This document shows positions 1 to 64,000 of a stretch of DNA of 64,000 bases, one piece after another. Under the pieces are notes generated by a model that was given only the letters and a program-made list of their open reading frames with translations, made no database searches and had not been told where the DNA came from. This DNA is from Clostridium massiliamazoniense (GTDB taxonomy: Bacteria > Bacillota > Clostridia > Clostridiales > Clostridiaceae), in assembly GCF_001403635.1 (NCBI RefSeq), contig NZ_LN879468.1, positions 2,018,347 through 2,082,346 on the forward strand. Direction: 5' to 3'. The position numbers were made by a program, and so were the translations under genes. How positions within the stretch are numbered: position 1 is the first letter of the stretch; each line of letters opens with the position of its first letter.

Positions 1-764
<764 letters not shown>

Positions 765-825
765 TAATAAATAAAATCACATATTTAGTGTAATTTTCAG
801 AGAACAAGCTCTGAAAACTTCATAA

Positions 826-942
826 TCTGGTAATTATGTTTCTTAGGGTAACACCCGTTCCCATTCCGAACACGAAGGTTAAGCCTAAGAAAGCCGATGG
901 TACTGCATGGGTGACCGTGTGGGAGAGTAGGTTGTTGCCAGG
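826..942 (+). rRNA. rrf: 5S ribosomal RNA
   Basis: About 60 bases after the 23S end is a 117-base segment with the standard 5S landmarks: the CCCGTTCCCATTCCGAACACG loop region, then AAGCC and the GTGGGAGAGTAGG segment near the 3' end. Its terminal bases (TCTGG and CCAGG) can pair. It is the last rRNA of the operon and is followed directly by two tRNAs. Confidence 0.95.
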
Positions 943-946
943 TCAT

Positions 947-1023
947 GGATCTTTAGCTCAGTTGGTTAGAGCAACCGGCTCATAACCGGTAGGTCCGGGG
1001 TTCGAGTCCCTGAAGGTCCACCA
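947..1023 (+). tRNA. tRNA with CAT anticodon (Met elongator or Ile2)
   Basis: A cloverleaf forms with acceptor GGATCTT/AAGGTCC, D-arm, a CTCATAA anticodon loop (anticodon CAT), a TTCGAGTCC T-loop and an encoded CCA end. From sequence alone I cannot say whether this is elongator tRNA-Met or the lysidine-modified tRNA-Ile2, because both carry a CAT anticodon and this loop. It lies 4 bases after 5S rRNA and is probably co-transcribed with the rRNA operon. Confidence 0.93.
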
Positions 1024-1028
1024 TATTT

Positions 1029-1104
1029 GGGGGTATAGCTCAGTTGGGAGAGCACCTGCCTTGCACGCAGGGGGTCAAGAGTTCGAATCTCTTTATCTCC
1101 ACCA
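1029..1104 (+). tRNA. tRNA-Ala (TGC)
   Basis: A full cloverleaf with acceptor GGGGGTA/TATCTCC, anticodon stem CCTGC/GCAGG, loop CTTGCAC (anticodon TGC), and an encoded CCA. It sits 5 bases downstream of the CAT tRNA at the end of the rRNA operon. Confidence 0.96.
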
Positions 1105-1106
1105 AG

Positions 1107-1140
1107 AAATCCTATGATGAAAATCATAGGATTTTTTTTT
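1107..1140 (+). terminator. rRNA/tRNA operon terminator
   Basis: The stem AATCCTATGAT/ATCATAGGATT has a short A-rich loop and is followed by a run of T residues, immediately after tRNA-Ala. It closes the rRNA operon transcript. Confidence 0.9.
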
Positions 1141-1218
1141 ATACAATTATATACTATTAATAATAATTAATATAAATATATTAGTTATTTAATTTAAGGA
1201 AGAAAGGAATATGAGCCT

Positions 1219-1755
1219 ATGCTTTATAGAATTAAACAATTTATATGGGCAATAATATCTAATTATAAAGATTTAGACATAGAATATCTAAATACCTATT
1301 TAAATAAAAATGAGTTAGAGCTTTTTTCAGCTTTAAGTAAAATTGATAAACAACATTCTATAAGAGTATCTAAAGAAGCTTTGCATATATTAAATGAAGA
1401 GATTAACAATAAAGAATTAAAGGAAAATGATGAGTTTAGAAATGAGTTAGCAAAGGCAGGATTATTACACGATATAGGGAAGTCTGAAATTCCTTTAAAT
1501 CCTTTTAGTAAAATGCTAGTAGTTATTATTGATAAAATAACTAAAGGGAAATACAGAGATAAAGAAAATGGGAAATTGCTAGATAGTTATTATAATCATC
1601 CTATTAAGGGAGAAAAAATATTATTAAGTAGCAATAAAAAGTTTTCTAAGGAATTAATAGAGGTGGTATCTTCTCACCATAAAAGCGAGGAATATGTTAA
1701 TAGTAGCAATAATTATCTATTAAAGATAGTAAAAATGGCTGATGATAGAAATTAG
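1219..1755 (+). CDS. HD-domain (HDIG) phosphohydrolase-like protein
   Basis: A 178-residue soluble protein. A single HD metal-binding domain is marked by LLHDIGKSEI (about residues 81-90) and a later SHHKSEEY segment, so the H...HD...H ligand pattern of HD phosphohydrolases is present. The family includes nucleotide phosphatases and cyclic-dinucleotide phosphodiesterases. The substrate cannot be predicted because there is no second domain. The start at 1219 follows an AGAAAGG site, and an earlier ATG at 1211 is out of frame. It is a single-gene unit between the rRNA operon terminator and the UPF0182 gene. Confidence 0.8.
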   Translation: MLYRIKQFIWAIISNYKDLDIEYLNTYLNKNELELFSALSKIDKQHSIRVSKEALHILNEEINNKELKENDEFRNELAKAGLLHDIGKSEIPLNPFSKMLVVIIDKITKGKYRDKENGKLLDSYYNHPIKGEKILLSSNKKFSKELIEVVSSHHKSEEYVNSSNNYLLKIVKMADDRN

Positions 1756-2045
1756 TGTAATTATGATTAAAGGTTAAATTAGCATTTAAAAATAAATAAG
1801 AGAAAAAGTATATATGAAATATTATGAATTTATTATATAATTTTCTATATATTACAAGTTAGATTTAATTAAGGGCTTTTAAAAGTATAATTATTTAATT
1901 TATTAAGTTTAATATATGAAATTAGATATTTAATTGAATTTTAATCTAGCTTATTAGGAGTGTGATGCCATTTATTTATGGGGAAAAGGTATAAGGCATT
2001 ATAAGTAACTAGTTACAAGAAATGAATCGTATATTAGGGGGAAGT

Positions 2046-4778
2046 ATGAAGAAGGGGCTAAAGGTTAAGAGAGTTTTAAAGGTCAGTATTGTAATTATTG
2101 TTTTAGCTATAGCATTACTTTTTTTATCAACTAATTTTATTATTGATTTGCAATGGTTTAAGGAAGTTAATTACTTAAATATTTATTTAGTTAAGTTAAA
2201 GGCTATAGCAATTTTATCTATACCTATATTTATAGTTAGTTTCTTAATACTATATATGTATTTTAAAAGTTTGAGAAAAAATGTTTTAACCATAATAGGG
2301 AATGAACATTTAAAGCTTTATAATTGGTTAACACTTGGAGGAAACTTTATATTATCATTAATTTTATCTATAATAACTTCAGCTACAAATTGGTTAGAGA
2401 TTTTAAAGTTTCTCAATAGTAAAAGTTTTAATCAGGTAGATCCTATTTTTAATATGGATATTTCATTTTATATGTTTAAGCTTCCTATTTTAAAATCTAT
2501 TTATAATTCTTTTTTTCTAATTTTATTTATAATAATAATGGTAACTCTAACTATATATTTTTTATTATCTATAAAAGTACCAACAAGAAGAAAAGATACT
2601 GTTATTAATATAAGATCAAGAGGAGAAGGGATCAAGAACTTCGCAGGTAAACAATTGGCAGTAACATCTGCTGCTATTTTATTACTTGTAGCTATAGGTT
2701 GTGTATTTAATGCTTATAATTTAGTTTATAGCAGTAGAGGAGCTGCATATGGTGCAAGTTATACTGATGTTAAAGTGACTTTATTATTTTATAGAATAAT
2801 TACCATTACTTCAGTAGTGGCAGCAATTATAGTTGGAGTATCTATATGGAAGAAGAAATATAAGCCTATAATTTATTCTGTAGGAACAATTGTAGTATTA
2901 ATAGGATTACAACCATTAGTTTCATTGGGGGTACAACAATTTATAGTGAAGTCTAATGAAATGGAATTTGAGTTACCTTATTTAAAGTATAATATAGAGG
3001 CTACTAAGAGGGCTTATAATATTGATAAAATTGAAGAAAAGAGTTTTGAACCTTCTAAGGAAATAAAGATTGATAAGTTAGATGATAATAAAGATATAAT
3101 AAGCAACATAAGGGTCAATTCAGCAGAGCCAGTGCTTAATTTTTATAAACAAGTTCAATTAATTAAAAAATATTATACTTTTAAAGATGTAGATACAGAC
3201 AGATATAAGATAAATGGTGAAGAGAGTCAAGTCTTTATAGCTCCAAGGGAGATAAACACATCAGAAATGCCTGTTTGGCAAAATAAACATTTAAGGTACA
3301 CCCATGGTTATGGAGTAACTATGAGTAAGGTTAACGAAGTAACTAAAGAGGGACAACCATCCTTTATAATGAAAGACATCCCAACAGATAATAATACCGA
3401 TATAAATTTAGATAATCCAAGAATATATTTTGGAGAAAATACTAAGGATTATGCAATTGTAAATACAACAGTAGCAGAATTTGATTATCCTACAGGGGAA
3501 AGTGAAAATAATTTCTCCTATGATGGTAAGGCAGGAATAAAATTAAATCCAATAAATAGGGTTTTATTTTCTATTTATGAGCAGAATCCTAAAATACTAA
3601 TATCTAGCGCAATAAATAACAATAGTAGAATCCTAATGAATAGGGAAATTATGAGTAGGGTTAAGAAAATAGCTCCATTTTTAGAGTATGATGAAGATCC
3701 ATATCCAATTATAAATGATGGAAAACTATTGTGGATTATAGATGGATATACTATTTCAGATAAATATCCTTTCTCAGAACCTCAAGATAATATAAATTAT
3801 ATAAGAAATTCAGTTAAGGTTACTGTAGATGCTTATAATGGCGATGTTAAATTCTATGTTATAGATGAAAATGATCCTGTAATAAAAAATTATAGTTCTA
3901 TTTTCAAAGGTTTATTTAAAAACATTAATGAATTGCCAAAGGGAGTAGAGGAACATTTCAGATACCCACAGGAAATATTCAGACTACAGAGTAAAGTTTT
4001 AGCTAAATATCATACAAATGACCCTATAAAACTATTCACTCAAGAGGATTTATGGGATGTTTCTAGTGATATATTGAATCCTCAGAAGGATGGCAAGGAA
4101 ACAAAGGAAGAAATACCAGTTGAAGTTTTATATTTAATGAGTAGAGCTCATGGTGGAAAAAATCTAGAAATGATGCTTTTTGAGTATTTTAATATGAGTG
4201 GAAAGCAAAACATGGTATCTTTACTTGGTGCTAGAATGGACAAAGGTAATTATGGAAAGCTTGTAATGTATAAGTTCCCACAACAAAGAGCTATATATAG
4301 TCCATATTTATTCAAAAATAGAATGCTTCAGGACCCCAATATTTCCAAGGAAATAAGTCTATGGGAAGGGAAAGGTTCTGAAGTTGTATATGGAGATATT
4401 ATAATTGTGCCGATAGAAGACTCTTTATTATATCTTAATACTCTTTATTTGAAGGCTTCAACAGAACATAGTATGCCAGAGATGAAAAGAGTTGTTATGT
4501 CTAATGGAGATAAGATTGTAATTGAAACAAGTGTGGATAAAGCTTTAGAGAAGCTATTTAATTATTATGGTAAGTCTAAGATAGAAAGTGAAGTTGTTGA
4601 TGGGGAAGAAAAAGAGGAGGCTGTCACTGAAGCTAGTGGAAGTAGTAGTGATATAAAACAAGCTGCTGAATTATTTAATAAGGCCATAGAGGCTCAAAAA
4701 AATGGAGATTGGGCTACTTATGGAGAATATATAAATAAGGTCGGAGAAGTTTTAAATGCATTAAATAAAGAAGAATAA
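2046..4778 (+). CDS. UPF0182 family large membrane protein
   Basis: About 910 residues. The N-terminal third holds roughly seven hydrophobic segments (first at residues 10-30), followed by a large, probably extracytoplasmic, domain rich in YxY and D/N. An acidic tail ends in a short amphipathic helix. Length and layout match the UPF0182 family (DUF1760-like large membrane proteins of clostridia and actinobacteria), whose function is unknown. I place the start at 2046, where GGGGGAAG lies just upstream. An in-frame ATG at 2022 has no ribosome site. The gene stands alone and is followed by a terminator. Confidence 0.85.
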   Translation: MKKGLKVKRVLKVSIVIIVLAIALLFLSTNFIIDLQWFKEVNYLNIYLVKLKAIAILSIPIFIVSFLILYMYFKSLRKNVLTIIGNEHLKLYNWLTLGGNFILSLILSIITSATNWLEILKFLNSKSFNQVDPIFNMDISFYMFKLPILKSIYNSFFLILFIIIMVTLTIYFLLSIKVPTRRKDTVINIRSRGEGIKNFAGKQLAVTSAAILLLVAIGCVFNAYNLVYSSRGAAYGASYTDVKVTLLFYRIITITSVVAAIIVGVSIWKKKYKPIIYSVGTIVVLIGLQPLVSLGVQQFIVKSNEMEFELPYLKYNIEATKRAYNIDKIEEKSFEPSKEIKIDKLDDNKDIISNIRVNSAEPVLNFYKQVQLIKKYYTFKDVDTDRYKINGEESQVFIAPREINTSEMPVWQNKHLRYTHGYGVTMSKVNEVTKEGQPSFIMKDIPTDNNTDINLDNPRIYFGENTKDYAIVNTTVAEFDYPTGESENNFSYDGKAGIKLNPINRVLFSIYEQNPKILISSAINNNSRILMNREIMSRVKKIAPFLEYDEDPYPIINDGKLLWIIDGYTISDKYPFSEPQDNINYIRNSVKVTVDAYNGDVKFYVIDENDPVIKNYSSIFKGLFKNINELPKGVEEHFRYPQEIFRLQSKVLAKYHTNDPIKLFTQEDLWDVSSDILNPQKDGKETKEEIPVEVLYLMSRAHGGKNLEMMLFEYFNMSGKQNMVSLLGARMDKGNYGKLVMYKFPQQRAIYSPYLFKNRMLQDPNISKEISLWEGKGSEVVYGDIIIVPIEDSLLYLNTLYLKASTEHSMPEMKRVVMSNGDKIVIETSVDKALEKLFNYYGKSKIESEVVDGEEKEEAVTEASGSSSDIKQAAELFNKAIEAQKNGDWATYGEYINKVGEVLNALNKEE

Positions 4779-4782
4779 AGAG

Positions 4783-4826
4783 ATAGGGCTGTGTCTAAGA
4801 ATTTTAGCACAGCTCTATTTATTGTG
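4783..4826 (+). terminator. intrinsic terminator after UPF0182 gene
   Basis: The stem ATAGGGCTGTG/CACAGCTCTAT flanks a 14-base loop and is followed by TTTATTGTGTTTT, directly downstream of the stop codon at 4776-4778. Confidence 0.8.
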
Positions 4827-5015
4827 TTTTATAAAAATTACAATTTAAATATGTTATAATTTTAGTGGTTAAATTAAACAGAGCATTGAAAAATTTTTGC
4901 GTTAAGTTTATTTAAGAATGGGATAGAATAATACTAAAGATTACGAGAAGATAGGTATTATAGATATTTCTTATTAGATAAAATAATTACATTTGGTAAC
5001 TAGGAGTGTGAGAGA

Positions 5016-6407
5016 ATGGATTATGATGTGTTGATTCTAGGTGGAGGAATTATAGGTTGTGCAGTAGCTTATGAATTATCTAAATATAATTTAAATATAG
5101 CTGTTATAGAAAAGGACTATGATATTGCTGATGATATATCTTTTGTAAATACTGCGGTTGTTTATGATGGTTCTGAATGTAAAAATGATTTAATGAGCAA
5201 TTTAGAAAGTATGGGAAATAAACTTTTAGGTGAAATAGCGAAAAAGTTTAATGTTCCTTTCACTAGAAGAGCTACTTTAAGAATTGCTGATAATGAAGTT
5301 TCAGAAAAGATAATAGAGGATATGTATAACCGTTCAATAAAAAGAGGGATAAATGGCGTTAAAATGTTAAGTGAGGAAGAAGCAAAGATTTTAGAACCTA
5401 ACTTAAAGTTTAATTTTACAAAGGCTTTTTATTCAGAGAATACAGGAGTAATTAATCCTTATGATTTAGCAATAGCTTATGGTGAAGTTGCTTTTGATAA
5501 TGGTGTTTTATTTAGACTTGAAGAAGTTGTTAAGGATATTCAAAGTGTTGCTAATGGTTTTGTAGTTACTACAAATAAGAGCAAGATTAATTGTAGATTT
5601 GTTGTTAATACTATACCAGGAGATAATTATTCAATAGATCAAGAAAGTAAAGTATCAAGTGAGGAAATTTTAAAAAGTTATTATTTACTTTTGAACCAAA
5701 AGAAAGAAAGTTATTCTAATTTAATTTTTAAAATAGAGGATTCAAATCAATTTATAAGTCATATACCGGGTGCTAATGGGCAGATAGTTATAGGAATAAA
5801 TTCTGATAAGCCTATAGGATTCTATAAGTCTCTTAGAAAGTCTAAGGCATTAGTTCCTGATATAAGTAATAGTGATGTAAATAATGTTTTTTATGATGAT
5901 CATCATAAGGATTTAATAATAATAGATGATAATGAGATAAATAAGGGATATATAAAGGTGACTGGGAAGCATTATGCTGAAGTTACTATATCTCCAGCTA
6001 TAGCAAATCTCATATGTGAGACTGTAGTTAATAATTTAAAATGTAGTAAGAGTAAAAATTTCATTGATAAAAGAAGAGAGTTTTATAGATTTAGAAACTC
6101 AAGTAATGAGGAAAGAAATGAACTTATATCTGTTGATAGTAGGTATGGAAAAATTATTTGTATATGCAACTTAATTTCAGAAGGAGAAATTGTAGATTGT
6201 ATAAGAAGACCTTTAGGTGCTAGAACTGTAGAGGGTGTAAAGAGAAGAACTAATGCAACCTTTGGTAAGTGCCATGGAGCACAGTGTATTGGCAAAATAA
6301 TAGATATACTAGCTAGAGAACTGGATAAAAAACCTACAGATATAGTTGAAGATTCTAAGAATTCAAAAGTTTTAGGTTCTAGAATCAAAGAATTTAATGA
6401 TATATAA
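5016..6407 (+). CDS. FAD-dependent oxidoreductase with BFD-like [2Fe-2S] domain (GlpO/LhgO-like)
   Basis: A 463-residue protein. It starts with a DYDVLILGGGIIG nucleotide-binding motif (residues 2-14), typical of DAO-type FAD oxidoreductases related to glycerol-3-phosphate and 2-hydroxyglutarate dehydrogenases. The C-terminus is a bacterioferritin-associated-ferredoxin-like domain with cysteines C382, C384, C419 and C424 (CxC...CxxxxC). In related clostridial operons this protein is followed by a pyridine-nucleotide disulfide oxidoreductase and a DUF1667 protein, and together they form a GlpABC-like complex. Here only a shortened DUF1667 gene follows, 13 bases on. The substrate is inferred, not shown. 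An AGGAGTG site precedes the ATG. Confidence 0.82.
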   Translation: MDYDVLILGGGIIGCAVAYELSKYNLNIAVIEKDYDIADDISFVNTAVVYDGSECKNDLMSNLESMGNKLLGEIAKKFNVPFTRRATLRIADNEVSEKIIEDMYNRSIKRGINGVKMLSEEEAKILEPNLKFNFTKAFYSENTGVINPYDLAIAYGEVAFDNGVLFRLEEVVKDIQSVANGFVVTTNKSKINCRFVVNTIPGDNYSIDQESKVSSEEILKSYYLLLNQKKESYSNLIFKIEDSNQFISHIPGANGQIVIGINSDKPIGFYKSLRKSKALVPDISNSDVNNVFYDDHHKDLIIIDDNEINKGYIKVTGKHYAEVTISPAIANLICETVVNNLKCSKSKNFIDKRREFYRFRNSSNEERNELISVDSRYGKIICICNLISEGEIVDCIRRPLGARTVEGVKRRTNATFGKCHGAQCIGKIIDILARELDKKPTDIVEDSKNSKVLGSRIKEFNDI

Positions 6408-6420
6408 GAGGTGAGTGGGG

Positions 6421-6657
6421 ATGAGTAAAGATGTATTTACAAGCTTAGTGAGAGTTAGAGGGTCTAAAAAGTACAATGTTATTCCTGTTAAGAGTACAGC
6501 GCCTGTTGATATTTCTTTATGGATAGATTTTTCAAAAGTTTTAAGTAGATTATATGTGAGTGTTCCAGCTGACATAGGAGATATTGTTTGTAAAAATATT
6601 TTAAATACTGGAATAGATATAGTTTGTACTAAAAATTTAAGTAAAGATGAAAAATAA
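6421..6657 (+). CDS. DUF1667 protein lacking its N-terminal cysteine region
   Basis: 78 residues from the ATG at 6421, with AGAGGTGAG six bases upstream. The GTG at 6415 is a less likely start. The sequence LVRVRGSKKYNVIPVKS and DIGDIVCKNILNTG matches the C-terminal half of DUF1667, the small partner of GlpABC-like oxidoreductases. Full-length members begin with a CPxGC-type cysteine cluster, which is absent here. This is either a truncated descendant or a stripped-down variant. It is the second gene of the FAD oxidoreductase operon. Function is inferred from the family and neighbour only. Confidence 0.7.
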   Translation: MSKDVFTSLVRVRGSKKYNVIPVKSTAPVDISLWIDFSKVLSRLYVSVPADIGDIVCKNILNTGIDIVCTKNLSKDEK

Positions 6658-6707
6658 CTAATGGAAGAATTAATTTTAAAAAAATGGTAGTCAATGTAAA
6701 TAAATCA

Positions 6708-6736
6708 TTGACATTAGAGAAAATGATTACTATAAT
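6708..6736 (+). promoter_or_regulatory. sigma-A promoter of serS leader
   Basis: A perfect TTGACA at 6708-6713 and a perfect TATAAT at 6731-6736 are separated by 17 bases, immediately upstream of the T-box leader. Confidence 0.9.
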
Positions 6737-6741
6737 AAACT

Positions 6742-6980
6742 CAAAAGAATAAAATTTTAAACCTATGATCAGGATAGTAGTAATTTTTTCTGCTCTAAGA
6801 GAGTCAGTGGTAGCTGTGAACTGATACAGAATGATTATGAATCCACCTGTGAGGGACTGTGAATACAAGCAGTACGGTTTTTAATCGTTATTAATTTTGA
6901 GTGGGTAAATTCTCTTTAATTTACCAATTAGGGTGGCAACGCGGAGCTTTCCGTCCCTTTTATAGGGATGGTGGGCTTTT
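6742..6980 (+). promoter_or_regulatory. T-box riboswitch leader of serS (specifier UCC)
   Basis: This leader senses uncharged tRNA-Ser. Visible parts are an AGTA-type box near 6776-6782 and the GAA preceding the specifier codon TCC (serine) at 6842-6844, followed by A. The canonical T-box AGGGTGGCAACGCGG lies at 6930-6944. The TGGC within the T-box complements the GCCA 3' end of serine tRNAs, as seen on the tRNA-Ser genes in this window. The terminator arm (AGCTTTCCGTCCC with GGGATGGTGGGCT, then T8) spans about 6945-6985. Uncharged tRNA-Ser should stabilise the antiterminator and switch serS on. Confidence 0.93.
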
Positions 6981-6998
6981 TTTTATACAAAAAAATAA

Positions 6999-8303
<1,305 letters not shown>

Positions 8304-8322
8304 TATATTTTAATAATTACAA

Positions 8323-8371
8323 TAAACTACCTTTAGAGAAGAGGGAACTCTTATTTAAGGGTAGTTTTTTA
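8323..8371 (+). terminator. serS terminator
   Basis: The inverted repeat AAACTACCTTT/AAGGGTAGTTT encloses a second small hairpin (GAAGAGGGAACTCTT) and is followed by T residues. Confidence 0.85.
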
Positions 8372-8513
8372 GTTTATTAAATAATAAAGAGAAAAAATTT
8401 TACTGATTAACATAATAATTAACATAAAAAATATTTTAAAAACCATATAAAATGGCTTAAATAGTGAGTTTATGGAACTAATAAAATAATTTAAAAAAAG
8501 TGAAAAAAATATG

Positions 8514-8542
8514 TTGACAGAAAGAGCAGATGTTGATAAAAT
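8514..8542 (+). promoter_or_regulatory. promoter of first tRNA-Ser pair
   Basis: TTGACA at 8514-8519, a 17-base spacer and TAAAAT at 8537-8542, 15 bases before the first tRNA-Ser. Confidence 0.85.
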
Positions 8543-8557
8543 ATCATATGTAAGCAC

Positions 8558-8648
8558 GGAGAGATGGTCGAGTTGGTTTAAGGCACCGGTCTTGAAAACC
8601 GGCGTACCTTTGCGGGTACCGTGGGTTCGAATCCCACTCTCTCCGCCA
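8558..8648 (+). tRNA. tRNA-Ser (TGA), copy 1
   Basis: A type II (long variable arm) cloverleaf. The acceptor is GGAGAGA/TCTCTCC, discriminator G, encoded CCA, anticodon loop CTTGAAA (TGA). It differs from copy 2 (9260-9350) by one base in the variable-arm loop (G here, A there). Confidence 0.97.
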
Positions 8649-8681
8649 TTTTTTTTATCCAAAAATAAAATGGTATAATAT

Positions 8682-8772
8682 GGAGAATTACTCAAGTGGC
8701 TGAAGAGGCGCCCCTGCTAAGGGCGTAGGTCGGGTAACTGGCGCCAGGGTTCAAATCCCTGATTCTCCGCCA
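8682..8772 (+). tRNA. tRNA-Ser (GCT), copy 1
   Basis: A type II tRNA with acceptor GGAGAAT/ATTCTCC, discriminator G, CCA, anticodon stem CGCCC/GGGCG and loop CTGCTAA (GCT). It pairs with the TGA isoacceptor 33 bases upstream. The sequence appears identical to the copy at 9386-9476. Confidence 0.97.
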
Positions 8773-8773
8773 A

Positions 8774-8806
8774 AACACCTAGTAAAAATACTAGGTGTTT
8801 TTTGTT
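8774..8806 (+). terminator. terminator of first tRNA-Ser pair
   Basis: The stem AACACCTAGTA/TACTAGGTGTT is followed by T6. The same hairpin follows the second tRNA pair. Confidence 0.9.
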
Positions 8807-9023
8807 ATATTAATTTATTAGTTTTATTATAAATTTCAATTGTTTCATTATTTTTATTTAGTAAAAATTGCTTAATATCTTTAGTTTTTATAGCTATGAA
8901 ATTTTCTTTGATTTTTATATATTCAAGTTTATTATAGTAAATTTTATTATTTATATTTTCATTAAATACACTCAAATAATTATCAGTTAGTGTTAAGTTA
9001 CATTTTTTCTGTTTTATAGTCAT
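8805..9023 (-). CDS. hypothetical 72-residue protein between duplicated tRNA pairs (possible YcxB-like fragment)
   Basis: A lysine- and asparagine-rich 72-residue frame. Its pattern (LSVFNENINNKIYYNKLEYI ... FIAIKTKDIKQFLLN) loosely resembles the beta-rich core of YcxB/PH-like domains, such as those at 36946-37938 and 38220-38792. No convincing ribosome site is visible upstream, and its end abuts the tRNA terminator. It may be a gene remnant caught between the duplicated tRNA units, or a chance frame. Confidence 0.3.
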   Translation of the reverse strand: MTIKQKKCNLTLTDNYLSVFNENINNKIYYNKLEYIKIKENFIAIKTKDIKQFLLNKNNETIEIYNKTNKLI

Positions 9024-9212
9024 TTAATTACATAATATCTTAATTAGAATATTTCATGGGTGATTATAGGAAATATTTACTGATATTTAATGGAATAGAT
9101 ATAATTCACTTTTATTAAAGTAATAGTAGAATGGTTAAAGGGGCTTTAAAGTAGGATTAATACTAATGTTTTTAATTATAAATAATTAAATAAAAATTTT
9201 TTTAAAAAATTG

Positions 9213-9241
9213 TTGACAATAAAAAGGTAGGTTGATATAAT
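9213..9241 (+). promoter_or_regulatory. promoter of second tRNA-Ser pair
   Basis: A perfect TTGACA (9213-9218) and a perfect TATAAT (9236-9241) are separated by 17 bases. Confidence 0.9.
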
Positions 9242-9259
9242 AATAAATGTGTTCGACAT

Positions 9260-9350
<91 letters not shown>

Positions 9351-9385
9351 CATTAAAAATTTATATTTTTAATAAATGAAGGCAT

Positions 9386-9476
9386 GGAGAATTACTCAAG
9401 TGGCTGAAGAGGCGCCCCTGCTAAGGGCGTAGGTCGGGTAACTGGCGCCAGGGTTCAAATCCCTGATTCTCCGCCA
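9386..9476 (+). tRNA. tRNA-Ser (GCT), copy 2
   Basis: A type II tRNA with anticodon loop CTGCTAA and CCA end, apparently identical to 8682-8772. It lies 35 bases after tRNA-Ser(TGA) copy 2. Confidence 0.97.
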
Positions 9477-9511
9477 AAAAACACCTAGTAAAAATACTAG
9501 GTGTTTTTTGC
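9477..9511 (+). terminator. terminator of second tRNA-Ser pair
   Basis: A copy of the AACACCTAGTA/TACTAGGTGTT hairpin with T6 that also ends the first pair. Confidence 0.9.
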
Positions 9512-9625
9512 TATGTAAAAACTTAAGTTAATAAATGTAACCCATTAATTTTTCTAGTGAAAAATAAGTTATAAATCGAAAAATTTTTTTATATAAATTA
9601 CTAAAATAATTTATTGGAGAATCTA

Positions 9626-10492
9626 ATGGGCAGAGATAAATTGCAAAATTTAAAGAATAGATCTAAAGTCATAGATATTAATAATAATTCAAAGTTTGTT
9701 TTGTTCAGTGATTGTCATAGAGGAAATGGAACTTATAAGGATGCTTTATATCCTAATGTTAATATATATCTAACTGCACTTAGATATTATTACAATAATG
9801 GTTATAGTTACGTAGAACTTGGTGATGGTGATGAACTTTGGAAGTTTACTAATCTTAGTGATATAGTGGAAGCTCATAGAGATGAGTATAAGATTTTAGA
9901 AAATTTTAAAAAACATAATAGACTTTATATGATTTATGGGAATCATGATGGTATAAAGGGAAGTTATAGATTTAAAAGATGTGTAGATAAATATAAGGAA
10001 AAAAATAAATTGTTATATAGTTTTTATAGTGACTTAGATATATACGAAGGAATTGTACTTAAATATAAAAATTTAAAGGAATATTTTTTATTTCATGGAC
10101 ATCAGTTTGATTTTGCTTGTGATGAAATGGCACCAGTAACTAAAATTTTAGTAAGATATATTTGGGGATTTTTAACTGAAGTAATGTCTTTTAAAGAAAT
10201 AACTAGCCCTGCTAAGTTTGATAATAAGAGGGCAAGAATAGATAAGAAGGCATATGAGTGGAGTAGAAAAAATAAAACTAATATAGTAATGGGGCATACT
10301 CACAACAGTATATTTTTAGATAATGATAGTAATTATATGAATACAGGGGCTGCAGTATTGCCTTATTCAGTTACTTGTATAGAATTAGAAAATGGAATTT
10401 TTACCTTATGTAAATGGACCATAACATCTATAAAGGGTGGATTTTTAGTGGTTAAGAAAGAAAGTTTAGGGAAGCCTAAATTTATTGAATAA
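9626..10492 (+). CDS. calcineurin-like metallophosphoesterase
   Basis: 288 residues from the ATG at 9626, which has TTGGAGA five bases upstream. The in-frame TTG at 9614 overlaps that site. All metallophosphoesterase blocks are visible in order: FSDCHRG (DxH), ELGDGDELW (GD), YGNHDG (GNHD), FHGHQFD and MGHTHN (GHxH). The enzyme should hydrolyse phosphoesters at a two-metal centre. The substrate is unknown, as related proteins act on protein phosphates, nucleotides or lipids such as UDP-diacylglucosamine. It is monocistronic and followed by a strong terminator. Confidence 0.85.
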   Translation: MGRDKLQNLKNRSKVIDINNNSKFVLFSDCHRGNGTYKDALYPNVNIYLTALRYYYNNGYSYVELGDGDELWKFTNLSDIVEAHRDEYKILENFKKHNRLYMIYGNHDGIKGSYRFKRCVDKYKEKNKLLYSFYSDLDIYEGIVLKYKNLKEYFLFHGHQFDFACDEMAPVTKILVRYIWGFLTEVMSFKEITSPAKFDNKRARIDKKAYEWSRKNKTNIVMGHTHNSIFLDNDSNYMNTGAAVLPYSVTCIELENGIFTLCKWTITSIKGGFLVVKKESLGKPKFIE

Positions 10493-10497
10493 TTTGT

Positions 10498-10543
10498 TGA
10501 ATAAGCTATAAAAGAATTTTTTCTTTTATAGCTTATTTTTTAA
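10498..10543 (+). terminator. terminator after metallophosphoesterase
   Basis: A long stem ATAAGCTATAAAAGAA/TTCTTTTATAGCTTAT with a T4 loop is followed by T6. Confidence 0.9.
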
Positions 10544-10609
10544 GTGTAAAATTAAATTAGAATTGGTAAAAATAATAAGTATAGCTTAATTAAGAAAGGT
10601 GAATTAGTT

Positions 10610-13600
10610 ATGCCATTAAGAATTATATATGGAAGAGCTGGAACAGGAAAAACTACTTATTGTATAAATGAAATAAAAAAGAAAATAGAGAAAAAAGAAA
10701 ATAATAATTATATTCTTATTGTACCTGAGCAATTTACGTTTCAAACAGAGAATAGAATTATAGAAAATATAGGTGAGAAAGCAGTACTTAATGCAGAGGT
10801 ACTTAGTTTTAAAAGAATAGCATATAGAGTTTTTAATATATGTGGAGGATTAACTAAAAAGCTTATTAAAGATGCTGGGAAGAATATGGTGATTTATAAG
10901 GTTCTTGAGGAATTATCAGATGAAATGAAGTCCTTTGGAATTGCATCAAAAAAAGATGGATTTATAGATATAATATCTACTCTTATAAGTGAGCTAAAAA
11001 AATATGATATATCAGATGAAACTTTAGAAATAATGTTAAATGAAGTGGAAGATGAAAGCCTAAAGAGTAAAATTAGTGATATTAAAAGTATACTAGAAAG
11101 CTTTAATTATAAGTTACATAAGAGTTATATAGATGGAGAAGATCAACTAACTCTTGCCTTAGAGCATTTAAAAAATTGTGATTTATATAAGGATGCTGAA
11201 ATATGGATAGATGAATTTAATACTTTTACCCCTCAACAGATGGATATAATAGTAGAACTTATTAAAAGAGCTAAAATGGTTAATATAACTTTACCTATGG
11301 AAGAAGGAAATACTAAATTTAAAGATATTGATTTATTCAATACAAGTAAAAGTATAGAAAGAAGATTAATCAGAGCTTTAGAGGAGAATAATTTATCCTT
11401 TAAAGGTTATGTAAATTTAAATGAAGATGTTCCTTATAGATTTAAGGAAAGTGATGAGTTAGCACATTTAGAGAAACAATTATATTCTTATCCTTTTATA
11501 AGCTATGAGAAGGCACAAAAAGATATAAGATTATATAAAGCTAATAATAGTTATGAGGAAATAGAATTTATAGCAAAGGATATTTTAAGACTTATAAGAG
11601 AAGAAGGCTTTAGATATAAGGATATATCTCTTATTTGTAGAAATATAGATAGCTATGAAAAGATAACTTCTGTTATATTTGATCAATATGAAATTCCTTA
11701 TTATATAGATAAAAAGCTTGATGTTGCAAGTAATCCAATAGTTATATTAATAAATTCTGCTATAGATATAATAAATAGAAATTGGTCCTATGAAAGTGTA
11801 TTTAAATATCTTAAAAGTGGATTTATAGGTATTGAAAAAGAATATATTGATAAGTTAGAAAATTATATTTTAGCCTATGGTATTAAGGGATCTAAATGGA
11901 AAGAAGAACAATGGGAGTATTATAGTTCTAATACATTTAAAAATTCCGATATATCGGAAAAGCAAGTACAAGAATTAAACGAAATAAATGATATAAAACA
12001 TTGGGTAGAAACTCCTCTTTTATCTTTAGAAAGTAAGTGTAAAGGTAAGAAAAGTGTTAAAGAATTTTGTGTTGCATTATATGAATTCTTAGATGAAGAT
12101 TTAAATATATATGAAAAAATAGAAGAAAAAATTAACTATTTTGAGGAAAATGGTCTTACTAGAAAGACAAAGGAATATTCAACTATAATGGATATCCTTA
12201 TAGAAGTTTTAGAGCAATGTGTAGATATTCTTGGTGATGAAATAGTAGATTTAAAAGAATTTTTAAGAATAATAAATGTAGGATTCAGTAAATATGAGAT
12301 GGGTGTAGTACCAGTTGCTATAGATCAAGTGAATGTTGGTGATATAACAAGAATAAAGAGTAGAGGTGCTAGAGCAATTTATGTTGTAGGAGTTAATGAT
12401 GGTGTATTACCAGCAATTAATAAAGAAGAGGGAATATTATCAGATAGAGATAGATTAACTTTAAAAGATAAAGGAATACAACTTGCTTCTGATACTAAGA
12501 CAAAGGTTTTTGAAGAGCAATTCTTAGTTTATACTGCATTAACTATAGCTAGAGAATATTTAGTATTAACTTACCCTCTAGCAGATTTTGAAGGGAAAGC
12601 TTTAAGACCATCTATTATAATTCATAGATTGAAAAAAATATTTCCACATATGAAAGAAGAGAGTAGTGGTTTTAATTTAATAAGCAAGAAGGATGAACTT
12701 TATAATATATCTTCAAAACAACCAACCTTTAATGAATTAATAATGGCTATTAGAAAGAATTTTGATAATGAAAATATGGAGGATTATTGGAGTGATGTCT
12801 ATAGTTATTTTATTGAAGATGAAGAGTGGAGAAGAAAGCTAAACAATATAATTAAAGGACTAAAATATTCTAATTTAGAAACTATATCTTCAGCTAAAGT
12901 TAAGAGTTTATATGCTAGTGAAAATGGAAGATTTCAATTTAGTGTTTCAAAGCTTGAAAGATATGCACAGTGTCCTTTTGCTTATTATATTCAATATGGA
13001 TTAAAAGCTAAGGATAGAAAAATATATGAGTTTTCTGCACCTGATTTAGGTAGTTTTATGCATGAAATTTTAGATGAGTTTACTAATGAAGTAAAGGAAA
13101 AATCTATAGCTTGGAGTGAACTTAATCAAGAGAAGTGTAGGGAAATAGTAAATAGTTTAGTTAATAGACAATTAGAGGAGAATAAAGGGGCTATATTAAA
13201 TAGTTCTTATAGATACAAGTACTTCACTGATAGATTTAAGAGAATAATAACAAAGTCTGTTATGGTAATTGCAGAGCAAATGAAGAGGAGTAATTTTGAG
13301 GTATTCCAAAATGAATTTGCCTTTGGTGGAAATGGTGATGGAGGACAAATAAAAATAACTCTTCCTAGTGGGGAAGACATATTTTTAACTGGAAGAATAG
13401 ATAGAGTAGATAGACTAAAACTTGATGGTACAAATTATATAAGAATAATAGATTATAAATCAGGTAATCAAAATTTTGATTTAAATAGATTATTCAATGG
13501 TCTTCAAATACAGTTATTAGTTTATTTAGATATACTATTAAAAAATTCAGATAAGATAATAGGAGAACAAGCACTTCCAGGAGCTATGCTTTATTTTAAA

Positions 13601-14062
13601 ATAGATGATCCTATAATAAAAAGTAAGAAGGAATTAAGTGAAGAAGAAGTTAAAGAACTTGTATTAAAAGAATTAAAACTAGATGGTCTTATGCTTAAAG
13701 ATATTGATGTTGTTAAGTCTATGGATAGTGATATTGAATCAGAAGGATATTCTTTAATAATTCCTGCTAAAATAAATAAAGATGGGAATTTAGCTAAAAA
13801 TAAAGCTTTAATAACAGAAGAGCAATTTGAGTTAATCAGAAAATATGTAAATAAAAAAGTTATGGAACTTTCAGAGATGATGTTAAGTGGAAATATCAAT
13901 ATAGAACCTTGTAAGGAAGGGGATAGAACATTCTGTGATTATTGTTCTTATTCTCATATATGTCAGTTTGATTTATCAGTAGAAAATAACAATTATAAAA
14001 ACATAAAGAAAGAAAAAGAAGAAGTTCTTTGGAATAAAATAAAAGAAGAAGTTGAAGAGTAA
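10610..14062 (+). CDS. addB: ATP-dependent helicase/deoxyribonuclease subunit B
   Basis: A 1150-residue AddB, one half of the AddAB DNA end-resection machine, the Firmicute counterpart of RecBCD. A Walker A-like GRAGTGKTTY lies at residues 7-16. Inactivated helicase motifs fill the middle. The C-terminal PD-(D/E)XK nuclease is marked by TGRIDRVDRL and RIIDYKSG (about residues 927-955). Iron-sulfur cysteines occur at YAQCPFAY (about 786) and as CDYCSYSHIC near the C-terminus. AAAGGTG precedes the ATG. Its partner addA normally follows directly but here starts about 5 kb downstream at 19008. Confidence 0.96.
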   Translation: MPLRIIYGRAGTGKTTYCINEIKKKIEKKENNNYILIVPEQFTFQTENRIIENIGEKAVLNAEVLSFKRIAYRVFNICGGLTKKLIKDAGKNMVIYKVLEELSDEMKSFGIASKKDGFIDIISTLISELKKYDISDETLEIMLNEVEDESLKSKISDIKSILESFNYKLHKSYIDGEDQLTLALEHLKNCDLYKDAEIWIDEFNTFTPQQMDIIVELIKRAKMVNITLPMEEGNTKFKDIDLFNTSKSIERRLIRALEENNLSFKGYVNLNEDVPYRFKESDELAHLEKQLYSYPFISYEKAQKDIRLYKANNSYEEIEFIAKDILRLIREEGFRYKDISLICRNIDSYEKITSVIFDQYEIPYYIDKKLDVASNPIVILINSAIDIINRNWSYESVFKYLKSGFIGIEKEYIDKLENYILAYGIKGSKWKEEQWEYYSSNTFKNSDISEKQVQELNEINDIKHWVETPLLSLESKCKGKKSVKEFCVALYEFLDEDLNIYEKIEEKINYFEENGLTRKTKEYSTIMDILIEVLEQCVDILGDEIVDLKEFLRIINVGFSKYEMGVVPVAIDQVNVGDITRIKSRGARAIYVVGVNDGVLPAINKEEGILSDRDRLTLKDKGIQLASDTKTKVFEEQFLVYTALTIAREYLVLTYPLADFEGKALRPSIIIHRLKKIFPHMKEESSGFNLISKKDELYNISSKQPTFNELIMAIRKNFDNENMEDYWSDVYSYFIEDEEWRRKLNNIIKGLKYSNLETISSAKVKSLYASENGRFQFSVSKLERYAQCPFAYYIQYGLKAKDRKIYEFSAPDLGSFMHEILDEFTNEVKEKSIAWSELNQEKCREIVNSLVNRQLEENKGAILNSSYRYKYFTDRFKRIITKSVMVIAEQMKRSNFEVFQNEFAFGGNGDGGQIKITLPSGEDIFLTGRIDRVDRLKLDGTNYIRIIDYKSGNQNFDLNRLFNGLQIQLLVYLDILLKNSDKIIGEQALPGAMLYFKIDDPIIKSKKELSEEEVKELVLKELKLDGLMLKDIDVVKSMDSDIESEGYSLIIPAKINKDGNLAKNKALITEEQFELIRKYVNKKVMELSEMMLSGNINIEPCKEGDRTFCDYCSYSHICQFDLSVENNNYKNIKKEKEEVLWNKIKEEVEE

Positions 14063-14081
14063 AAGGTTGTCCTTGAAATTT

Positions 14082-14118
14082 AAAAAAGCAGATTCATATA
14101 GCTGAATCTGCTTTTTTC
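14082..14118 (+). terminator. addB terminator
   Basis: The stem AAAAAGCAGATTCA/TGAATCTGCTTTTT is followed by T residues, 20 bases after addB. It shows that addB is transcribed independently of the distant addA. Confidence 0.9.
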
Positions 14119-14279
14119 ATATAATAAGTGCCTAAAAACTTGAAATATAATAATTAAATTTTATTATATTCCTGTTTTAAGAACAACAATAAAAAATTTA
14201 AATTTTATGTCTTAGTACTAAATTTAATTTTTAATATTGCTATATGTATAACATTTTATTTTAAGTTTTTATAGTATTA

Positions 14280-14858
14280 TCAATCCTTATCTGAACATTG
14301 TTCGGCTTTTTTGCTAGGTATAACCCACATAATTGAAATTATTAAGCATCCTAAAAGAACAAGAATTGGAGAGATAAATGCAAGGAAGTTGACCAAAATA
14401 CTTAATACAATAGTAAGAGACATTTTTGTATTCTTATTATATACATTATATACTTTAGAATTTTTTCCATTTTCTTTAATAAGTTCATTACTTAAAAATC
14501 CATAACTTATATTAGTTAATAAAAATATAACTCCATATGTAACAGATGGTACTAAGCTATCAGTATAAGCTCCTACCCATGCAGTAACAAATGGAATAAG
14601 GGACATCCAAAATAACATTATTATACTTATCCATAAAATTTTACCGTTAACTTTGGTTGCCATATTCATTAAGTGATGATGGTTAACCCAATAAATTGCT
14701 AGTAAGAAGAAACTTAGTGCATAGACTAAAATTTGTTCTTTCATGTCCCATAATGCAGAGAATTCAGCACTATGGGGAACTTTAAGCTCTAAAACTAAAA
14801 TTGTCATAATAATTGCAATAATTGCGTCTGTAAATGATTCGAGTCTTGATTTCTCCAC
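14280..14858 (-). CDS. TMEM175 / DUF1211 family membrane protein
   Basis: 192 residues from a GTG start at 14858, which is preceded by GGAGGA at ideal spacing. An upstream in-frame ATG at 14903 lacks a site. The N-terminal segment RLESFTDAIIAIIMTILVL carries the conserved R...F(S/T)D signature of TMEM175-type potassium channels. About six hydrophobic segments follow, with WVNHHH between TM2 and TM3. Bacterial relatives conduct K+. Ion selectivity here is inferred from the family only. It is part of the opposite-strand block separating addB from addA. Confidence 0.85.
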   Translation of the reverse strand: MEKSRLESFTDAIIAIIMTILVLELKVPHSAEFSALWDMKEQILVYALSFFLLAIYWVNHHHLMNMATKVNGKILWISIIMLFWMSLIPFVTAWVGAYTDSLVPSVTYGVIFLLTNISYGFLSNELIKENGKNSKVYNVYNKNTKMSLTIVLSILVNFLAFISPILVLLGCLIISIMWVIPSKKAEQCSDKD

Positions 14859-14961
14859 GACGATTCCTCCATAATTGTCTAATATATTGAAATCTAAAAT
14901 CATTAATCTTTTTAGATTTCAATATATTATATAAAAAAATAACTTGCCTTGCAAAGATAAA

Positions 14962-15015
14962 TAAAAACCTGCCAATCAAAGTAATTTTAATGACTTTGAT
15001 TAACAGGTTTTTTAT
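14962..15015 (-). terminator. terminator of the downstream pnuC copy
   Basis: Read on the minus strand, AAAAAACCTGTTAATCAAAG pairs with CTTTGATTGGCAGGTTTTT, just after the stop codon of the pnuC copy ending at 15056. Confidence 0.8.
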
Positions 15016-15055
15016 GTTAAGCTAATTCTGATTTAACAACTAATTTAAGTATGAA

Positions 15056-15826
15056 TTATTTATTCGCAAGTTTCTTCCATACAGTTATTCCATAAATAGC
15101 ATTTAGGACGAATTGAGTCCACATAATTGCTCCAGATAATGCTGCAAATGAGAAGCTGCCAGATTCTATTATTGAAACTACATAAAGTATTATTCCAACA
15201 GAGTCTGATACTAACCAGAAGTACCAAGTTTCTTTAAATCTTCTAGTAGATACTATAACAGCAAAGATTGTTACTGTAGCAGTAAATGAGTCTATATAAA
15301 ATTCTTTATCAGGTGCTATTATCATGCCGAAGTGAGCGAATATGGTTGGTAAGTAGTAAACAAATGTACCATAACAAATCCAAATTATAATACCGAATAT
15401 AATGATGTATGACCAAGTTGATTTCTTTAAGATTTTAACTTCAATTGTTGAAGTTGTTGTATTTGTATGTTCAATACTTTGAGCACTTTTCTTCCAAGCA
15501 AAGTAACCATAAATATTCATTGGAAGCATATAAACAGTATAAAGAATTACTTCAGCATATAAGTGACGAGAGAATGAAAGTATTATATAAAAGAATACGT
15601 TTATTGTACCCCAAATATAAGTTGGTACTTCAGCTCTAGCGGTATAGATACCAGCGAAAAGTCCTGATATTGTAACAATAAATCCTAATATTGAAAGGAA
15701 TGAGAATACTGAACTCCATGAACCACCTTGTTGAAAGGCTGGTGCTATGAAAACAATAATATTTAATATTAAAAATACCACGAAAAATATTTTATGGAAT
15801 AGTGAGTATGATTTAAAAAATTTCAT
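15056..15826 (-). CDS. pnuC: PnuC-type nicotinamide riboside transporter (copy 1)
   Basis: A 256-residue integral membrane protein with about seven hydrophobic segments. PnuC hallmarks are the conserved ARAEVPTYIWGTIN segment, the LYTVYMLPMNIYGYFAWKK motif and the late ETWYFWLVSDSVGI segment. PnuC proteins take up nicotinamide riboside for NAD synthesis by facilitated diffusion coupled to intracellular phosphorylation. It is closely related to the second copy at 16371-17171. Strong AGGAGG precedes the ATG. A hairpin with a U tract sits 36 bases upstream of the start, so expression is probably attenuated. Confidence 0.88.
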   Translation of the reverse strand: MKFFKSYSLFHKIFFVVFLILNIIVFIAPAFQQGGSWSSVFSFLSILGFIVTISGLFAGIYTARAEVPTYIWGTINVFFYIILSFSRHLYAEVILYTVYMLPMNIYGYFAWKKSAQSIEHTNTTTSTIEVKILKKSTWSYIIIFGIIIWICYGTFVYYLPTIFAHFGMIIAPDKEFYIDSFTATVTIFAVIVSTRRFKETWYFWLVSDSVGIILYVVSIIESGSFSFAALSGAIMWTQFVLNAIYGITVWKKLANK

Positions 15827-15861
15827 AATGCCTCCTAAGTTTTTTAGTGTTAAATTTCCTC

Positions 15862-15896
15862 AAAAAAAAACTATAATTGTTTTGAATTATAGTTTA
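15862..15896 (-). terminator. leader terminator (attenuator candidate) upstream of pnuC copy 1
   Basis: On the minus strand the stem AAACTATAATT/AATTATAGTTT is followed by a run of nine or more T. It ends about 36 bases before the pnuC start at 15826. The previous minus-strand gene already has its own terminator at 16321-16360, so this one interrupts the pnuC leader itself. Confidence 0.65.
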
Positions 15897-16320
15897 TAAA
15901 AAACGAATTAGATAATTGCTTAATATAAATTACCAATATAAAATCTAATAACAAATGTAAATGATTACAGTAGTACCTAAATAAAAAAGGACTTAAAATA
16001 AACTTTAAAAAATTTTATATTTAGTTAATCCAGATTAATTTTCTTGAATTTTGGCAAAAAAATTTTGCAATTCTTAATTTTGAAGAAAATTAAGTTGCTT
16101 AATTTTTGCTAAATTAAAAGTTTTTATTTATTATTAGACTTTAGTTAACAATTTGTTAACCTCTAACTAAAAAAGATTTTACATTAAAGTTTAATTAATT
16201 TCAATTAAAAAATAAAAATTTATTTATTTACGAATAATTAATATTATTTATTATTAATTTATTAAATAATATTATTATTAATTATATAAATATCATGTAT
16301 ATATCTAGAATACATTAAAT
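15897..16320 (-). promoter_or_regulatory. AT-rich 5' leader of pnuC copy 1, possible cis-regulatory RNA
   Basis: About 420 bases without a gene between the pnuC copy 2 terminator and the attenuator-like hairpin of copy 1. On the minus strand, two further hairpins are readable: CTTAATTTT/AAAATTAAG (about 16072-16094) and GCAAAATTTTTTTGC (about 16055-16069). I do not recognise a known riboswitch class. Whether it binds a ligand is conjecture. Confidence 0.35.
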
Positions 16321-16360
16321 AAAAAAATAAAAGGAATTGAATAAATTTCAATTCCTTTTA
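16321..16360 (-). terminator. terminator of pnuC copy 2
   Basis: On the minus strand, AAAAGGAATTGAA/TTCAATTCCTTTT with a short loop is followed by TTATTTTTTT, 11 bases after the stop at 16371. Confidence 0.9.
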
Positions 16361-16370
16361 TTGGTATACT

Positions 16371-17171
16371 TTAACTTGCTAATTCTCCACCTGAATCAGG
16401 ATGTTCTTTTTTCTCAAGTTTTTTCCAAACTATTATTCCATAAATTGCATTTACTGTGAATTGAGTCCACATAATTGCTCCTGAAAGAGCTGTGAATGAA
16501 AAAGTACCTGATTCAAAGATAGATATAACATAAAGTAATATTCCAACAGAATCTGATAGCAACCAGAAATACCATGTTTCTTTAAATCTTTTAGTTGATA
16601 CAATAACAGCACAAATAGTTAATGTAGCTGTAAATGAATCTATAAAGAAAGTTTTATCTGGAGCTATTGTTATTCCAAATGAGCCAAGTATATTTGGTAA
16701 ATAATAAACAAAAGCACCATAAGCAATCCAGACTATTATTACAAATATAATAATGTAAGTCCAAGTAGATTTTTTTAAACTTCTAACTTCTATAGTTGAA
16801 GATGTAGTATCATCATGTTCCATATTGTTTGCACTTTTTTTCCAAGCAAAATATCCGTAGATATTCATAGGTAGCATATAAACTGTGTAAAGTATAACTT
16901 CTGCATACATATGTCTAGAAAGTGAAATGAAGATATAGAAACAAGTATTAACAATTCCCCAAGTATAAGCAGCAACTTCTGCTCTAGCAGTATAAATACC
17001 TGCCATTAACCCCGAAAGTGTTGATATTATCCCTGCAATAGATAAAATTGATAAGACTGGACTTAATGAACCAGCTTGGAATGCAGGTATAAAAAATACG
17101 ATAATATTTAACACTAAAAATACTACAAAAAATACCTTATGAAAAGGTGAATAAGATTTAAAAAAGTTCAT
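16371..17171 (-). CDS. pnuC: PnuC-type nicotinamide riboside transporter (copy 2)
   Basis: 266 residues from the ATG at 17171, where AGGAGGAAAT lies directly upstream. An in-frame start at 17216 has no site. It has the same membrane layout and motifs as copy 1 (ARAEVAAYTWGIVN, the conserved VYMLPMNIYGYFAWKK stretch, ETWYFWLLSDSVGI), with most residues identical, so the two are a tandem duplication. It differs mainly by an acidic, histidine-containing C-terminal tail (KKEHPDSGGELAS). The long upstream region has a palindrome and a repeat array. Confidence 0.88.
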   Translation of the reverse strand: MNFFKSYSPFHKVFFVVFLVLNIIVFFIPAFQAGSLSPVLSILSIAGIISTLSGLMAGIYTARAEVAAYTWGIVNTCFYIFISLSRHMYAEVILYTVYMLPMNIYGYFAWKKSANNMEHDDTTSSTIEVRSLKKSTWTYIIIFVIIVWIAYGAFVYYLPNILGSFGITIAPDKTFFIDSFTATLTICAVIVSTKRFKETWYFWLLSDSVGILLYVISIFESGTFSFTALSGAIMWTQFTVNAIYGIIVWKKLEKKEHPDSGGELAS

Positions 17172-17355
17172 ATTTCCTCCTATGTTTATCTGTTGACTAG
17201 TATCTGTAATACTCAAATCTTATATAAGTTTAAAATAAACAGACACCCGTCCTTAGATAACTTCGACTAAAATTAAGTTAAAGTTAAAACTTTATCTGAA
17301 TTAAGTCTTAGTTTGTGCGACGTATACTAAAATAAATTGATTTTAAAATATAGAT
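17172..17355 (-). promoter_or_regulatory. 5' region of pnuC copy 2 with stem-loop potential
   Basis: About 180 bases before the start codon. On the minus strand the segment contains AGATAAAGTTTTAACTTTAAC, two TTAATT elements bracketing it, and then GTTATCTAAGGACGGGTGTC. ACACCCGTC on the plus strand resembles a half-site of NiaR niacin-repressor operators as I recall them, but no matching second half-site is seen. No riboswitch class is recognised. Regulation by NAD precursors would make sense for pnuC, but this is inference. Confidence 0.35.
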
Positions 17356-17385
17356 AAGTGATATATTTGTACAAATATATCACTT
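17356..17385. repeat. 30-bp perfect palindrome
   Basis: AAGTGATATATTTGT followed by its exact reverse complement, with no loop bases between the arms. It lies between the pnuC copy 2 leader and the repeat array. It could act as a dimeric-protein operator or as a hairpin in a minus-strand transcript. Confidence 0.75.
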
Positions 17386-17463
17386 TTGTAATCATTTACA
17401 AAAGGGGAATAAATAAAAAGTAGTTTAAGACTACTTTGAAACGATAAATGAAATTAAAATTTC

Positions 17464-17668
17464 ATCTTTTGTGCATAATCATTATGATGTTTCATCTTTT
17501 GTATATAAGCTTTTAATGCTTAATCTTTTGTATATAACTTTTAAAATATTTCATCTTTTGCGTATGAACTTTACGATATCTTATCTTTTGTAATTTTAAT
17601 TTTTAATCTTTTGTGTATTAAATTTATATATTTTATCTTTTGTATAAAAACTCTTACTTTATCTTTTG
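17464..17668. repeat. eight direct copies of ATCTTTTG at about 30-bp spacing
   Basis: The octamer occurs at 17464, 17494, 17523, 17553, 17583, 17606, 17635 and 17661, with intervals of 30, 29, 30, 30, 23, 29 and 26. Most copies extend to (T/C/A)ATCTTTTGTRTAT. On the minus strand, which is the coding strand of the neighbours, it reads CAAAAGAT. The spacers are different AT-rich sequences. It is too short and too irregular for CRISPR. It looks like iterated protein-binding sites on one DNA face. Role unknown. Confidence 0.85.
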
Positions 17669-17965
17669 TATTTAAATTTTATGTAAAAAATCATTCTTAT
17701 TTAGTTAATTATGAAATAAGAATTCATAAAATTTTATCACTATCACATAAATGATTTTAGTTTATTAAAATTTTTTTCGTTAATTTTAATTTATCATTTG
17801 TAAAAATTGAATTAATAAAACGTTAATTATTAATTCAATTAGATTTTACAATATACATAATTAAATTTCAATGAAAATATATTTATTTATTATTTTCTTA
17901 AAAAATGATATTATTTTTTAAGAAAAAGAGAAAAAAATGTCTAAAATAAAAACAAAAATATATAA

Positions 17966-18022
17966 AAAAACCTGTTAAAAAATAATAAATTCAATTCAAT
18001 CTATTATTTTAACAGGTTTTTA
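17966..18022 (-). terminator. terminator of exported hypothetical
   Basis: On the minus strand, AAAAACCTGTTAAAATAATA pairs with TATTATTTTTTAACAGGTTT around an AT-rich loop and ends in T residues, next to the stop codon at 18024. Confidence 0.8.
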
Positions 18023-18023
18023 A

Positions 18024-18662
18024 TTAATTACTTACTTTTTTACATAAGAAGAATGATAATCCGTTAACTACAACTAAATTTCCATTATCAATAAATAAAG
18101 CATCTGTGTTAAATGCAGGATCTTGTAATGGAACATCATTACTACTTGGATTAACTATTATTACATTTAATGGTTCCTTAGGTAATCCTGTTTGATCATA
18201 GAAGTTAACATCATAATCTTGAGTTAAAAGATCACAAGGAATAGTCATTAATGTATAATAAGGGTTTTTTAAATTTATAGCTGAATTTTTACTGTTATCA
18301 ATAAATTCAGATTGAGATATTGTTATTGTTTTTCCTATAGGTGATGGTCCTTTAACTTGATAAGGATTTACTCCTATTTGTTTTTCAACTACCCATTTAC
18401 CTACGTAAGGCTGAACATTTGCTGGAATTGCATATTCCTTTGTTGAAGCTTGACTATCACCGTAAACAGTAGGTAAAGAAAGTGGCTTTAGACCATCAGG
18501 AAGATTTTCATCAGCATCACTATTATCATTGTAATTACCTGAATTATTGTTAACATAAACTACTTTTGAGCCAGTTATAGCTTGAGGCATAGCAACTGCA
18601 TAAGCAGTATAACAGGCTATTCCAGCTAAAACAGCAATAATTAAAACTACTAATTTTTTCAT
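18024..18662 (-). CDS. exported hypothetical protein
   Basis: A 212-residue protein of unknown function. The N-terminus (MKKLVVLIIAVLAGIACYTAYAVAMPQA) is a Sec signal peptide or anchor. A linker rich in N, D and S (residues 37-55) precedes a globular part with several YxV strands and two cysteines (one near residue 144, one in the C-terminal SFFLCKK). No catalytic motif is evident. AAAGGAAAT lies just upstream of the ATG. It is the last member of the opposite-strand block between addB and addA and has its own terminator. Confidence 0.7.
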   Translation of the reverse strand: MKKLVVLIIAVLAGIACYTAYAVAMPQAITGSKVVYVNNNSGNYNDNSDADENLPDGLKPLSLPTVYGDSQASTKEYAIPANVQPYVGKWVVEKQIGVNPYQVKGPSPIGKTITISQSEFIDNSKNSAINLKNPYYTLMTIPCDLLTQDYDVNFYDQTGLPKEPLNVIIVNPSSNDVPLQDPAFNTDALFIDNGNLVVVNGLSFFLCKKVSN

Positions 18663-18913
18663 AACTATTTCCTTTCAACCAAATTTATATTAATTATCTT
18701 TATGAGATTTAATATTCATATTAAAGTAGGTTAAAATTTATATTCTACAAAATTCATTGATAAATACTTGAATTCTATAGATGATTAAAAAATAAATTTT
18801 AACATACAAACGAATTTAATAATATAATTATAATAAAATTTGTTTACAATTTGTATACAAAAAATTTAAAAAAACGATATAAACATGTAATTTTTCTTGG
18901 AGAATCTAGAAGT

Positions 18914-18942
18914 TTGTTTAGAAAATAAGAAATGGATATAAT
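18914..18942 (+). promoter_or_regulatory. probable addA promoter
   Basis: TTGTTT (18914-18919), a 17-base spacer and TATAAT (18937-18942), 66 bases before the addA ATG. The rest of the 345-base gap between the divergent genes is plain AT-rich sequence. Confidence 0.65.
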
Positions 18943-19007
18943 ATAAATAAGAACTTTGGATATTTTTGTTACGTAAAAATGATTGTATATAAGTTAGGAG
19001 GGAGATT

Positions 19008-22000
19008 ATGTCTTCAAAATGGACATTAGAGCAAATTGAAGCTATTGAGACAAGGAATTGTAATTTACTTGTAGCAGCTGCAGCTGGATCTGGAAAAACT
19101 GCAGTATTGGTTGAGAGAATAATAAAAATGATAACAGATAAAGAGAATCCTGTGGATATAGATAGATTATTAGTTGTTACTTTTACAAATGCAGCTGCTT
19201 CTGAAATGAGGGAGAGAATTGGGGATGCTATATCAGATGAGTTAGAGAAGGATCCAAGCTCTCAGGTATTGCAAAGACAACTATCTCTTTTAAACAGATC
19301 AAATATAATGACCATGCACTCATTTTGTTTAGATGTAATAAAAAATAATTATCACAATATAGATTTAGATCCTTCTTTTAGAATTGGTGACGAAACAGAA
19401 TGTTATATTATCAGGGAAGAAATAATAAACGATTTATTAGAAGATAAGTATGAAGAAGGCTCACAGGATTTCTTGGATTTAGTAGAAACTTATGGTGGAA
19501 AGAAAAATGATGATAAATTAAAAGAAAAAATATTATTAATCCATAGATTTGTTATGAGTGGGCCTTGGCCAAAGCAATGGTTAATTGATAAATCAAATGA
19601 ATTTAACATAGAATCTGCAAGTGATTTAGATGAATTACCTTGGAGTTTAGAATTAAGGAATAGTTTAAAAGTAGACATAGAAAATTCCATACATATGTTG
19701 AGAGAGGGAATTAATATATGTGAAAGAAACTTATGGTTAGAAAAATACTTAGATAATTTAAATGAGGATTATAATCTTATAAATAAATTATATGAAGTTG
19801 TGGAAAATGGAACTTTAGAAGAAGTTTATGAGGCTTTTAGTTTCTTAAGCTTTAGCAGATTGAAAACTATAAAAAAGGCAGATATAGAGGATGAAGATTT
19901 AAAAGATAAGGTTAAGAAAATAAGAGATACTGTGAAAGAGGATATGTCTGATATTAAAAAGGATATTTTCAGCGATGATTTAATTACAACTGTAAAAGGA
20001 ATTAAGTCAATGTATCCGATTATAAGAGAATTAAGCTATTTAACTATAGAATTTATGGAACGATATAATAATAAAAAAAGGGAAAAAAATATTCTAGATT
20101 TTAATGATTTAGAGCATTTATGTCTACAAATTCTAATAGATATATCTGATGATGGAAAGGTAATGCCTTCTAAAGTTGCTAGAGAGTTTAAAGAAAAATT
20201 TGTTGAAGTTCTAGTAGATGAATATCAAGATAGTAGTAATATTCAAGAAACAATCATAAATATGGTATCTAGAAAAAATGATGAGAACCCTAATGTATTT
20301 ATGGTTGGGGATATTAAGCAAAGTATTTATAGATTTAGACAGGCAAAACCTAGTTTATTTAGTGAAAAATATGAAAGTTATACTAGAAATAAAGATGATA
20401 AAAATAGAAAAGTTACATTGTATAAAAACTTTAGAAGTAGAAAAGAAATTTTAGATTCTGCAAATTTTATTTTTAAGACTTTAATGAGTAAGACAGTAGG
20501 GGAATTAGAATATAATGAAGATGAACAATTAAATTTAGGGGCTCCTTATGCAGAGGTAGTTCCAGAGAATATAACAACAAGAGAGGAGGTTGAAAATCCA
20601 TTTTATTCTCAGGTTGTTGATATCAATATAGTAGAAAGAAATTATGAAGAAGTTGATTTAGAAGAGGAAAATAAAAATGATGATAGTAATGAAGATGATT
20701 TGGATACAGCTGAGTTAGAAGCTATTGTTATTGGAAATAAAATAAAAGAATTAATGAATCCACAGGATGGAAGAAGCTTTGTGGTTTGGGATAAGTCATT
20801 AGGTAAGTATAGAAATGTAAGGTATAAGGATATTGTTATTTTATTAAGAGCAACTAAAGGATGGAGTGATAGTATTACTGAGGTTTTAGGTAATATGGGA
20901 ATACCTATTTATGCTGATACAGGAACAGGATATTTTCAAACTATAGAGATTAGAACTGTAATGTCACTTCTACATATAATTGATAATCCAAGGCAAGACA
21001 TTTATATAATCGCAGCTATGAAATCACCTATATTTTCATTTAATGCTGAAGAATTAGCTGAAATAAGATTATTAGATAAAGATAAATATTTTTATGAAAA
21101 TATAGAAGCCGTTTATAAGGGAGAGTTTTCAGTTCAAGATGAGTTAAAAGAAAAAATAATTTACTTTTATGAAAAATTAGAACTTTGGAGAACAAAGGTT
21201 GAATATATGCCAATGGATGAATTTATTTGGTTTTTATATAGCGATACATCTTATTATGGTTATGTTGGAGCCATGGCGAATGGTGTACAGAGACAGGCAA
21301 ATTTAAGAATATTATTCCAAAGAGCAAAACAGTATGAAAGTACTAGCTTCAAGGGATTATTTAATTTTATAAATTTTATAAATAAATTAAAGAGATCCAC
21401 AGGAGATATTGGAACCGCTAAGATACTTGGAGAAAATGAAGATGTTGTTAGAATAATGAGTATTCATAAGAGTAAGGGATTAGAGTTCCCTGTAGTATTT
21501 CTTTCAGCAACAGGAAAGAGATTCAATTTTATGGATATGAATAGTGATTTATTATATCATGATGATTTAGGCTTTGGTGCTGATATAGTAGATTTACAGA
21601 AGAGAATAAGCTATTCTAGTTTATCTAAGTATGCCATAAAGAAAAAAGTTAAACTTGAAACATTGTCTGAAGAAATGAGAGTGCTTTATGTTGCCTTAAC
21701 AAGACCTAGGGAAAAGTTAATAATAACAGGAAGTATTAAGGATATAAACAAATACTTTGATAAATGGTCTGAAGCTGCTTCTATGAGTAATGGATATAAA
21801 ATTACGGAAGGAAAGGTTATAAAGGCAGAGAGTTACTTGGATTGGATAGGAATGGCCTTAAGTAAGCATATTGATGGAAATAAAATAAGAGAGAATTTTA
21901 AGGGCGAAGTTGATTTAAATATAGCTGATGAGTCTAAGTGGATAATAAATACTTGGAAAAGGGAAGAATTAGCAAGTAATATTGTTAAAGAGGAATTTGT

Positions 22001-22802
22001 AGATAAAGAGTTAAACATTGAAAATATTAAAGGTGAAAATTTTTCTAATATCAAAGAGAGATTAAATTATGAATATAGATATAAAGAAGTTAGTACTATG
22101 CCTTCTAATATATCAGTTTCAGAGTTAAAAAGAAGAGGTATTATGGAGGAAGAGATAGATTTATTTAAAGAAAATATAATGGATTTTGATGCAGAAACGG
22201 CAGTATCAGCAATTTCAACTGGTAATATAACAAAGAAGAAACCAAAGTTTATTGAAAAAAGAGAGGGATTAACAGCAGCTGAAAAAGGAACATTAACACA
22301 CTTTGTCATGCAACATATTGATTATTCAAAGACAGAAATAAATGATATTAAAGAATTAATAAATGATATGGTGAAGAGAGAATTACTAATGAAGGATGAA
22401 GCTGAGGCTGTAAATATTTATAGAATAAGGGCATTTTTCAAATCAAATATAGGAGAAAGATTGTTAAAAGCCTATAATGATGGAATTAGAATATACAGAG
22501 AATTACCGTTTTTCAGGGAAATACCGGTATATGAATTTGATAGTAATTTAGATAAAAATATTTATTCTGAAGATAAAGTTAGATTACAGGGAATTATAGA
22601 TTGTTTCTTTGAAGATAAGAATGGTATTGTCTTAATTGATTATAAAACTGATTATGTAGAAGAGGGAAAAGAACTAGAAATATTAGAAAGATATAAAGTA
22701 CAAATAGATTTATATTCTAAGGCATTAGAAAATATTTTAGGAAAAAAAGTAGATGAAAAATACCTTTATTTATTTGGAATAAATAAAGAAGTAAAGTATT
22801 AG
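19008..22802 (+). CDS. addA: ATP-dependent helicase/nuclease subunit A
   Basis: A 1264-residue UvrD-like helicase with a C-terminal nuclease. Walker A AAAGSGKTAVL lies at residues 24-34, motif II at VLVDEYQDSS (about 402-411), GDIKQSIYRFR follows, then SIHKSKGLEFPVVF, and motif VI RVLYVALTRPREKL (about 896-909). The C-terminal nuclease is marked by QGIIDCFF and LIDYKTDYV (about 1193-1213). With AddB it processes double-strand breaks for recombination. GGAGGGAG precedes the ATG. It has its own promoter, consistent with separation from addB. Confidence 0.97.
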   Translation: MSSKWTLEQIEAIETRNCNLLVAAAAGSGKTAVLVERIIKMITDKENPVDIDRLLVVTFTNAAASEMRERIGDAISDELEKDPSSQVLQRQLSLLNRSNIMTMHSFCLDVIKNNYHNIDLDPSFRIGDETECYIIREEIINDLLEDKYEEGSQDFLDLVETYGGKKNDDKLKEKILLIHRFVMSGPWPKQWLIDKSNEFNIESASDLDELPWSLELRNSLKVDIENSIHMLREGINICERNLWLEKYLDNLNEDYNLINKLYEVVENGTLEEVYEAFSFLSFSRLKTIKKADIEDEDLKDKVKKIRDTVKEDMSDIKKDIFSDDLITTVKGIKSMYPIIRELSYLTIEFMERYNNKKREKNILDFNDLEHLCLQILIDISDDGKVMPSKVAREFKEKFVEVLVDEYQDSSNIQETIINMVSRKNDENPNVFMVGDIKQSIYRFRQAKPSLFSEKYESYTRNKDDKNRKVTLYKNFRSRKEILDSANFIFKTLMSKTVGELEYNEDEQLNLGAPYAEVVPENITTREEVENPFYSQVVDINIVERNYEEVDLEEENKNDDSNEDDLDTAELEAIVIGNKIKELMNPQDGRSFVVWDKSLGKYRNVRYKDIVILLRATKGWSDSITEVLGNMGIPIYADTGTGYFQTIEIRTVMSLLHIIDNPRQDIYIIAAMKSPIFSFNAEELAEIRLLDKDKYFYENIEAVYKGEFSVQDELKEKIIYFYEKLELWRTKVEYMPMDEFIWFLYSDTSYYGYVGAMANGVQRQANLRILFQRAKQYESTSFKGLFNFINFINKLKRSTGDIGTAKILGENEDVVRIMSIHKSKGLEFPVVFLSATGKRFNFMDMNSDLLYHDDLGFGADIVDLQKRISYSSLSKYAIKKKVKLETLSEEMRVLYVALTRPREKLIITGSIKDINKYFDKWSEAASMSNGYKITEGKVIKAESYLDWIGMALSKHIDGNKIRENFKGEVDLNIADESKWIINTWKREELASNIVKEEFVDKELNIENIKGENFSNIKERLNYEYRYKEVSTMPSNISVSELKRRGIMEEEIDLFKENIMDFDAETAVSAISTGNITKKKPKFIEKREGLTAAEKGTLTHFVMQHIDYSKTEINDIKELINDMVKRELLMKDEAEAVNIYRIRAFFKSNIGERLLKAYNDGIRIYRELPFFREIPVYEFDSNLDKNIYSEDKVRLQGIIDCFFEDKNGIVLIDYKTDYVEEGKELEILERYKVQIDLYSKALENILGKKVDEKYLYLFGINKEVKY

Positions 22803-22808
22803 TAATAT

Positions 22809-22863
22809 TGATTGTACTAAATAATTTAAGTTCATTTTTTTATTTAGTACAATCTTCTTTTTT
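22809..22863 (+). terminator. addA terminator
   Basis: The stem GATTGTACTAAATAA/TTATTTAGTACAATC encloses an AT-rich loop and is followed by TTCTTTTTTAG. Confidence 0.85.
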
Positions 22864-22996
22864 AGAAGTTAGTTAAGAAAAAAAGTTAAAAAAGAAAAAT
22901 GAAAAAAATGTAAACTAAATTTAATTAAAAAAATATTGAAAAATATGTAATTTGGTAATACTATATATAAATATAGAGACCTATGGTGGTGATTTA

Positions 22997-24004
22997 GTGG
23001 AAATGGAAAACTATAATGGAATTTTGTTAGAAAAGTTATCTTATGAAAGTAAATTAAAAAAATTATATGAACAAATTATTTGTTTAGATGATTTAGAAAA
23101 GTCCCTAGAAGTAGTAAGTAAAAATTTAATGGAAATATTTAAATTAGAAAAACTGTTAATAGTAGAAAATTACAAAAATAATCTTATATTTAAAAAATAT
23201 TTAACAAAGAAAAAAAACAAAGATAAAAATTTAAGTAGACAAGAAGTATATAAAGAAATAGCAGATTTAATGAAAAATGAAAAAGATTTTTCTCTTCAAG
23301 AAATAAGAGATAAAAATACCCTAAAGGTTTGTAAAAAAATAAAGGTAAAAAAATATTTTAAATTAATAATAGTATTTGAGTGGATAGAAAATTCATTGGA
23401 ATTAAACTATTTTCTAGACTTTATTGAGGAATTCTCAAAAATAATAAATAGTATGTACTTAAAGGAGTTTAAATATTTAGCATTAAAGAAACAATCATAT
23501 ACAGATGGTTTAACTAAGTGCTACAATAGAAGTTATTTTGAATTAAAAATTTCTGAATTAAAAAAAGAAGAAAATTTAGCTATGATAGTTCTTGATTTAG
23601 ATTGCTTAAAGGACATAAATGATGAATTAGGACATGATTTTGGCGATAAAGTAATCAAAGAAGCTGTAAGAGTTATAAAATTAACCATAGATAAAAAGGA
23701 TATTTTTTGTAGGTATGGTGGCGATGAGTTTGTTATAATATCTCAAAAGAGGACCAATAAATATATAGAAGAATTACTTAAGAAAATTAAGGAAAAGTTT
23801 AATAAAATAGATGTAGATGGATTTCATTTAAATATTTCTATGGGTTATGCTATAAAAGAAAAGAAGGAAGATAGCATAAGAGAGTGCTTTAAAATGGCTG
23901 ATTATAGAATGTATAAAAAGAAAATTGAAAATAAAAAAATAAGTATTGAAAAATTAAATAAATATATAGAAGGACATAAAAAAAATAAAAATAGAATGGT
24001 ATAA
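22997..24004 (+). CDS. GGDEF-domain diguanylate cyclase
   Basis: 335 residues from a GTG at 22997 that follows GGTGGTGAT. The frame is open to 22952 but has no ribosome site there. The C-terminal half is a GGDEF domain: YTDGLTKCYNRSYF, LDLDCLKDINDELGHDFGD and the active-site RYGGDEF are all intact, so synthesis of cyclic di-GMP is expected. The usual inhibitory RxxD site just before the GGDEF is not seen. The N-terminal 150 residues are cytoplasmic, coiled-coil and GAF-like, without membrane segments. The signal sensed is unknown. Confidence 0.88.
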   Translation: MEMENYNGILLEKLSYESKLKKLYEQIICLDDLEKSLEVVSKNLMEIFKLEKLLIVENYKNNLIFKKYLTKKKNKDKNLSRQEVYKEIADLMKNEKDFSLQEIRDKNTLKVCKKIKVKKYFKLIIVFEWIENSLELNYFLDFIEEFSKIINSMYLKEFKYLALKKQSYTDGLTKCYNRSYFELKISELKKEENLAMIVLDLDCLKDINDELGHDFGDKVIKEAVRVIKLTIDKKDIFCRYGGDEFVIISQKRTNKYIEELLKKIKEKFNKIDVDGFHLNISMGYAIKEKKEDSIRECFKMADYRMYKKKIENKKISIEKLNKYIEGHKKNKNRMV

Positions 24005-24041
24005 AAATATAGCTATAGTGGATAAAATAAAATGAAAACTT

Positions 24042-24187
24042 AAAAGCCAACACAGGGACTTTTTAAAAGAATAATTATATATTATTTTTAAAAAAAAGCT
24101 CTAATAAAAAAGCTTTAACTATTTTAATGTATAAATTATTTCATTTATACCATTAAACAGTTAGAGCTTTTTATATTTGTGTTGGTT
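24042..24187. terminator. nested inverted repeat between convergent genes
   Basis: An outer 11-bp stem (AAGCCAACACA/TGTGTTGGTTT) encloses an inner long hairpin. AAAAAGCTTTAACT and AGTTAGAGCTTTTT pair (24108-24172), with AATGTATAAAT/ATTTATACCATT at the tip. A second left arm (AAAAAAGCTCTAA) could compete for the same right arm. It lies between the convergent diguanylate cyclase and CCA-enzyme genes, so it is at least a bidirectional terminator. Confidence 0.65.
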
Positions 24188-24308
24188 TAATTCTTAATAA
24201 ATATATATTATAGTAAGGACTAATTAAATGCAAAAAGAAAATCAGAGTAATTTACTTTTAAATAAGTAAATATGAAAAAAAATGTTATTATAATCAAGAA
24301 TATTTTAA

Positions 24309-25535
24309 TTATTTAATTAAATAAAGAGAATTTTTTGCTAATTTTAATAAATCTGATTTATTATTAATTTTAGGATTTTCATGAACTTTTTCTAATAATA
24401 TATTTAACATTAGTCCTATATCTTTTCCTTTTAAATCTAATTCTTCAATTAAATCTTTCCCTGTTATATCTAAATCCTTTAAAAATATAGGATCATTATT
24501 TTTTAAAAAATAATTAAGAGTATTTATTATTTTTTTTATAGTCATAGATTTTGTTGAATGTTCGATTAAATTGTATTCTAATATTCTATATGTCATATCA
24601 ATACCTATTAAGTTAATAAGTTTTTTTAAATCCTTTTTTCTTTCAATATTTTTAAAGGCATATTTATTAGTACAAATAGTAATTACACTATGTATTGTAT
24701 TTTTATCAAATCTAAGTTTAATTAATGAATCTTCAACTAATGATATGTTACCATCAAATAAATAATATAAGAAATGACTTAGTCGAACACTTAAATCTTT
24801 AGGAATACAGTCAAAGAATAACCATGGTTCCTTAAAGTCTATAGTTTTTGAAGTATCTATATTATAGATATAGTGAATAAGATTACATTGAAGCAAATTA
24901 CTTAGTGCTAGTTTAGGATTAGTACATAGAAGCATTTTTACAAGTTCATCTCTAATTCTTTCTTTACTAATATTGCATATTAAATTGCTATTATTTTTTA
25001 TAGCTTGGAGGGTTTCATACTCTATATTAAACTTTAATTGAGCACTAAATCGTATAGCTCTAAGCATTCGTAATGCATCTTCTTGAAAACGAAGATTAGG
25101 TTCACCTACAGCTTTAATTAATTTATTTTTTAAATCTTCTAAGCCATTAAAATAATCTAAAATTCCAGTATCTTGATTATAGGCAAGGGCATTTATAGTG
25201 AAATCACGTCTACTTAAGTCTTGTTTTATATTAGAAACAAATAGCACTTCTTCAGGCTTTCTGTTTCCTATATAGTTACCATCTATTCTGTAAGTAGTAA
25301 CTTCAAAATGTTCATTCTCTATTATTACTGTTATTGTTCCATGTTTTATACCTGTAGGAATAGTTTTTTTAAATAGTTTTTTTACTACTTCGGGTAAAGC
25401 ATTGGTAGTTATATCATAGTCGTTGACTTTTCTACATAATAAGCTATCTCTAACAGAGCCACCAACTATAAAAGCTTCATAATTATTTTCTTTAAGTGTA
25501 TTTATTATCATTTTGACTTTTTTAGGAATATACAA
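24309..25535 (-). CDS. cca: CCA tRNA nucleotidyltransferase / poly(A) polymerase family
   Basis: A 408-residue class II nucleotidyltransferase. The head domain shows GGSVRDSLL (residues 25-33), the catalytic DYDITTNA (DxD, about 37-44), RRDFTINALAYN (about 109-120) and LRAIRFSAQLKF (about 159-170). It should add or repair the CCA end of tRNAs. Most tRNA genes in this window already encode CCA, so repair is the likelier main task. The body is shorter than in HD-domain versions and no HD motif is seen. A poly(A) polymerase role cannot be excluded. GAGGTGAT precedes the ATG. Confidence 0.85.
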   Translation of the reverse strand: MYIPKKVKMIINTLKENNYEAFIVGGSVRDSLLCRKVNDYDITTNALPEVVKKLFKKTIPTGIKHGTITVIIENEHFEVTTYRIDGNYIGNRKPEEVLFVSNIKQDLSRRDFTINALAYNQDTGILDYFNGLEDLKNKLIKAVGEPNLRFQEDALRMLRAIRFSAQLKFNIEYETLQAIKNNSNLICNISKERIRDELVKMLLCTNPKLALSNLLQCNLIHYIYNIDTSKTIDFKEPWLFFDCIPKDLSVRLSHFLYYLFDGNISLVEDSLIKLRFDKNTIHSVITICTNKYAFKNIERKKDLKKLINLIGIDMTYRILEYNLIEHSTKSMTIKKIINTLNYFLKNNDPIFLKDLDITGKDLIEELDLKGKDIGLMLNILLEKVHENPKINNKSDLLKLAKNSLYLIK

Positions 25536-25735
25536 AATATCACCTCAGTAAATAAAATATATAATAATTATATACTGTTTAAATAAAAAATTCTTTTTTT
25601 ATCAAAAAATAATATAAAGTTAGATAAATTTGCTTCTTAAAATAAATGAATATGTGTTTACAAAGATAGAAAATATGTCAATAATAGAAAGTAGATAGAC
25701 ATTAGTATGTTAAGAAATTTTGAAAGGATAATGTT

Positions 25736-26704
25736 ATGGAAGTGATGACAAAGAAAATAGAAGAGTTTCTTCAAGGTGATAGAATAAAAGGATATTATTT
25801 AGTTAAATCAGTAATATGCAAAGTCGCAAATGGTAGTAATAAAAAATATTTAGATTTTATTCTAGCAGATAAGACAGGTGAAATTTCAGCGAAATTATGG
25901 GAAGTTAAAGATGGAAGAGAATGCGAATTTAGACCTAACATAATAGTTGATGTTAAGGGAACTGTTACATCATGGCAAGGTAGTCTTCAACTTAAAATAG
26001 AAAAAATATCAGAGTACAAAGATGAAGATATAAATGTTAATGATTATGTTAAGAGTGCACCATATTCATCAGAGGAAATGTTAAAAAAACTTATGAAATA
26101 TGTATCAGAAATAAATGATGAGGATGTACAAATAATAGTAGAAGAAATAATAAATACTAATAAGGAAAAATTATTTTATTATCCAGCAGCAAAGAGACAT
26201 CATCATTCTTTAAGGGGTGGGCTACTTTATCATATAACAACTATGCTAAATTTAGCAGAAAATATCTGTAACATATATGATTTTCTAAATAGAGATTTAG
26301 TTTATGCTGGAGTAATACTTCATGACATAGCCAAAATAAAAGAAATGAGTGCATCTGAATTAGGAATAGTAGATGAATACACTTTAGAAGGAACTTTACT
26401 TGGACATATAACTCAAGGTATTAAAGAGATAGAAATAGTGGGCAGAAGCCTAAATGCTGATGAAGAAAAAATAATATTACTTCAGCATATGGTTCTTTCA
26501 CATCATTATGAACCAGAATACGGAAGTCCAGTAAAACCAATGATTCCAGAAGCTGAAATGGTTCATTATCTAGATGTGATGGATGCAAGAATGTATGATA
26601 TGAAAAAGGCAGTGAAGGAAACAAAAAAAGGAGCCTTTTCGGAAAGAATTTTTTCTCTTGAAAATAGAAGAGTATATAAGCATAGCTTAAGCAAAGAAAA
26701 TTAA
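25736..26704 (+). CDS. yhaM: 3'-5' exoribonuclease YhaM family
   Basis: 322 residues. An N-terminal OB-fold (KYLDFILADKTGEISAKLW, residues 37-55) binds nucleic acid. An HD domain carries the metal ligands in HHHSLRGGLLYH (about 158-169), LHDIAK (about 199-204) and LSHHYEPEYGSP (about 253-264). This order is that of YhaM/CBF1 exonucleases, which trim RNA and single-stranded DNA in Firmicutes. The ATG at 25736 follows GAAAGGATA. An alternative ATG three codons later is possible. It is closed by its own terminator. Confidence 0.88.
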   Translation: MEVMTKKIEEFLQGDRIKGYYLVKSVICKVANGSNKKYLDFILADKTGEISAKLWEVKDGRECEFRPNIIVDVKGTVTSWQGSLQLKIEKISEYKDEDINVNDYVKSAPYSSEEMLKKLMKYVSEINDEDVQIIVEEIINTNKEKLFYYPAAKRHHHSLRGGLLYHITTMLNLAENICNIYDFLNRDLVYAGVILHDIAKIKEMSASELGIVDEYTLEGTLLGHITQGIKEIEIVGRSLNADEEKIILLQHMVLSHHYEPEYGSPVKPMIPEAEMVHYLDVMDARMYDMKKAVKETKKGAFSERIFSLENRRVYKHSLSKEN

Positions 26705-26708
26705 AATA

Positions 26709-26745
26709 ATTAAGGGGCTGTATTAAATCAGTCCCTTAATTTATG
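26709..26745 (+). terminator. yhaM terminator
   Basis: The stem AATTAAGGGGCTG/CAGTCCCTTAATT, with an AT loop and weak T tail, lies between yhaM and the convergent L,D-transpeptidase gene. Confidence 0.75.
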
Positions 26746-26798
26746 TTACTTTTATGAATATATTTTTTTATCTGCCGAGATAGCTATCTAGCTTCTTT

Positions 26799-27965
26799 TT
26801 AGAAAATAAGAACGGTAGAACCTTCATTTATGTTATCATATAGCCATTTTGAATCTTCTATAGCTAATCTTATACAGCCATGAGAAGCTGGTTCACCAAG
26901 GGTATAGTCTAATACTTTAGTTTGAGTACTATCTAAAGGAATTGAATGATATAGGTAATTTCCTTTAAATTGAACATAATTTTTTCCACCTTGACCGTAT
27001 TTAGGAGAAAAAAACCATGGTGCCTTTGTTGTTACTTCAAAGTATCCTACTAAAGTTTCTTTGTTATCTACACCTGTAGAACAAAGAAATTCTTTTTCTA
27101 AAGTCCAATTTTTATTTGATCCTTTAAAAATATAAGTTTTTTGCTTTTGTATATCTGTGAATACTAATTTGTTAGTTTTACTTTCTATATCAAATTCATT
27201 TATGTTATCTTTATTTAATTTTCCAAAGTAAGGTTTTAGCTTTGCAGCATTATTTGTATTAGCTTCAATGGCTTTAGCGCTGTAATCATAGAGATGCTTC
27301 ATCCTTAAATCTTCAATTTGGCTTATTTTCTTTTCAATTAAGGAAGCTTCTTCAGAGTTTACTTTTTCCTTACTTTCTTTAAGTAAGTTTATAGCACCTG
27401 TATAGTTGGTGTTTTTAATTAAATTTTCTGTTTCATTGAAAGTAGCAGTAGTTATTTCTTTAAAGGCTGAATTCATATATTTTTCAGCATCTTTAAAGAG
27501 AGGACTATTTTCATTAACTTCTTCAAATAAGTCGATTGCTGATTCAAAATCTTTGTTATTAAAATAAGTCATAGCTGATTTAAATTTTTCTTCTGAAATT
27601 TTTATCAAAGGCAAATTGTTTAATGATTTGTCAATAATATCATTACATAGATTTAAAGACTTATAAGAAGATAATAAATTGATATATTGTATTTCTGATA
27701 AAGTTTTATTTTTATATTCTTCATTAAGAGATTGAAGTTCTTCTTCTAAGATAGAGGTAAAGTTATTATTTAAAGTTGTTGATAGAATTTTATTTTGTTT
27801 ATTTGCTAAATTTTCTATTTTACTTTTATCTTTACTCTTTATAGAGTTTTTAAAAGCTTTTAGTGATGTAAAGTAGATTATAGACAGTGCTGATAGTATA
27901 AAGATAATAGATAAAAAAGAAGCTAATAAATATTTGTATTTTTTTTTCTTTAAAATTTCATTCAA
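26799..27965 (-). CDS. membrane-anchored L,D-transpeptidase (YkuD family)
   Basis: 388 residues from a TTG at 27965 that follows AAAGGGTGAT. A GTG three codons earlier overlaps that site. One N-terminal membrane anchor (LLASFLSIIFILSALSIIYF, residues 12-31) precedes a helical, TPR-like region of about 220 residues. The C-terminal YkuD domain carries the catalytic HGCIRL motif (about residue 365). The enzyme should cross-link peptidoglycan by 3-3 bonds or attach proteins outside the membrane. The helical middle probably positions it on a partner. It is transcribed alone. Confidence 0.9.
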   Translation of the reverse strand: MNEILKKKKYKYLLASFLSIIFILSALSIIYFTSLKAFKNSIKSKDKSKIENLANKQNKILSTTLNNNFTSILEEELQSLNEEYKNKTLSEIQYINLLSSYKSLNLCNDIIDKSLNNLPLIKISEEKFKSAMTYFNNKDFESAIDLFEEVNENSPLFKDAEKYMNSAFKEITTATFNETENLIKNTNYTGAINLLKESKEKVNSEEASLIEKKISQIEDLRMKHLYDYSAKAIEANTNNAAKLKPYFGKLNKDNINEFDIESKTNKLVFTDIQKQKTYIFKGSNKNWTLEKEFLCSTGVDNKETLVGYFEVTTKAPWFFSPKYGQGGKNYVQFKGNYLYHSIPLDSTQTKVLDYTLGEPASHGCIRLAIEDSKWLYDNINEGSTVLIF

Positions 27966-28147
27966 AAATATCACCCTTTATAAATAATTGACTAAATTAA
28001 TGAAAATATACAAGAAAATACAACAAATAATAAAATATGGTATTTGATATTTTACAATAAAAATAAATAATGTTCAATGATTTTATTAGCAGATTTTGTA
28101 GATGTAACAGTTTAAAGAAAAAAATTAAAAAAAATTTTAAAAAAAAC

Positions 28148-28178
28148 TTGAGTATGACCTAAGGAGATATTTTATAAT
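28148..28178 (+). promoter_or_regulatory. MerR-type promoter/operator of the ABC transporter operon
   Basis: TTGAGT (28148-28153) and TATAAT (28173-28178) are 19 bases apart. An imperfect dyad AGTATGACCT-A-AGGAGATATT (28151-28171, seven of ten arm positions symmetric) sits in the spacer. A long spacer with a central dyad is the hallmark of promoters activated by MerR regulators. A MerR gene lies downstream of the operon at 30283. Confidence 0.7.
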
Positions 28179-28248
28179 CAATTTTGTAAGGAAATAAACA
28201 ATAATTTTTATTAGATAAAAACAATTATTAATACAAGGAGGAATAATC

Positions 28249-29418
28249 ATGGGAATAAACTTTAAAATTGCCTCAAGATTTTTAGGCTCTAATAAAGTTC
28301 AAACTATTTTAATAGCTTTAGGAATTGCTATTGGTGTAACTGTTCAAATATTTTTAGGATTACTTATTAAAAATCTTAATAATGACCAAATAACAGATAC
28401 ATTAGGAAAAACATCACAAATAACAATAACTAACGAAGCTAATTCAAGTAAAACTTTTACTAACTATCAAGAAATAATAAATAATATTACTAAGAATCAT
28501 TCTAAAGAAGTAGCTGATATAACAGGAGTTTTAGATACTCCAGGTATAGTAACTAAAGGTGATGCTAGTACATCAATCTTAGTTAGAGGAATGAATTATG
28601 GACAAGGTCAAAATATCTATGATCTAAAGAGCGATTTAAAATCAGGAACATTACCTCAAAAAGAGGGACAAGTTGTTATTGGTACAGGAATAGCTAAAAA
28701 GTTTGATTTAAAAGTAGGAGATAAATTTACTTTTGCAGAACCAAATCAACAAGAAAAGACTGTAGATATAAGTGGAATAGCAGACTTTGGAGTTTCTCAA
28801 TTAAATAATTCATGGGTTGTAACTAAATTATCATACGCTCAAGATATGTTTAATGAAAAAGGCAAAGTTAATTCAATAGAAATGAAGTTATATAATAATC
28901 AAATATTTAATGCAAATACAATTGCAGATAGTATTAAGACAACTTTACCAAGTTCTTTAGCTATAACTAATTGGAAAGAAAGTAATGCTAATTTATTAAG
29001 TGCATTAAGTGGACAAAGTTCTTCAAGTATGACAATTCAAGTATTTATAATAATATCAGTAGCTATGAGTATTGCTGGAGTTTTAGCAGTTTCAGTAATG
29101 CAAAAATCAAAGCAAATCGGTATATTAAAAGCTATGGGGATTAAAAACAGAAGTGCAGCATCTATATTTATTTATCAAGGATTAATACTTGGAGTAATAG
29201 GAGCTGTTGTTGGAGGAATTTTAGGAGTAGGAATGTTTGAAATATTCTCTCACGCAGTAAAAAGTGCTACAGGTGCACCAATAGTTACAGGAAATATTTA
29301 TGGTGGATATATAATTATGAGTGCTATTATAGCAATTATAGTAGCTATTTTTGCAGCATCACTTGCAGCATCAAAATCATTAAAATTAGACCCTATGGAA
29401 GTAATAAGAAATAACTAG
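28249..29418 (+). CDS. ABC transporter permease (FtsX/MacB type)
   Basis: A 389-residue permease. One N-terminal membrane segment (residues 16-40) precedes a large external MacB-like periplasmic-core domain (about 45-255), then three C-terminal segments (about 263-285, 307-335 and 350-375). This is the layout of type VII (MacB/FtsX/LolE) mechanotransmission transporters. AAGGAGGAAT precedes the ATG. It pairs with the ATPase gene 11 bases downstream. The substrate is unknown: antimicrobial peptide export or resistance and lipoprotein handling are family options. Confidence 0.9.
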   Translation: MGINFKIASRFLGSNKVQTILIALGIAIGVTVQIFLGLLIKNLNNDQITDTLGKTSQITITNEANSSKTFTNYQEIINNITKNHSKEVADITGVLDTPGIVTKGDASTSILVRGMNYGQGQNIYDLKSDLKSGTLPQKEGQVVIGTGIAKKFDLKVGDKFTFAEPNQQEKTVDISGIADFGVSQLNNSWVVTKLSYAQDMFNEKGKVNSIEMKLYNNQIFNANTIADSIKTTLPSSLAITNWKESNANLLSALSGQSSSSMTIQVFIIISVAMSIAGVLAVSVMQKSKQIGILKAMGIKNRSAASIFIYQGLILGVIGAVVGGILGVGMFEIFSHAVKSATGAPIVTGNIYGGYIIMSAIIAIIVAIFAASLAASKSLKLDPMEVIRNN

Positions 29419-29429
29419 GAGGGTAAACA

Positions 29430-30116
29430 ATGGAAGCTATAAAATTAAAAAATATAAATAGAATTTATGGTAATAAGGTAAAAACACAGGTTTTATTCGA
29501 TATAAACCTAAGTATAGAACAAGGTGAATTTGTATCTATAATAGGACAAAGTGGTAGTGGTAAAAGTACAATGCTTAACATAGTTGGTACTCTTGATACA
29601 CCAACATCTGGAGAGGTTTATATAAATGGAACAAGAACTGATAAAATGAGTAAAAATCAGTTAGCCGAATTAAGAAATCAAGAAATAGGATTTATATTTC
29701 AGTTCCATTACTTACTTCCTGAATTCACAGTATTAGAAAATGTTCTAATGCCATATAGATTATCAGGAAAAAAAGTAACACCAGAAGTATTAGCTAGAGC
29801 GGAAAGACTTTTAGAAATTGTTAATTTATCAAAGGTAAAAAATAATAAAGCTACTGATTTATCAGGTGGACAACAACAAAGAGGTGCAATAGCAAGAGCA
29901 CTTATTAATAATCCTAAGATAATATTAGCTGATGAGCCAACAGGAAACTTAGATTCAAATACAACTCAAGAAGTATATAAACTTCTTAGAGAGATAAATA
30001 AAGAATTTAATACAACTTTCGTTATAATAACACATGACAATAGAATTGCTGAAATGGCAGATAGAGTTGTTACTGTAAAAGACGGAAAAATAGAAAGTGA
30101 TATTAAGAATAATTAA
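29430..30116 (+). CDS. ABC transporter ATP-binding protein (LolD/MacB type)
   Basis: A 228-residue ATPase with Walker A GQSGSGKST (residues 39-47), Q-loop FQFHYLLPEF, signature LSGGQQQRGAIARAL (about 144-158), Walker B IILADEPTGNLDS and the switch histidine in ITHD. The GNLDS and FxYxL features are typical of LolD/MacB-family ATPases. It energises the permease encoded directly upstream, and AGGAGGG lies in the 11-base gap. The operon ends in a terminator at 30119. Confidence 0.95.
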   Translation: MEAIKLKNINRIYGNKVKTQVLFDINLSIEQGEFVSIIGQSGSGKSTMLNIVGTLDTPTSGEVYINGTRTDKMSKNQLAELRNQEIGFIFQFHYLLPEFTVLENVLMPYRLSGKKVTPEVLARAERLLEIVNLSKVKNNKATDLSGGQQQRGAIARALINNPKIILADEPTGNLDSNTTQEVYKLLREINKEFNTTFVIITHDNRIAEMADRVVTVKDGKIESDIKNN

Positions 30117-30118
30117 TC

Positions 30119-30167
30119 ATAAAGAAGGATGCACAAAGAGATTAAAGTGCATCCTTTCTTTTTTTAC
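30119..30167 (+). terminator. terminator of ABC operon
   Basis: The stem AAAGAAGGATGCAC/GTGCATCCTTTCTTT is followed by T residues. Confidence 0.9.
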
Positions 30168-30282
30168 TATTATAGAATCATTTATATTTGAAAAAAATAA
30201 GGACAAGATATATATTAAGAAATATAAGCTGTAAACTAGAAATATAATATTGGGAATGGAATTTCTTACGGAGGAAAAGGTT

Positions 30283-31014
30283 ATGATGGAAACAAAAAAA
30301 TATTATAAGATAAAAGAAATAGCTGATAAAGCTGGAGTTACAGTAAGAACTTTAAGATACTATGATAAGATAGAACTTTTAAAACCAAGTTATAAAAATG
30401 ATTTAAATTATAGATTTTATACTGATGAAGATTTAATGGAACTTCAAAAAATTATATCACTAAAATTTTTAGGATTTTCTATTAGTGAAATAGAAGAAAT
30501 TAGAGTGGCAGATAAAAGTGAACAAGCTGAAATGCTTAAAAAGAAAAAAAGATTATTAGAACAAAAAATTAAAAATCTTAATTTTATAAATGATTCTCTT
30601 GGTAAGGTAGAGAGTAATTTAAATATAAATGATAATGATAAGGTAGAGAGCAATTTAAATATAAATACAGATATAGATTGGTGTTCTATAGCTTCTGAAA
30701 TTAAAAATTCAAGAATTGAAAGTCATAAAGCTAGCTTTGGAAAAGAAATTAAAGATAAGGAAAAACATAAGGTTTTACATGGTGAACTTATTAATGTATT
30801 AATGGAACTTTTAAAAAGAAAAAATATTAATGAGGAAGAAAAAATAATAAATGAATTAAAAGGGCATATGAACAAAATGGTCAATGGAAGTAATGGGCTT
30901 GAAATGCTTATTTACATATTAGAAGATGTTGAAGACATACCAGGACATATTAGAGGATTAACAAGTAGCGATGCTAAAGCACTTATTGATATAATAAATA
31001 AATATATAGGGTAG
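30283..31014 (+). CDS. MerR family transcriptional regulator
   Basis: 243 residues from the ATG at 30283 (GGAGGAAAAGG upstream). An in-frame TTG at 30250 lies before the ribosome site. The winged helix-turn-helix (YKIKEIADKAGVTVRTLRYYDKIELLKPS, as two joined blocks, about residues 6-35) and the SEIEEI coil are classic MerR. A coiled coil follows. A 12-residue tandem repeat (KVESNLNI... twice, a 36-bp DNA duplication at 30604-30675) lies in the linker. The C-terminal ligand-binding region is not recognised. It probably controls the adjacent ABC exporter through the 19-bp-spacer promoter at 28148. Confidence 0.88.
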   Translation: MMETKKYYKIKEIADKAGVTVRTLRYYDKIELLKPSYKNDLNYRFYTDEDLMELQKIISLKFLGFSISEIEEIRVADKSEQAEMLKKKKRLLEQKIKNLNFINDSLGKVESNLNINDNDKVESNLNINTDIDWCSIASEIKNSRIESHKASFGKEIKDKEKHKVLHGELINVLMELLKRKNINEEEKIINELKGHMNKMVNGSNGLEMLIYILEDVEDIPGHIRGLTSSDAKALIDIINKYIG

Positions 31015-31124
31015 AATGGAAGTTTTATTTTAATTTATTATATAATATTAAAAGAGGAAAAAATTGAACTTTATATGATATGATTATATTTAATTTAAAA
31101 TATATTTAAGAGGAGTTGGTACAA

Positions 31125-32348
31125 ATGAATAATATTCAAGAAAGATTTTTTAAGTATGTTAAGATTCATACTACATCAGATGAAAAAAGTACTGTAACAC
31201 CAAGTACAGAAAGACAATTTGACTTAGCTAGAGTTCTAGTAGATGATTTAAAGGCTATAGGAATAAAGGATGCTTTTGTAGATGAATTAGGTTATGTTTA
31301 TGGAACAGTTCCAAGTAATATAGATAAGAAAGTTCCAATAATTGGGCTTATAGCACATATGGATACAGCTCCTGACATGACAGGAGAAAACGTAAATCCT
31401 CAAGTAGTTAAAAATTATGATGGTGGAGATATTGTTTTAAACAAGGAGTTAAACATTGTGTTATCACCAAGTAAATCACCAGAGCTTAAAAAATATATTG
31501 GAAAGACATTAATAACTACAGATGGAACAACTCTTTTAGGAGCTGATGATAAAGCTGGTGTAACTGAAATAGTTACAGCTGTTGAGTATTTAATGAATCA
31601 TCCAGAAATAAAACATGGTGATATAAAAATAGGATTTACTCCAGATGAAGAAATAGGAAGAGGTGCTGATCACTTTAATGTAGAGCAATTTGGAGCTGAT
31701 TTTGCATACACTATTGATGGTGGATCTGTTGGAGAATTAGAGTACGAAAACTTCAATGCAGCTATGGCTAAAATAGTTATAACAGGAGTTAATGTTCATC
31801 CAGGTTATGCAAAAAATAAAATGATAAACTCTAGTTTAGTTGCTCATGAATTAATATCAATGTTACCAGCTAATGAAGTTCCAGAAAAAACTTCAGGGTA
31901 CGAAGGATTTTATTATTTAGCAAATATATCAGGAACTGTTGAAAAAACAGAAATGCTTTATGTTATAAGAGATTTCTTTAAAGATGGATATGAAAAGAGA
32001 ATAGCTAAATTTAAAGAAATAGAAGAAGTTCTTAATAAAACTTACGGTGAAGGTACTGTAAAAGTAGAAATAATAGAACAGTATAAAAATATGAAGGAAA
32101 AAATAGAACCAGTAATGCATATAATAGATAATGCAAAGTTAGCTATGGAGGAGGCTGGATTAACACCTAATATAATTCCTATAAGAGGTGGTACTGATGG
32201 TGCTAGACTTTCATTTATGGGACTTCCAACACCTAATATCTTTACAGGTGGGGAGAACTTCCATGGTAGATATGAATATATAGCATTAGAATCAATGGAG
32301 AAGGCTGTTGAAACTATACTAAATATAATCAAAATATATGCAAAGTAA
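31125..32348 (+). CDS. pepT: peptidase T (tripeptide aminopeptidase)
   Basis: 407 residues from the ATG at 31125, with AGAGGAG nine bases upstream. A TTG at 31116 overlaps that region. This M20 metallopeptidase removes N-terminal residues from tripeptides. Zinc-binding and catalytic motifs are visible: AHMDTAPD (about residues 78-85), TLLGADDKAGV (about 137-147), TPDEEIGRG (about 172-180), TIDGGSVGELEYENFNAA (about 194-211), and RGGTDGARLSF with the final GGENFHGRYEY. Length and motif order match PepT. It is cytoplasmic. Confidence 0.96.
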   Translation: MNNIQERFFKYVKIHTTSDEKSTVTPSTERQFDLARVLVDDLKAIGIKDAFVDELGYVYGTVPSNIDKKVPIIGLIAHMDTAPDMTGENVNPQVVKNYDGGDIVLNKELNIVLSPSKSPELKKYIGKTLITTDGTTLLGADDKAGVTEIVTAVEYLMNHPEIKHGDIKIGFTPDEEIGRGADHFNVEQFGADFAYTIDGGSVGELEYENFNAAMAKIVITGVNVHPGYAKNKMINSSLVAHELISMLPANEVPEKTSGYEGFYYLANISGTVEKTEMLYVIRDFFKDGYEKRIAKFKEIEEVLNKTYGEGTVKVEIIEQYKNMKEKIEPVMHIIDNAKLAMEEAGLTPNIIPIRGGTDGARLSFMGLPTPNIFTGGENFHGRYEYIALESMEKAVETILNIIKIYAK

Positions 32349-32374
32349 GGTTTAAAATAGTTTAGGAGTAGAGT

Positions 32375-32584
32375 ATGATACATTCAGTAATTTGGTTAAT
32401 TATAGCATTAATTTTAATTTGGATAGCTATAAAAATAACTATGAAGGTAGTGAAAATAGCTATAATAGTAATAGCGATTTTATTCCTTATAGGTACAGCA
32501 AAAACATTTATAAGTAATGTTAATCATAATGAAATTAATCATTCTAATAATATAACTGTATCTCAATATGCTGAACAACAATAA
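32375..32584 (+). CDS. small membrane protein
   Basis: 69 residues. Two adjoining hydrophobic segments (about residues 4-20 and 25-43) are followed by a polar tail rich in N and H. TAGGAG lies seven bases before the ATG, and a terminator follows, so it looks expressed. It could be co-transcribed with pepT, 26 bases upstream. Function unknown. Confidence 0.6.
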   Translation: MIHSVIWLIIALILIWIAIKITMKVVKIAIIVIAILFLIGTAKTFISNVNHNEINHSNNITVSQYAEQQ

Positions 32585-32607
32585 ATACAATTAAACAATG
32601 GAAAAGT

Positions 32608-32660
32608 GTTGGAGTATCCAAGGGTAGGAATTTTTCTACTTAAGGGTACTCCTTTATTTT
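32608..32660 (+). terminator. terminator after small membrane protein
   Basis: The stem GGAGTATCC/GGGTACTCC, with an inner GTAGGAA/TTTTCTAC helix, is followed by TTTATTTT. Confidence 0.75.
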
Positions 32661-32794
32661 AGTTAGTAGATTTTAAAGGTATTATTGAAAGTTACATAAG
32701 AGGAAGATAGCTTTTTAGGTGAAAGTTTATTGTATCAATAAGCATTTGCAAGGGCATAGACTATAAGTATATTAAGATTATGCTAGGAGTATTT

Positions 32795-33883
32795 ATGTTT
32801 CGATTTAAGTTAAATGATGTAGAGAGTTTTTCACTTGATAATTTAAATAGATTTTATGATTATATGATAATTGAGCGATTTAATGAAAAAAAGATGCCTA
32901 AGAAAACAGTGTTTTTATTAAAGGTTGATTTGAGCAATAAAGAGTTAGATATAGAAAAGTTGTATAGTGCAAAGCTTAGGATTTTACTTAATAGTGTGTA
33001 TAGTAAAAATAAACTTGTAACTATAAAGTTATGCAGTATTTTAAATTCCAATAAGTTACTTACTGAATTAAGTTTTGATAATTTGAGGCTTAATAAAGAA
33101 ATTGAGAGCAAAAATTTAGAGAATGGAATAAAAAATGAGTATTTAGAATTTGATATAACTGATTTATTTAAGAAGTGGATAACACATCCAGAAAGTAATA
33201 ATGGTGTGGCTATTTTAATAGATAACTCTGAAGGAAAAATAGAAGGGGAAAATGACAATGGAGACTCTCATATATTAATAGAATATAATGAGAGTAAAGT
33301 TCCTAGGTTAGAGAGATTAAGAGCTTATAATAGTGATATTGATGAAATAAGTAACTTAGCTTATAGAGGATGGAAAGAAAGAATAGTAAATGGAGTTACA
33401 GATTCGAGAGGAGAAACAGAAGATGCAGGAACAACAGGGATAACTGATGAAAGGAGAGCCACGGAAGCATGTACATTCAATGGTATAGTTGCTGTAGCAA
33501 CAGGAGATTTAAGAGGAGGAATTATAGAAAGTGGTATTTCTGTTCCTTTTAATGATACAGAATTTTTAGGTGGTAGTAATATTTCGTTGGTAAATAATAA
33601 TATTTATATTTCAAAATCAGGAATATATCTAGTAGATTGGTGGATACAAACAGCTGAAGTTTCAGTTGTTGAAAATTATAGTGTTACTTTAAAGTTAGAT
33701 AGTTCATCTATAAGTACTGTTAGAGTTTTAGCTTTATCATCAGCAGGAACTCAATATAATGGAAATGCTATAGTTAAGGTTGATGGTAGGGGCACATTGA
33801 GTTTAGTTAATAGCTCTGAAACTAGTATAAAAGTTTATACAGGAGGAGTTTATGCTCAAATGAGAGTAGTTGAACTAAGTTAG
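32795..33883 (+). CDS. DNRLRE-domain protein with BclA-like C-terminal domain
   Basis: 362 residues from the ATG at 32795 (AGGAG six bases upstream). The first half resembles DNRLRE/disaggregatase-like beta domains: an ordered series of strands ending in LEFDITDLFKKWI and a NNGVAILID stretch. A short glycine/threonine linker (GETEDAGTTGITDERRATEA, about residues 205-224) leads to a C-terminal jelly-roll. Its ISVPFNDTEFLGG ... YISKSGIYLVDWWI pattern recalls the C1q/TNF-like tip of exosporium BclA proteins. No signal peptide is seen, as is usual for spore-surface proteins. A spore-coat or exosporium role is inference. Confidence 0.6.
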   Translation: MFRFKLNDVESFSLDNLNRFYDYMIIERFNEKKMPKKTVFLLKVDLSNKELDIEKLYSAKLRILLNSVYSKNKLVTIKLCSILNSNKLLTELSFDNLRLNKEIESKNLENGIKNEYLEFDITDLFKKWITHPESNNGVAILIDNSEGKIEGENDNGDSHILIEYNESKVPRLERLRAYNSDIDEISNLAYRGWKERIVNGVTDSRGETEDAGTTGITDERRATEACTFNGIVAVATGDLRGGIIESGISVPFNDTEFLGGSNISLVNNNIYISKSGIYLVDWWIQTAEVSVVENYSVTLKLDSSSISTVRVLALSSAGTQYNGNAIVKVDGRGTLSLVNSSETSIKVYTGGVYAQMRVVELS

Positions 33884-34180
33884 AAGGAAATCTATAGATA
33901 AAAGCATATAAATAATAAAGATATGCATTAATCTTTAATAAAAAATATACTATCAAGCAATTTTTTGGTATAAGACAGATTTAGGATGTATATCTAATAT
34001 ATAGAATATTTTCATAAGTATCCATTATTCGTATAAGATATATATAAAGTTTGTAGTTATGTCTTCGTTGTAAAAATAGAAAGTTTACAAAATGGATATT
34101 TAAAATAGAAAAAATTATGATATTATTATGATATTATTTAAGTTCTTAAATAATATATTTGTTGAGTAGGACGTAAATTT
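33884..34180. other. gene-free AT-rich stretch
   Basis: About 300 bases between the surface-protein gene and a short candidate reading frame. I see no promoter of quality, no RNA family and no long frame. Confidence 0.5.
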
Positions 34181-34294
34181 ATGGAAAAAATATATAAGAT
34201 ACTTTTTTGGGTACTTTTATCAATAAGTATAATAGTTTTTATACTTTGTATTCTATTTTTTATCGTTGGATGTTATATGGGACAAGCAATGTAA
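34181..34294 (+). CDS. possible 37-residue single-pass membrane peptide
   Basis: The frame MEKIYKIL...VGCYMGQAM is almost wholly hydrophobic, with a short basic N-terminus, a single long membrane helix and a cysteine near the end. The upstream site (GTAGGACG, 11 bases before ATG) is weak. An inverted repeat lies 20 bases after the stop. It may be a real small membrane peptide in the accessory island, but evidence is thin. Confidence 0.35.
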   Translation: MEKIYKILFWVLLSISIIVFILCILFFIVGCYMGQAM

Positions 34295-34313
34295 TGTATT
34301 AAATATTTTTTAT

Positions 34314-34354
34314 TAGCCTTGATTATACTTTTTTACAAGTATAATTAAGGCTAT
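34314..34354. terminator. inverted repeat, possible bidirectional terminator
   Basis: TAGCCTTGATTATACTT pairs with AAGTATAATTAAGGCTA around a T-rich loop. It lies between the small plus-strand frame and the convergent gene ending at 34394. Confidence 0.6.
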
Positions 34355-34393
34355 AAATGTAAAGTGTTTTTTATTAAGTAATATATATTTAAT

Positions 34394-34645
34394 TTAAGTA
34401 GTTACACTTTCAAAAAGAGAATCATAATTATAAGACTTTAAATTATTACTATAATTAAATAAAATAGTTTCTTCTTTAAAGTTTTGAATATATATAGCTT
34501 TAGTATTAGAATTAAAAGTAATTCCCAATGAGTCGCTACCTGTAGTAACAACACCAGAAAAAATATTGTTTCCATAATATAATTCTTTTAATTGAAATGG
34601 ATAAGATTTATTTTCTAGTGTTAAAGTTCCTTTTAGTAATTTCAT
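34394..34645 (-). CDS. small beta-rich hypothetical protein, paralogue of 36569-36835
   Basis: 83 residues of unknown function. It shares its layout with the protein at 36569-36835: M-K-x-L-x-GTLT-x-ENK-x-YPF-x-LKE at the start and a late FN-x-NTKAI...LFN block. No signal peptide or membrane segment is seen. The ATG lacks a clear ribosome site. The same frame stays open upstream for about 24 codons with coding-like sequence (ending NIIDGKYSEIGHK) and no ATG, so this copy may be the remnant of a longer or fused gene. Confidence 0.5.
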   Translation of the reverse strand: MKLLKGTLTLENKSYPFQLKELYYGNNIFSGVVTTGSDSLGITFNSNTKAIYIQNFKEETILFNYSNNLKSYNYDSLFESVTT

Positions 34646-34729
34646 TATTTTATGGCCAATTTCACTATACTTCCCATCAATTATGTTAGCTTTTATTTGA
34701 ATTTTTATATTATCATAAGGTTAGATAGT

Positions 34730-34925
34730 TTATCCCCCTAAACATAAAATTTTTATATATGTGCTTTTACTTATTATATAATAAACAAAATAATAATCCA
34801 TGTATAAATAAAGTGATTTTTATAAATGATAAATTATTTTAAAGTGTAATTAAATGAAGTATGAAAAAGCAACTATTTGTTAACTGATTGTATATTATAA
34901 GTTTATAAAATATTGCTATTATTAT
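34730..34925. repeat. divergent intergenic region, copy A of a long direct repeat
   Basis: About 190 bases beginning at TTATCCCCCTAAACATAAAA are nearly identical to 37941-38135. Both copies separate a minus-strand gene from a plus-strand YcxB-like or membrane gene. This shows that a multi-gene segment was duplicated, not just single genes. Confidence 0.85.
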
Positions 34926-34967
34926 TATATCTTATAAATAATTAGTTCAACATGAGGGTGATTTTAT

Positions 34968-35558
34968 ATGAAAACAAGTGTTTTATTAGAAAATATAAAT
35001 GGAAGTTTAGTTAACTTAGAAAATTTTTATAGTGGATATATAATATTTTTTGAAAAGTTTTTTATATTTTCAAAAGATAAAAAAATAGAAGGTTTAATAA
35101 ATATTCTACCTAAGAATTCTGCTTATAAAGAAATTAAGGGTAGTTTAAAAAATATATTCTCTAAGGAAGAAAATATAATTGAGAAGCAAATATTTATTAT
35201 GAGAAAGAAAGCTTTGAAAGTTTATGATTTGGATGCGGAGAAACAGAAATCATTAAATAATTATGATGAACTAACACTTATACCATGTAGTCTTTATATT
35301 GAGAAACAGAAATCATTAAAAATAGGGTCAGTAATTTTATTTTTTATATATTTTTTATGTACATATCTAGGAAATGAAATTATAGATAAAAATCAATACC
35401 TTTTTGAGATTATAGATAAGAATAATTTATACATCTTATATTTTTTAATTATATTCTTATCTGTTATAGGCATAGGTCTAATATATGTTAAGATATTTGA
35501 AACTTATGTTCAAAGGAAAATGATAAAGGCTTTAAAAAATATTGAATTAAGTAACTAG
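34968..35558 (+). CDS. membrane protein of the duplicated YcxB-like locus
   Basis: A 196-residue protein. A soluble N-terminal beta-rich part (about residues 1-115) is followed by two membrane helices (about 119-137 and 152-174) and a short basic tail. It occupies the same position as the YcxB-like gene at 38220-38792 in the other copy of the locus, though sequence similarity is low. A 20-base direct repeat inside the gene encodes EKQKSLK/N twice (about residues 91-97 and 112-118). GAGGGTGAT precedes the ATG. Function unknown. Confidence 0.6.
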   Translation: MKTSVLLENINGSLVNLENFYSGYIIFFEKFFIFSKDKKIEGLINILPKNSAYKEIKGSLKNIFSKEENIIEKQIFIMRKKALKVYDLDAEKQKSLNNYDELTLIPCSLYIEKQKSLKIGSVILFFIYFLCTYLGNEIIDKNQYLFEIIDKNNLYILYFLIIFLSVIGIGLIYVKIFETYVQRKMIKALKNIELSN

Positions 35559-35596
35559 TTAGTGAGAACTTGATAATATAGTTCAAGTTATAGATA

Positions 35597-35635
35597 AAAG
35601 AGATGTTGATTGATTTCAAAATCTCTTTTTTATGT
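35597..35635 (+). terminator. intrinsic terminator
   Basis: The stem AAAAGAGAT/ATCTCTTTTT around an AT loop with a T tail lies 38 bases after the stop at 35558. Confidence 0.7.
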
Positions 35636-35688
35636 TCTAAATAATAATTTTCAATTATATATATTTGTAGGAAATGAGGGAGAAATTT

Positions 35689-36279
35689 ATGTTAAGTCAA
35701 AAGGAGAAAAAATTGTTTTTTGGTGTTTGTGCATTTTTAATAATTTGTACAATTTCTCTCATAATTTGGGGTAATCATGCTAAAGTTGAACAAGCAAAAT
35801 TAATACGCCCAAATGATAGATACGTTGAAAAGTTAGATAGTAATTTATCTATAGAAGGTGATATAGCCTATGTTGATTTATGGGGCCGTAAAACTTATGA
35901 GGCCATAGTATATGCTAATTTTAAAGGGGAGAAGATTAAATTATATAGAGTTTCAAATACAGTAAATGATAATAATTCATATGATAAAGCTGAAGTTTCG
36001 GGTTCAACTGAAATAGATGGTATAAAAGTGTATTTCATAGAACAAAAATTTAGATATAATTTATTACATTTAAGCAATGAAATCACTTTAGAAGTTCCAC
36101 TTATGGTACTTGATGATGGAACTATTCTAGGGGGAGATAATTTTTACAATTTATATGGAGAAGATAAATATAAAGAAATTAAACTAAAAGTAGCTAAATA
36201 TTGTGTGAATAATATAGATAATAAAATTTTGGTAGATAATTCAAATGAATATTTAAAGAGCATGAACCAAGAAGTGTAA
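35689..36279 (+). CDS. exported/anchored protein, copy A of a near-identical pair
   Basis: 196 residues from the ATG at 35689 (GGGAGAAA upstream). This start matches that of copy B at 38909, while the in-frame ATG at 35674 does not. An N-terminal membrane anchor (LFFGVCAFLIICTISLIIWG, residues 8-27) is followed by an extracytoplasmic domain of about 165 residues with strands around KTYEAIVYANFKGEKIKLYR. About 95 percent of residues match copy B. No known family is recognised. A toxin-immunity or surface-sensing role is possible from context but unproven. Confidence 0.65.
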   Translation: MLSQKEKKLFFGVCAFLIICTISLIIWGNHAKVEQAKLIRPNDRYVEKLDSNLSIEGDIAYVDLWGRKTYEAIVYANFKGEKIKLYRVSNTVNDNNSYDKAEVSGSTEIDGIKVYFIEQKFRYNLLHLSNEITLEVPLMVLDDGTILGGDNFYNLYGEDKYKEIKLKVAKYCVNNIDNKILVDNSNEYLKSMNQEV

Positions 36280-36305
36280 TTATAAATAAAAAGGAAAAAT
36301 ATTAA

Positions 36306-36362
36306 AGAGGGACTGTCTCAAGGTAGAATTAAATTCTAGCTTTGAAGGCAATCCCCTTTTTG
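36306..36362 (+). terminator. probable terminator of copy A
   Basis: GAGGGACTGTC near 36307 partly pairs with GGCAATCCCC, with a central AGAATT-AAATTCT helix, and ends in T5. Confidence 0.55.
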
Positions 36363-36568
36363 TATTTAAATGACTTTTTATAGATTTTGCTTAAAATATA
36401 ATCATGCAAAATAAATAAAATTTATGATATAAACTTAACTATGAATAAAGAAAATATTCTAAAAAATTTAAAACCACCTACATCAAATACAACATGTAGA
36501 TTTATAAAAATATAATTGTAGCATTGTGAAATGGCATCTTTTAATATTTTGTAGTAAGGTTCAAATAA

Positions 36569-36835
36569 TTATTTTAATTTAAGAGGACCATTTACATTAT
36601 ATAAAATAGAGGTATAATCATAAGATTTTAGTTTATCACTATGATTAAACAAAAGTGTATTTGATTCACTGTTATAAATTAATATAGCTTTAGTATTAAG
36701 ATTAAAATGGATTCTTAATATATTAGAATTATTTGAGACAGAACCTAAAAATATATTATCACCAATATGTGTTTCTTTTAAGTCAAAAGGATATGTTTTA
36801 TTTTCTATTGTTAATGTGCCTTCTAATTTTTTCAT
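36569..36835 (-). CDS. small beta-rich hypothetical protein, paralogue of 34394-34645
   Basis: 88 residues, recognisably the same family as 34394-34645 (GTLTIENKTYPFDLKE; FNLNTKAILIYN; LLFNHSDKLKSYDY). It has no membrane segment or catalytic motif. AAGGGGTTG precedes the ATG. It follows the membrane protein gene 36946-37938 on the same strand by 110 bases and may be co-transcribed. Function unknown. Confidence 0.6.
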   Translation of the reverse strand: MKKLEGTLTIENKTYPFDLKETHIGDNIFLGSVSNNSNILRIHFNLNTKAILIYNSESNTLLFNHSDKLKSYDYTSILYNVNGPLKLK

Positions 36836-36945
36836 TTGTTCAACCCCTTACTGCAATATAATTTTAATAATATAAATTAAAATTAATAATAAAGTAATAA
36901 AATAGTTTTAAAATCTTCTAAGATTGTATTATTAAAAGATAAATT

Positions 36946-37938
36946 TTATATATGATTAGAAATATAGTAAATAAAAGAAGTTGTATATAGCATTATAAGT
37001 GCCATAATGATACAAATTAATTTTATAACTGCAGGTAAAATAACAATAAATACACCAGTTAGAAATAGAATTAAATATGATGGATAGATAGTAAATATCT
37101 TATATTTTTTTACTTTTATATTTTTGTTTATAATTTTTATAGTTGCAAAGAATTCTTTTAAACTAAGAGTTTCTTTTATCATGTTTTTAGAAATAAATAT
37201 AGAATTAATAACAATATTTTTATTCATATGAAAGCAAGTATTTCTTTTTAAGGAACTTATTTTAGTTATGTTATTAATTTTAATATTGGCTACGAAGCCT
37301 GAAGTGCATAAGTCTATTTCATTATTTTGAAATTTAAATGATACTTTTTCTTCTGTTGATTTTTTTATATGTAATTTAGTGTTTAATAATTTAATAATTA
37401 TCAAATGATAAAATAAACTTATAATTGAAGCAATAGTAAATAATGATACTATGAGATCAAGTATATTTAAATTTTTAGAAAAAATAAGTATGTTTATACT
37501 TGCAATTATTATTGGAATTAGTATACAAGAAAATATATAGAATTTTTTATAACTAAATAGTAGAGTCTCTTTATCAATGTTGATATATTTCTTTTCACTA
37601 GATAATTTTGAGTTTATAATATCAATAAAACTCTCTCTTTCATAATCATTGAGAAAAGCTTTACAAGGAATGATTATGCTATAATTTAAATTATTTAATA
37701 TATATATATACTTTTCATTACATTCTAATTTTACTATAGTATCAAGGGAAATTTTCATAAAATTATCATTTTCGTATATTTGTAATTCATCATTTGAAAG
37801 CTGTATTATTACATTACTTGTGGTGTTATTACTATAATTAAAATTTTTACTAAGAAGATAAGACAATTTTGTAGGTTTATTAAACTTGGATAACTCACTT
37901 TTATACTCATTTAATTTCATTTCATATTGTATTCTCAA
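36946..37938 (-). CDS. membrane protein with two YcxB-like domains
   Basis: 330 residues from a TTG start with GGGGGAT five bases upstream. The architecture is repeated. A YcxB-like beta domain (about residues 44-117, ending IIIPCKAFLNDYERESFIDII) precedes two membrane helices (about 130-175). A second beta domain (about 195-270) precedes a final helix pair (about 278-325). YcxB-like domains are PH-like and occur in uncharacterised Firmicute membrane proteins. It is divergent from the YcxB-like gene at 38220. Function unknown. Confidence 0.6.
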   Translation of the reverse strand: MRIQYEMKLNEYKSELSKFNKPTKLSYLLSKNFNYSNNTTSNVIIQLSNDELQIYENDNFMKISLDTIVKLECNEKYIYILNNLNYSIIIPCKAFLNDYERESFIDIINSKLSSEKKYINIDKETLLFSYKKFYIFSCILIPIIIASINILIFSKNLNILDLIVSLFTIASIISLFYHLIIIKLLNTKLHIKKSTEEKVSFKFQNNEIDLCTSGFVANIKINNITKISSLKRNTCFHMNKNIVINSIFISKNMIKETLSLKEFFATIKIINKNIKVKKYKIFTIYPSYLILFLTGVFIVILPAVIKLICIIMALIMLYTTSFIYYISNHI

Positions 37939-37940
37939 TG

Positions 37941-38135
37941 CTTATCCCCCTAAACATAAAATTTTTATATATGTACTTTTGTTTATTATATAATAAACAA
38001 AATAATAATCCATGTATAAATAAAGTAATTTTTGTAAATGATAAATTATTTTAAAGTGTAATTAAATGAAATGTGAAAAAGCAACTATTTATTAACCAAT
38101 TATATATTAAAAGTCTATAATTTATTGCTATGATT
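37941..38135. repeat. divergent intergenic region, copy B of a long direct repeat
   Basis: The counterpart of 34730-34925, with scattered substitutions. It carries the ribosome site of the minus-strand gene at its left end and the leader of the plus-strand gene at its right end. Confidence 0.85.
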
Positions 38136-38219
38136 ATTACATATTAAAATTAAAATACTAAGAGATTGGATTTAAAATAAATTTTTAAAAGGTATTATTG
38201 TAATTTAAGGGGGAGTCAA

Positions 38220-38792
38220 ATGAATATCTTTTATGAGTTAAAAAAAGATGAATGTATAGATTTTATTATGACTAAAATTGAAAATAATGATAATTATAAA
38301 AAAAGTATTAAGAAGAAATTATTTAAGTTTTGGTTAAAGTATATAATATTAACATTTTTAGTGTCATTTACATTGTCTATTGGAAGGGGTAACAAAGTAA
38401 AACTTCTTTATATAATCTCTTTAATTTTTTCTATTTACTATGTAAAGAAAGGAAAAGAGCATTTTAAACAACAGACTAAACAAATTTTATATAGGAATTT
38501 ACAGATAGATAAAGATTCTAATGAAAAAATATCATTAGAAATAGATCATAGTAATATAATTTATAACATTGGTACAATGAAAAATATTTATGCATTAGGT
38601 GACATTAAATCTGTATTTGAAGATAGTGATGGGATTCTTATAGAAGTACTTGATAATAGATATATTTTAATTCCAAGTAGAGCTTTTAATGATAGTAATA
38701 AGAAAAAAGAATTTATGGAAATTATTAAATTGAATATAGATAGGACTTGTACGATGAATATAGATGAGAAGTTGATACAAATGGCAATATAG
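38220..38792 (+). CDS. YcxB-like domain membrane protein
   Basis: 190 residues. A polar N-terminus of about 38 residues and two membrane helices (about residues 39-54 and 60-78) precede a C-terminal YcxB-like PH-type domain (about 95-170). That domain is recognisable by LEIDHSNIIYNIG ... YILIPSRAFNDSNKKKEFMEII. The topology suggests the domain faces the cytoplasm. GGGGGAG precedes the ATG. It is followed by the exported protein copy B after 116 bases. Family function is unknown. Confidence 0.65.
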   Translation: MNIFYELKKDECIDFIMTKIENNDNYKKSIKKKLFKFWLKYIILTFLVSFTLSIGRGNKVKLLYIISLIFSIYYVKKGKEHFKQQTKQILYRNLQIDKDSNEKISLEIDHSNIIYNIGTMKNIYALGDIKSVFEDSDGILIEVLDNRYILIPSRAFNDSNKKKEFMEIIKLNIDRTCTMNIDEKLIQMAI

Positions 38793-38908
38793 TTTTAAGT
38801 TGAAGGTAGTATATTTTTAGTATTTATACTTTTTTTGAATTTATAAAATTTTAATGGATATTAAAAATATTAAGTTAGTATAAACTATGCTATCTAAAGG
38901 GGAAGTTT

Positions 38909-39499
38909 ATGTTAAGTCAAAAGGAAAAAAATATGTTTTTTGGTGTCTGTACGTTTCTGATAATTTGTACAATTTCTCTAATAATTTGGGGGAATCATGC
39001 TAGAATTGAACAAGCAAAATTAATACGTCCAAATGATAGATACGTTGAAAAGTTAGATAATAATTTATCTATAGAAGGTGATATAGCCTATGTTGATAGG
39101 TTAGGGCTTAAAACTTATGAGGCTATAGTATATGCTAATTTTAAAGGGGAGAAGATTAAATTATATAGAGTTTCAAATACACTAGATGATAATAATTCAT
39201 ATGATAAAGCTGAAGTTTTGGGTTCAACTGAAATAGATGGTATAAAAGTGTATTTCATAGAACAAAAATTTAGATATAATTTATTACATTTAAGCGATGA
39301 AATCACTTTAGAAGTTCCACTTATGGTACTTGATGATGGAACTATTCTAGGGGGAGATAATTTTTACAACTTATATGGAGAAGATAAATATAAAGAAATT
39401 AAACTAAAAGTAGCTAAATACTGTGTGAATAATATAGAAAATAAAATATTAGTAGATAATTCAAATGAATATTTAAAGAGCATGAACCAAGAAGTGTAA
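38909..39499 (+). CDS. exported/anchored protein, copy B of a near-identical pair
   Basis: 196 residues, near-identical to 35689-36279. Most differences cluster at residues 7-25 and 59-63 (VDRLGLK against VDLWGRK). It has the same N-terminal anchor and external domain. AAGGGG precedes the ATG. DNA identity continues about 20 bases past the stop and then ends, which marks the repeat boundary. Recent duplication or gene conversion is likely. Confidence 0.65.
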   Translation: MLSQKEKNMFFGVCTFLIICTISLIIWGNHARIEQAKLIRPNDRYVEKLDNNLSIEGDIAYVDRLGLKTYEAIVYANFKGEKIKLYRVSNTLDDNNSYDKAEVLGSTEIDGIKVYFIEQKFRYNLLHLSDEITLEVPLMVLDDGTILGGDNFYNLYGEDKYKEIKLKVAKYCVNNIENKILVDNSNEYLKSMNQEV

Positions 39500-39522
39500 T
39501 TATAAATAAAAGGAAAAATATT

Positions 39523-39560
39523 AAAAAGCTAAGGAGTTTTAATTCTTTAGCTTTTTATAA
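39523..39560 (+). terminator. terminator of copy B
   Basis: The stem AAAAAGCTAAGGA/TCTTTAGCTTTTT lies 25 bases after the stop codon. Confidence 0.85.
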
Positions 39561-39702
39561 TTAACTTTAGATAAGGTTATTCGCATAAATCAAAGAACTA
39601 TTGGAAGTGATATGAATAGAAGTGCTTTTATTTATCGGAGAAAAGTATATTAGAAAAATAGAGTAAATGATTTTATGGAATGAAATTAAAGGAGAGAATA
39701 GA

Positions 39703-40185
39703 ATGAGCTATAAGGACTATGAAAAAAGTTTAGATTTGATAAGAGAAAATAAAGGATTATTGATAGAAAGTAAAGGTGCTTCTAAAGAAACTATTGAATT
39801 AGCAGAAAAAAGGCTTAATATTAACTTTTCATACTTGTATAATAAGTTTTTAATGGACTTTGGTGTTTTATATTTTGATGATTTAGAAATATACGGAATA
39901 GTAAATGATGAAATAGGAGAAGAGATAGGAACACCAGATGCAATTTGGTATACATTAGATGAAAGAAAGGGAATGAATTTACCTGAAAACTTAATAATTA
40001 TTGCTAATTTTGGAGAAGGTGAATTATATTGCCTAGACTTAAATAATATCAATAAAACTAATGGAGAGCCAAAAGTTATTATATATATTCCAGGATATGA
40101 ATTAGATGAGCAACCAAATGAAATTATAGCTGAAGATTTTGGAGAATTTTTATACAATCAATTAAGCTTAATTCTAATTGATTAA
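39703..40185 (+). CDS. SMI1/KNR4 (SUKH) family protein
   Basis: 160 residues from the ATG at 39703 (AAAGGAGAGAA upstream). The in-frame ATG at 39667 has no site. The pattern matches SMI1/KNR4: helix IELAEKRLNINFSYLYNKFLMDFG, then LEIYGI, then LPENLIIIANFGEGELYCLDL and the late EIIAEDFGEFLYNQL. SUKH proteins are typically immunity partners of bacterial polymorphic toxins. No toxin gene is seen adjacent, so this is an orphan. The immunity role is inferred from the family. Confidence 0.85.
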   Translation: MSYKDYEKSLDLIRENKGLLIESKGASKETIELAEKRLNINFSYLYNKFLMDFGVLYFDDLEIYGIVNDEIGEEIGTPDAIWYTLDERKGMNLPENLIIIANFGEGELYCLDLNNINKTNGEPKVIIYIPGYELDEQPNEIIAEDFGEFLYNQLSLILID

Positions 40186-40243
40186 ATATTAGTAGAATAT
40201 AAATCATTATGATATAAAGTTATAAGTGAATTTGAAAATAATA

Positions 40244-40285
40244 GGTTGTACTTAAATAAGTTTAAGACAATCTTTTATTTTTATT
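40244..40285 (+). terminator. terminator of SUKH gene
   Basis: The stem TTGTACTTAAA/TTTAAGACAA with a TAAG loop is followed by TCTTTTATTTTT. Confidence 0.75.
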
Positions 40286-40380
40286 AGTAGGAAAGGTGAT
40301 TTAATGTAAATAATAGGAGACTAAGAAGATTACTATAAGATATAATTAAATGAAAAGGATATGGATTAGGAGGGGACTAT

Positions 40381-41574
40381 ATGAAATTTGTACATACTGG
40401 AGATTGGCATATAGGTAAAGTTGTAAATGAAATTTCTATGTTAGAGGACCAACAATATATTTTAGATAGATTAATAGAATTTTTAGAAAGTGAGAGACCT
40501 GATGCTTTAGTTATAGCTGGAGATTTATATGATAGGAGTGTGCCTCCAGCTAGAGCAGTGGAATTATTAGATAAATATATAGAAAAGATAATCTTAGATT
40601 TAAAAATACCTATTTTAGCTATTGCAGGTAACCATGATAGTGGTGAAAGACTAGGATTTATGAGTTCAATTTTAAGAAAACAAGGTTTTTATATTGAAGG
40701 AGAACTTAAGGGAAAAATAAATTGTGTAACTTTAAATGATACATATGGAGATGTTGACTTTTATTTAGTTCCTTATGGAGATCCTGCTGTAGTTAGAGAA
40801 GTTTATGGAGATAATACTATAAGAACTCATGAAGATGCTATGAAAAAGATAGTAGATGAAATAAATAGTAAAAGAGATATGAAGAGAAGAGCAGTAGCAA
40901 TAGCACATGGATATATAACTAATATGGGAAGTAATGAAAACTTATCTAGAGAGGAAGCAATAAAGGAAAGTGGACTTGAAATAAGTGAATCAGAAAGACC
41001 TTTAAGTATAGGGGGAACGGATATAATTCCTGGGAAAGTTTTTGATGGATTTAATTATGTTGCTTTAGGACATTTACATGGTCCGCAAAAGGTTGGATCA
41101 GATAAAATAAGATATTCTGGTTCTTTATTAAAATATTCCTTTTCAGAAGAACATCAAAATAAAACAGTTACTCTAGTTAGCATAAATGAAAAAGGTGATG
41201 TGGAGGTAGAATTAAAGAATTTAAAACCTCTTAGAGATATGAGAGTAATTAATGGAACTTTAGAAGAATTAATAAAGCCTGAATTTTATAACAAGGGAAA
41301 TAGAGATGATTATGTCTTTGCTCTTTTAAATGATGAAGGCGATTTGCATGAGCCTATGGCAACTTTAAGGGCTATTTATCCTAATATAATGGGTCTTAGG
41401 AAAGATTCAAAGAAAACCTTAGGTCATAAGAATATAGAGTTAAACGTGAAAGAAAGACAAAAATCTAAAATAGATTTATTTAAGGATTTCTATGAAAATG
41501 TTACTCAAAGAGAGATTGATGAAGTATCAATAACCTTAATGACAGAATTTATTGAAAAGAGGGAGGAAGAGTAA
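40381..41574 (+). CDS. sbcD: DNA exonuclease subunit SbcD
   Basis: A 397-residue Mre11-type nuclease. Metallophosphoesterase motifs in order are HTGDWHIGK (residues 5-13), IAGDLYDRS (about 46-54), AGNHDSGERL (about 80-89), IAHGYI (about 176-181) and ALGHLHGPQ (about 226-234). With SbcC it cuts DNA hairpins and protein-blocked ends. GGAGGGG precedes the ATG. Its stop is two bases from the sbcC start, so translation is probably coupled. Confidence 0.96.
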   Translation: MKFVHTGDWHIGKVVNEISMLEDQQYILDRLIEFLESERPDALVIAGDLYDRSVPPARAVELLDKYIEKIILDLKIPILAIAGNHDSGERLGFMSSILRKQGFYIEGELKGKINCVTLNDTYGDVDFYLVPYGDPAVVREVYGDNTIRTHEDAMKKIVDEINSKRDMKRRAVAIAHGYITNMGSNENLSREEAIKESGLEISESERPLSIGGTDIIPGKVFDGFNYVALGHLHGPQKVGSDKIRYSGSLLKYSFSEEHQNKTVTLVSINEKGDVEVELKNLKPLRDMRVINGTLEELIKPEFYNKGNRDDYVFALLNDEGDLHEPMATLRAIYPNIMGLRKDSKKTLGHKNIELNVKERQKSKIDLFKDFYENVTQREIDEVSITLMTEFIEKREEE

Positions 41575-41576
41575 AG

Positions 41577-44500
41577 ATGAGGCCTTTAAAATTAACATTA
41601 AGTGCTTTTGGGAATTATGCAAAGGAACAAACTATAGATTTTTCAAGGTTAAATGGAAAGAACTTATTTCTTATAACAGGGAATACTGGAGCAGGGAAAA
41701 CTACAATATTTGATGCTATAAGTTATGCTTTATACGGTTCCCCATCAGGAGAGTTTAGAGATACTGCATCCTTAAGAAGTCATTATGTAGATGGAGATGT
41801 TGAAACCTTTGTTGAGTTAGAATTTCAACTTAGAAATAAGGGATATAGAATTAGAAGAAGTCCTGAACAGATGTTAAATAAAAAGAGGGGAGAAGGATAT
41901 AAGAAGGAAGGGGCTAAGGTAGAGCTTATATTCTTAGATAGTGATGAAAAACCTTTAACAAAGGTTAAGGAAGTTGATGATAGAATAAATGAACTTTTAG
42001 GTGTTGATAAGGACCAATTTAGACAAATAGTAATGCTTCCACAGGGAGAATTTTTAAAGCTTCTAAAGGCAAACTCTAAAGATAGAGAAGAGATTTTTAG
42101 AAGGATATTTGGTACAGAAGGGTTTAAGAAAATACAAGATGATTTAAGGGATGATGTCAAGAAGTTATGGGTAGAATTAAAGGATAGTAAAAATGAGAGA
42201 GATTTATATGTAAAGCAAATAAAAAGTGATGAAGATAGTGAGCTTTATGAGCTTATAAACAGAGAAGATATAGATATTGAGCAAGTTTGCAATTTAGTGG
42301 TAGAAGGAATAAAAAAGGATAAAGAGGATGTTATTAAGAGTAAAGAAAATAGTAACCTATTGAGAAACCAATTAAAAGAATTGGATGGAAAAATATTAGG
42401 TCTTGCTAATGATAAAAAAGTCCTTGAAGAATATGAAAATACTAAGAAAAGATTAGAAGAACATAAGGGGAAAATAGAAACTGTTAAGACTTATGAAGAG
42501 AAACTTTCAAAAGGGAAAAAGGCTGAAAAAATAAAATTAATAGAAAATAAATTAAATGAAGAAAAGGATAATAAGACAAAAAGAGAAAACACTATTTTAA
42601 ATATTAGAAGAGAAAAAGATGATGTTTCAACTAATTTAGAAAAAACAAAGAAGAATTTAGAAGAGTCTAAAAGTAAGGTTAAAGAAAAAGAAGAATTAAT
42701 CATTAAGTTAGAGAAACTTAAAAAGCAAGAACACGCTGTATCAACTTATATAGATAAAAAAGATAAGGTTGTTAATTTAGAGAGACTGTTAGGGGAAAAA
42801 GAGAAGGGATTGAAAAATTCAAAGAAGAGAGAAGTTGAGTTAGAAAAAGAAATAAAAGATAATTTAGAGGAATTAAGAAAGTCCATAGAAGCAGAAGGAC
42901 AAATTGCTTTAATATTAGAAAAGGGTAAAAAGCATAAAAGAGATATAGATGCTTTAAGAGACTTAAAGGAATGTTATGAAAATATAAGATATAAAAAGAT
43001 GGATTTTGATGAAAAAAAGAATAAGTTCACTTTAGTAGAGAAAAAGTTTAAAAAGGTTAAGTTAGAATTTGAGAAAAGTGAAGATGACTTTAAGAAGGGA
43101 CAAGCTGGTATATTAGCAGAAAGCTTAGAAGAAGGAATGAGTTGTCCTGTTTGTGGTTCTAAGGAGCATCCAAATAAAGCAGTAAGGCTAAGTAGTGTTC
43201 TAAGTGAAGAAGAACTTAAAGTCTTAAAAGAAGGTTATGATAAAGCTTATGAAGAAAAAGAACTTTTCTTAAGAGAATTAACTGTATTGAACAAAGAAAT
43301 TGAGAGTTTTCAGAAGGAAGTTATAGGGGTTAAGGTTAAGGCACTTGAAGAAATTTTAGAAAAAGACTTTTTAAGTACTTTAAATGAAAGTGAGCAAAGG
43401 GAAAAAATAACTTCTGAAGGATTAAAATTAAATAAAATTATAGAAGAAGAAAGGGCAATATATAGAGATATAAAGAAAATATCAGATCTAAAGCCTAAGT
43501 TAGAAGAAGTAAAATTAGCTCTTGAAGGTAAATTAAAAATTACTAAAGAAACAGTTGAAGAGTGTAATGAATTTATTAAAATTAATGGACCCAAGTTATC
43601 AAAGGAAATTGAAGTTTTAAGAGCTATAGAAGCTGAAGTTCCAGAAAGTCTTAGGGATGGAATTTCTATAAAGAATGAAATGAAGAAAATTGAATTAGCC
43701 ATTAAAGAAATTGAGGAGAATATTATAACTTCAGAAAATGCTTTTAATAATATAAATAATAAATATACAGAACTTAATAAAAGTGAAAAAATATATGAAG
43801 AAGAACTTTTAAAAATAAATGAAAAGCTTCATATCATAAGAGAAGAATTTGAAGTAGCCATAAAGGAAAATGATTTTAAATCCTATGAAGACTATAAGGT
43901 TTCGTTGATTTCAGGAGATTTAGAGTTAATAGATAATAAAATAAAGTCCTATTATGAAAATCTTAAAGCTTTAGAGGCTTTATATGAAAATATAAATAAT
44001 AGTTTTAATAAGTTAGAAGTAAAGGATAAGAATGATTTAGAAGAACTAAGAAATAAGCTTGGTGAAGAGTATAAGGAAATAGAACTTAAAGAAAAGAATG
44101 AAAATAGTAAGTGTAATCTATTAAGTAACAGAGTTGAACATAATGAAACTATGCTTAAGAAAGTAAATCTTATAAGAAATAAAATAGGGGAGAAAGAAAA
44201 GGTTTATGAAAGGTTATCTCATTTAAGTAATATTGCTAATGGTGATAAAGGAAATTTAAAGAAAGTAACCTTTGAAAGTTATGTTCTAACATCATATTTT
44301 GATGAAATAATAGAAAGAGCTAATATAAAATTAGATAGAATGACTAATGGAAGATTTGTTCTTAAAAGAAAAGAGGATTTAGGAAAAGGTAATAAAAAGC
44401 AGGGGCTAGATTTAGAAGTTTACGACAATAATACTGGTAGAGAAAGAGGGGTAAACTCTTTATCTGGAGGAGAAAGCTTCAAAACAGCTTTAAGCTTAGC

Positions 44501-44774
44501 TTTAGGACTTGCTGATGTAATACAAAGCTATGCTGGGGGAATATCTATTGACACTATGTTTGTAGATGAAGGTTTTGGAACATTAGATCCACAATCTTTA
44601 GATAGTGCTATAGAATGTTTATTAAATATACAACAGGAGGGAAGACTTGTTGGAATAATATCTCACGTAGATGAATTAAAAGAAAGAATAGAGGTAAAAC
44701 TTGAAGTCAAAGCTAAGGATGGAGAGGGAAGTACTGCCAAGTTTAATATTCCAAATTATAATGATACAATATAA
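41577..44774 (+). CDS. sbcC: DNA exonuclease subunit SbcC
   Basis: A 1065-residue SMC-like ATPase. Walker A TGNTGAGKTTIFDA lies at residues 33-46. Long coiled coils flank a zinc hook CPVCGSKEHP (about 523-532). The C-terminal head has signature LSGGESFKTALSLALG (about 962-977), Walker B MFVDEGFGTLD and the ISHVDEL switch. It forms the Rad50 partner of SbcD. GAGGAAGAG, overlapping the sbcD end, serves as its ribosome site. A terminator follows 40 bases after the stop. Confidence 0.97.
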   Translation: MRPLKLTLSAFGNYAKEQTIDFSRLNGKNLFLITGNTGAGKTTIFDAISYALYGSPSGEFRDTASLRSHYVDGDVETFVELEFQLRNKGYRIRRSPEQMLNKKRGEGYKKEGAKVELIFLDSDEKPLTKVKEVDDRINELLGVDKDQFRQIVMLPQGEFLKLLKANSKDREEIFRRIFGTEGFKKIQDDLRDDVKKLWVELKDSKNERDLYVKQIKSDEDSELYELINREDIDIEQVCNLVVEGIKKDKEDVIKSKENSNLLRNQLKELDGKILGLANDKKVLEEYENTKKRLEEHKGKIETVKTYEEKLSKGKKAEKIKLIENKLNEEKDNKTKRENTILNIRREKDDVSTNLEKTKKNLEESKSKVKEKEELIIKLEKLKKQEHAVSTYIDKKDKVVNLERLLGEKEKGLKNSKKREVELEKEIKDNLEELRKSIEAEGQIALILEKGKKHKRDIDALRDLKECYENIRYKKMDFDEKKNKFTLVEKKFKKVKLEFEKSEDDFKKGQAGILAESLEEGMSCPVCGSKEHPNKAVRLSSVLSEEELKVLKEGYDKAYEEKELFLRELTVLNKEIESFQKEVIGVKVKALEEILEKDFLSTLNESEQREKITSEGLKLNKIIEEERAIYRDIKKISDLKPKLEEVKLALEGKLKITKETVEECNEFIKINGPKLSKEIEVLRAIEAEVPESLRDGISIKNEMKKIELAIKEIEENIITSENAFNNINNKYTELNKSEKIYEEELLKINEKLHIIREEFEVAIKENDFKSYEDYKVSLISGDLELIDNKIKSYYENLKALEALYENINNSFNKLEVKDKNDLEELRNKLGEEYKEIELKEKNENSKCNLLSNRVEHNETMLKKVNLIRNKIGEKEKVYERLSHLSNIANGDKGNLKKVTFESYVLTSYFDEIIERANIKLDRMTNGRFVLKRKEDLGKGNKKQGLDLEVYDNNTGRERGVNSLSGGESFKTALSLALGLADVIQSYAGGISIDTMFVDEGFGTLDPQSLDSAIECLLNIQQEGRLVGIISHVDELKERIEVKLEVKAKDGEGSTAKFNIPNYNDTI

Positions 44775-44815
44775 TTTATAGTAGTAATTTTCTTATCAAA
44801 AAAATTAAAAATATA

Positions 44816-44857
44816 AAAGTAAAAGAATACTCAATTGAGTATTTTTTTACTTTCATA
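44816..44857 (+). terminator. sbcDC terminator
   Basis: The stem GTAAAAGAATACTC/GAGTATTTTTTTAC with an AATT loop. The 3' arm itself supplies the T tract. Confidence 0.85.
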
Positions 44858-44931
44858 AAGAAATTAATATGTAAAAATAATTTTATTACTTTGGTTTTAT
44901 TATTAAGTTTTGATAATAAGGCTTGATTCTA

Positions 44932-44974
44932 AAAAAAACAGTATCAACACCTATGGCGCCAATACTGTTAATTT
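44932..44974 (-). terminator. rubrerythrin terminator
   Basis: On the minus strand, AACAGTATTGGCGCC pairs imperfectly with GGTGTTGATACTGTT, followed by T7, directly after the rubrerythrin stop. Confidence 0.8.
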
Positions 44975-44975
44975 T

Positions 44976-45602
44976 TTATATAGTTTTTTTCTTTGCTACA
45001 TGAGTTTCGTTTAATGGTTTATATAAACGTTCAAAGTAGCCTTGTGGATGTTTGCAAGCAGGGCAAATTGCAGGAGCTTCTTCACCATAATAAATATATC
45101 CACAGTTTACGCATTTCCAATATTCTTTTTCATCACTTTTATATAAAGTATTGTTTTCAAGAGCTTTATGTAGAAAATAATATCTATTTCTATGAGCTTT
45201 CTCAACTTCTGTAATATTTAAAAAACTAGCTGCAATTTCAGGAAATCCTTCTTCTTTAGCAACTTCAGCAAAATCAGGATACATGTGTGCTTCTTCATCT
45301 TCACCATCTCCAGCATATTTAAGATTGTGTAGAGTGTCTGAATAACCAAATGGATAAGTAGAATCAACAAGAACTTCAGCAGCTACTTCTTTAGGATCAA
45401 GTCCTTCTATAAGATATTTATAAAATATCTTAGCGTGTTCTTTTTCATTATCAGCTGTTTCTGAAAAAATTCTTGATATATGACCTTGTTTTTCTTCTTT
45501 AGCAACTTTTGAAAAATAGTCATATCTCATTCTAGCTTGTGATTCACCAGCAAATGATTTTGCTAAGTTTTCAGCTGTTTTAGTTCCTTTTAAACTTTTC
45601 AT
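44976..45602 (-). CDS. rbr: rubrerythrin
   Basis: A 208-residue non-haem iron protein. The N-terminal ferritin-like four-helix domain holds the di-iron ligands in the pattern AGESQARMRYDYF (about residues 18-30), DNEKEHAKIF (about 51-60) and TEVEKAHRNRY (about 130-140). The C-terminal rubredoxin-like centre has CVNCGYIY and CPACKHPQ. It reduces hydrogen peroxide with electrons from NADH/rubredoxin systems and protects anaerobes from oxidative stress. AGGAGG precedes the ATG. It is a single gene, and I found no convincing PerR box upstream. Confidence 0.95.
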   Translation of the reverse strand: MKSLKGTKTAENLAKSFAGESQARMRYDYFSKVAKEEKQGHISRIFSETADNEKEHAKIFYKYLIEGLDPKEVAAEVLVDSTYPFGYSDTLHNLKYAGDGEDEEAHMYPDFAEVAKEEGFPEIAASFLNITEVEKAHRNRYYFLHKALENNTLYKSDEKEYWKCVNCGYIYYGEEAPAICPACKHPQGYFERLYKPLNETHVAKKKTI

Positions 45603-45786
45603 AATAATACCTCCTAGTAAAATGTTATTAAAGATAGTTTTTTAGAAATAAGCTATTATTATTCAAGAATTGTAAAATAACCTAAAAATAATTTTATTTA
45701 GGGAAGTGGTAATATTTATATGGTGTTTAGAGAAGAGGAAGAGTTAATTAAAATAAATAACTATATTAATATATATATATATTTTC

Positions 45787-45815
45787 TTGATTTCCAAAAT
45801 TAATTATGCTATCAT
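45787..45815 (+). promoter_or_regulatory. tRNA-Arg(ACG) promoter
   Basis: TTGATT (45787-45792), 17 bases, TATCAT (45810-45815), 21 bases before the tRNA. Confidence 0.65.
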
Positions 45816-45836
45816 ATTAGAGTAATTATAATATAT

Positions 45837-45913
45837 GCGTTGGTAGCTCAGTTGGATAGAGCAATCGGCTACGAACCGATTGGCCGGGGGTTCGAATCCT
45901 CTCCGACGCACCA
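45837..45913 (+). tRNA. tRNA-Arg (ACG)
   Basis: A cloverleaf with acceptor GCGTTGG/CCGACGC, anticodon stem ATCGG/CCGAT, loop CTACGAA (ACG, read as ICG after TadA editing), a GTTCGAATC T-loop and encoded CCA. Its modifying enzyme gene tadA is in the same window at 54362. Confidence 0.97.
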
Positions 45914-45922
45914 TAAAATAGA

Positions 45923-45968
45923 GAAACACTAGATTTCAATTATTGAAATTTAGTGTTTTTTTATTTTT
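45923..45968 (+). terminator. tRNA-Arg(ACG) terminator
   Basis: The stem AAACACTAGATTTCAAT/ATTGAAATTTAGTGTTT is followed by T residues. Confidence 0.9.
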
Positions 45969-46322
45969 TTCTTATTATGATGTAGAATAATTCAATATTA
46001 AAAATTGTCATTTTTAATATTAGTTTATCTTAATATTAGATTAAGTAATATTATAAAAAATAGAATAGTTTGTGTATTAGTAAATTAATTTTTAAATAAA
46101 GATTTTGATTTATAGTTTTTTTATTTAAAAAGTATTATCCATAGAAAAAATAAAAATATAATACAATAATATATAAAAAAATAGAGAAAATTTAATATTT
46201 AAAATTGAATTTATTGGATAATTATTTTGATTTAAATGTATTATTATATACAAGTAAGAGATTAGTAATTTCAAAAGTATTAAGAAAAATAATTTAATTT
46301 GTTTTCTTTTTGATACTTATTA

Positions 46323-46361
46323 AATAAAATATTAATTTTTTTAAAAAATTAATATTTTATA
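46323..46361. repeat. AT-only palindrome
   Basis: AATAAAATATTAATTTTTT followed by its near-exact reverse complement. It sits in a 600-base gene-free, AT-rich stretch upstream of the SH3b gene. It could be a hairpin in the leader transcript or simply low-complexity sequence. Confidence 0.5.
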
Positions 46362-46527
46362 ATCAATTTATTCTCTATTCATTAATAATATTTACATTTT
46401 TTTAACTGTACGTATATTTATTTTTAGCTATAATGAAATCACAAAAGGCAAAGAAAAATATAGAAATTTTATTAGAAAATATATACAAATAGAAAAATAG
46501 AAATTAAGAAACGTGAGGGGAATTATT

Positions 46528-47301
46528 ATGAAAAGAACAAATATTTTAGGAATTTTAGGAGCAGCAACATTATTATCAGGAGTAGCTTTTTCAGCAGTAC
46601 CAAGCATTACAGCAACAGCATCTCCAGCTCAACAAAATGTAAGATTATTAGCAAACAGAAATACAAAAGTAGTTACAGCAAATGGATTAAATGTTAGAGC
46701 AAAAGCATCAATAAATTCTTCAAGATTAGGGATTTTACCAAAGGGTTCAAAAGTTGAAGTTATAGGACAAGAAGGAAATTGGTCAAAAATTATGTACAAT
46801 GGAAAAGTAGCTTATGTAGCATCAAGTTATTTAGCTAACGGAACTAGTGGAACTAGCACAAGCCAAGCAAAACCACAAGGTACAAGCCAAAAAGCAAAAG
46901 TAGTTACAGCAAATGGACTAAATGTTAGAGCAAAAGCATCAATAAATTCTTCAAGATTAGGAATTTTACCAAAGGGTTCAAAAGTTGAAGTTATAGGACA
47001 AGAAGGAAATTGGTCAAAAATTATGTACAATGGAAAAGTAGCTTATGTAGCATCAAGCTATTTAGCTAACGGAACTAGTGGAACTAGCACAAGCCAAGCA
47101 AAACCACAAGGTACAAGCCAAAAAGCAAAAGTAGTTACAGCAAATGGACTAAATGTTAGAGCAAAAGCATCAGTAAATTCTTCAAGATTAGGAATTTTAC
47201 CAAAGGGTTCAAAAGTTGAAGTTATAGGACAAGAAGGAAATTGGTCAAAAATTATGTACAATGGAAAAGTAGCTTTTGTTAGTGCGACATACCTTAAATA
47301 A
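46528..47301 (+). CDS. secreted protein with three tandem SH3b domains
   Basis: 257 residues from the ATG at 46528 (GAGGGGAA upstream). A GTG at 46513 overlaps the site. A signal peptide (MKRTNILGILGAATLLSGVA..., to about residue 32) is followed by three bacterial SH3_3 domains at about 47-102, 124-179 and 201-257, each starting KVVTANGLNVRAKAS. They are joined by identical 21-residue linkers rich in G, T, S and Q. The domains are almost identical in DNA, with a 231-bp period. There is no catalytic domain, so the protein is probably a peptidoglycan-binding wall protein. A terminator follows. Confidence 0.85.
   Translation: MKRTNILGILGAATLLSGVAFSAVPSITATASPAQQNVRLLANRNTKVVTANGLNVRAKASINSSRLGILPKGSKVEVIGQEGNWSKIMYNGKVAYVASSYLANGTSGTSTSQAKPQGTSQKAKVVTANGLNVRAKASINSSRLGILPKGSKVEVIGQEGNWSKIMYNGKVAYVASSYLANGTSGTSTSQAKPQGTSQKAKVVTANGLNVRAKASVNSSRLGILPKGSKVEVIGQEGNWSKIMYNGKVAFVSATYLK
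46666..47295 (+). repeat. 231-bp coding tandem repeat (2.7 units)
   Basis: Units begin at about 46666, 46897 and 47128, each encoding one SH3b domain plus linker. Only a handful of bases differ (for example GGATTA/GGACTA, AGTTAT/AGCTAT and one A-to-G). Such fresh repeats can gain or lose units by recombination. Confidence 0.9.
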
Positions 47302-47315
47302 ATATATAGTTTGAT

Positions 47316-47353
47316 AAAAAACAGTAAGAAATTTCTTCTTACTGTTTTTTATT
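47316..47353 (+). terminator. terminator of SH3b gene
   Basis: The stem AAAAAACAGTAAGAA/TTCTTACTGTTTTTT with a short loop. Confidence 0.9.
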
Positions 47354-47674
47354 ATATTTTAAAGAATATTATATCTAGAAATATTATTAAATGTGAAAAA
47401 AAAATATTATTTAAAAAATAAATTAAGAAAATAACTTTTTGGATAATATAGTATTATATTATTCCTTAAAATATGATGTATAAAATAAAATGAATATTTT
47501 TTGTAAATCTTTTGTTATAAAATAGTTAATAAAAAGTTAATATTATGTTAATAATATGTTGAATTAAATATAACTCAACTAGAGTGATGTTATTGTTATT
47601 TCTTATAAGTAAGAAAGAGGAGTATTACTATAGGTTCATGCTTTTAAGTAGCTAAAACTGCGTAATGAGATAAA

Positions 47675-47696
47675 GTCTAAACTTTATCTAAATTCA
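47675..47696. repeat. inverted repeat AGATAAAGT-CTAA-ACTTTATCT
   Basis: Nine-base perfect arms with a four-base centre, about 350 bases before the Ni/Co transporter gene. It is an operator or hairpin candidate. The rest of the 47354-47900 stretch holds no gene I can support. Confidence 0.5.
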
Positions 47697-47911
47697 AATT
47701 GATATTTATTTTTTAATTAATATTCAAGTATTAATTGAAAAAGTTTTCTCAATATAAAATAAATTGAATTTAATATTTTTTATATAAATATTTTTTGAAT
47801 TTTTTTAATAAATAGTTAAATATTTATTAAATTTAAAAGATGAAGGTAGATTTTTTCGTAGATTTTTTATTTGAAAGGTTTGTGAAAAACTTTATTTTAA
47901 ATTATACTAAC

Positions 47912-47977
47912 TTGTATCTAAATTGTATCTAAATTGTATCTAAATTGTATCTAAATTATATCCAATTTATATCTAGT
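47912..47977 (+). repeat. 11-bp tandem repeat upstream of Ni/Co transporter
   Basis: TTGTATCTAAA occurs four times in perfect register (47912, 47923, 47934, 47945). Two degenerate units follow (TTATATCCAAT and TTATATCTAGT), giving six units of exactly 11 bp. They end 65 bases before the transporter start. One unit per helical turn would put the same base pattern on one face of the DNA, as expected for cooperative regulator binding. Confidence 0.9.
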
Positions 47978-48042
47978 ATATATTTTTAATTTAATAATTT
48001 TGTGTACAATGTATGCAATAAAAGAAAGGAATGATTATTTTT

Positions 48043-49068
48043 ATGCGTAATAGTAGCAGAAACTGGAAGGTAGATGCAACAAGATATGGTGCATTTATTA
48101 TCTTTATGTTTGTTTGTGGAGGTCTATTACTTTCAACTGGAGTTTTTAAATTTCCAACTCTTCTAGGAATGGGAGTAATATCTTTAAGTTTTGGGCTTGC
48201 TCATGCTTTTGACTGTGATCATATAGCATGTATCGATAACATGACTCGTAAATTAGTTCAAGAAGGAGGAAAAACTAGAGGAGCTGGATTTTTCTTTTCA
48301 TTAGGTCATTCAACAGTAGTTATGCTTATGGGAATAGCAACAATTTTTGCCGTTAACTGGGCAAAGAAAGCAATACCTCAATTTCAAGCTGTTGGAGGAG
48401 TTATCGGTACTATTATCTCAGCCGTGTTCCTATTTATTCTTGCTATAGCTAACTTTATGATATTAAAAAATTCAGTACAAACTTTTAAAATGATGAAAAA
48501 TGGAACTTACACTGAAGAAAGCCTTGAAAGACCTGAAACAAGTGCAATAAACCGCGCAATAAATCGTTTACTTAATATCGCTAATAGAAATTGGCATATT
48601 TATGTTATAGGTTTTCTATTTGGGCTTGGATTTGATACAGCTACACAAATTGCTGTTCTTGCAACATCAGCCACTGCAACAGCTCAAGGAATACCATGGA
48701 TTGCAGTATTAGCCTTTCCTGTTCTATTTACTGCAGGTATGTGTCTTATGGATACATTAGATGGTTTCTTTATGTCTACAGCATATCAATGGGTACTTAC
48801 TTCACCATTAAAGAAGGTATATTATAATATCACTATTACTACTATTTCTATAATAGCAGCGGGAGTTATAAGTATTATAGAAGTTGGACAAGTTCTTGCT
48901 ATGGAAGAAAATTGGAATAGTGGATTTTGGGGTTGGTTACAAAACTTAGATTTTGGTATGATGGGATATAGTCTTGTTGGATTATTTGTAGTAGTTTGGA
49001 TTGTATCTTTAATTTGTTGGAGAATATTTAATTTAGATGAAAAAGATAAAAATATGATGGCAAATTAA
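48043..49068 (+). CDS. nickel/cobalt transporter, NiCoT (HoxN/NixA) family
   Basis: 341 residues from the ATG at 48043. An ATG four codons earlier (48031) abuts the AAAGGA site, so the start is uncertain. About eight membrane segments are seen. The family signature HAFDCDHIACIDN lies in the second segment (about residues 48-60; HX4DH). FFFSLGHSTVV and LGFDTATQIAVL follow, and all are metal-selectivity motifs of NiCoT permeases. It imports Ni2+ or Co2+ into the cytoplasm. The 11-bp tandem repeats upstream suggest dedicated regulation. A terminator follows. Confidence 0.93.
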   Translation: MRNSSRNWKVDATRYGAFIIFMFVCGGLLLSTGVFKFPTLLGMGVISLSFGLAHAFDCDHIACIDNMTRKLVQEGGKTRGAGFFFSLGHSTVVMLMGIATIFAVNWAKKAIPQFQAVGGVIGTIISAVFLFILAIANFMILKNSVQTFKMMKNGTYTEESLERPETSAINRAINRLLNIANRNWHIYVIGFLFGLGFDTATQIAVLATSATATAQGIPWIAVLAFPVLFTAGMCLMDTLDGFFMSTAYQWVLTSPLKKVYYNITITTISIIAAGVISIIEVGQVLAMEENWNSGFWGWLQNLDFGMMGYSLVGLFVVVWIVSLICWRIFNLDEKDKNMMAN

Positions 49069-49089
49069 GATCTTAATAATTAAAAGTAT

Positions 49090-49137
49090 AATGAAGATAT
49101 TTAAGCAATATAGAACTTAAATATCTTCATTTTTTAT
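49090..49137 (+). terminator. NiCoT terminator
   Basis: The stem AATGAAGATATTTAAG/CTTAAATATCTTCATT is followed by T residues. The remaining 240 bases to the next gene hold nothing I can support. Confidence 0.9.
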
Positions 49138-49379
49138 ATATAAAAGTATAAATTGAATAATAACTATTTATTGATAATAAAATAAAAAAGGATTATCATT
49201 TTAATGATATTAATTATTAAACGACTAATAATTGGAAAATTAATGATGTTACGTTCTTAGATAAAATCAAATAGATTTAAAATTTATTGGATAAACCTTA
49301 AATAAATCGAAGGTTATGTCTGAGATAAGCATAGTTTTATTTAAGAAATTAATGAAAATTGACAGCTGGAGGAGTGACA

Positions 49380-50372
49380 ATGGGACATAGATTAAGCATT
49401 TCAAATAGTGAAAGTTTAATTAATGAACTAAAAAAAGAGTATAAAATATATGGTCCTAAAAAAGTAATAAAATATAATGATTTTTTTGAGGAGGAAGTTA
49501 TTGCTTACGATGAAATAAATTCTATTAGTGAGATTAATTATAAAGAGAAATCTGAATATCCAATTAAAGAAATAATATTAACAATAACTAAAACTATATA
49601 TTATGAAGATGGAAATTTAAAAATAAATAATTTAGAGGATGACAAAGATATTATTATTTTTGCAAGAGCTTGTGATATTAATGCACAATTAAGGCAAGAT
49701 AATATATATTTTAAAAATGAAGAAGATGAATTTTACAAAAACTTGAGAAAAAAGGTAAAGTTTATATGTATTGAGTGTGATAAAAGTTTTGATAATTGTT
49801 TTTGTGTATCAATGGGAAGTAATAAAACTAATAATTATAGTATGGCTATTAAATTTAGCGAAAATAATCTTCTATTTGAAGTTAAAGACAATAAATTTTT
49901 TAAGTATTTTATTGGCAGTGAGGAATTTGATTATAAAATTAGATTTATTGAAAGTAATAAATTTAAAGTTCCAAACTTAAATATAAAGAGTGATAAGGAA
50001 TTTGAAAAGCTTAACAATCTTAAATTATGGGAAAATTTTAATGAAAAATGCATAGATTGTGGAAAATGTAATTTTGTTTGTAGTGTATGTTCATGTTTTG
50101 CTACCATAGAATTAAAAAAAAATAGAAAAAGTTCTGAACAAATTCATGTTTTTTATGATACAGAAGGTTTTGATGCCATGATGGGTGGATATAATTTTAT
50201 GAAATCACAGAGTGAAAAAATAAAAAATAAGATATTTTCTAAGTTCTATACGTATAAAAATAAATTTGGAATGCCAATGTGTGTTGGATGTGGAAGATGC
50301 ATTGATAATTGTTCTGAAGGAATATCTCTGGTAAATATAGTAAACGAACTTTCAGAAGAAATAGAAAAATAA
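49380..50372 (+). CDS. AsrA-like 4Fe-4S dicluster protein (orphan anaerobic sulfite reductase subunit A homologue)
   Basis: 330 residues from the ATG at 49380 (GGAGGAG upstream). It matches sulfite reductase subunit A/hydrogenase beta-type proteins: ARACDINAQLRQDNIY, then CIECDKSFDNCFCVSMG. Two ferredoxin-like clusters follow, CIDCGKCNFVCSVC (about residues 221-234) and CVGCGRCIDNCSEG (about 307-320). AsrA passes electrons to the AsrB flavin and AsrC sirohaem subunits. No asrB or asrC lies beside it, so the partner and substrate are unknown. It is single and not closely linked to neighbours. Confidence 0.8.
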   Translation: MGHRLSISNSESLINELKKEYKIYGPKKVIKYNDFFEEEVIAYDEINSISEINYKEKSEYPIKEIILTITKTIYYEDGNLKINNLEDDKDIIIFARACDINAQLRQDNIYFKNEEDEFYKNLRKKVKFICIECDKSFDNCFCVSMGSNKTNNYSMAIKFSENNLLFEVKDNKFFKYFIGSEEFDYKIRFIESNKFKVPNLNIKSDKEFEKLNNLKLWENFNEKCIDCGKCNFVCSVCSCFATIELKKNRKSSEQIHVFYDTEGFDAMMGGYNFMKSQSEKIKNKIFSKFYTYKNKFGMPMCVGCGRCIDNCSEGISLVNIVNELSEEIEK

Positions 50373-50432
50373 TATAAGTTATAGTATTGGGCAACACTAA
50401 CTTTAATAATAAAAGAAGAAGGTGTTTATGAA

Positions 50433-51572
50433 ATGATAGACCTTTTAATGAGTATATTTGATGGACATAATGAAGCAAGTATATTATTGTCAGAAAAATA
50501 TAAACCTAAAAAAATATTATTTTTTTATTTGACTAGCAAGGAAGCATATCGACTTACAAAGTTTAAAGAATATTATACAAAAAAATTCCCTAATATAGAG
50601 TTTTGCTATGAAAAAATTAATATTAATAATCCTATGGAAATTGAAAATATTATAATGAAATATAAAGCTAATGAAAATATATTTAACGTTACTTCGGGAA
50701 AAAAAGTAGCTCTTTTAATGGTTTATAGTTTAGCTTTAAAAAATTATATTCAATGTAAGTATGTTGATATAGAAAAGGAATTAATTATAGATTTTTCAGA
50801 TAAGGAAATTAATATAAGTAAAAATAGTTTTGTTGATTTAAATATAGATGATATTATAAAAAGCGTTGGAGGTTCAATAATAGTAGACTCAACAGAAATT
50901 TATAATAGAGAAGCTATAACTTGCATAACTTATTGGATAGCAAAGCATCTTGAAATTTGGGAAGAAATAAAAAGTGATCTACAGATGAATGATGTTTTTA
51001 TAAGAGATGAATGTAATCCGGAAATAATGAAAATAGATAAAAATATTTTAAGTAAAGATAAAATGGAATTTTATTATAGGGCATTAAATTATTTAAAGAA
51101 TTTAGAAATGATAGCTTATAAGAATTCTGATGATTTTATAAAGGTATATTTTTTAAATGACTTCATAAAAGGTTTTATATTTAAAAGTGGTACTTGGTTA
51201 GAGGTATTAACAAAAAATATAATTGAAGAAATAAAAGAAATTGATGATATAAAAAGTGGATTATTATTTCTTTGGAATGATAGTCAAAGTAGAGTTAAAA
51301 ATGAATTAGATGTAGTTGCAATAAAAGATTCTATATTAATTTGTATTTCTTGCAAGGATTCAAAGAAATATGATGAAAGAGCTTTAAATGAATTAAATGT
51401 ATATGCTAATCAATTAGGTGGGGAAAATGTTAAAAAGATATTAGTAGCTACAATGGTACCAGCAAAACCTGTGGTAGAATTAAGAGCAAAAGAAATGGGG
51501 ATAAATATAGTTTTATTTAATGGTTCAATAGAAGGATTTAAAGAAGAACTTAAATCAATAATTTTAAAATAA
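50433..51572 (+). CDS. CARF-domain PD-(D/E)XK nuclease, Card1/Can2 (DUF1887) family, orphan
   Basis: 379 residues. The N-terminal CARF-like Rossmann domain has the ligand-loop NVTSGKKVALL (residues 85-95), equivalent to the NITGGTK of Card1. A winged-helix linker region follows. The C-terminal restriction-like nuclease shows GTWLE (253-257), NELDVV (290-295, metal ligand D293) and ICISCKD (303-309, K308). The usual E of the ExK motif is S306. Relatives are CRISPR type III effectors switched on by cyclic oligoadenylate to cut DNA or RNA. No cas gene or CRISPR array occurs in the window. Confidence 0.78.
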   Translation: MIDLLMSIFDGHNEASILLSEKYKPKKILFFYLTSKEAYRLTKFKEYYTKKFPNIEFCYEKININNPMEIENIIMKYKANENIFNVTSGKKVALLMVYSLALKNYIQCKYVDIEKELIIDFSDKEINISKNSFVDLNIDDIIKSVGGSIIVDSTEIYNREAITCITYWIAKHLEIWEEIKSDLQMNDVFIRDECNPEIMKIDKNILSKDKMEFYYRALNYLKNLEMIAYKNSDDFIKVYFLNDFIKGFIFKSGTWLEVLTKNIIEEIKEIDDIKSGLLFLWNDSQSRVKNELDVVAIKDSILICISCKDSKKYDERALNELNVYANQLGGENVKKILVATMVPAKPVVELRAKEMGINIVLFNGSIEGFKEELKSIILK

Positions 51573-51603
51573 GCTGATGTTTAAGACCTCAGCTTATTTT
51601 AAT
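51570..51603. terminator. bidirectional terminator between CARF-nuclease gene and psd
   Basis: AAAATAAGCTGA pairs with TCAGCTTATTTT across a short loop, between convergent genes, with T/A tracts on both sides. Confidence 0.85.
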
Positions 51604-52484
51604 GATATTCCTATTTTTTCACCCATAGAAACTTGTGTTTCAAAACCTTTATTGGTTTGTTTAATTATATCACTATCTATTTTTACAGTATCTTTTTTAA
51701 AGAAAAGTATAGTTGTAGAACCACCAAATTTAAAAAAGCCTTTTTCTTCTCCTCTTTTTACAGGAATATTACTTTGGTAACTTTGAATTATTGTTCCAAC
51801 GCAAGTGGCTCCAACTTCTATTAAAATAACATCATCAAAATTTTTTGAATTAAATATAGACCATTCTCTTTTATTTTTACAAAAAAGTTTAGGTATTTTT
51901 TCTAAGGCTATAGGATTAACAGAATAATAAGAGCCTTTTATTTTTTTTGTAGGTCCACATATGCCATCATCAATGAAATGAAATCTATGGTAATCAGTTG
52001 GACAAAGTCTAAGGATAAGACATGTTCCACCTTCATATTTATTTGCGACAACATCATTGGATATTAATTCTCTAAGTGAATAAGTAAAGCCTTTTACTTG
52101 AACTAAAGCATTCATATTGATGTTTTCAAAGGCAAATAGCCTTCCATCTCCCGGTGAAATTAGGGAGGTAGTTTTTTTATCTATAGGTCTAGCGGAATCA
52201 ATAAGTTTTCTGCTAAAAAAGTCATTAAAATTTCTGAATTCATGTAGATCTTTTTCACATAATTCTGTATCAATATGAAATTGTTCTACAAATTTAGGAA
52301 TTTTCTTTTTACTTAGACGACTGCTACAATAAAGTCCGTAAACTCTAGAAAACATTTTTTTCTTAACAAAGAGCTCAACCATTCCCTTACCAACTGGTGA
52401 GCAATAAGACCAATTAATATAATTTAGTCCAGCAACGTTTTCTATATCATAATCTTTAGTTTCTCTATTATAAATTTTAATCAT
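51594..52484 (-). CDS. psd: phosphatidylserine decarboxylase proenzyme
   Basis: A 296-residue PSD-B-type enzyme making phosphatidylethanolamine. Recognisable blocks are FNDFFSRKL (about residues 85-93), SPGDGRL (about 110-116), [10 protein letters not shown] (about 165-174) and VGATCVGTI. The self-cleavage motif GGST occurs within [13 protein letters not shown] (about 256-268). The common form is LGST, so the first residue is G here. The serine becomes the pyruvoyl group. AAGGGGAG precedes the ATG. Confidence 0.93.
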
Positions 52485-52615
52485 TAAATAAAACTCCCCT
52501 TAATTATTTATTGTAATTATATTACCATTAATAAATTACGTAAGAATTAAAAATATAAAAATATATATAAAATAATTGTTTTAAAATTTTTAGCAATATA
52601 AATACAATTATATTA

Positions 52616-52644
52616 TTGACACTAATTAGTAATAAATATAAAAT
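52616..52644 (+). promoter_or_regulatory. tRNA-Arg(CCT) promoter
   Basis: TTGACA (52616-52621), 17 bases, TAAAAT (52639-52644), 36 bases before the tRNA. Confidence 0.85.
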
Positions 52645-52680
52645 TAAATAAGAAGGTATAACCTTAATAGAATTTCATAA

Positions 52681-52755
52681 GCCTCTATAGTTCAACGGAT
52701 AGAACAATCCCCTCCTAAGGGATAGATGCAGGTTCGATTCCTACTAGGGGTACCA
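52681..52755 (+). tRNA. tRNA-Arg (CCT)
   Basis: A cloverleaf with acceptor GCCTCTA/TAGGGGT (including G-T pairs at positions 1-72 and 4-69), anticodon stem ATCCC/GGGAT, loop CTCCTAA (CCT), a GGTTCGATTCC T-arm and encoded CCA. The G-T first pair is slightly unusual. Confidence 0.94.
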
Positions 52756-52790
52756 AGCTTCATATTTTATATGGAGCTTATTTTTTTATC
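52753..52790 (+). terminator. tRNA-Arg(CCT) terminator
   Basis: AAGCTTCATAT/ATATGGAGCTT with a TTT loop, followed by ATTTTTTT. The stem begins right at the CCA end. Confidence 0.88.
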
Positions 52791-53052
52791 TAAATTTTAT
52801 TCTAAGTCTCTAAATTTTATTATAAATTAATATTACAAAATATGTAAATAATATATATCATATTTAATAATTAATAGATATAATGTATCAAGAAGGTCAA
52901 ATTTTTAAAAAATATTTAATAAGTAAACGAAAAATTAAATCAATTGAAAATTAAAACTCAATTTTAATATTTTTTTTTTAGAAGGAATTACGAAAAAAAT
53001 ATTTTATTGTGTTATAATAGATATAAAATTTTTTTTTAGGAGAGTGATATTT

Positions 53053-54327
53053 TTGGATCCTTTTACGGGGCAGGTAATAATTCTTATAATAATGGTATTT
53101 CTTTCAGGATTTTATTCAGCTTCAGAAACCGCATTGATGTCTGTAAACAGAATAAGAATGAAACATTTATCAGAGGAAGGTGTAAAAAAAGCGCAACTTG
53201 TTTATAATTGGACGGAGGACCCACATGAATTATTAGCTACAATTTTAGTTGCAAATAATGTTATAAATATAGCGGCATCATCTTTAGCAACAACTGTTGC
53301 ATATAGATTCGGTGGAGCATGGGTTGCCATAGCAACTGGGATAATGACAGTTGTAATACTTATATTTAGTGAAATAACTCCAAAATCATTGGCGAAACAA
53401 TATTCAGAAGGTGTTTCACAGGTTGTTATAAAACCTGTTATTTTCACAGTGTATTTATTAAAGCCTATTGTATGGTTATTTAACAAGATAGCATCTTTCT
53501 TTATAAGAATATTAGGAGGAGACCCTAGCAAAGCAGAAGCCTTCATTACTCAGGAAGAGCTAAAAACCCTTGTTGATGTTGGTGGAGAAGAAGGTGTCAT
53601 TGAAGAGGAAGAAAAGGAAATGATATTCAATGTTTTTGAATTTGGAGATCATCAAGTTAAAGATATAATGGTTCAAAGAGTTGATATAATAGCTGAGAGT
53701 GTTGATGTAACATATGAGGAACTTTTAGCTGGTATAAAAGAATATCAATTTTCAAGAATTCCTATATATGAAGAAACTATTGATGATATAGTAGGTATTT
53801 TATTCATAAAGGATTTAATACTTCTAGATGACGAAAGTAAAAAAGATTTCGATGTAAGAAAGCATATGAGAAAGCCTTATTATACTTTTGAATTTAAAAA
53901 CATTTCAGATCTTTTTGAAGAAATGAAAAATACAAGAAACCATATATCTGTTGTTTTAGATGAGTATGGTGGAACTGTTGGTATGGTTACTATAGAAGAC
54001 TTAATCGAAGAGATAGTGGGAGAAATAGAAGACGAATATGATGAAGTCGAAGATGAGGTCAAAGAAGTTAAAGAAAACGAATATGAAGTTGATGGAAGCA
54101 CAAGATTAGAAGATTTAAGTGATATAATTGAAGATGTTGAAATAGCTTCAGATGAGTTTGACTCAGTTGGTGGATTTATTATAGGTCTTTTAGATAGATT
54201 ACCAGAAGAAGGCGAAGAAATAGAGTATGAAAATCTTAAGTTTAAGGTTGAAGAAATAGAGAAGAAGAGAATAATGAAAGTTAGAATTTTTGTTCTTAAT
54301 TCTAAGGTGGCTAAAGATGAGGAATAA
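53053..54327 (+). CDS. CNNM/HlyC-CorC family transporter (DUF21-CBS-CorC domains)
   Basis: About 424 residues from the TTG at 53053, eight bases after AGGAGAG. A GTG at 53044 overlaps that site. Domains in order are a DUF21 membrane region (about 1-185, four hydrophobic segments; [16 protein letters not shown] is diagnostic), a CBS pair (about 200-330; [33 protein letters not shown]) and a C-terminal CorC_HlyC domain (about 345-420). Family members act in Mg2+ or Co2+ efflux. The historical haemolysin name is not evidence of toxicity. The transport role here is inferred. Confidence 0.92.
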
Positions 54328-54361
54328 TTGTTTTTTTTGTGATTTAAGGAGAACTTAAAAT

Positions 54362-54799
54362 ATGGGCTATATGGATATAGCATTAGAGGAGGCGAAAAGA
54401 GCTATGAAGCTTGGAGAAGTCCCTGTTGGTGCTATTATAATTAAAGATAATAAAATTATAAGCAAAGCTCATAATTTAAAAGAAACATTAAATGACCCAA
54501 CAGCACATGCTGAAATTTTAGCAATACAAAAAGCTACTAAAGTTCTAAAGAATTGGAGATTAAGTGGCTGTGAAATGTATGTAACCTTAGAGCCTTGTCC
54601 TATGTGTGCGGGGGCAATATTACAGAGTAGAATATCTAAATTACATATAGGAACTTTTGATGAGAAAACAGGAGCTTGTGGCTCAGTACTTAATATAGTA
54701 CAAAATGACAATCTTAACTTTTTTTTAGATTTGAAGTGGGAATATAATGAGGACTGTAGTAATTTACTTAGCAGTTTTTTCAAATATAGAAGAAGATAA
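54362..54799 (+). CDS. tadA: tRNA-specific adenosine deaminase
   Basis: A 145-residue zinc deaminase with [10 protein letters not shown] (H and E of the HxE motif, about residues 50-59) and PCPMCAGAI (about 80-88), both complete. It converts A34 to inosine in tRNA-Arg(ACG), a gene also present here (45837-45913). AAGGAG precedes the ATG. In Bacillus, tadA is followed closely by the SRP RNA and dnaX. Here that order persists, but with about 7 kb of other genes between. Confidence 0.95.
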
Positions 54800-54802
54800 A
54801 GT

Positions 54803-54845
54803 AGAGCTTGTATTAATTTATATTGATACAAGCTTTATTTTTATA
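54803..54845 (+). terminator. tadA terminator
   Basis: AGCTTGTAT/ATACAAGCT with an AT loop, followed by TTATTTTTAT. Confidence 0.8.
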
Positions 54846-55000
54846 TTTATATATAGGTAAATAATTATTATTATAAAATAATAATAGTATTTTACTTATA
54901 TATGATAAGTTTTTATAATAAAGATGTAAAAGTTATTAAAAAATTAGTTTTAAATAAGAGTTTTATATAGATTGAACAAAAGAGAAAGGAAGAGAAGCTA

Positions 55001-56047
55001 ATGAATAAGTATTTAGAAAAGTTAGAAAGGTATCCAATTGGAATAAGTGGAACTTGTCTATCTTTTATAACATTAAGTAATTGCTGGCTTTTAAAAGGAG
55101 TAGATTATTTAAAGCCTATATCAATAATATTAGCTGTGGGGATGCTTACATTAATGGTTATAAGATTTATAAAGTTTCCTAAAACAGTAATTGAAGAAGT
55201 GAAACATCCTGTTACAGGAACATTTTATCCTACTATAGGAATGGTAACATGGTTGGTATCAGCTTATTTTTATCCAATGTTTCCAAAATTCTGTACAGCA
55301 TTATGGTTAGGGGCAGTGATTTGGCATTATGGAATAGTAATTTTATATACTGTTTTTAGAATTAAAGAAAGAAACTTTAAGAATTTAGTTCCTACTATGT
55401 TTATAGTATATACAGGAATGATTACAGGAACTGTTGTAAGTAAGAATATAGCAGGAGTTGAACCTATAGCACATTTCATGTTACTATTCGGATTTGTATT
55501 TTATACTGCATTATTACCTTTAGTATTATTTATAGTATTTAGAAGCGAAAAAATGGAAGATCATAAGTTACCAACAGTAGGAATAATTTGTTCACCAGCA
55601 CCTCTTGGGGTAGTTGGAATGTTAACAATGAGTTCTAATCCAAATAAGTATATGTTATGGTGGTTAATTGTAACTGGATTAATGTTATTACCTGTAGTTT
55701 ATTTTTACATTATTAAGTTATTTAAAGATGGATTTAAACCATCACATGCATCATTTACATTCCCTTTAGCAATAGCAACATTAGCTGCTTTTAAATTAGG
55801 AGTTTATTTCAATGGGCAAGGTCATAGAGTTTTAAGTAATGTATTTACTTTCCTTGGAAATGTAGAAATATTTATTGCAACTTATGTAATCTTTACAGTT
55901 TTATATAATTTCTTAAAAATGTTTGTAAATGCTATAAATCCAGCTATAGAGAAGAAATTAGAAATAGAAGCTAAAGCGATAAAAGAAACTATAATAGAAG
56001 AAACAACATTAAATGAAAAAATAAAAGAAGAAAAAATACATGCTTAG
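55001..56047 (+). CDS. TDT family (TehA/SLAC1-like) transporter
   Basis: A 348-residue membrane protein with about ten helices. The YPIGISGTCLSFITLSNCW start (residues 11-29) and repeated short-helix pairs match the tellurite-resistance/dicarboxylate (TDT) and SLAC1 anion-channel family. A charged tail rich in K and E ends the protein. Related proteins carry small anions such as formate, malate or sulfite. The substrate cannot be read from sequence. AAAGGAAGAG precedes the ATG, and a terminator lies 80 bases after the stop. Confidence 0.85.
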   Translation: MNKYLEKLERYPIGISGTCLSFITLSNCWLLKGVDYLKPISIILAVGMLTLMVIRFIKFPKTVIEEVKHPVTGTFYPTIGMVTWLVSAYFYPMFPKFCTALWLGAVIWHYGIVILYTVFRIKERNFKNLVPTMFIVYTGMITGTVVSKNIAGVEPIAHFMLLFGFVFYTALLPLVLFIVFRSEKMEDHKLPTVGIICSPAPLGVVGMLTMSSNPNKYMLWWLIVTGLMLLPVVYFYIIKLFKDGFKPSHASFTFPLAIATLAAFKLGVYFNGQGHRVLSNVFTFLGNVEIFIATYVIFTVLYNFLKMFVNAINPAIEKKLEIEAKAIKETIIEETTLNEKIKEEKIHA

Positions 56048-56125
56048 TATATAAAGAGGTATAAAGAGTAAAAAAATATAATAAATATTAAATGTAAAAT
56101 TAAATTTAGTGTCTATATAAGTAGA

Positions 56126-56161
56126 AGATGAAGTCTTGCAGAGGACTTCATCTTTTTTGTA
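56126..56161 (+). terminator. TDT transporter terminator
   Basis: AGATGAAGTC/GACTTCATCT with an 8-base loop, then T6. Confidence 0.9.
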
Positions 56162-56217
56162 ATAAAAATAATTAAGGAAGAATAAAATTTAAAGGAGAAA
56201 TTATAAGGAGCGATTAG

Positions 56218-57162
56218 ATGAAAATAGATATTATATCTGGTTTCCTAGGAGCAGGAAAAACTACTCTTATTCAAAAGCTCATAGATGAAGAATTGTATAA
56301 AGAAAAAATTGCAATTATAGAAAATGAATATGGTGAGGTTGCTATTGATGGAACTATATTAAGTAGTGGTGATATTGAAGTTAAAGAAATAACATCAGGG
56401 TGTATTTGTTGCAGTATAAAGGGTGACTTTAAAGATAGTATAAAAGAAGTTGTAGAAAAGTATAAACCAGAGAGAATAATTATTGAACCATCAGGAGTTG
56501 CTAAATTTTCAGAAGTAATTTCATCTATAAAAAGTTCTAATCTAAAGAATATAGATATAAATATGAAAATAACTTTAGTAGATGCAAATAACTATAAATA
56601 TTATTTAGATAACTTTGGAGAATTTTATAAAAATCAGTTAGAGTCAGCAGAGTTAATTATATTAAATAGAACAGAGTCTTTAAAGGCTGAAGAAGTTGAT
56701 GACATATGTAGTAGTATAAAAAATATAAAACCTACTTTAAAAATAATAACAACTTCTTTAGATAAAATGACAGCTAAAAGAATAATGGAAGTTGCTAAGA
56801 TGTCAAAGGAAAATTTAACTTATGAGATGCAGATGTTCAAAGGAAAAGTCAGTATAAAAAATAATAATTCAGCTCATAAGATTTTTGAAAACATAGGTAT
56901 AGAAACTACAAAAAGCTTTAATAGATATAAATTAAATAATCTGTTAAAAAACTTAGATAAAAAAGAAATATATGGTGAAGTTCTTAGAGCAAAGGGCATA
57001 GTTTCTATAGAAGATGGAAAATGGATTCAGTTTGATTATGTTCCCAAGAATGTTGATATAAAAGATTTTAAAAGTGATTATACAGGAAGGATTTGTGTTA
57101 TAGGAAAAAATCTTAATAAAAATAATTTAAGGGAATTGTTTTTAAAAGAAAGAAGGAAATAG
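56218..57162 (+). CDS. COG0523 (CobW/YciC family) GTPase, probable metal chaperone
   Basis: 314 residues. G3E GTPase with Walker A GFLGAGKTT (residues 8-16), ENEYGEVAIDG (about 34-44), the metal-binding GCICC motif (about 61-65) and IEPSGVA as the G3 region. A C-terminal CobW domain follows (about 210-310). Family members (YciC, ZigA, ZNG1) deliver zinc or other metals to client enzymes using GTP. AAGGAG precedes the ATG. It is the first gene of a four-gene operon whose later members resemble the Zur-controlled ycgR-ycgQ pair of Bacillus. No clear Zur box was found. Confidence 0.88.
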   Translation: MKIDIISGFLGAGKTTLIQKLIDEELYKEKIAIIENEYGEVAIDGTILSSGDIEVKEITSGCICCSIKGDFKDSIKEVVEKYKPERIIIEPSGVAKFSEVISSIKSSNLKNIDINMKITLVDANNYKYYLDNFGEFYKNQLESAELIILNRTESLKAEEVDDICSSIKNIKPTLKIITTSLDKMTAKRIMEVAKMSKENLTYEMQMFKGKVSIKNNNSAHKIFENIGIETTKSFNRYKLNNLLKNLDKKEIYGEVLRAKGIVSIEDGKWIQFDYVPKNVDIKDFKSDYTGRICVIGKNLNKNNLRELFLKERRK

Positions 57163-57164
57163 TT

Positions 57165-57749
57165 ATGAGAAAATGTTCGGTGGAAATTATAAATGGATTT
57201 CTTTCATCTGGCAAGACTACTTTTTTGAATGGATTTTTAAGGAAAACAGTTAAGAGAGAAGAAGTTGTAGTTATACAGTGCGAATGTGGAAAAGAGGGTA
57301 TTGCTTTAGATATTGAAAATAAATTTAATGTAAGTATAAAAAAGTTTAAATCAAATGATGAGTTAACAGTAGAAAGATTAATAAGAATCATAAAGTTTTA
57401 TAAACCATCTAGGTTAGTAATAGAGAGCAATGGAATTTCTGATATAAATAAAATATTAAATTTATTTAACAATATAAAATTAAGAGCTTATTTTAAGGTA
57501 ACAGGAATAGTAACAATTGTTAATTCAGGGACTTTAAATTCTTTTCTAAAAAATTTACCTCATTTAATAATTCCTACAATTGAAGCTAGTGACCTTGTAA
57601 TTTTGAATTATTGCAATGCTATAACGAAAGAGTCAGAAGAGAAGTATATAAAGCTTTTGGAAGGTATGAATAATCATGCACATATAGTAGCAGCTAGAGA
57701 AAAGAGAGATTTAGAAGAAAAGATACAGAAGGTTAGAATAATTAGTTAA
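57165..57749 (+). CDS. short COG0523-like GTPase lacking the C-terminal domain
   Basis: A 194-residue protein starting two bases after the preceding stop. A clear Walker A GFLSSGKTTF (residues 11-20) and an IESNGISD region mark it as a G3E GTPase. The CxCC motif of its neighbour is replaced by CECGKEG (about residues 39-45), and the CobW C-terminal domain is absent. It may act as a partner of the upstream GTPase. AGAAGGAAAT serves as the ribosome site. No frameshift is evident, so the short form appears natural. Confidence 0.75.
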   Translation: MRKCSVEIINGFLSSGKTTFLNGFLRKTVKREEVVVIQCECGKEGIALDIENKFNVSIKKFKSNDELTVERLIRIIKFYKPSRLVIESNGISDINKILNLFNNIKLRAYFKVTGIVTIVNSGTLNSFLKNLPHLIIPTIEASDLVILNYCNAITKESEEKYIKLLEGMNNHAHIVAAREKRDLEEKIQKVRIIS

Positions 57750-57772
57750 GGTTTAGAGAGTAGGGAATTTAT

Positions 57773-58669
57773 ATGGAGTCAATTATAATTAAATTTTCTA
57801 TAATATTTTCTAGTATGGTACTAGAGGCATTGCCCTTCATAGTTTTAGGGGCAGTGCTTTCCTCTGTAATGCAACTATTTTTAACGGAGGAATTTATTAG
57901 TAGAATAATGCCAAGGAATAAGGTTTTAGGATCTATAATAGCAGCTTTTTTGGGAGTATTTTTTCCAATATGTGAGTGTGTAACAGTTCCTATAACAAGG
58001 AGTTTAATGAAAAAAGGGGTTTCTATAAACATAGCTATAACTTATATGTTAGCAGCACCTATAGTAAATCCTATTGTAATAATGTCAACATATTATGCTT
58101 TTGATGGTAATTTAAAGTTTGTTTTATTAAGAGTTATTTTAGGAGTACTTATAGCAATAATAGCTGGATTAATAATGAATGTCTTTTCAGAAGGTGAGAA
58201 TATTTTAAAGGATAATTATGATACAAATTATTATAAATGTAATTGTGGATGTGAGGAGATAAAAAAAGCTAATAAAAACACATTAATAACTTTACTTAAG
58301 ATGAGTTCAGTAGAATTTTATGAGATAGGGAAGTTTTTCATAGGTGGTTCTTTCTTAGCTACGGTATTTCAAATGAGCCTAACAGAATATATTTCACAAT
58401 CAATTGGATTTAACCCTATTATAGGAATTGTTTTCTTAATGTTAGCATCTTTTCTTTTATCCTTATGTTCTGAAGCAGATGCTTTTGTGGCAAGAAGCTT
58501 TTTAGGCACTTTTAGCACTGGAAGTATTTTAGGTTTTTTATTAATAGGTCCAATGATAGATTTGAAAAATATAACAATGTTATTAGCATCTTATAAAAAA
58601 TCCTTTGTGTTAAAATTGACATTTGTTGTAACTGCATTAATATTCATTAGTTGTGTACTTATTCTGTAA
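57773..58669 (+). CDS. YraQ/YcgR family permease (DUF318/UPF0718)
   Basis: A 298-residue permease with about eight membrane segments in two repeats. Each repeat has a conserved cysteine motif: FPICECVTVPITRSL (about residues 63-77) and LLSLCSEADAFVA (about 223-235). A central cytoplasmic loop has a cysteine cluster CNCGC (about 156-160) that could bind metal. B. subtilis YcgR is of this family and is controlled by Zur. The substrate is unknown. It is the third gene of the operon, 23 bases after the short GTPase. Confidence 0.85.
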   Translation: MESIIIKFSIIFSSMVLEALPFIVLGAVLSSVMQLFLTEEFISRIMPRNKVLGSIIAAFLGVFFPICECVTVPITRSLMKKGVSINIAITYMLAAPIVNPIVIMSTYYAFDGNLKFVLLRVILGVLIAIIAGLIMNVFSEGENILKDNYDTNYYKCNCGCEEIKKANKNTLITLLKMSSVEFYEIGKFFIGGSFLATVFQMSLTEYISQSIGFNPIIGIVFLMLASFLLSLCSEADAFVARSFLGTFSTGSILGFLLIGPMIDLKNITMLLASYKKSFVLKLTFVVTALIFISCVLIL

Positions 58670-58685
58670 GGCAGGGGGACAAGTT

Positions 58686-59402
58686 GTGAGAAGATTTAAT
58701 TTAAATCAATTTATATGGGTTATATTATTAGGGATACTAATAGGGTCAATAGGGTTTTTACTAATTTCAGATAAATTATTTTCCTTAATAGTGGGCAGTA
58801 TGAAAATATATGTTGTATTAACCTTAATATTTTTAACTCTTATTTTTCTAATAGAAATAAAAGATATATTTACTGTTCCATCAAGAGGAGGAATAAAAAA
58901 GGGATATATATTTTTTATTTTACTTATAGCTGCATTGGTAATTGTATCTAATACAGATATTTTACGAAATTCCTTAATAATGAAAGGGGTAGTTATAGAA
59001 CATAAAGGTCATAATCATAATAAAAACCATAATCATAATAAAAACCATAATCATAAATTAAGTTTTGAAAGGGATAATATTTTAATAAATAAAGAAAATT
59101 TTCATAGTTCTGTGGAGGCAATTTTAGAAAATACAGAAGATTATAAAACTATGCCTATTACAGTTGAGGGATTATTATATAATGAAAAAGTTGAGGTAGG
59201 AGACTTTTTTATTACTCAGGTAGATATGAATTGTTGTATGGCAGATTCAAAATTTTTAGGTATAACTTGTGTAGGAAGCATAAATTCTGAGTTTAAAACA
59301 GGTGATTATGTGAGAGTTAAGGGAACCTTAAATGTTACAGAATATAAAGGTGAAAAAATTCCTGTTATATATATAAATCAATTAGAAAATTTTAATAACT
59401 AA
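58686..59402 (+). CDS. TIGR03943/DUF1980 family membrane protein (YcgQ-like) with His-rich loop
   Basis: 238 residues from a GTG at 58686 preceded by GCAGGGGGAC. The frame extends 11 codons upstream into the permease gene without a site. About three membrane segments lie within residues 1-95. A GHNHNKNHNHNKNHNH stretch (about 109-124) should bind zinc or nickel. A C-terminal OB-like domain (FITQVDMNCCMADSK) follows. It is the standard partner of YraQ permeases, like B. subtilis YcgQ. It completes the operon before the terminator at 59537. Confidence 0.83.
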   Translation: MRRFNLNQFIWVILLGILIGSIGFLLISDKLFSLIVGSMKIYVVLTLIFLTLIFLIEIKDIFTVPSRGGIKKGYIFFILLIAALVIVSNTDILRNSLIMKGVVIEHKGHNHNKNHNHNKNHNHKLSFERDNILINKENFHSSVEAILENTEDYKTMPITVEGLLYNEKVEVGDFFITQVDMNCCMADSKFLGITCVGSINSEFKTGDYVRVKGTLNVTEYKGEKIPVIYINQLENFNN

Positions 59403-59536
59403 ATACCTATTATATTTATAGAGTAAACAGTATTTTACTAATTTAGTTTTGATGGGTATTATAATAGATGAGCGAACATCTAAAACTTAATTTTAATTTA
59501 AATGTTTAGCTATGATTTTAGTTAATATAAAGATAA

Positions 59537-59576
59537 AGGGCTGTAATTTTAAGTTTATTATTACAGCCCTTAAATA
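59537..59576 (+). terminator. terminator of metal-homeostasis operon
   Basis: AAGGGCTGTAATTTT pairs with ATTATTACAGCCCTT (partial in the loop) and lies about 135 bases after the last stop. The T tail is weak. Confidence 0.7.
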
Positions 59577-59627
59577 AGTAATGGGGAATCAAATATTTAG
59601 TACAGTTACTAATTCAGAGGTGAATTT

Positions 59628-60635
59628 ATGAAACAAAAGATAAATTCAATAATTCCAGGAATAATTGTATGTTTGATAATATCAGTAATAAGTAAGATTA
59701 TAAATATCTTTGTGCCAGAAGTAGGTGCAGCAACATTTGCAATTATTATAGGGATTATTGTAGGAAATACCTTAATAAGGGATGGAAAATATTCTAAGGG
59801 AATAAAATTTTCAGAAAAGTTTTTCTTATCTTGGGCAATAGCTCTTCTTGGAGTAATATTAAATATAAATAAAGTCTTATCAGTGGGATGGAATGGATTT
59901 TTATTTATAATACTTCAAATGACTTTAACAATAATAGTTGTTTATTTTATAGGAAAAAAATTAGGATTTAAAGAAAAGTTTGTTCTATTAATGTGTGCAG
60001 GAAATGCAGTCTGTGGGTCTTCAGCTATAGGAGCAACAGATGAAGTTATAAATGCTGATAAAAAAGATAAATCTATATCAATCGCAATGGTAAATTTAAT
60101 AGGAACTATTCTTATGTTTATCTTACCACTTATAACCTTAGGACTATATAATCATTCAGAGCTAAAAACTTCTGCAATGATAGGAGGAATATTACAATCA
60201 GTTGGACAGGTTGTTGCTTCAGGGGCACTTATAAGTCCTCAAATTTCTAACATGTCTACTATTTTTAAAATAATAAGAATAATATTTTTAACTGTTGTAG
60301 TAATAGTTTTAGGAAAAATGGCTGAACGAGATGAACGAAAAAATGGTGAAACTTGTGATATAAAAGAAGAAAAGATGAAGGTAAAAATACCTTGGTACAT
60401 AATAGTATTTTTTATACTAGCTATTATATGTAGTTTGGGAATAATACCAAATACTGTTAATACAGAAGTACATAAAGTTGGAGAATATTTTGAAGTTATA
60501 GCTTTAGCAGCTATAGGTATGAATGTAAAATTTAAGGATTTAATGGAGCAAGGAAAGAAGTCAATAATTTATGCAGGTTTAATTGCAATAAGTCAAATTA
60601 TTATAGCTACAGGGCTAATTTATTTATTATTTTAA
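59628..60635 (+). CDS. YeiH family (UPF0324) putative sulfate exporter
   Basis: A 335-residue integral membrane protein with about ten hydrophobic segments. UPF0324 markers are FAIIIGIIVGNT (about residues 37-48), SWAIALLGVILN, and the CAGNAVCGSSAIGAT block (about 124-138). SVGQVVASGALIS and the final EVIALAAIGMNVKF follow. The family is linked to sulfate or organosulfonate export by association only. AGAGGTGA precedes the ATG. It is separated from the metal operon by a terminator and probably has its own promoter. Confidence 0.88.
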   Translation: MKQKINSIIPGIIVCLIISVISKIINIFVPEVGAATFAIIIGIIVGNTLIRDGKYSKGIKFSEKFFLSWAIALLGVILNINKVLSVGWNGFLFIILQMTLTIIVVYFIGKKLGFKEKFVLLMCAGNAVCGSSAIGATDEVINADKKDKSISIAMVNLIGTILMFILPLITLGLYNHSELKTSAMIGGILQSVGQVVASGALISPQISNMSTIFKIIRIIFLTVVVIVLGKMAERDERKNGETCDIKEEKMKVKIPWYIIVFFILAIICSLGIIPNTVNTEVHKVGEYFEVIALAAIGMNVKFKDLMEQGKKSIIYAGLIAISQIIIATGLIYLLF

Positions 60636-60910
60636 TGGGGTTTTAGTGGGGAATTTCCATTTTAAATACTTTCAAATTTCAAATCTTTAATGAAATTAAT
60701 GCAAAAAATATACAAAAACTAAGAAGGAAATCATTTATTTATAATTTTTTTTTATAAAACTATTGAAAAAATAGAGAATTATTGAATGTAGTGAGAGTAA
60801 TTGTAAAAACTTAGAGTATATGATAAAATATTTAAAAATGATAATTCATAGTTTGTTAAAGAAATTAGAAAAAATTGCTTCAACAAATTTTTTTGCATGG
60901 GGGAGTATTT

Positions 60911-61639
60911 ATGCTAGAAATCCTTATTTGCCACCAAGCAAGGGAAGAAAGAGAAGAGTTAAAGAAAATATTAGAGAATATAATCTTGATTGAAAATTTT
61001 CAGATGGAGATTACTGTAATAAGTGATGACCCTAGAGAAATATTAAGAAAAGTTAAGGAGAATACAAGTCCAGCAGTGTATTTTTTAGGCGTCTCTTTTG
61101 ATTCGGATATGAATGGAATATCATTAGGGTCAAAAATAAGAGAATATGATGAACTAGGAGTTATAGTTTTTGTAACACCACATATAGAGATGAGTTACTT
61201 AGCATATCTTTATAAAGTCGAAGCTTTAGATTATATAATATTAGATAAATTAAGTGATATAAAAGACAGGTTAGAGGCATGTTTGGTTAGAGCAAATAGA
61301 AAATTAATCTTAGACAAGAGTGATAGTCGGAATTTTAAAATACGGTTAGGAGACAGGGTTTTAAGTTTAAGTAAAGATGAAATAATATACTTTGAAACGG
61401 CTACATCACCCCATAAATTAGTGTTACACACGGAAGAAGAAAATATAGAATTTATGGGAAGATTAAAACATATAGAAAATGGTTTAGGAAAAGGGTTCTT
61501 TAGGTGTCATAAATCTTATCTAATAAATACATCTAAAGTGCGGGAGCTTGACATTAAAGAAAAGGTAGTTACTATGAGTAATGGAGAAAAGTGTCTTGTA
61601 TCAAAACGTGCACTTAATGAGCTTGTACAGAATATATAA
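60911..61639 (+). CDS. AgrA-like LytTR response regulator with degenerate receiver
   Basis: 242 residues from the ATG at 60911 (GGGGGAG upstream). The in-frame start at 60875 lacks a site. It aligns end to end with staphylococcal AgrA. The LytTR domain is intact: TSPHKLVLH with H168, GFFRCHKSYLINTSKV with N206, and R233. The receiver is not: the acidic pocket is HQA (8-10) instead of EDD, the phospho-Asp is G60 (YFLGVSF for YFLDIQL), and the conserved Lys is lost. It should bind DNA without phosphorylation. No histidine kinase is adjacent. Confidence 0.85.
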   Translation: MLEILICHQAREEREELKKILENIILIENFQMEITVISDDPREILRKVKENTSPAVYFLGVSFDSDMNGISLGSKIREYDELGVIVFVTPHIEMSYLAYLYKVEALDYIILDKLSDIKDRLEACLVRANRKLILDKSDSRNFKIRLGDRVLSLSKDEIIYFETATSPHKLVLHTEEENIEFMGRLKHIENGLGKGFFRCHKSYLINTSKVRELDIKEKVVTMSNGEKCLVSKRALNELVQNI

Positions 61640-61683
61640 TAAAAAAAGCCTTCATATGAATTAGATTCATAGGAGGCTTAGCT
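61640..61683. terminator. hairpin after LytTR regulator
   Basis: AAGCCTTCATATGAAT/ATTCATAGGAGGCTT. T residues follow on the minus-strand reading (AAAAAAA before the stem on plus), so it is stronger as a minus-strand terminator, though no minus gene feeds it. Confidence 0.55.
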
Positions 61684-62149
61684 ATGATTGTAGTGTAGTA
61701 AAAATTTGAGGTTGAATTTTATCTTAAAATTAGATTGAACTTTTAAGCTATTAGCTTAAAATAAGGAAATATTCATCATATTAATTGCTTGCATAAACAA
61801 TTCAACTAATTTAAGATTAAAAACACCAAATGTTGAATTATCAACGATATAATAATACCATATAAAAAAATGCTTTTGCATAAAAGAATCCTAAAAGGTA
61901 AAAAAACAGTGATTAATTAGATAATAATTTTATAAATGACAAAATTCAATTACTTTATGATTGAAATTTAAGGATTAAATATAATTTTATGTTAGTATTA
62001 GTGTATTTATATGGGAATTTAGAAAGTTATACAAAATATTCCACGGTTAATTTGGGACAAATTCATAAAGATTTGAAAATAATACTTCATTGACAGTACA
62101 TAATAGCTATGTTAGAATTAAAAAGTAACAATTTAAATAAACTAAATTT
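61684..62149. other. gene-free AT-rich stretch
   Basis: About 465 bases between the LytTR gene and tRNA-Ser(GGA). A small hairpin TTTTAAGC/GCTTAAAA occurs near 61740-61760. A plausible tRNA promoter (TTGACA near 62090, TTAGAAT near 62112) lies at the right end. No gene is seen. Confidence 0.5.
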
Positions 62150-62239
62150 GGAGAGATGTCCGAGTGGTCGAAGGAGCACGCCTGGAAAGCGTGTATAGGG
62201 GCAACTCTATCAGGGGTTCAAATCCCCTTCTCTCCGCCA
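62150..62239 (+). tRNA. tRNA-Ser (GGA)
   Basis: A type II tRNA with acceptor GGAGAGA/TCTCTCC, anticodon stem CACGC/GCGTG, loop CTGGAAA (GGA), a long variable arm, discriminator G and encoded CCA. It is immediately followed by the SRP RNA, so the two are probably one transcript. Confidence 0.97.
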
Positions 62240-62240
62240 A

Positions 62241-62508
62241 TGCCGTGCTAGATGGGGAGTTAGCGGTGCCCTGTAACCTGCAATCCGCTATAGCAGGATC
62301 GAACACCTATCGAGGCCTTAATTCTGTGAGGTCTGCCCTAAGAACGTGGTGTTGAGAATCGGGTCCCACGCAATGGAAGCCTATGAACCTGGTCAGGTCT
62401 GGAAGGAAGCAGCCATAAGTAGTCACTTTCATGTGCCGTGGTAAAATCTGGTTTGAGCTAACACTTAGGTAACGCTCATAGATTATTGTCAGAGTAGGCG
62501 CACGGTTT
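62241..62508 (+). ncRNA. ffs: signal recognition particle RNA, long Gram-positive type
   Basis: About 268 bases. The S-domain core CCTGGTCAGGTCTGGAAGG with GAAGCAGCCATAAG (about 62390-62418) is the conserved Ffh-binding helix 8. The ends GCCGTGC (62243) and GCGCACGG (62498) pair to close the molecule. The length includes the Alu domain found in Bacillus and Clostridium scRNA. It lies between tRNA-Ser and dnaX, the same order as in Bacillus. Coordinates of the ends are estimated. Confidence 0.95.
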
Positions 62509-62525
62509 TATTATTTAGAAATTAT

Positions 62526-62558
62526 ATCTTTAGATTTTATCTAAAGATTTTTTTTATT
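62526..62558 (+). terminator. terminator shared by SRP RNA and folA
   Basis: ATCTTTAGA/TCTAAAGAT with a short loop, then T8. It lies between the convergent SRP RNA and folA. Confidence 0.88.
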
Positions 62559-63036
62559 TGGAATAGTTTTTATAAATAAATTCTATTGAATTTTCAAATT
62601 GAGTAGGGCTTTGAAAGTCTAAATTCCATAGATTTTTGTCTATTTCCATGAAAAAGGCATCACCAGCTGTTTCTAAATTTACTTCGGTTATATATAATTT
62701 TTTTGCATAAGGGTAGAAAATTTTATATATCTCACTTCCGCCAATAATGAAAATTTCTTCATTTGAATCTTTGTTATTCTTTATAAATTCATTTATGTCT
62801 TTGAGTACAGTAATCTCTGGATTGTTATTAGCAAAAGATTCATTTCTACTTAAAATAATGTGTTTTCTCTTTGGTAATAGACCAGGAAGTGACTGAAAGG
62901 TTTTTCTCCCCATTACTATAGTTTTACCAGTAGTTAATTCCTTAAATCTTTTAAGATCTGATGGTAGATACCAAGGGATTTTATTGTTAAGTCCAATTAC
63001 TTTATTTTTGCTGTGTGCAACTATTAGTGAAAACAT
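62554..63036 (-). CDS. folA: dihydrofolate reductase
   Basis: 160 residues of normal DHFR length. MFSLIVAHSKNKVIGLNNKIPWYLPSDLKRFK (two joined blocks) carries the substrate-binding W and the catalytic acid position (D27 region). MGRKTFQSLPG (about 41-51) and IIGGSEIY (about 96-103) bind NADPH. It makes tetrahydrofolate. GGAGAGCT precedes the ATG. No thyA is adjacent, and it is convergent with the SRP RNA. Confidence 0.95.
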   Translation of the reverse strand: MFSLIVAHSKNKVIGLNNKIPWYLPSDLKRFKELTTGKTIVMGRKTFQSLPGLLPKRKHIILSRNESFANNNPEITVLKDINEFIKNNKDSNEEIFIIGGSEIYKIFYPYAKKLYITEVNLETAGDAFFMEIDKNLWNLDFQSPTQFENSIEFIYKNYSK

Positions 63037-63328
63037 CTATAGCTCTCCTTTGTTCTATTATTTGAATTAAGTTTAAATATTTAGTAATAATTATAATATA
63101 ATTATCTCACTTTATGTAGATTTACTATGAAGTTAAGATTAGATTATTGTGAAGAGTTAATTTTTTATAAATCTAAACAGTAAAATTAAGAAGTTTAGAT
63201 TAGTTATTACTTAAGTATTATTAGTATAGCTTTTGAGAAATAATAGCAATGCTATGAATGAAAACTTATGTTAAAATTATAAATATGACTTTGAATATAA
63301 TTTTTATTGATTTGAGAGGGTGAAAAAT

Positions 63329-64000
63329 TTGGCTTATAAAGCTTTATATAGAGAATGGAGACCTGCTACTTTTGAAGATTTAGTAGGGCAAGAACATATA
63401 ACAACAACATTAAAAAATCAAATATTAAATAATAAGGCAGCACATGCTTATCTTTTTTGTGGAACGAGAGGAACAGGAAAGACATCAACAGCTAAAGTAA
63501 TGGCAAAGGCTTTAAATTGTTTAGATTTACAAGATGGAGAGCCTTGCAATGAATGTGAAATGTGCAAAAAGATAAATGAAGGATTAGCCATAGATGTAAC
63601 AGAATTAGATGCAGCATCAAATAATGGTGTAGATAAAATTAGAGAGATAATAGATGATGTTCAATATCCACCACAGGAAGCAAAGACAAAGGTTTACATA
63701 ATGGATGAGGTACATATGCTTTCTATTGGAGCTGTAAATGCATTTTTGAAGACATTGGAAGAACCTCCAAGTAATGTAGTCTTTATACTTGCAACAACAG
63801 ATCCACAAAAGCTTCCAATAACTATATTATCAAGATGTCAAAGATTTGACTTTAAGAGAATTTCAAAGGAAAAGGTTATAGAAAGACTAAGAAGAATTGT
63901 AACTGAAAAGGGTGTATTTGCTGACGATAAAAGTTTAGATTTAATAGCTAGGGTTTCAGATGGAGCAATGAGAGATGCTCTAAGTATTTTAGATCAAGCA
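63329..64000 (+). CDS. dnaX: DNA polymerase III subunit gamma/tau, 5' part (runs off window)
   Basis: The first 224 codons are present, from a TTG with GAGAGGGTG six bases upstream. LYREWRPATFEDLVGQEH is the standard DnaX start. Walker A GTRGTGKTSTA (about residues 46-56) and the zinc-binding cysteines (NCLDLQDGEPCNECEMC, about 65-81) follow. Then come IMDEVHML (Walker B, about 124-131) and the SRC sensor block (about 168-170). It is the clamp-loader ATPase of the replisome. The tau-specific 3' part, including any frameshift signal, is outside the window. Confidence 0.96.
   Translation, partial: MAYKALYREWRPATFEDLVGQEHITTTLKNQILNNKAAHAYLFCGTRGTGKTSTAKVMAKALNCLDLQDGEPCNECEMCKKINEGLAIDVTELDAASNNGVDKIREIIDDVQYPPQEAKTKVYIMDEVHMLSIGAVNAFLKTLEEPPSNVVFILATTDPQKLPITILSRCQRFDFKRISKEKVIERLRRIVTEKGVFADDKSLDLIARVSDGAMRDALSILDQA

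What the first reader, a model, noticed from the sequence alone, without database searches (positions are those of the whole stretch)
50433..51572. CARF-nuclease (Card1/Can2-like) far from any CRISPR system
The protein has the CARF loop NVTSGKK (85-91) and a restriction-like fold (GTWLE, NELD, SCK) in the order and spacing of Card1/Can2, the cyclic-oligoadenylate-activated effectors of type III CRISPR. Nothing in 64 kb resembles Cas10, Csm/Cmr or an array, and the gene sits alone between an AsrA-like gene and psd. The motif acid E is S306, so the nuclease may be altered or use another acid. It may answer a non-CRISPR nucleotide signal or be a stand-alone defence or stress gene.
Basis: partly seen in the sequence, partly recalled or inferred. 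Interest (0 to 1): 0.8.

Follow-up and report, generated by a model that had tools for sequence, protein, structure and literature searches.

The report
Stand-alone CARF nuclease in Clostridium
A gene that looks like a CRISPR-linked, alarm-triggered nuclease sits as an ordinary inherited chromosomal gene, usually next to psd, in many Clostridium-type genomes that mostly lack the matching CRISPR system, which suggests that it answers some other signal.

Summary

Added: (1) The gene is in 73 of 206 held genomes of its relatives' family; psd lies convergent downstream in 58 of 72 loci; some non-carriers show an empty site. It looks vertically inherited, not mobile. (2) 8 of 73 carriers have a Cas10, none within the fetched flanks; 58 of 73 have neither Cas10 nor a SMODS cyclase. 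(3) S306 is probably not damage: 108 of 108 aligned SxK homologues carry an acid at 320 or 317, whereas seven of eight ExK relatives seen carry Lys at 320. This resembles the relocated acid of some restriction enzymes. SxK homologues beside Cas10 exist, so the variant is probably active.

Ligand and role are untested. New variant of a known kind.

The parts
50433..51572 (+). CARF-PD-(D/E)xK nuclease gene, 379 aa (DUF1887/PF09002, PADLOC CARF4 group)
50414..50422 (+). Shine-Dalgarno-like AGAAGAAGG, 10 nt before the ATG
   Evidence: read from the sequence; no promoter assigned
50433..50852 (+). CARF (sensor) domain, taken as residues 1-140; 31% mean pairwise identity among 71 proteins
50685..50705 (+). 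CARF loop NVTSGKK, residues 85-91; K91 aligns with cA4-contacting K99 of Can2
   Evidence: Can2 residues from PMC7969007, passages
51168..51569 (+). PD-(D/E)xK nuclease domain, taken as residues 246-379; 58% mean pairwise identity among 71 proteins
51189..51203 (+). GTWLE, residues 253-257; E257 the same in 72 of 72
51300..51311 (+). NELD, residues 290-293; N290, E291, D293 the same in 72 of 72; aligns with VC1899 E291/D293
51348..51356 (+). SCK, residues 306-308, where VC1899, Can2 and Cdn1 have ECK
51390..51392 (+). E320 on the following helix (315-332): proposed relocated catalytic acid
   Evidence: role inferred
51564..51602 (.). hairpin between the CARF gene and psd, probably a shared terminator for both strands
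   Evidence: fold -17 kcal/mol, z -6.7; role inferred; the terminator scan did not list it
51594..52484 (-). psd, phosphatidylserine decarboxylase; conserved convergent neighbour
49359..50372 (+). AsrA-like 4Fe-4S protein; upstream neighbour, not seen beside the gene in the relatives' gene-order table

Best explanation
A stand-alone, ligand-gated nuclease. Shown by computation: the CARF-nuclease fold, invariant nuclease motifs, purifying selection, a conserved place beside psd, and no link to type III CRISPR in its clade. Inferred: two subunits pair through their CARF domains and bind a nucleotide-type second messenger at the dimer interface; binding opens the cleft between the nuclease domains, as described for Can2; the site E257, D293, K308 with E320 (in place of the missing ExK acid) binds metal and cuts nucleic acid, slowing growth or blocking phage. 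The messenger is probably not made by a type III system; its source is unknown.
For: Fold and domain order. Active site: N290, E291, D293, S306, C307, K308 the same in 72 of 72 and in 96 of 96 of a wider set (that set left out, by length, one ExK relative, L163); SxK rows with acid at 320 or 317: 108 of 108 of a 112-row alignment. ExK relatives with Lys at the place of 320: VC1899 and Aeromonas L180, and by eye Can2, L163, L206, L212, L179. SxK homologues lie beside Cas10 in L201, L204, L207, L208, L210, L213, L215, so effectors keep the variant. Selection: whole-gene dN/dS 0.09-0.25 in the 30 printed of 34 close pairs; no stop inside any listed match. Place: psd downstream in 58 of 72 loci, window included; six empty sites with the same flanks among 20 looked at. 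Independence: Cas10 in 8 of 73 carriers and at least 21 of 133 non-carriers.
Against: No ligand, activity or phenotype was measured. VC1899, the closest solved relative, showed only weak RNase activity not regulated by cA4 (PMC7969007, passages). Of the four cA4-contacting residues named for Can2 (S19, T42, K99, Y118) the window has K91 and Y110 but D10 and L33. The acid swap rests on few independent events: the ExK/SxK split and one clade of 8 rows with K320/E317 (support 86). ExK relative L173 shows no clear Lys at the helix position, and type III-D-linked relatives L211, L214, L176 have lost the Lys of SxK (SCS/SCT). 8 of 73 carriers do have a Cas10.
Confidence: 0.5

Rival explanations
1. 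A type III CRISPR effector acting in trans: it waits for cyclic oligoadenylate from type III systems that come and go by horizontal transfer.
For: SxK homologues do sit in type III loci in the phylum; 8 of 73 carriers have a Cas10 elsewhere in the genome, three of them type III-D; K91 and Y110 of the cA4 pocket are kept.
Against: Cas10 is no commoner in carriers (8 of 73) than in non-carriers (at least 21 of 133; only 80 of the 133 were searched with the Cas10d model). Csm1 over its cut-off in 10 of 206 genomes, one of them a carrier. No Cas10 found in the fetched flanks (up to 9 kb each side, cut at contig ends) of 71 carrier loci.
Confidence: 0.15
2. A housekeeping DNA repair or RNA-processing nuclease whose CARF domain serves mainly for pairing or binds an ordinary metabolite.
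For: Fixed chromosomal place; in a number of relatives genes that I take for addAB (families 34 and 9) or sbcCD (families 19 and 20) lie a few genes upstream (these gene names are recalled, no family search was run on them); Hjc similarity below cut-off; no match in phage records or IMG/VR and one in plasmids.
Against: No match in 133 of 206 genomes of the group, so not essential there; addAB- and sbcCD-like genes are not its constant neighbours; the CARF domain is far less conserved (31%) than the nuclease (58%), as one would expect of a sensor.
Confidence: 0.2
3. A VC1899-like effector with an unregulated or very weak nuclease: a decaying relic.
For: S306 replaces the ExK acid; VC1899 activity is weak and not cA4-regulated, and its pocket has Asp9 where the window has D10 (PMC7969007, passages).
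Against: Nuclease motifs invariant; nuclease-domain dN/dS 0-0.20 in the 30 printed pairs; no stop inside any listed match; compensating acid.
Confidence: 0.1

Closest known systems
VC1899 (PDB 1XMX), orphan DUF1887 protein
   Different: VC1899 has ECK and Lys at the helix position; window has SCK and E320; window has K91 and Y110 where VC1899 is reported to have R96 and V115
Can2 / Card1 (type III ancillary nucleases)
   Different: No type III locus; SxK with E320 instead of the ECK with Lys seen in Can2 (the Card1 helix residue was not seen); two of four named cA4-contacting residues of Can2 differ
PADLOC CARF4--CARF_PDDEXK, model PDLC01881
   Same: Full-length match, 491 bits: a model that already covers this protein
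   Different: The table gives a name only; no synteny or active-site variant is stated there
CCGG-family restriction enzymes (NgoMIV, Cfr10I, BsaWI)
   Same: PD..xxK..E layout with the second acid on the helix after the Lys strand (PMC4652773 and PMC551604, passages); here K308 to E320
   Different: Otherwise unrelated; spacing K-x11-E here against K-x12-13-E; no sequence-specific DNA recognition expected

Membership tests
DUF1887/PF09002 Card1-like endonuclease | Score above the Pfam cut-off | tested here: met
   55.4 bits against 26.4
CARF domain superfamily | Rossmann-like CARF fold in residues 1 to about 130 | tested here: met
Can2/Card1 type III effector | Gene lies in or near a type III CRISPR locus | tested here: not met
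   No Cas10 hit in the window or in the fetched flanks of 71 relatives
Can2/Card1 type III effector | Canonical ExK acid | tested here: not met
   S306 in the window and in 72 of 72 aligned proteins; but SxK also occurs in homologues beside Cas10, so this feature is weak as a test
Can2/Card1 type III effector | cA4-contacting residues S19, T42, K99, Y118 of Can2 | tested here: inconclusive
   K91 and Y110 kept; D10 and L33 differ (sequence alignment only)
Can2/Card1 type III effector | Nuclease activated by cyclic tetra-adenylate | not testable with these tools
   needs biochemistry
PD-xxK-E (relocated acid) nuclease site | Acid missing from ExK, conserved acid on the next helix | tested here: met
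   108 of 108 SxK rows have acid at 320 or 317; helix 315-332 follows strand 301-308
PD-xxK-E (relocated acid) nuclease site | Carboxylate lies in the active site in space | not tested
   model coordinates not available

The most novel reading that the evidence does not exclude
Clostridium carries a CRISPR-independent and CBASS-independent nucleotide second-messenger pathway whose receptor is this inherited CARF nuclease with a relocated catalytic acid; the synthase and messenger are still undiscovered.
Probability: 0.3. Interest if true: 0.85.

Novelty: new variant of a known kind. Interest (0 to 1): 0.55.

Why it matters
CARF proteins are studied mainly as receivers of CRISPR alarm molecules. 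A receiver kept in a fixed chromosomal place, mostly without a known sender, makes a concrete question testable: what turns it on? The SxK-E covariation gives a simple test of how these nucleases cut, and warns against reading a missing ExK acid as a dead nuclease.

Tried and rejected
Rejected: dead enzyme (invariant motifs, compensating acid, low dN/dS). Rejected: mobile defence gene (tblastn at E 1e-5: no match in 50,697 phage records; one of 72,556 plasmid records, an 809-kb plasmid; IMG/VR scan: 98 stretches matched a pattern, none a relative). Rejected: conserved operon with the AsrA-like gene (upstream neighbours vary). I first thought that SxK marks stand-alone proteins; SxK genes beside Cas10 (L201, L204, L207, L208, L210, L213, L215) disproved that.

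Cas10 counting, told in full. PF22335 at E<=1e-3 hits 94 of 206 genomes, 53 over Pfam's cut-off; TIGR02578 hits 140, 10 over cut-off. I first counted only E<=1e-15: 25 genomes, 5 of them carriers. So the first threshold had missed type III-D. A Cas10d search of all 73 carriers found no further one; of 80 of the 133 non-carriers it added one, G135; 53 non-carriers were not searched with it. Counts: carriers 8 of 73, non-carriers at least 21 of 133. Fisher p 0.12 was computed on the earlier 5/73 against 20/133.

The first local Cas search used only Clostridial Csm/Cmr-type proteins; it was widened. In one search four of the nine positive phylum loci (L204, L208, L213, L215) gave the queries themselves. 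Foldseek PDB and viral searches never ran; the VIA second look ran. Literature: listings (25 of 109 papers; 25 of 51; 15 of 24; 12 of 413; 5 of 5) showed no title on this Clostridium gene or on an SxK-E CARF nuclease; no search named psd. The CARF classification paper 10.1093/nar/gkaa635 is not held and was not read.

Rows dropped: carriers G057 and G065 (fragments at contig ends) were not fetched; L103 (partial) was left out of alignments; L163, L167 and L178 left out of the 96-row set by length; L212, L214 and L206 not in the 112-row alignment; G281 and G824 not fetched with wide flanks; 20 non-carrier psd loci were picked by hand from the list, not at random; the tree used 80 rows.

Full report

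Surroundings. The upstream gene is AsrA-like, the downstream gene is psd on the other strand. Between them and the CARF gene a hairpin at 51564-51602 folds at -17 kcal/mol (z -6.7) and may end both transcripts (inferred; the consensus scan does not list it). No Cas-like match and no CRISPR-like repeat is in the window. No genome is held for the window; that it is a Clostridium relative is inferred from its nearest matches.

Distribution. The four named hits are Clostridium. The PADLOC model finds the gene in 73 of 206 held genomes of the family of G004, the genome of C. gasigenes, one match each except G197; no listed match has a stop inside. It has no match in the phage set, no relative in IMG/VR and one match in the plasmid set. 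I fetched 71 of the 73 carrier loci. In 58 of 72 loci (these 71 and the window) psd lies downstream in opposite orientation, in 37 as the next gene; some of the other 14 are cut by contig ends. Among 20 non-carrier psd loci picked by hand, six (L220, L221, L222, L226, L227, L230) show a gene of the HATPase (histidine-kinase-type) family directly beside psd with the same genes beyond as in many carriers, and tblastn finds no remnant in any of the 20. psd itself is in 190 of 206 genomes. I read this as an old resident of one chromosomal site, lost (or never gained) in parts of the group.

Independence from CRISPR and CBASS. Clear Cas10 by PF22335 (E<=1e-15) is in 25 of 206 genomes, 5 of them carriers: G006, G043, G061, G140, G144 (tally). 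Nine more carriers had weaker hits over Pfam's cut-off; fetched and scanned, six are GGDEF proteins and three (G054, G070, G138) are type III-D Cas10. A Cas10d search of all 73 carriers added none. So 8 of 73 carriers have a Cas10, against at least 21 of 133 non-carriers (20, G135; 53 of the 133 not searched with Cas10d). The Csm1 model is over its cut-off in 10 of 206, one a carrier. In all eight carriers the Cas10 lies on another contig or, in G144, more than 1 Mb away. Local searches with Cas10, Csm, Cmr and type III-D proteins hit none of the 71 carrier loci. The same searches find Cas10 in 9 of 16 phylum-level loci (four of these supplied the queries) and in 1 of 30 class-level loci, L176, whose PF09002 gene is not SxK. 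SMODS cyclases are in 18 of 206 genomes, 8 of them carriers. 58 of 73 carriers have neither. Incomplete genomes may hide some.

The active site. N290, E291, D293, S306, C307, K308 are the same in 72 of 72 aligned proteins and in 96 of 96 of a wider set, which left out the ExK relative L163 by length. In a 112-row alignment 108 rows have SxK: 100 carry E or D at 320 and the other 8 carry K320 with E317, one helix turn before. ExK relatives carry Lys at that place: VC1899 and an Aeromonas type III-B protein by the alignment, Can2 and L163, L206, L212, L179 by eye; L173 is unclear. The 8 K320 rows form one clade (support 86), so the independent changes are few. This is the layout described as PD-XXK-E for Cfr10I and NgoMIV (PMC551604, passages) and as PDX21-53KX12-13E for the CCGG family (PMC4652773, passages). 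Some type III-D-linked relatives have also lost the Lys (SCS/SCT: L211, L214, L176) but keep a Glu on the helix (by eye). SxK proteins occur beside Cas10 in L201, L204, L208, L210, L213 and L215 (Cas10 models matched) and in L207 (83% identity to the L208 Cas10), which argues that SxK works.

The sensor. Residues 1-140 have 31% mean pairwise identity, residues 246-379 58% (71 proteins). Of the Can2 residues that contact cA4 (S19, T42, K99, Y118; PMC7969007, passages) the window has D10, L33, K91, Y110. N13 (69 of 71), D112 (66) and N85 (65) are nearly invariant. A nucleotide ligand is plausible; cA4 itself is uncertain.

Selection and history. Close pairs have whole-gene dN/dS of 0.09-0.25, nuclease domain 0-0.20, CARF domain 0.09-0.35 (30 of 34 pairs printed). 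In the tree of 80 rows the window lies in a group of 46 rows (starred, 95) with no nearby Cas10, and rows beside Cas10 fall in several places; long branches make the order of events unsure.

Known or new. That genes of each CARF family can lie outside CRISPR loci was reported in 2014 (PMC4012209, passages), and VC1899 was tested and called an orphan (PMC7969007, passages). The listings show no title on this Clostridium gene or on the SxK-E site; they are capped lists, and the 2020 CARF classification paper could not be read. Verdict: a new variant of a known kind, function open.

Noticed in passing
window 8555-8778 and 9257-9482: A pair of tRNA-Ser genes (TGA, GCT) is duplicated: the copies are 98-99% identical, 702-704 bases apart.
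   Followed up: partly
window 49359-50372: AsrA-like gene whose direct neighbours are a NicO transporter gene and the CARF gene; it scores just under the TIGR02910 cut-off. Whether AsrB or AsrC lie elsewhere was not searched.
   Followed up: no
L240 and L241 (G197:C5:51503-82670): One full CARF-nuclease gene and three 3' fragments, 99.65-100% identical, alternate with long repeated surface-protein-like genes; recent amplification or an assembly effect.
   Followed up: partly
L211:738-2021, L214 near 9001-9318, L176 near 1502-1771: Type III-D-linked relatives have SCS or SCT in place of SCK: the catalytic Lys is missing at its usual place while a helix Glu stays.
   Followed up: partly
window 46513-47301: Secreted-looking protein with three near-identical SH3-like repeats (domain name recalled, not tested).
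   Followed up: no
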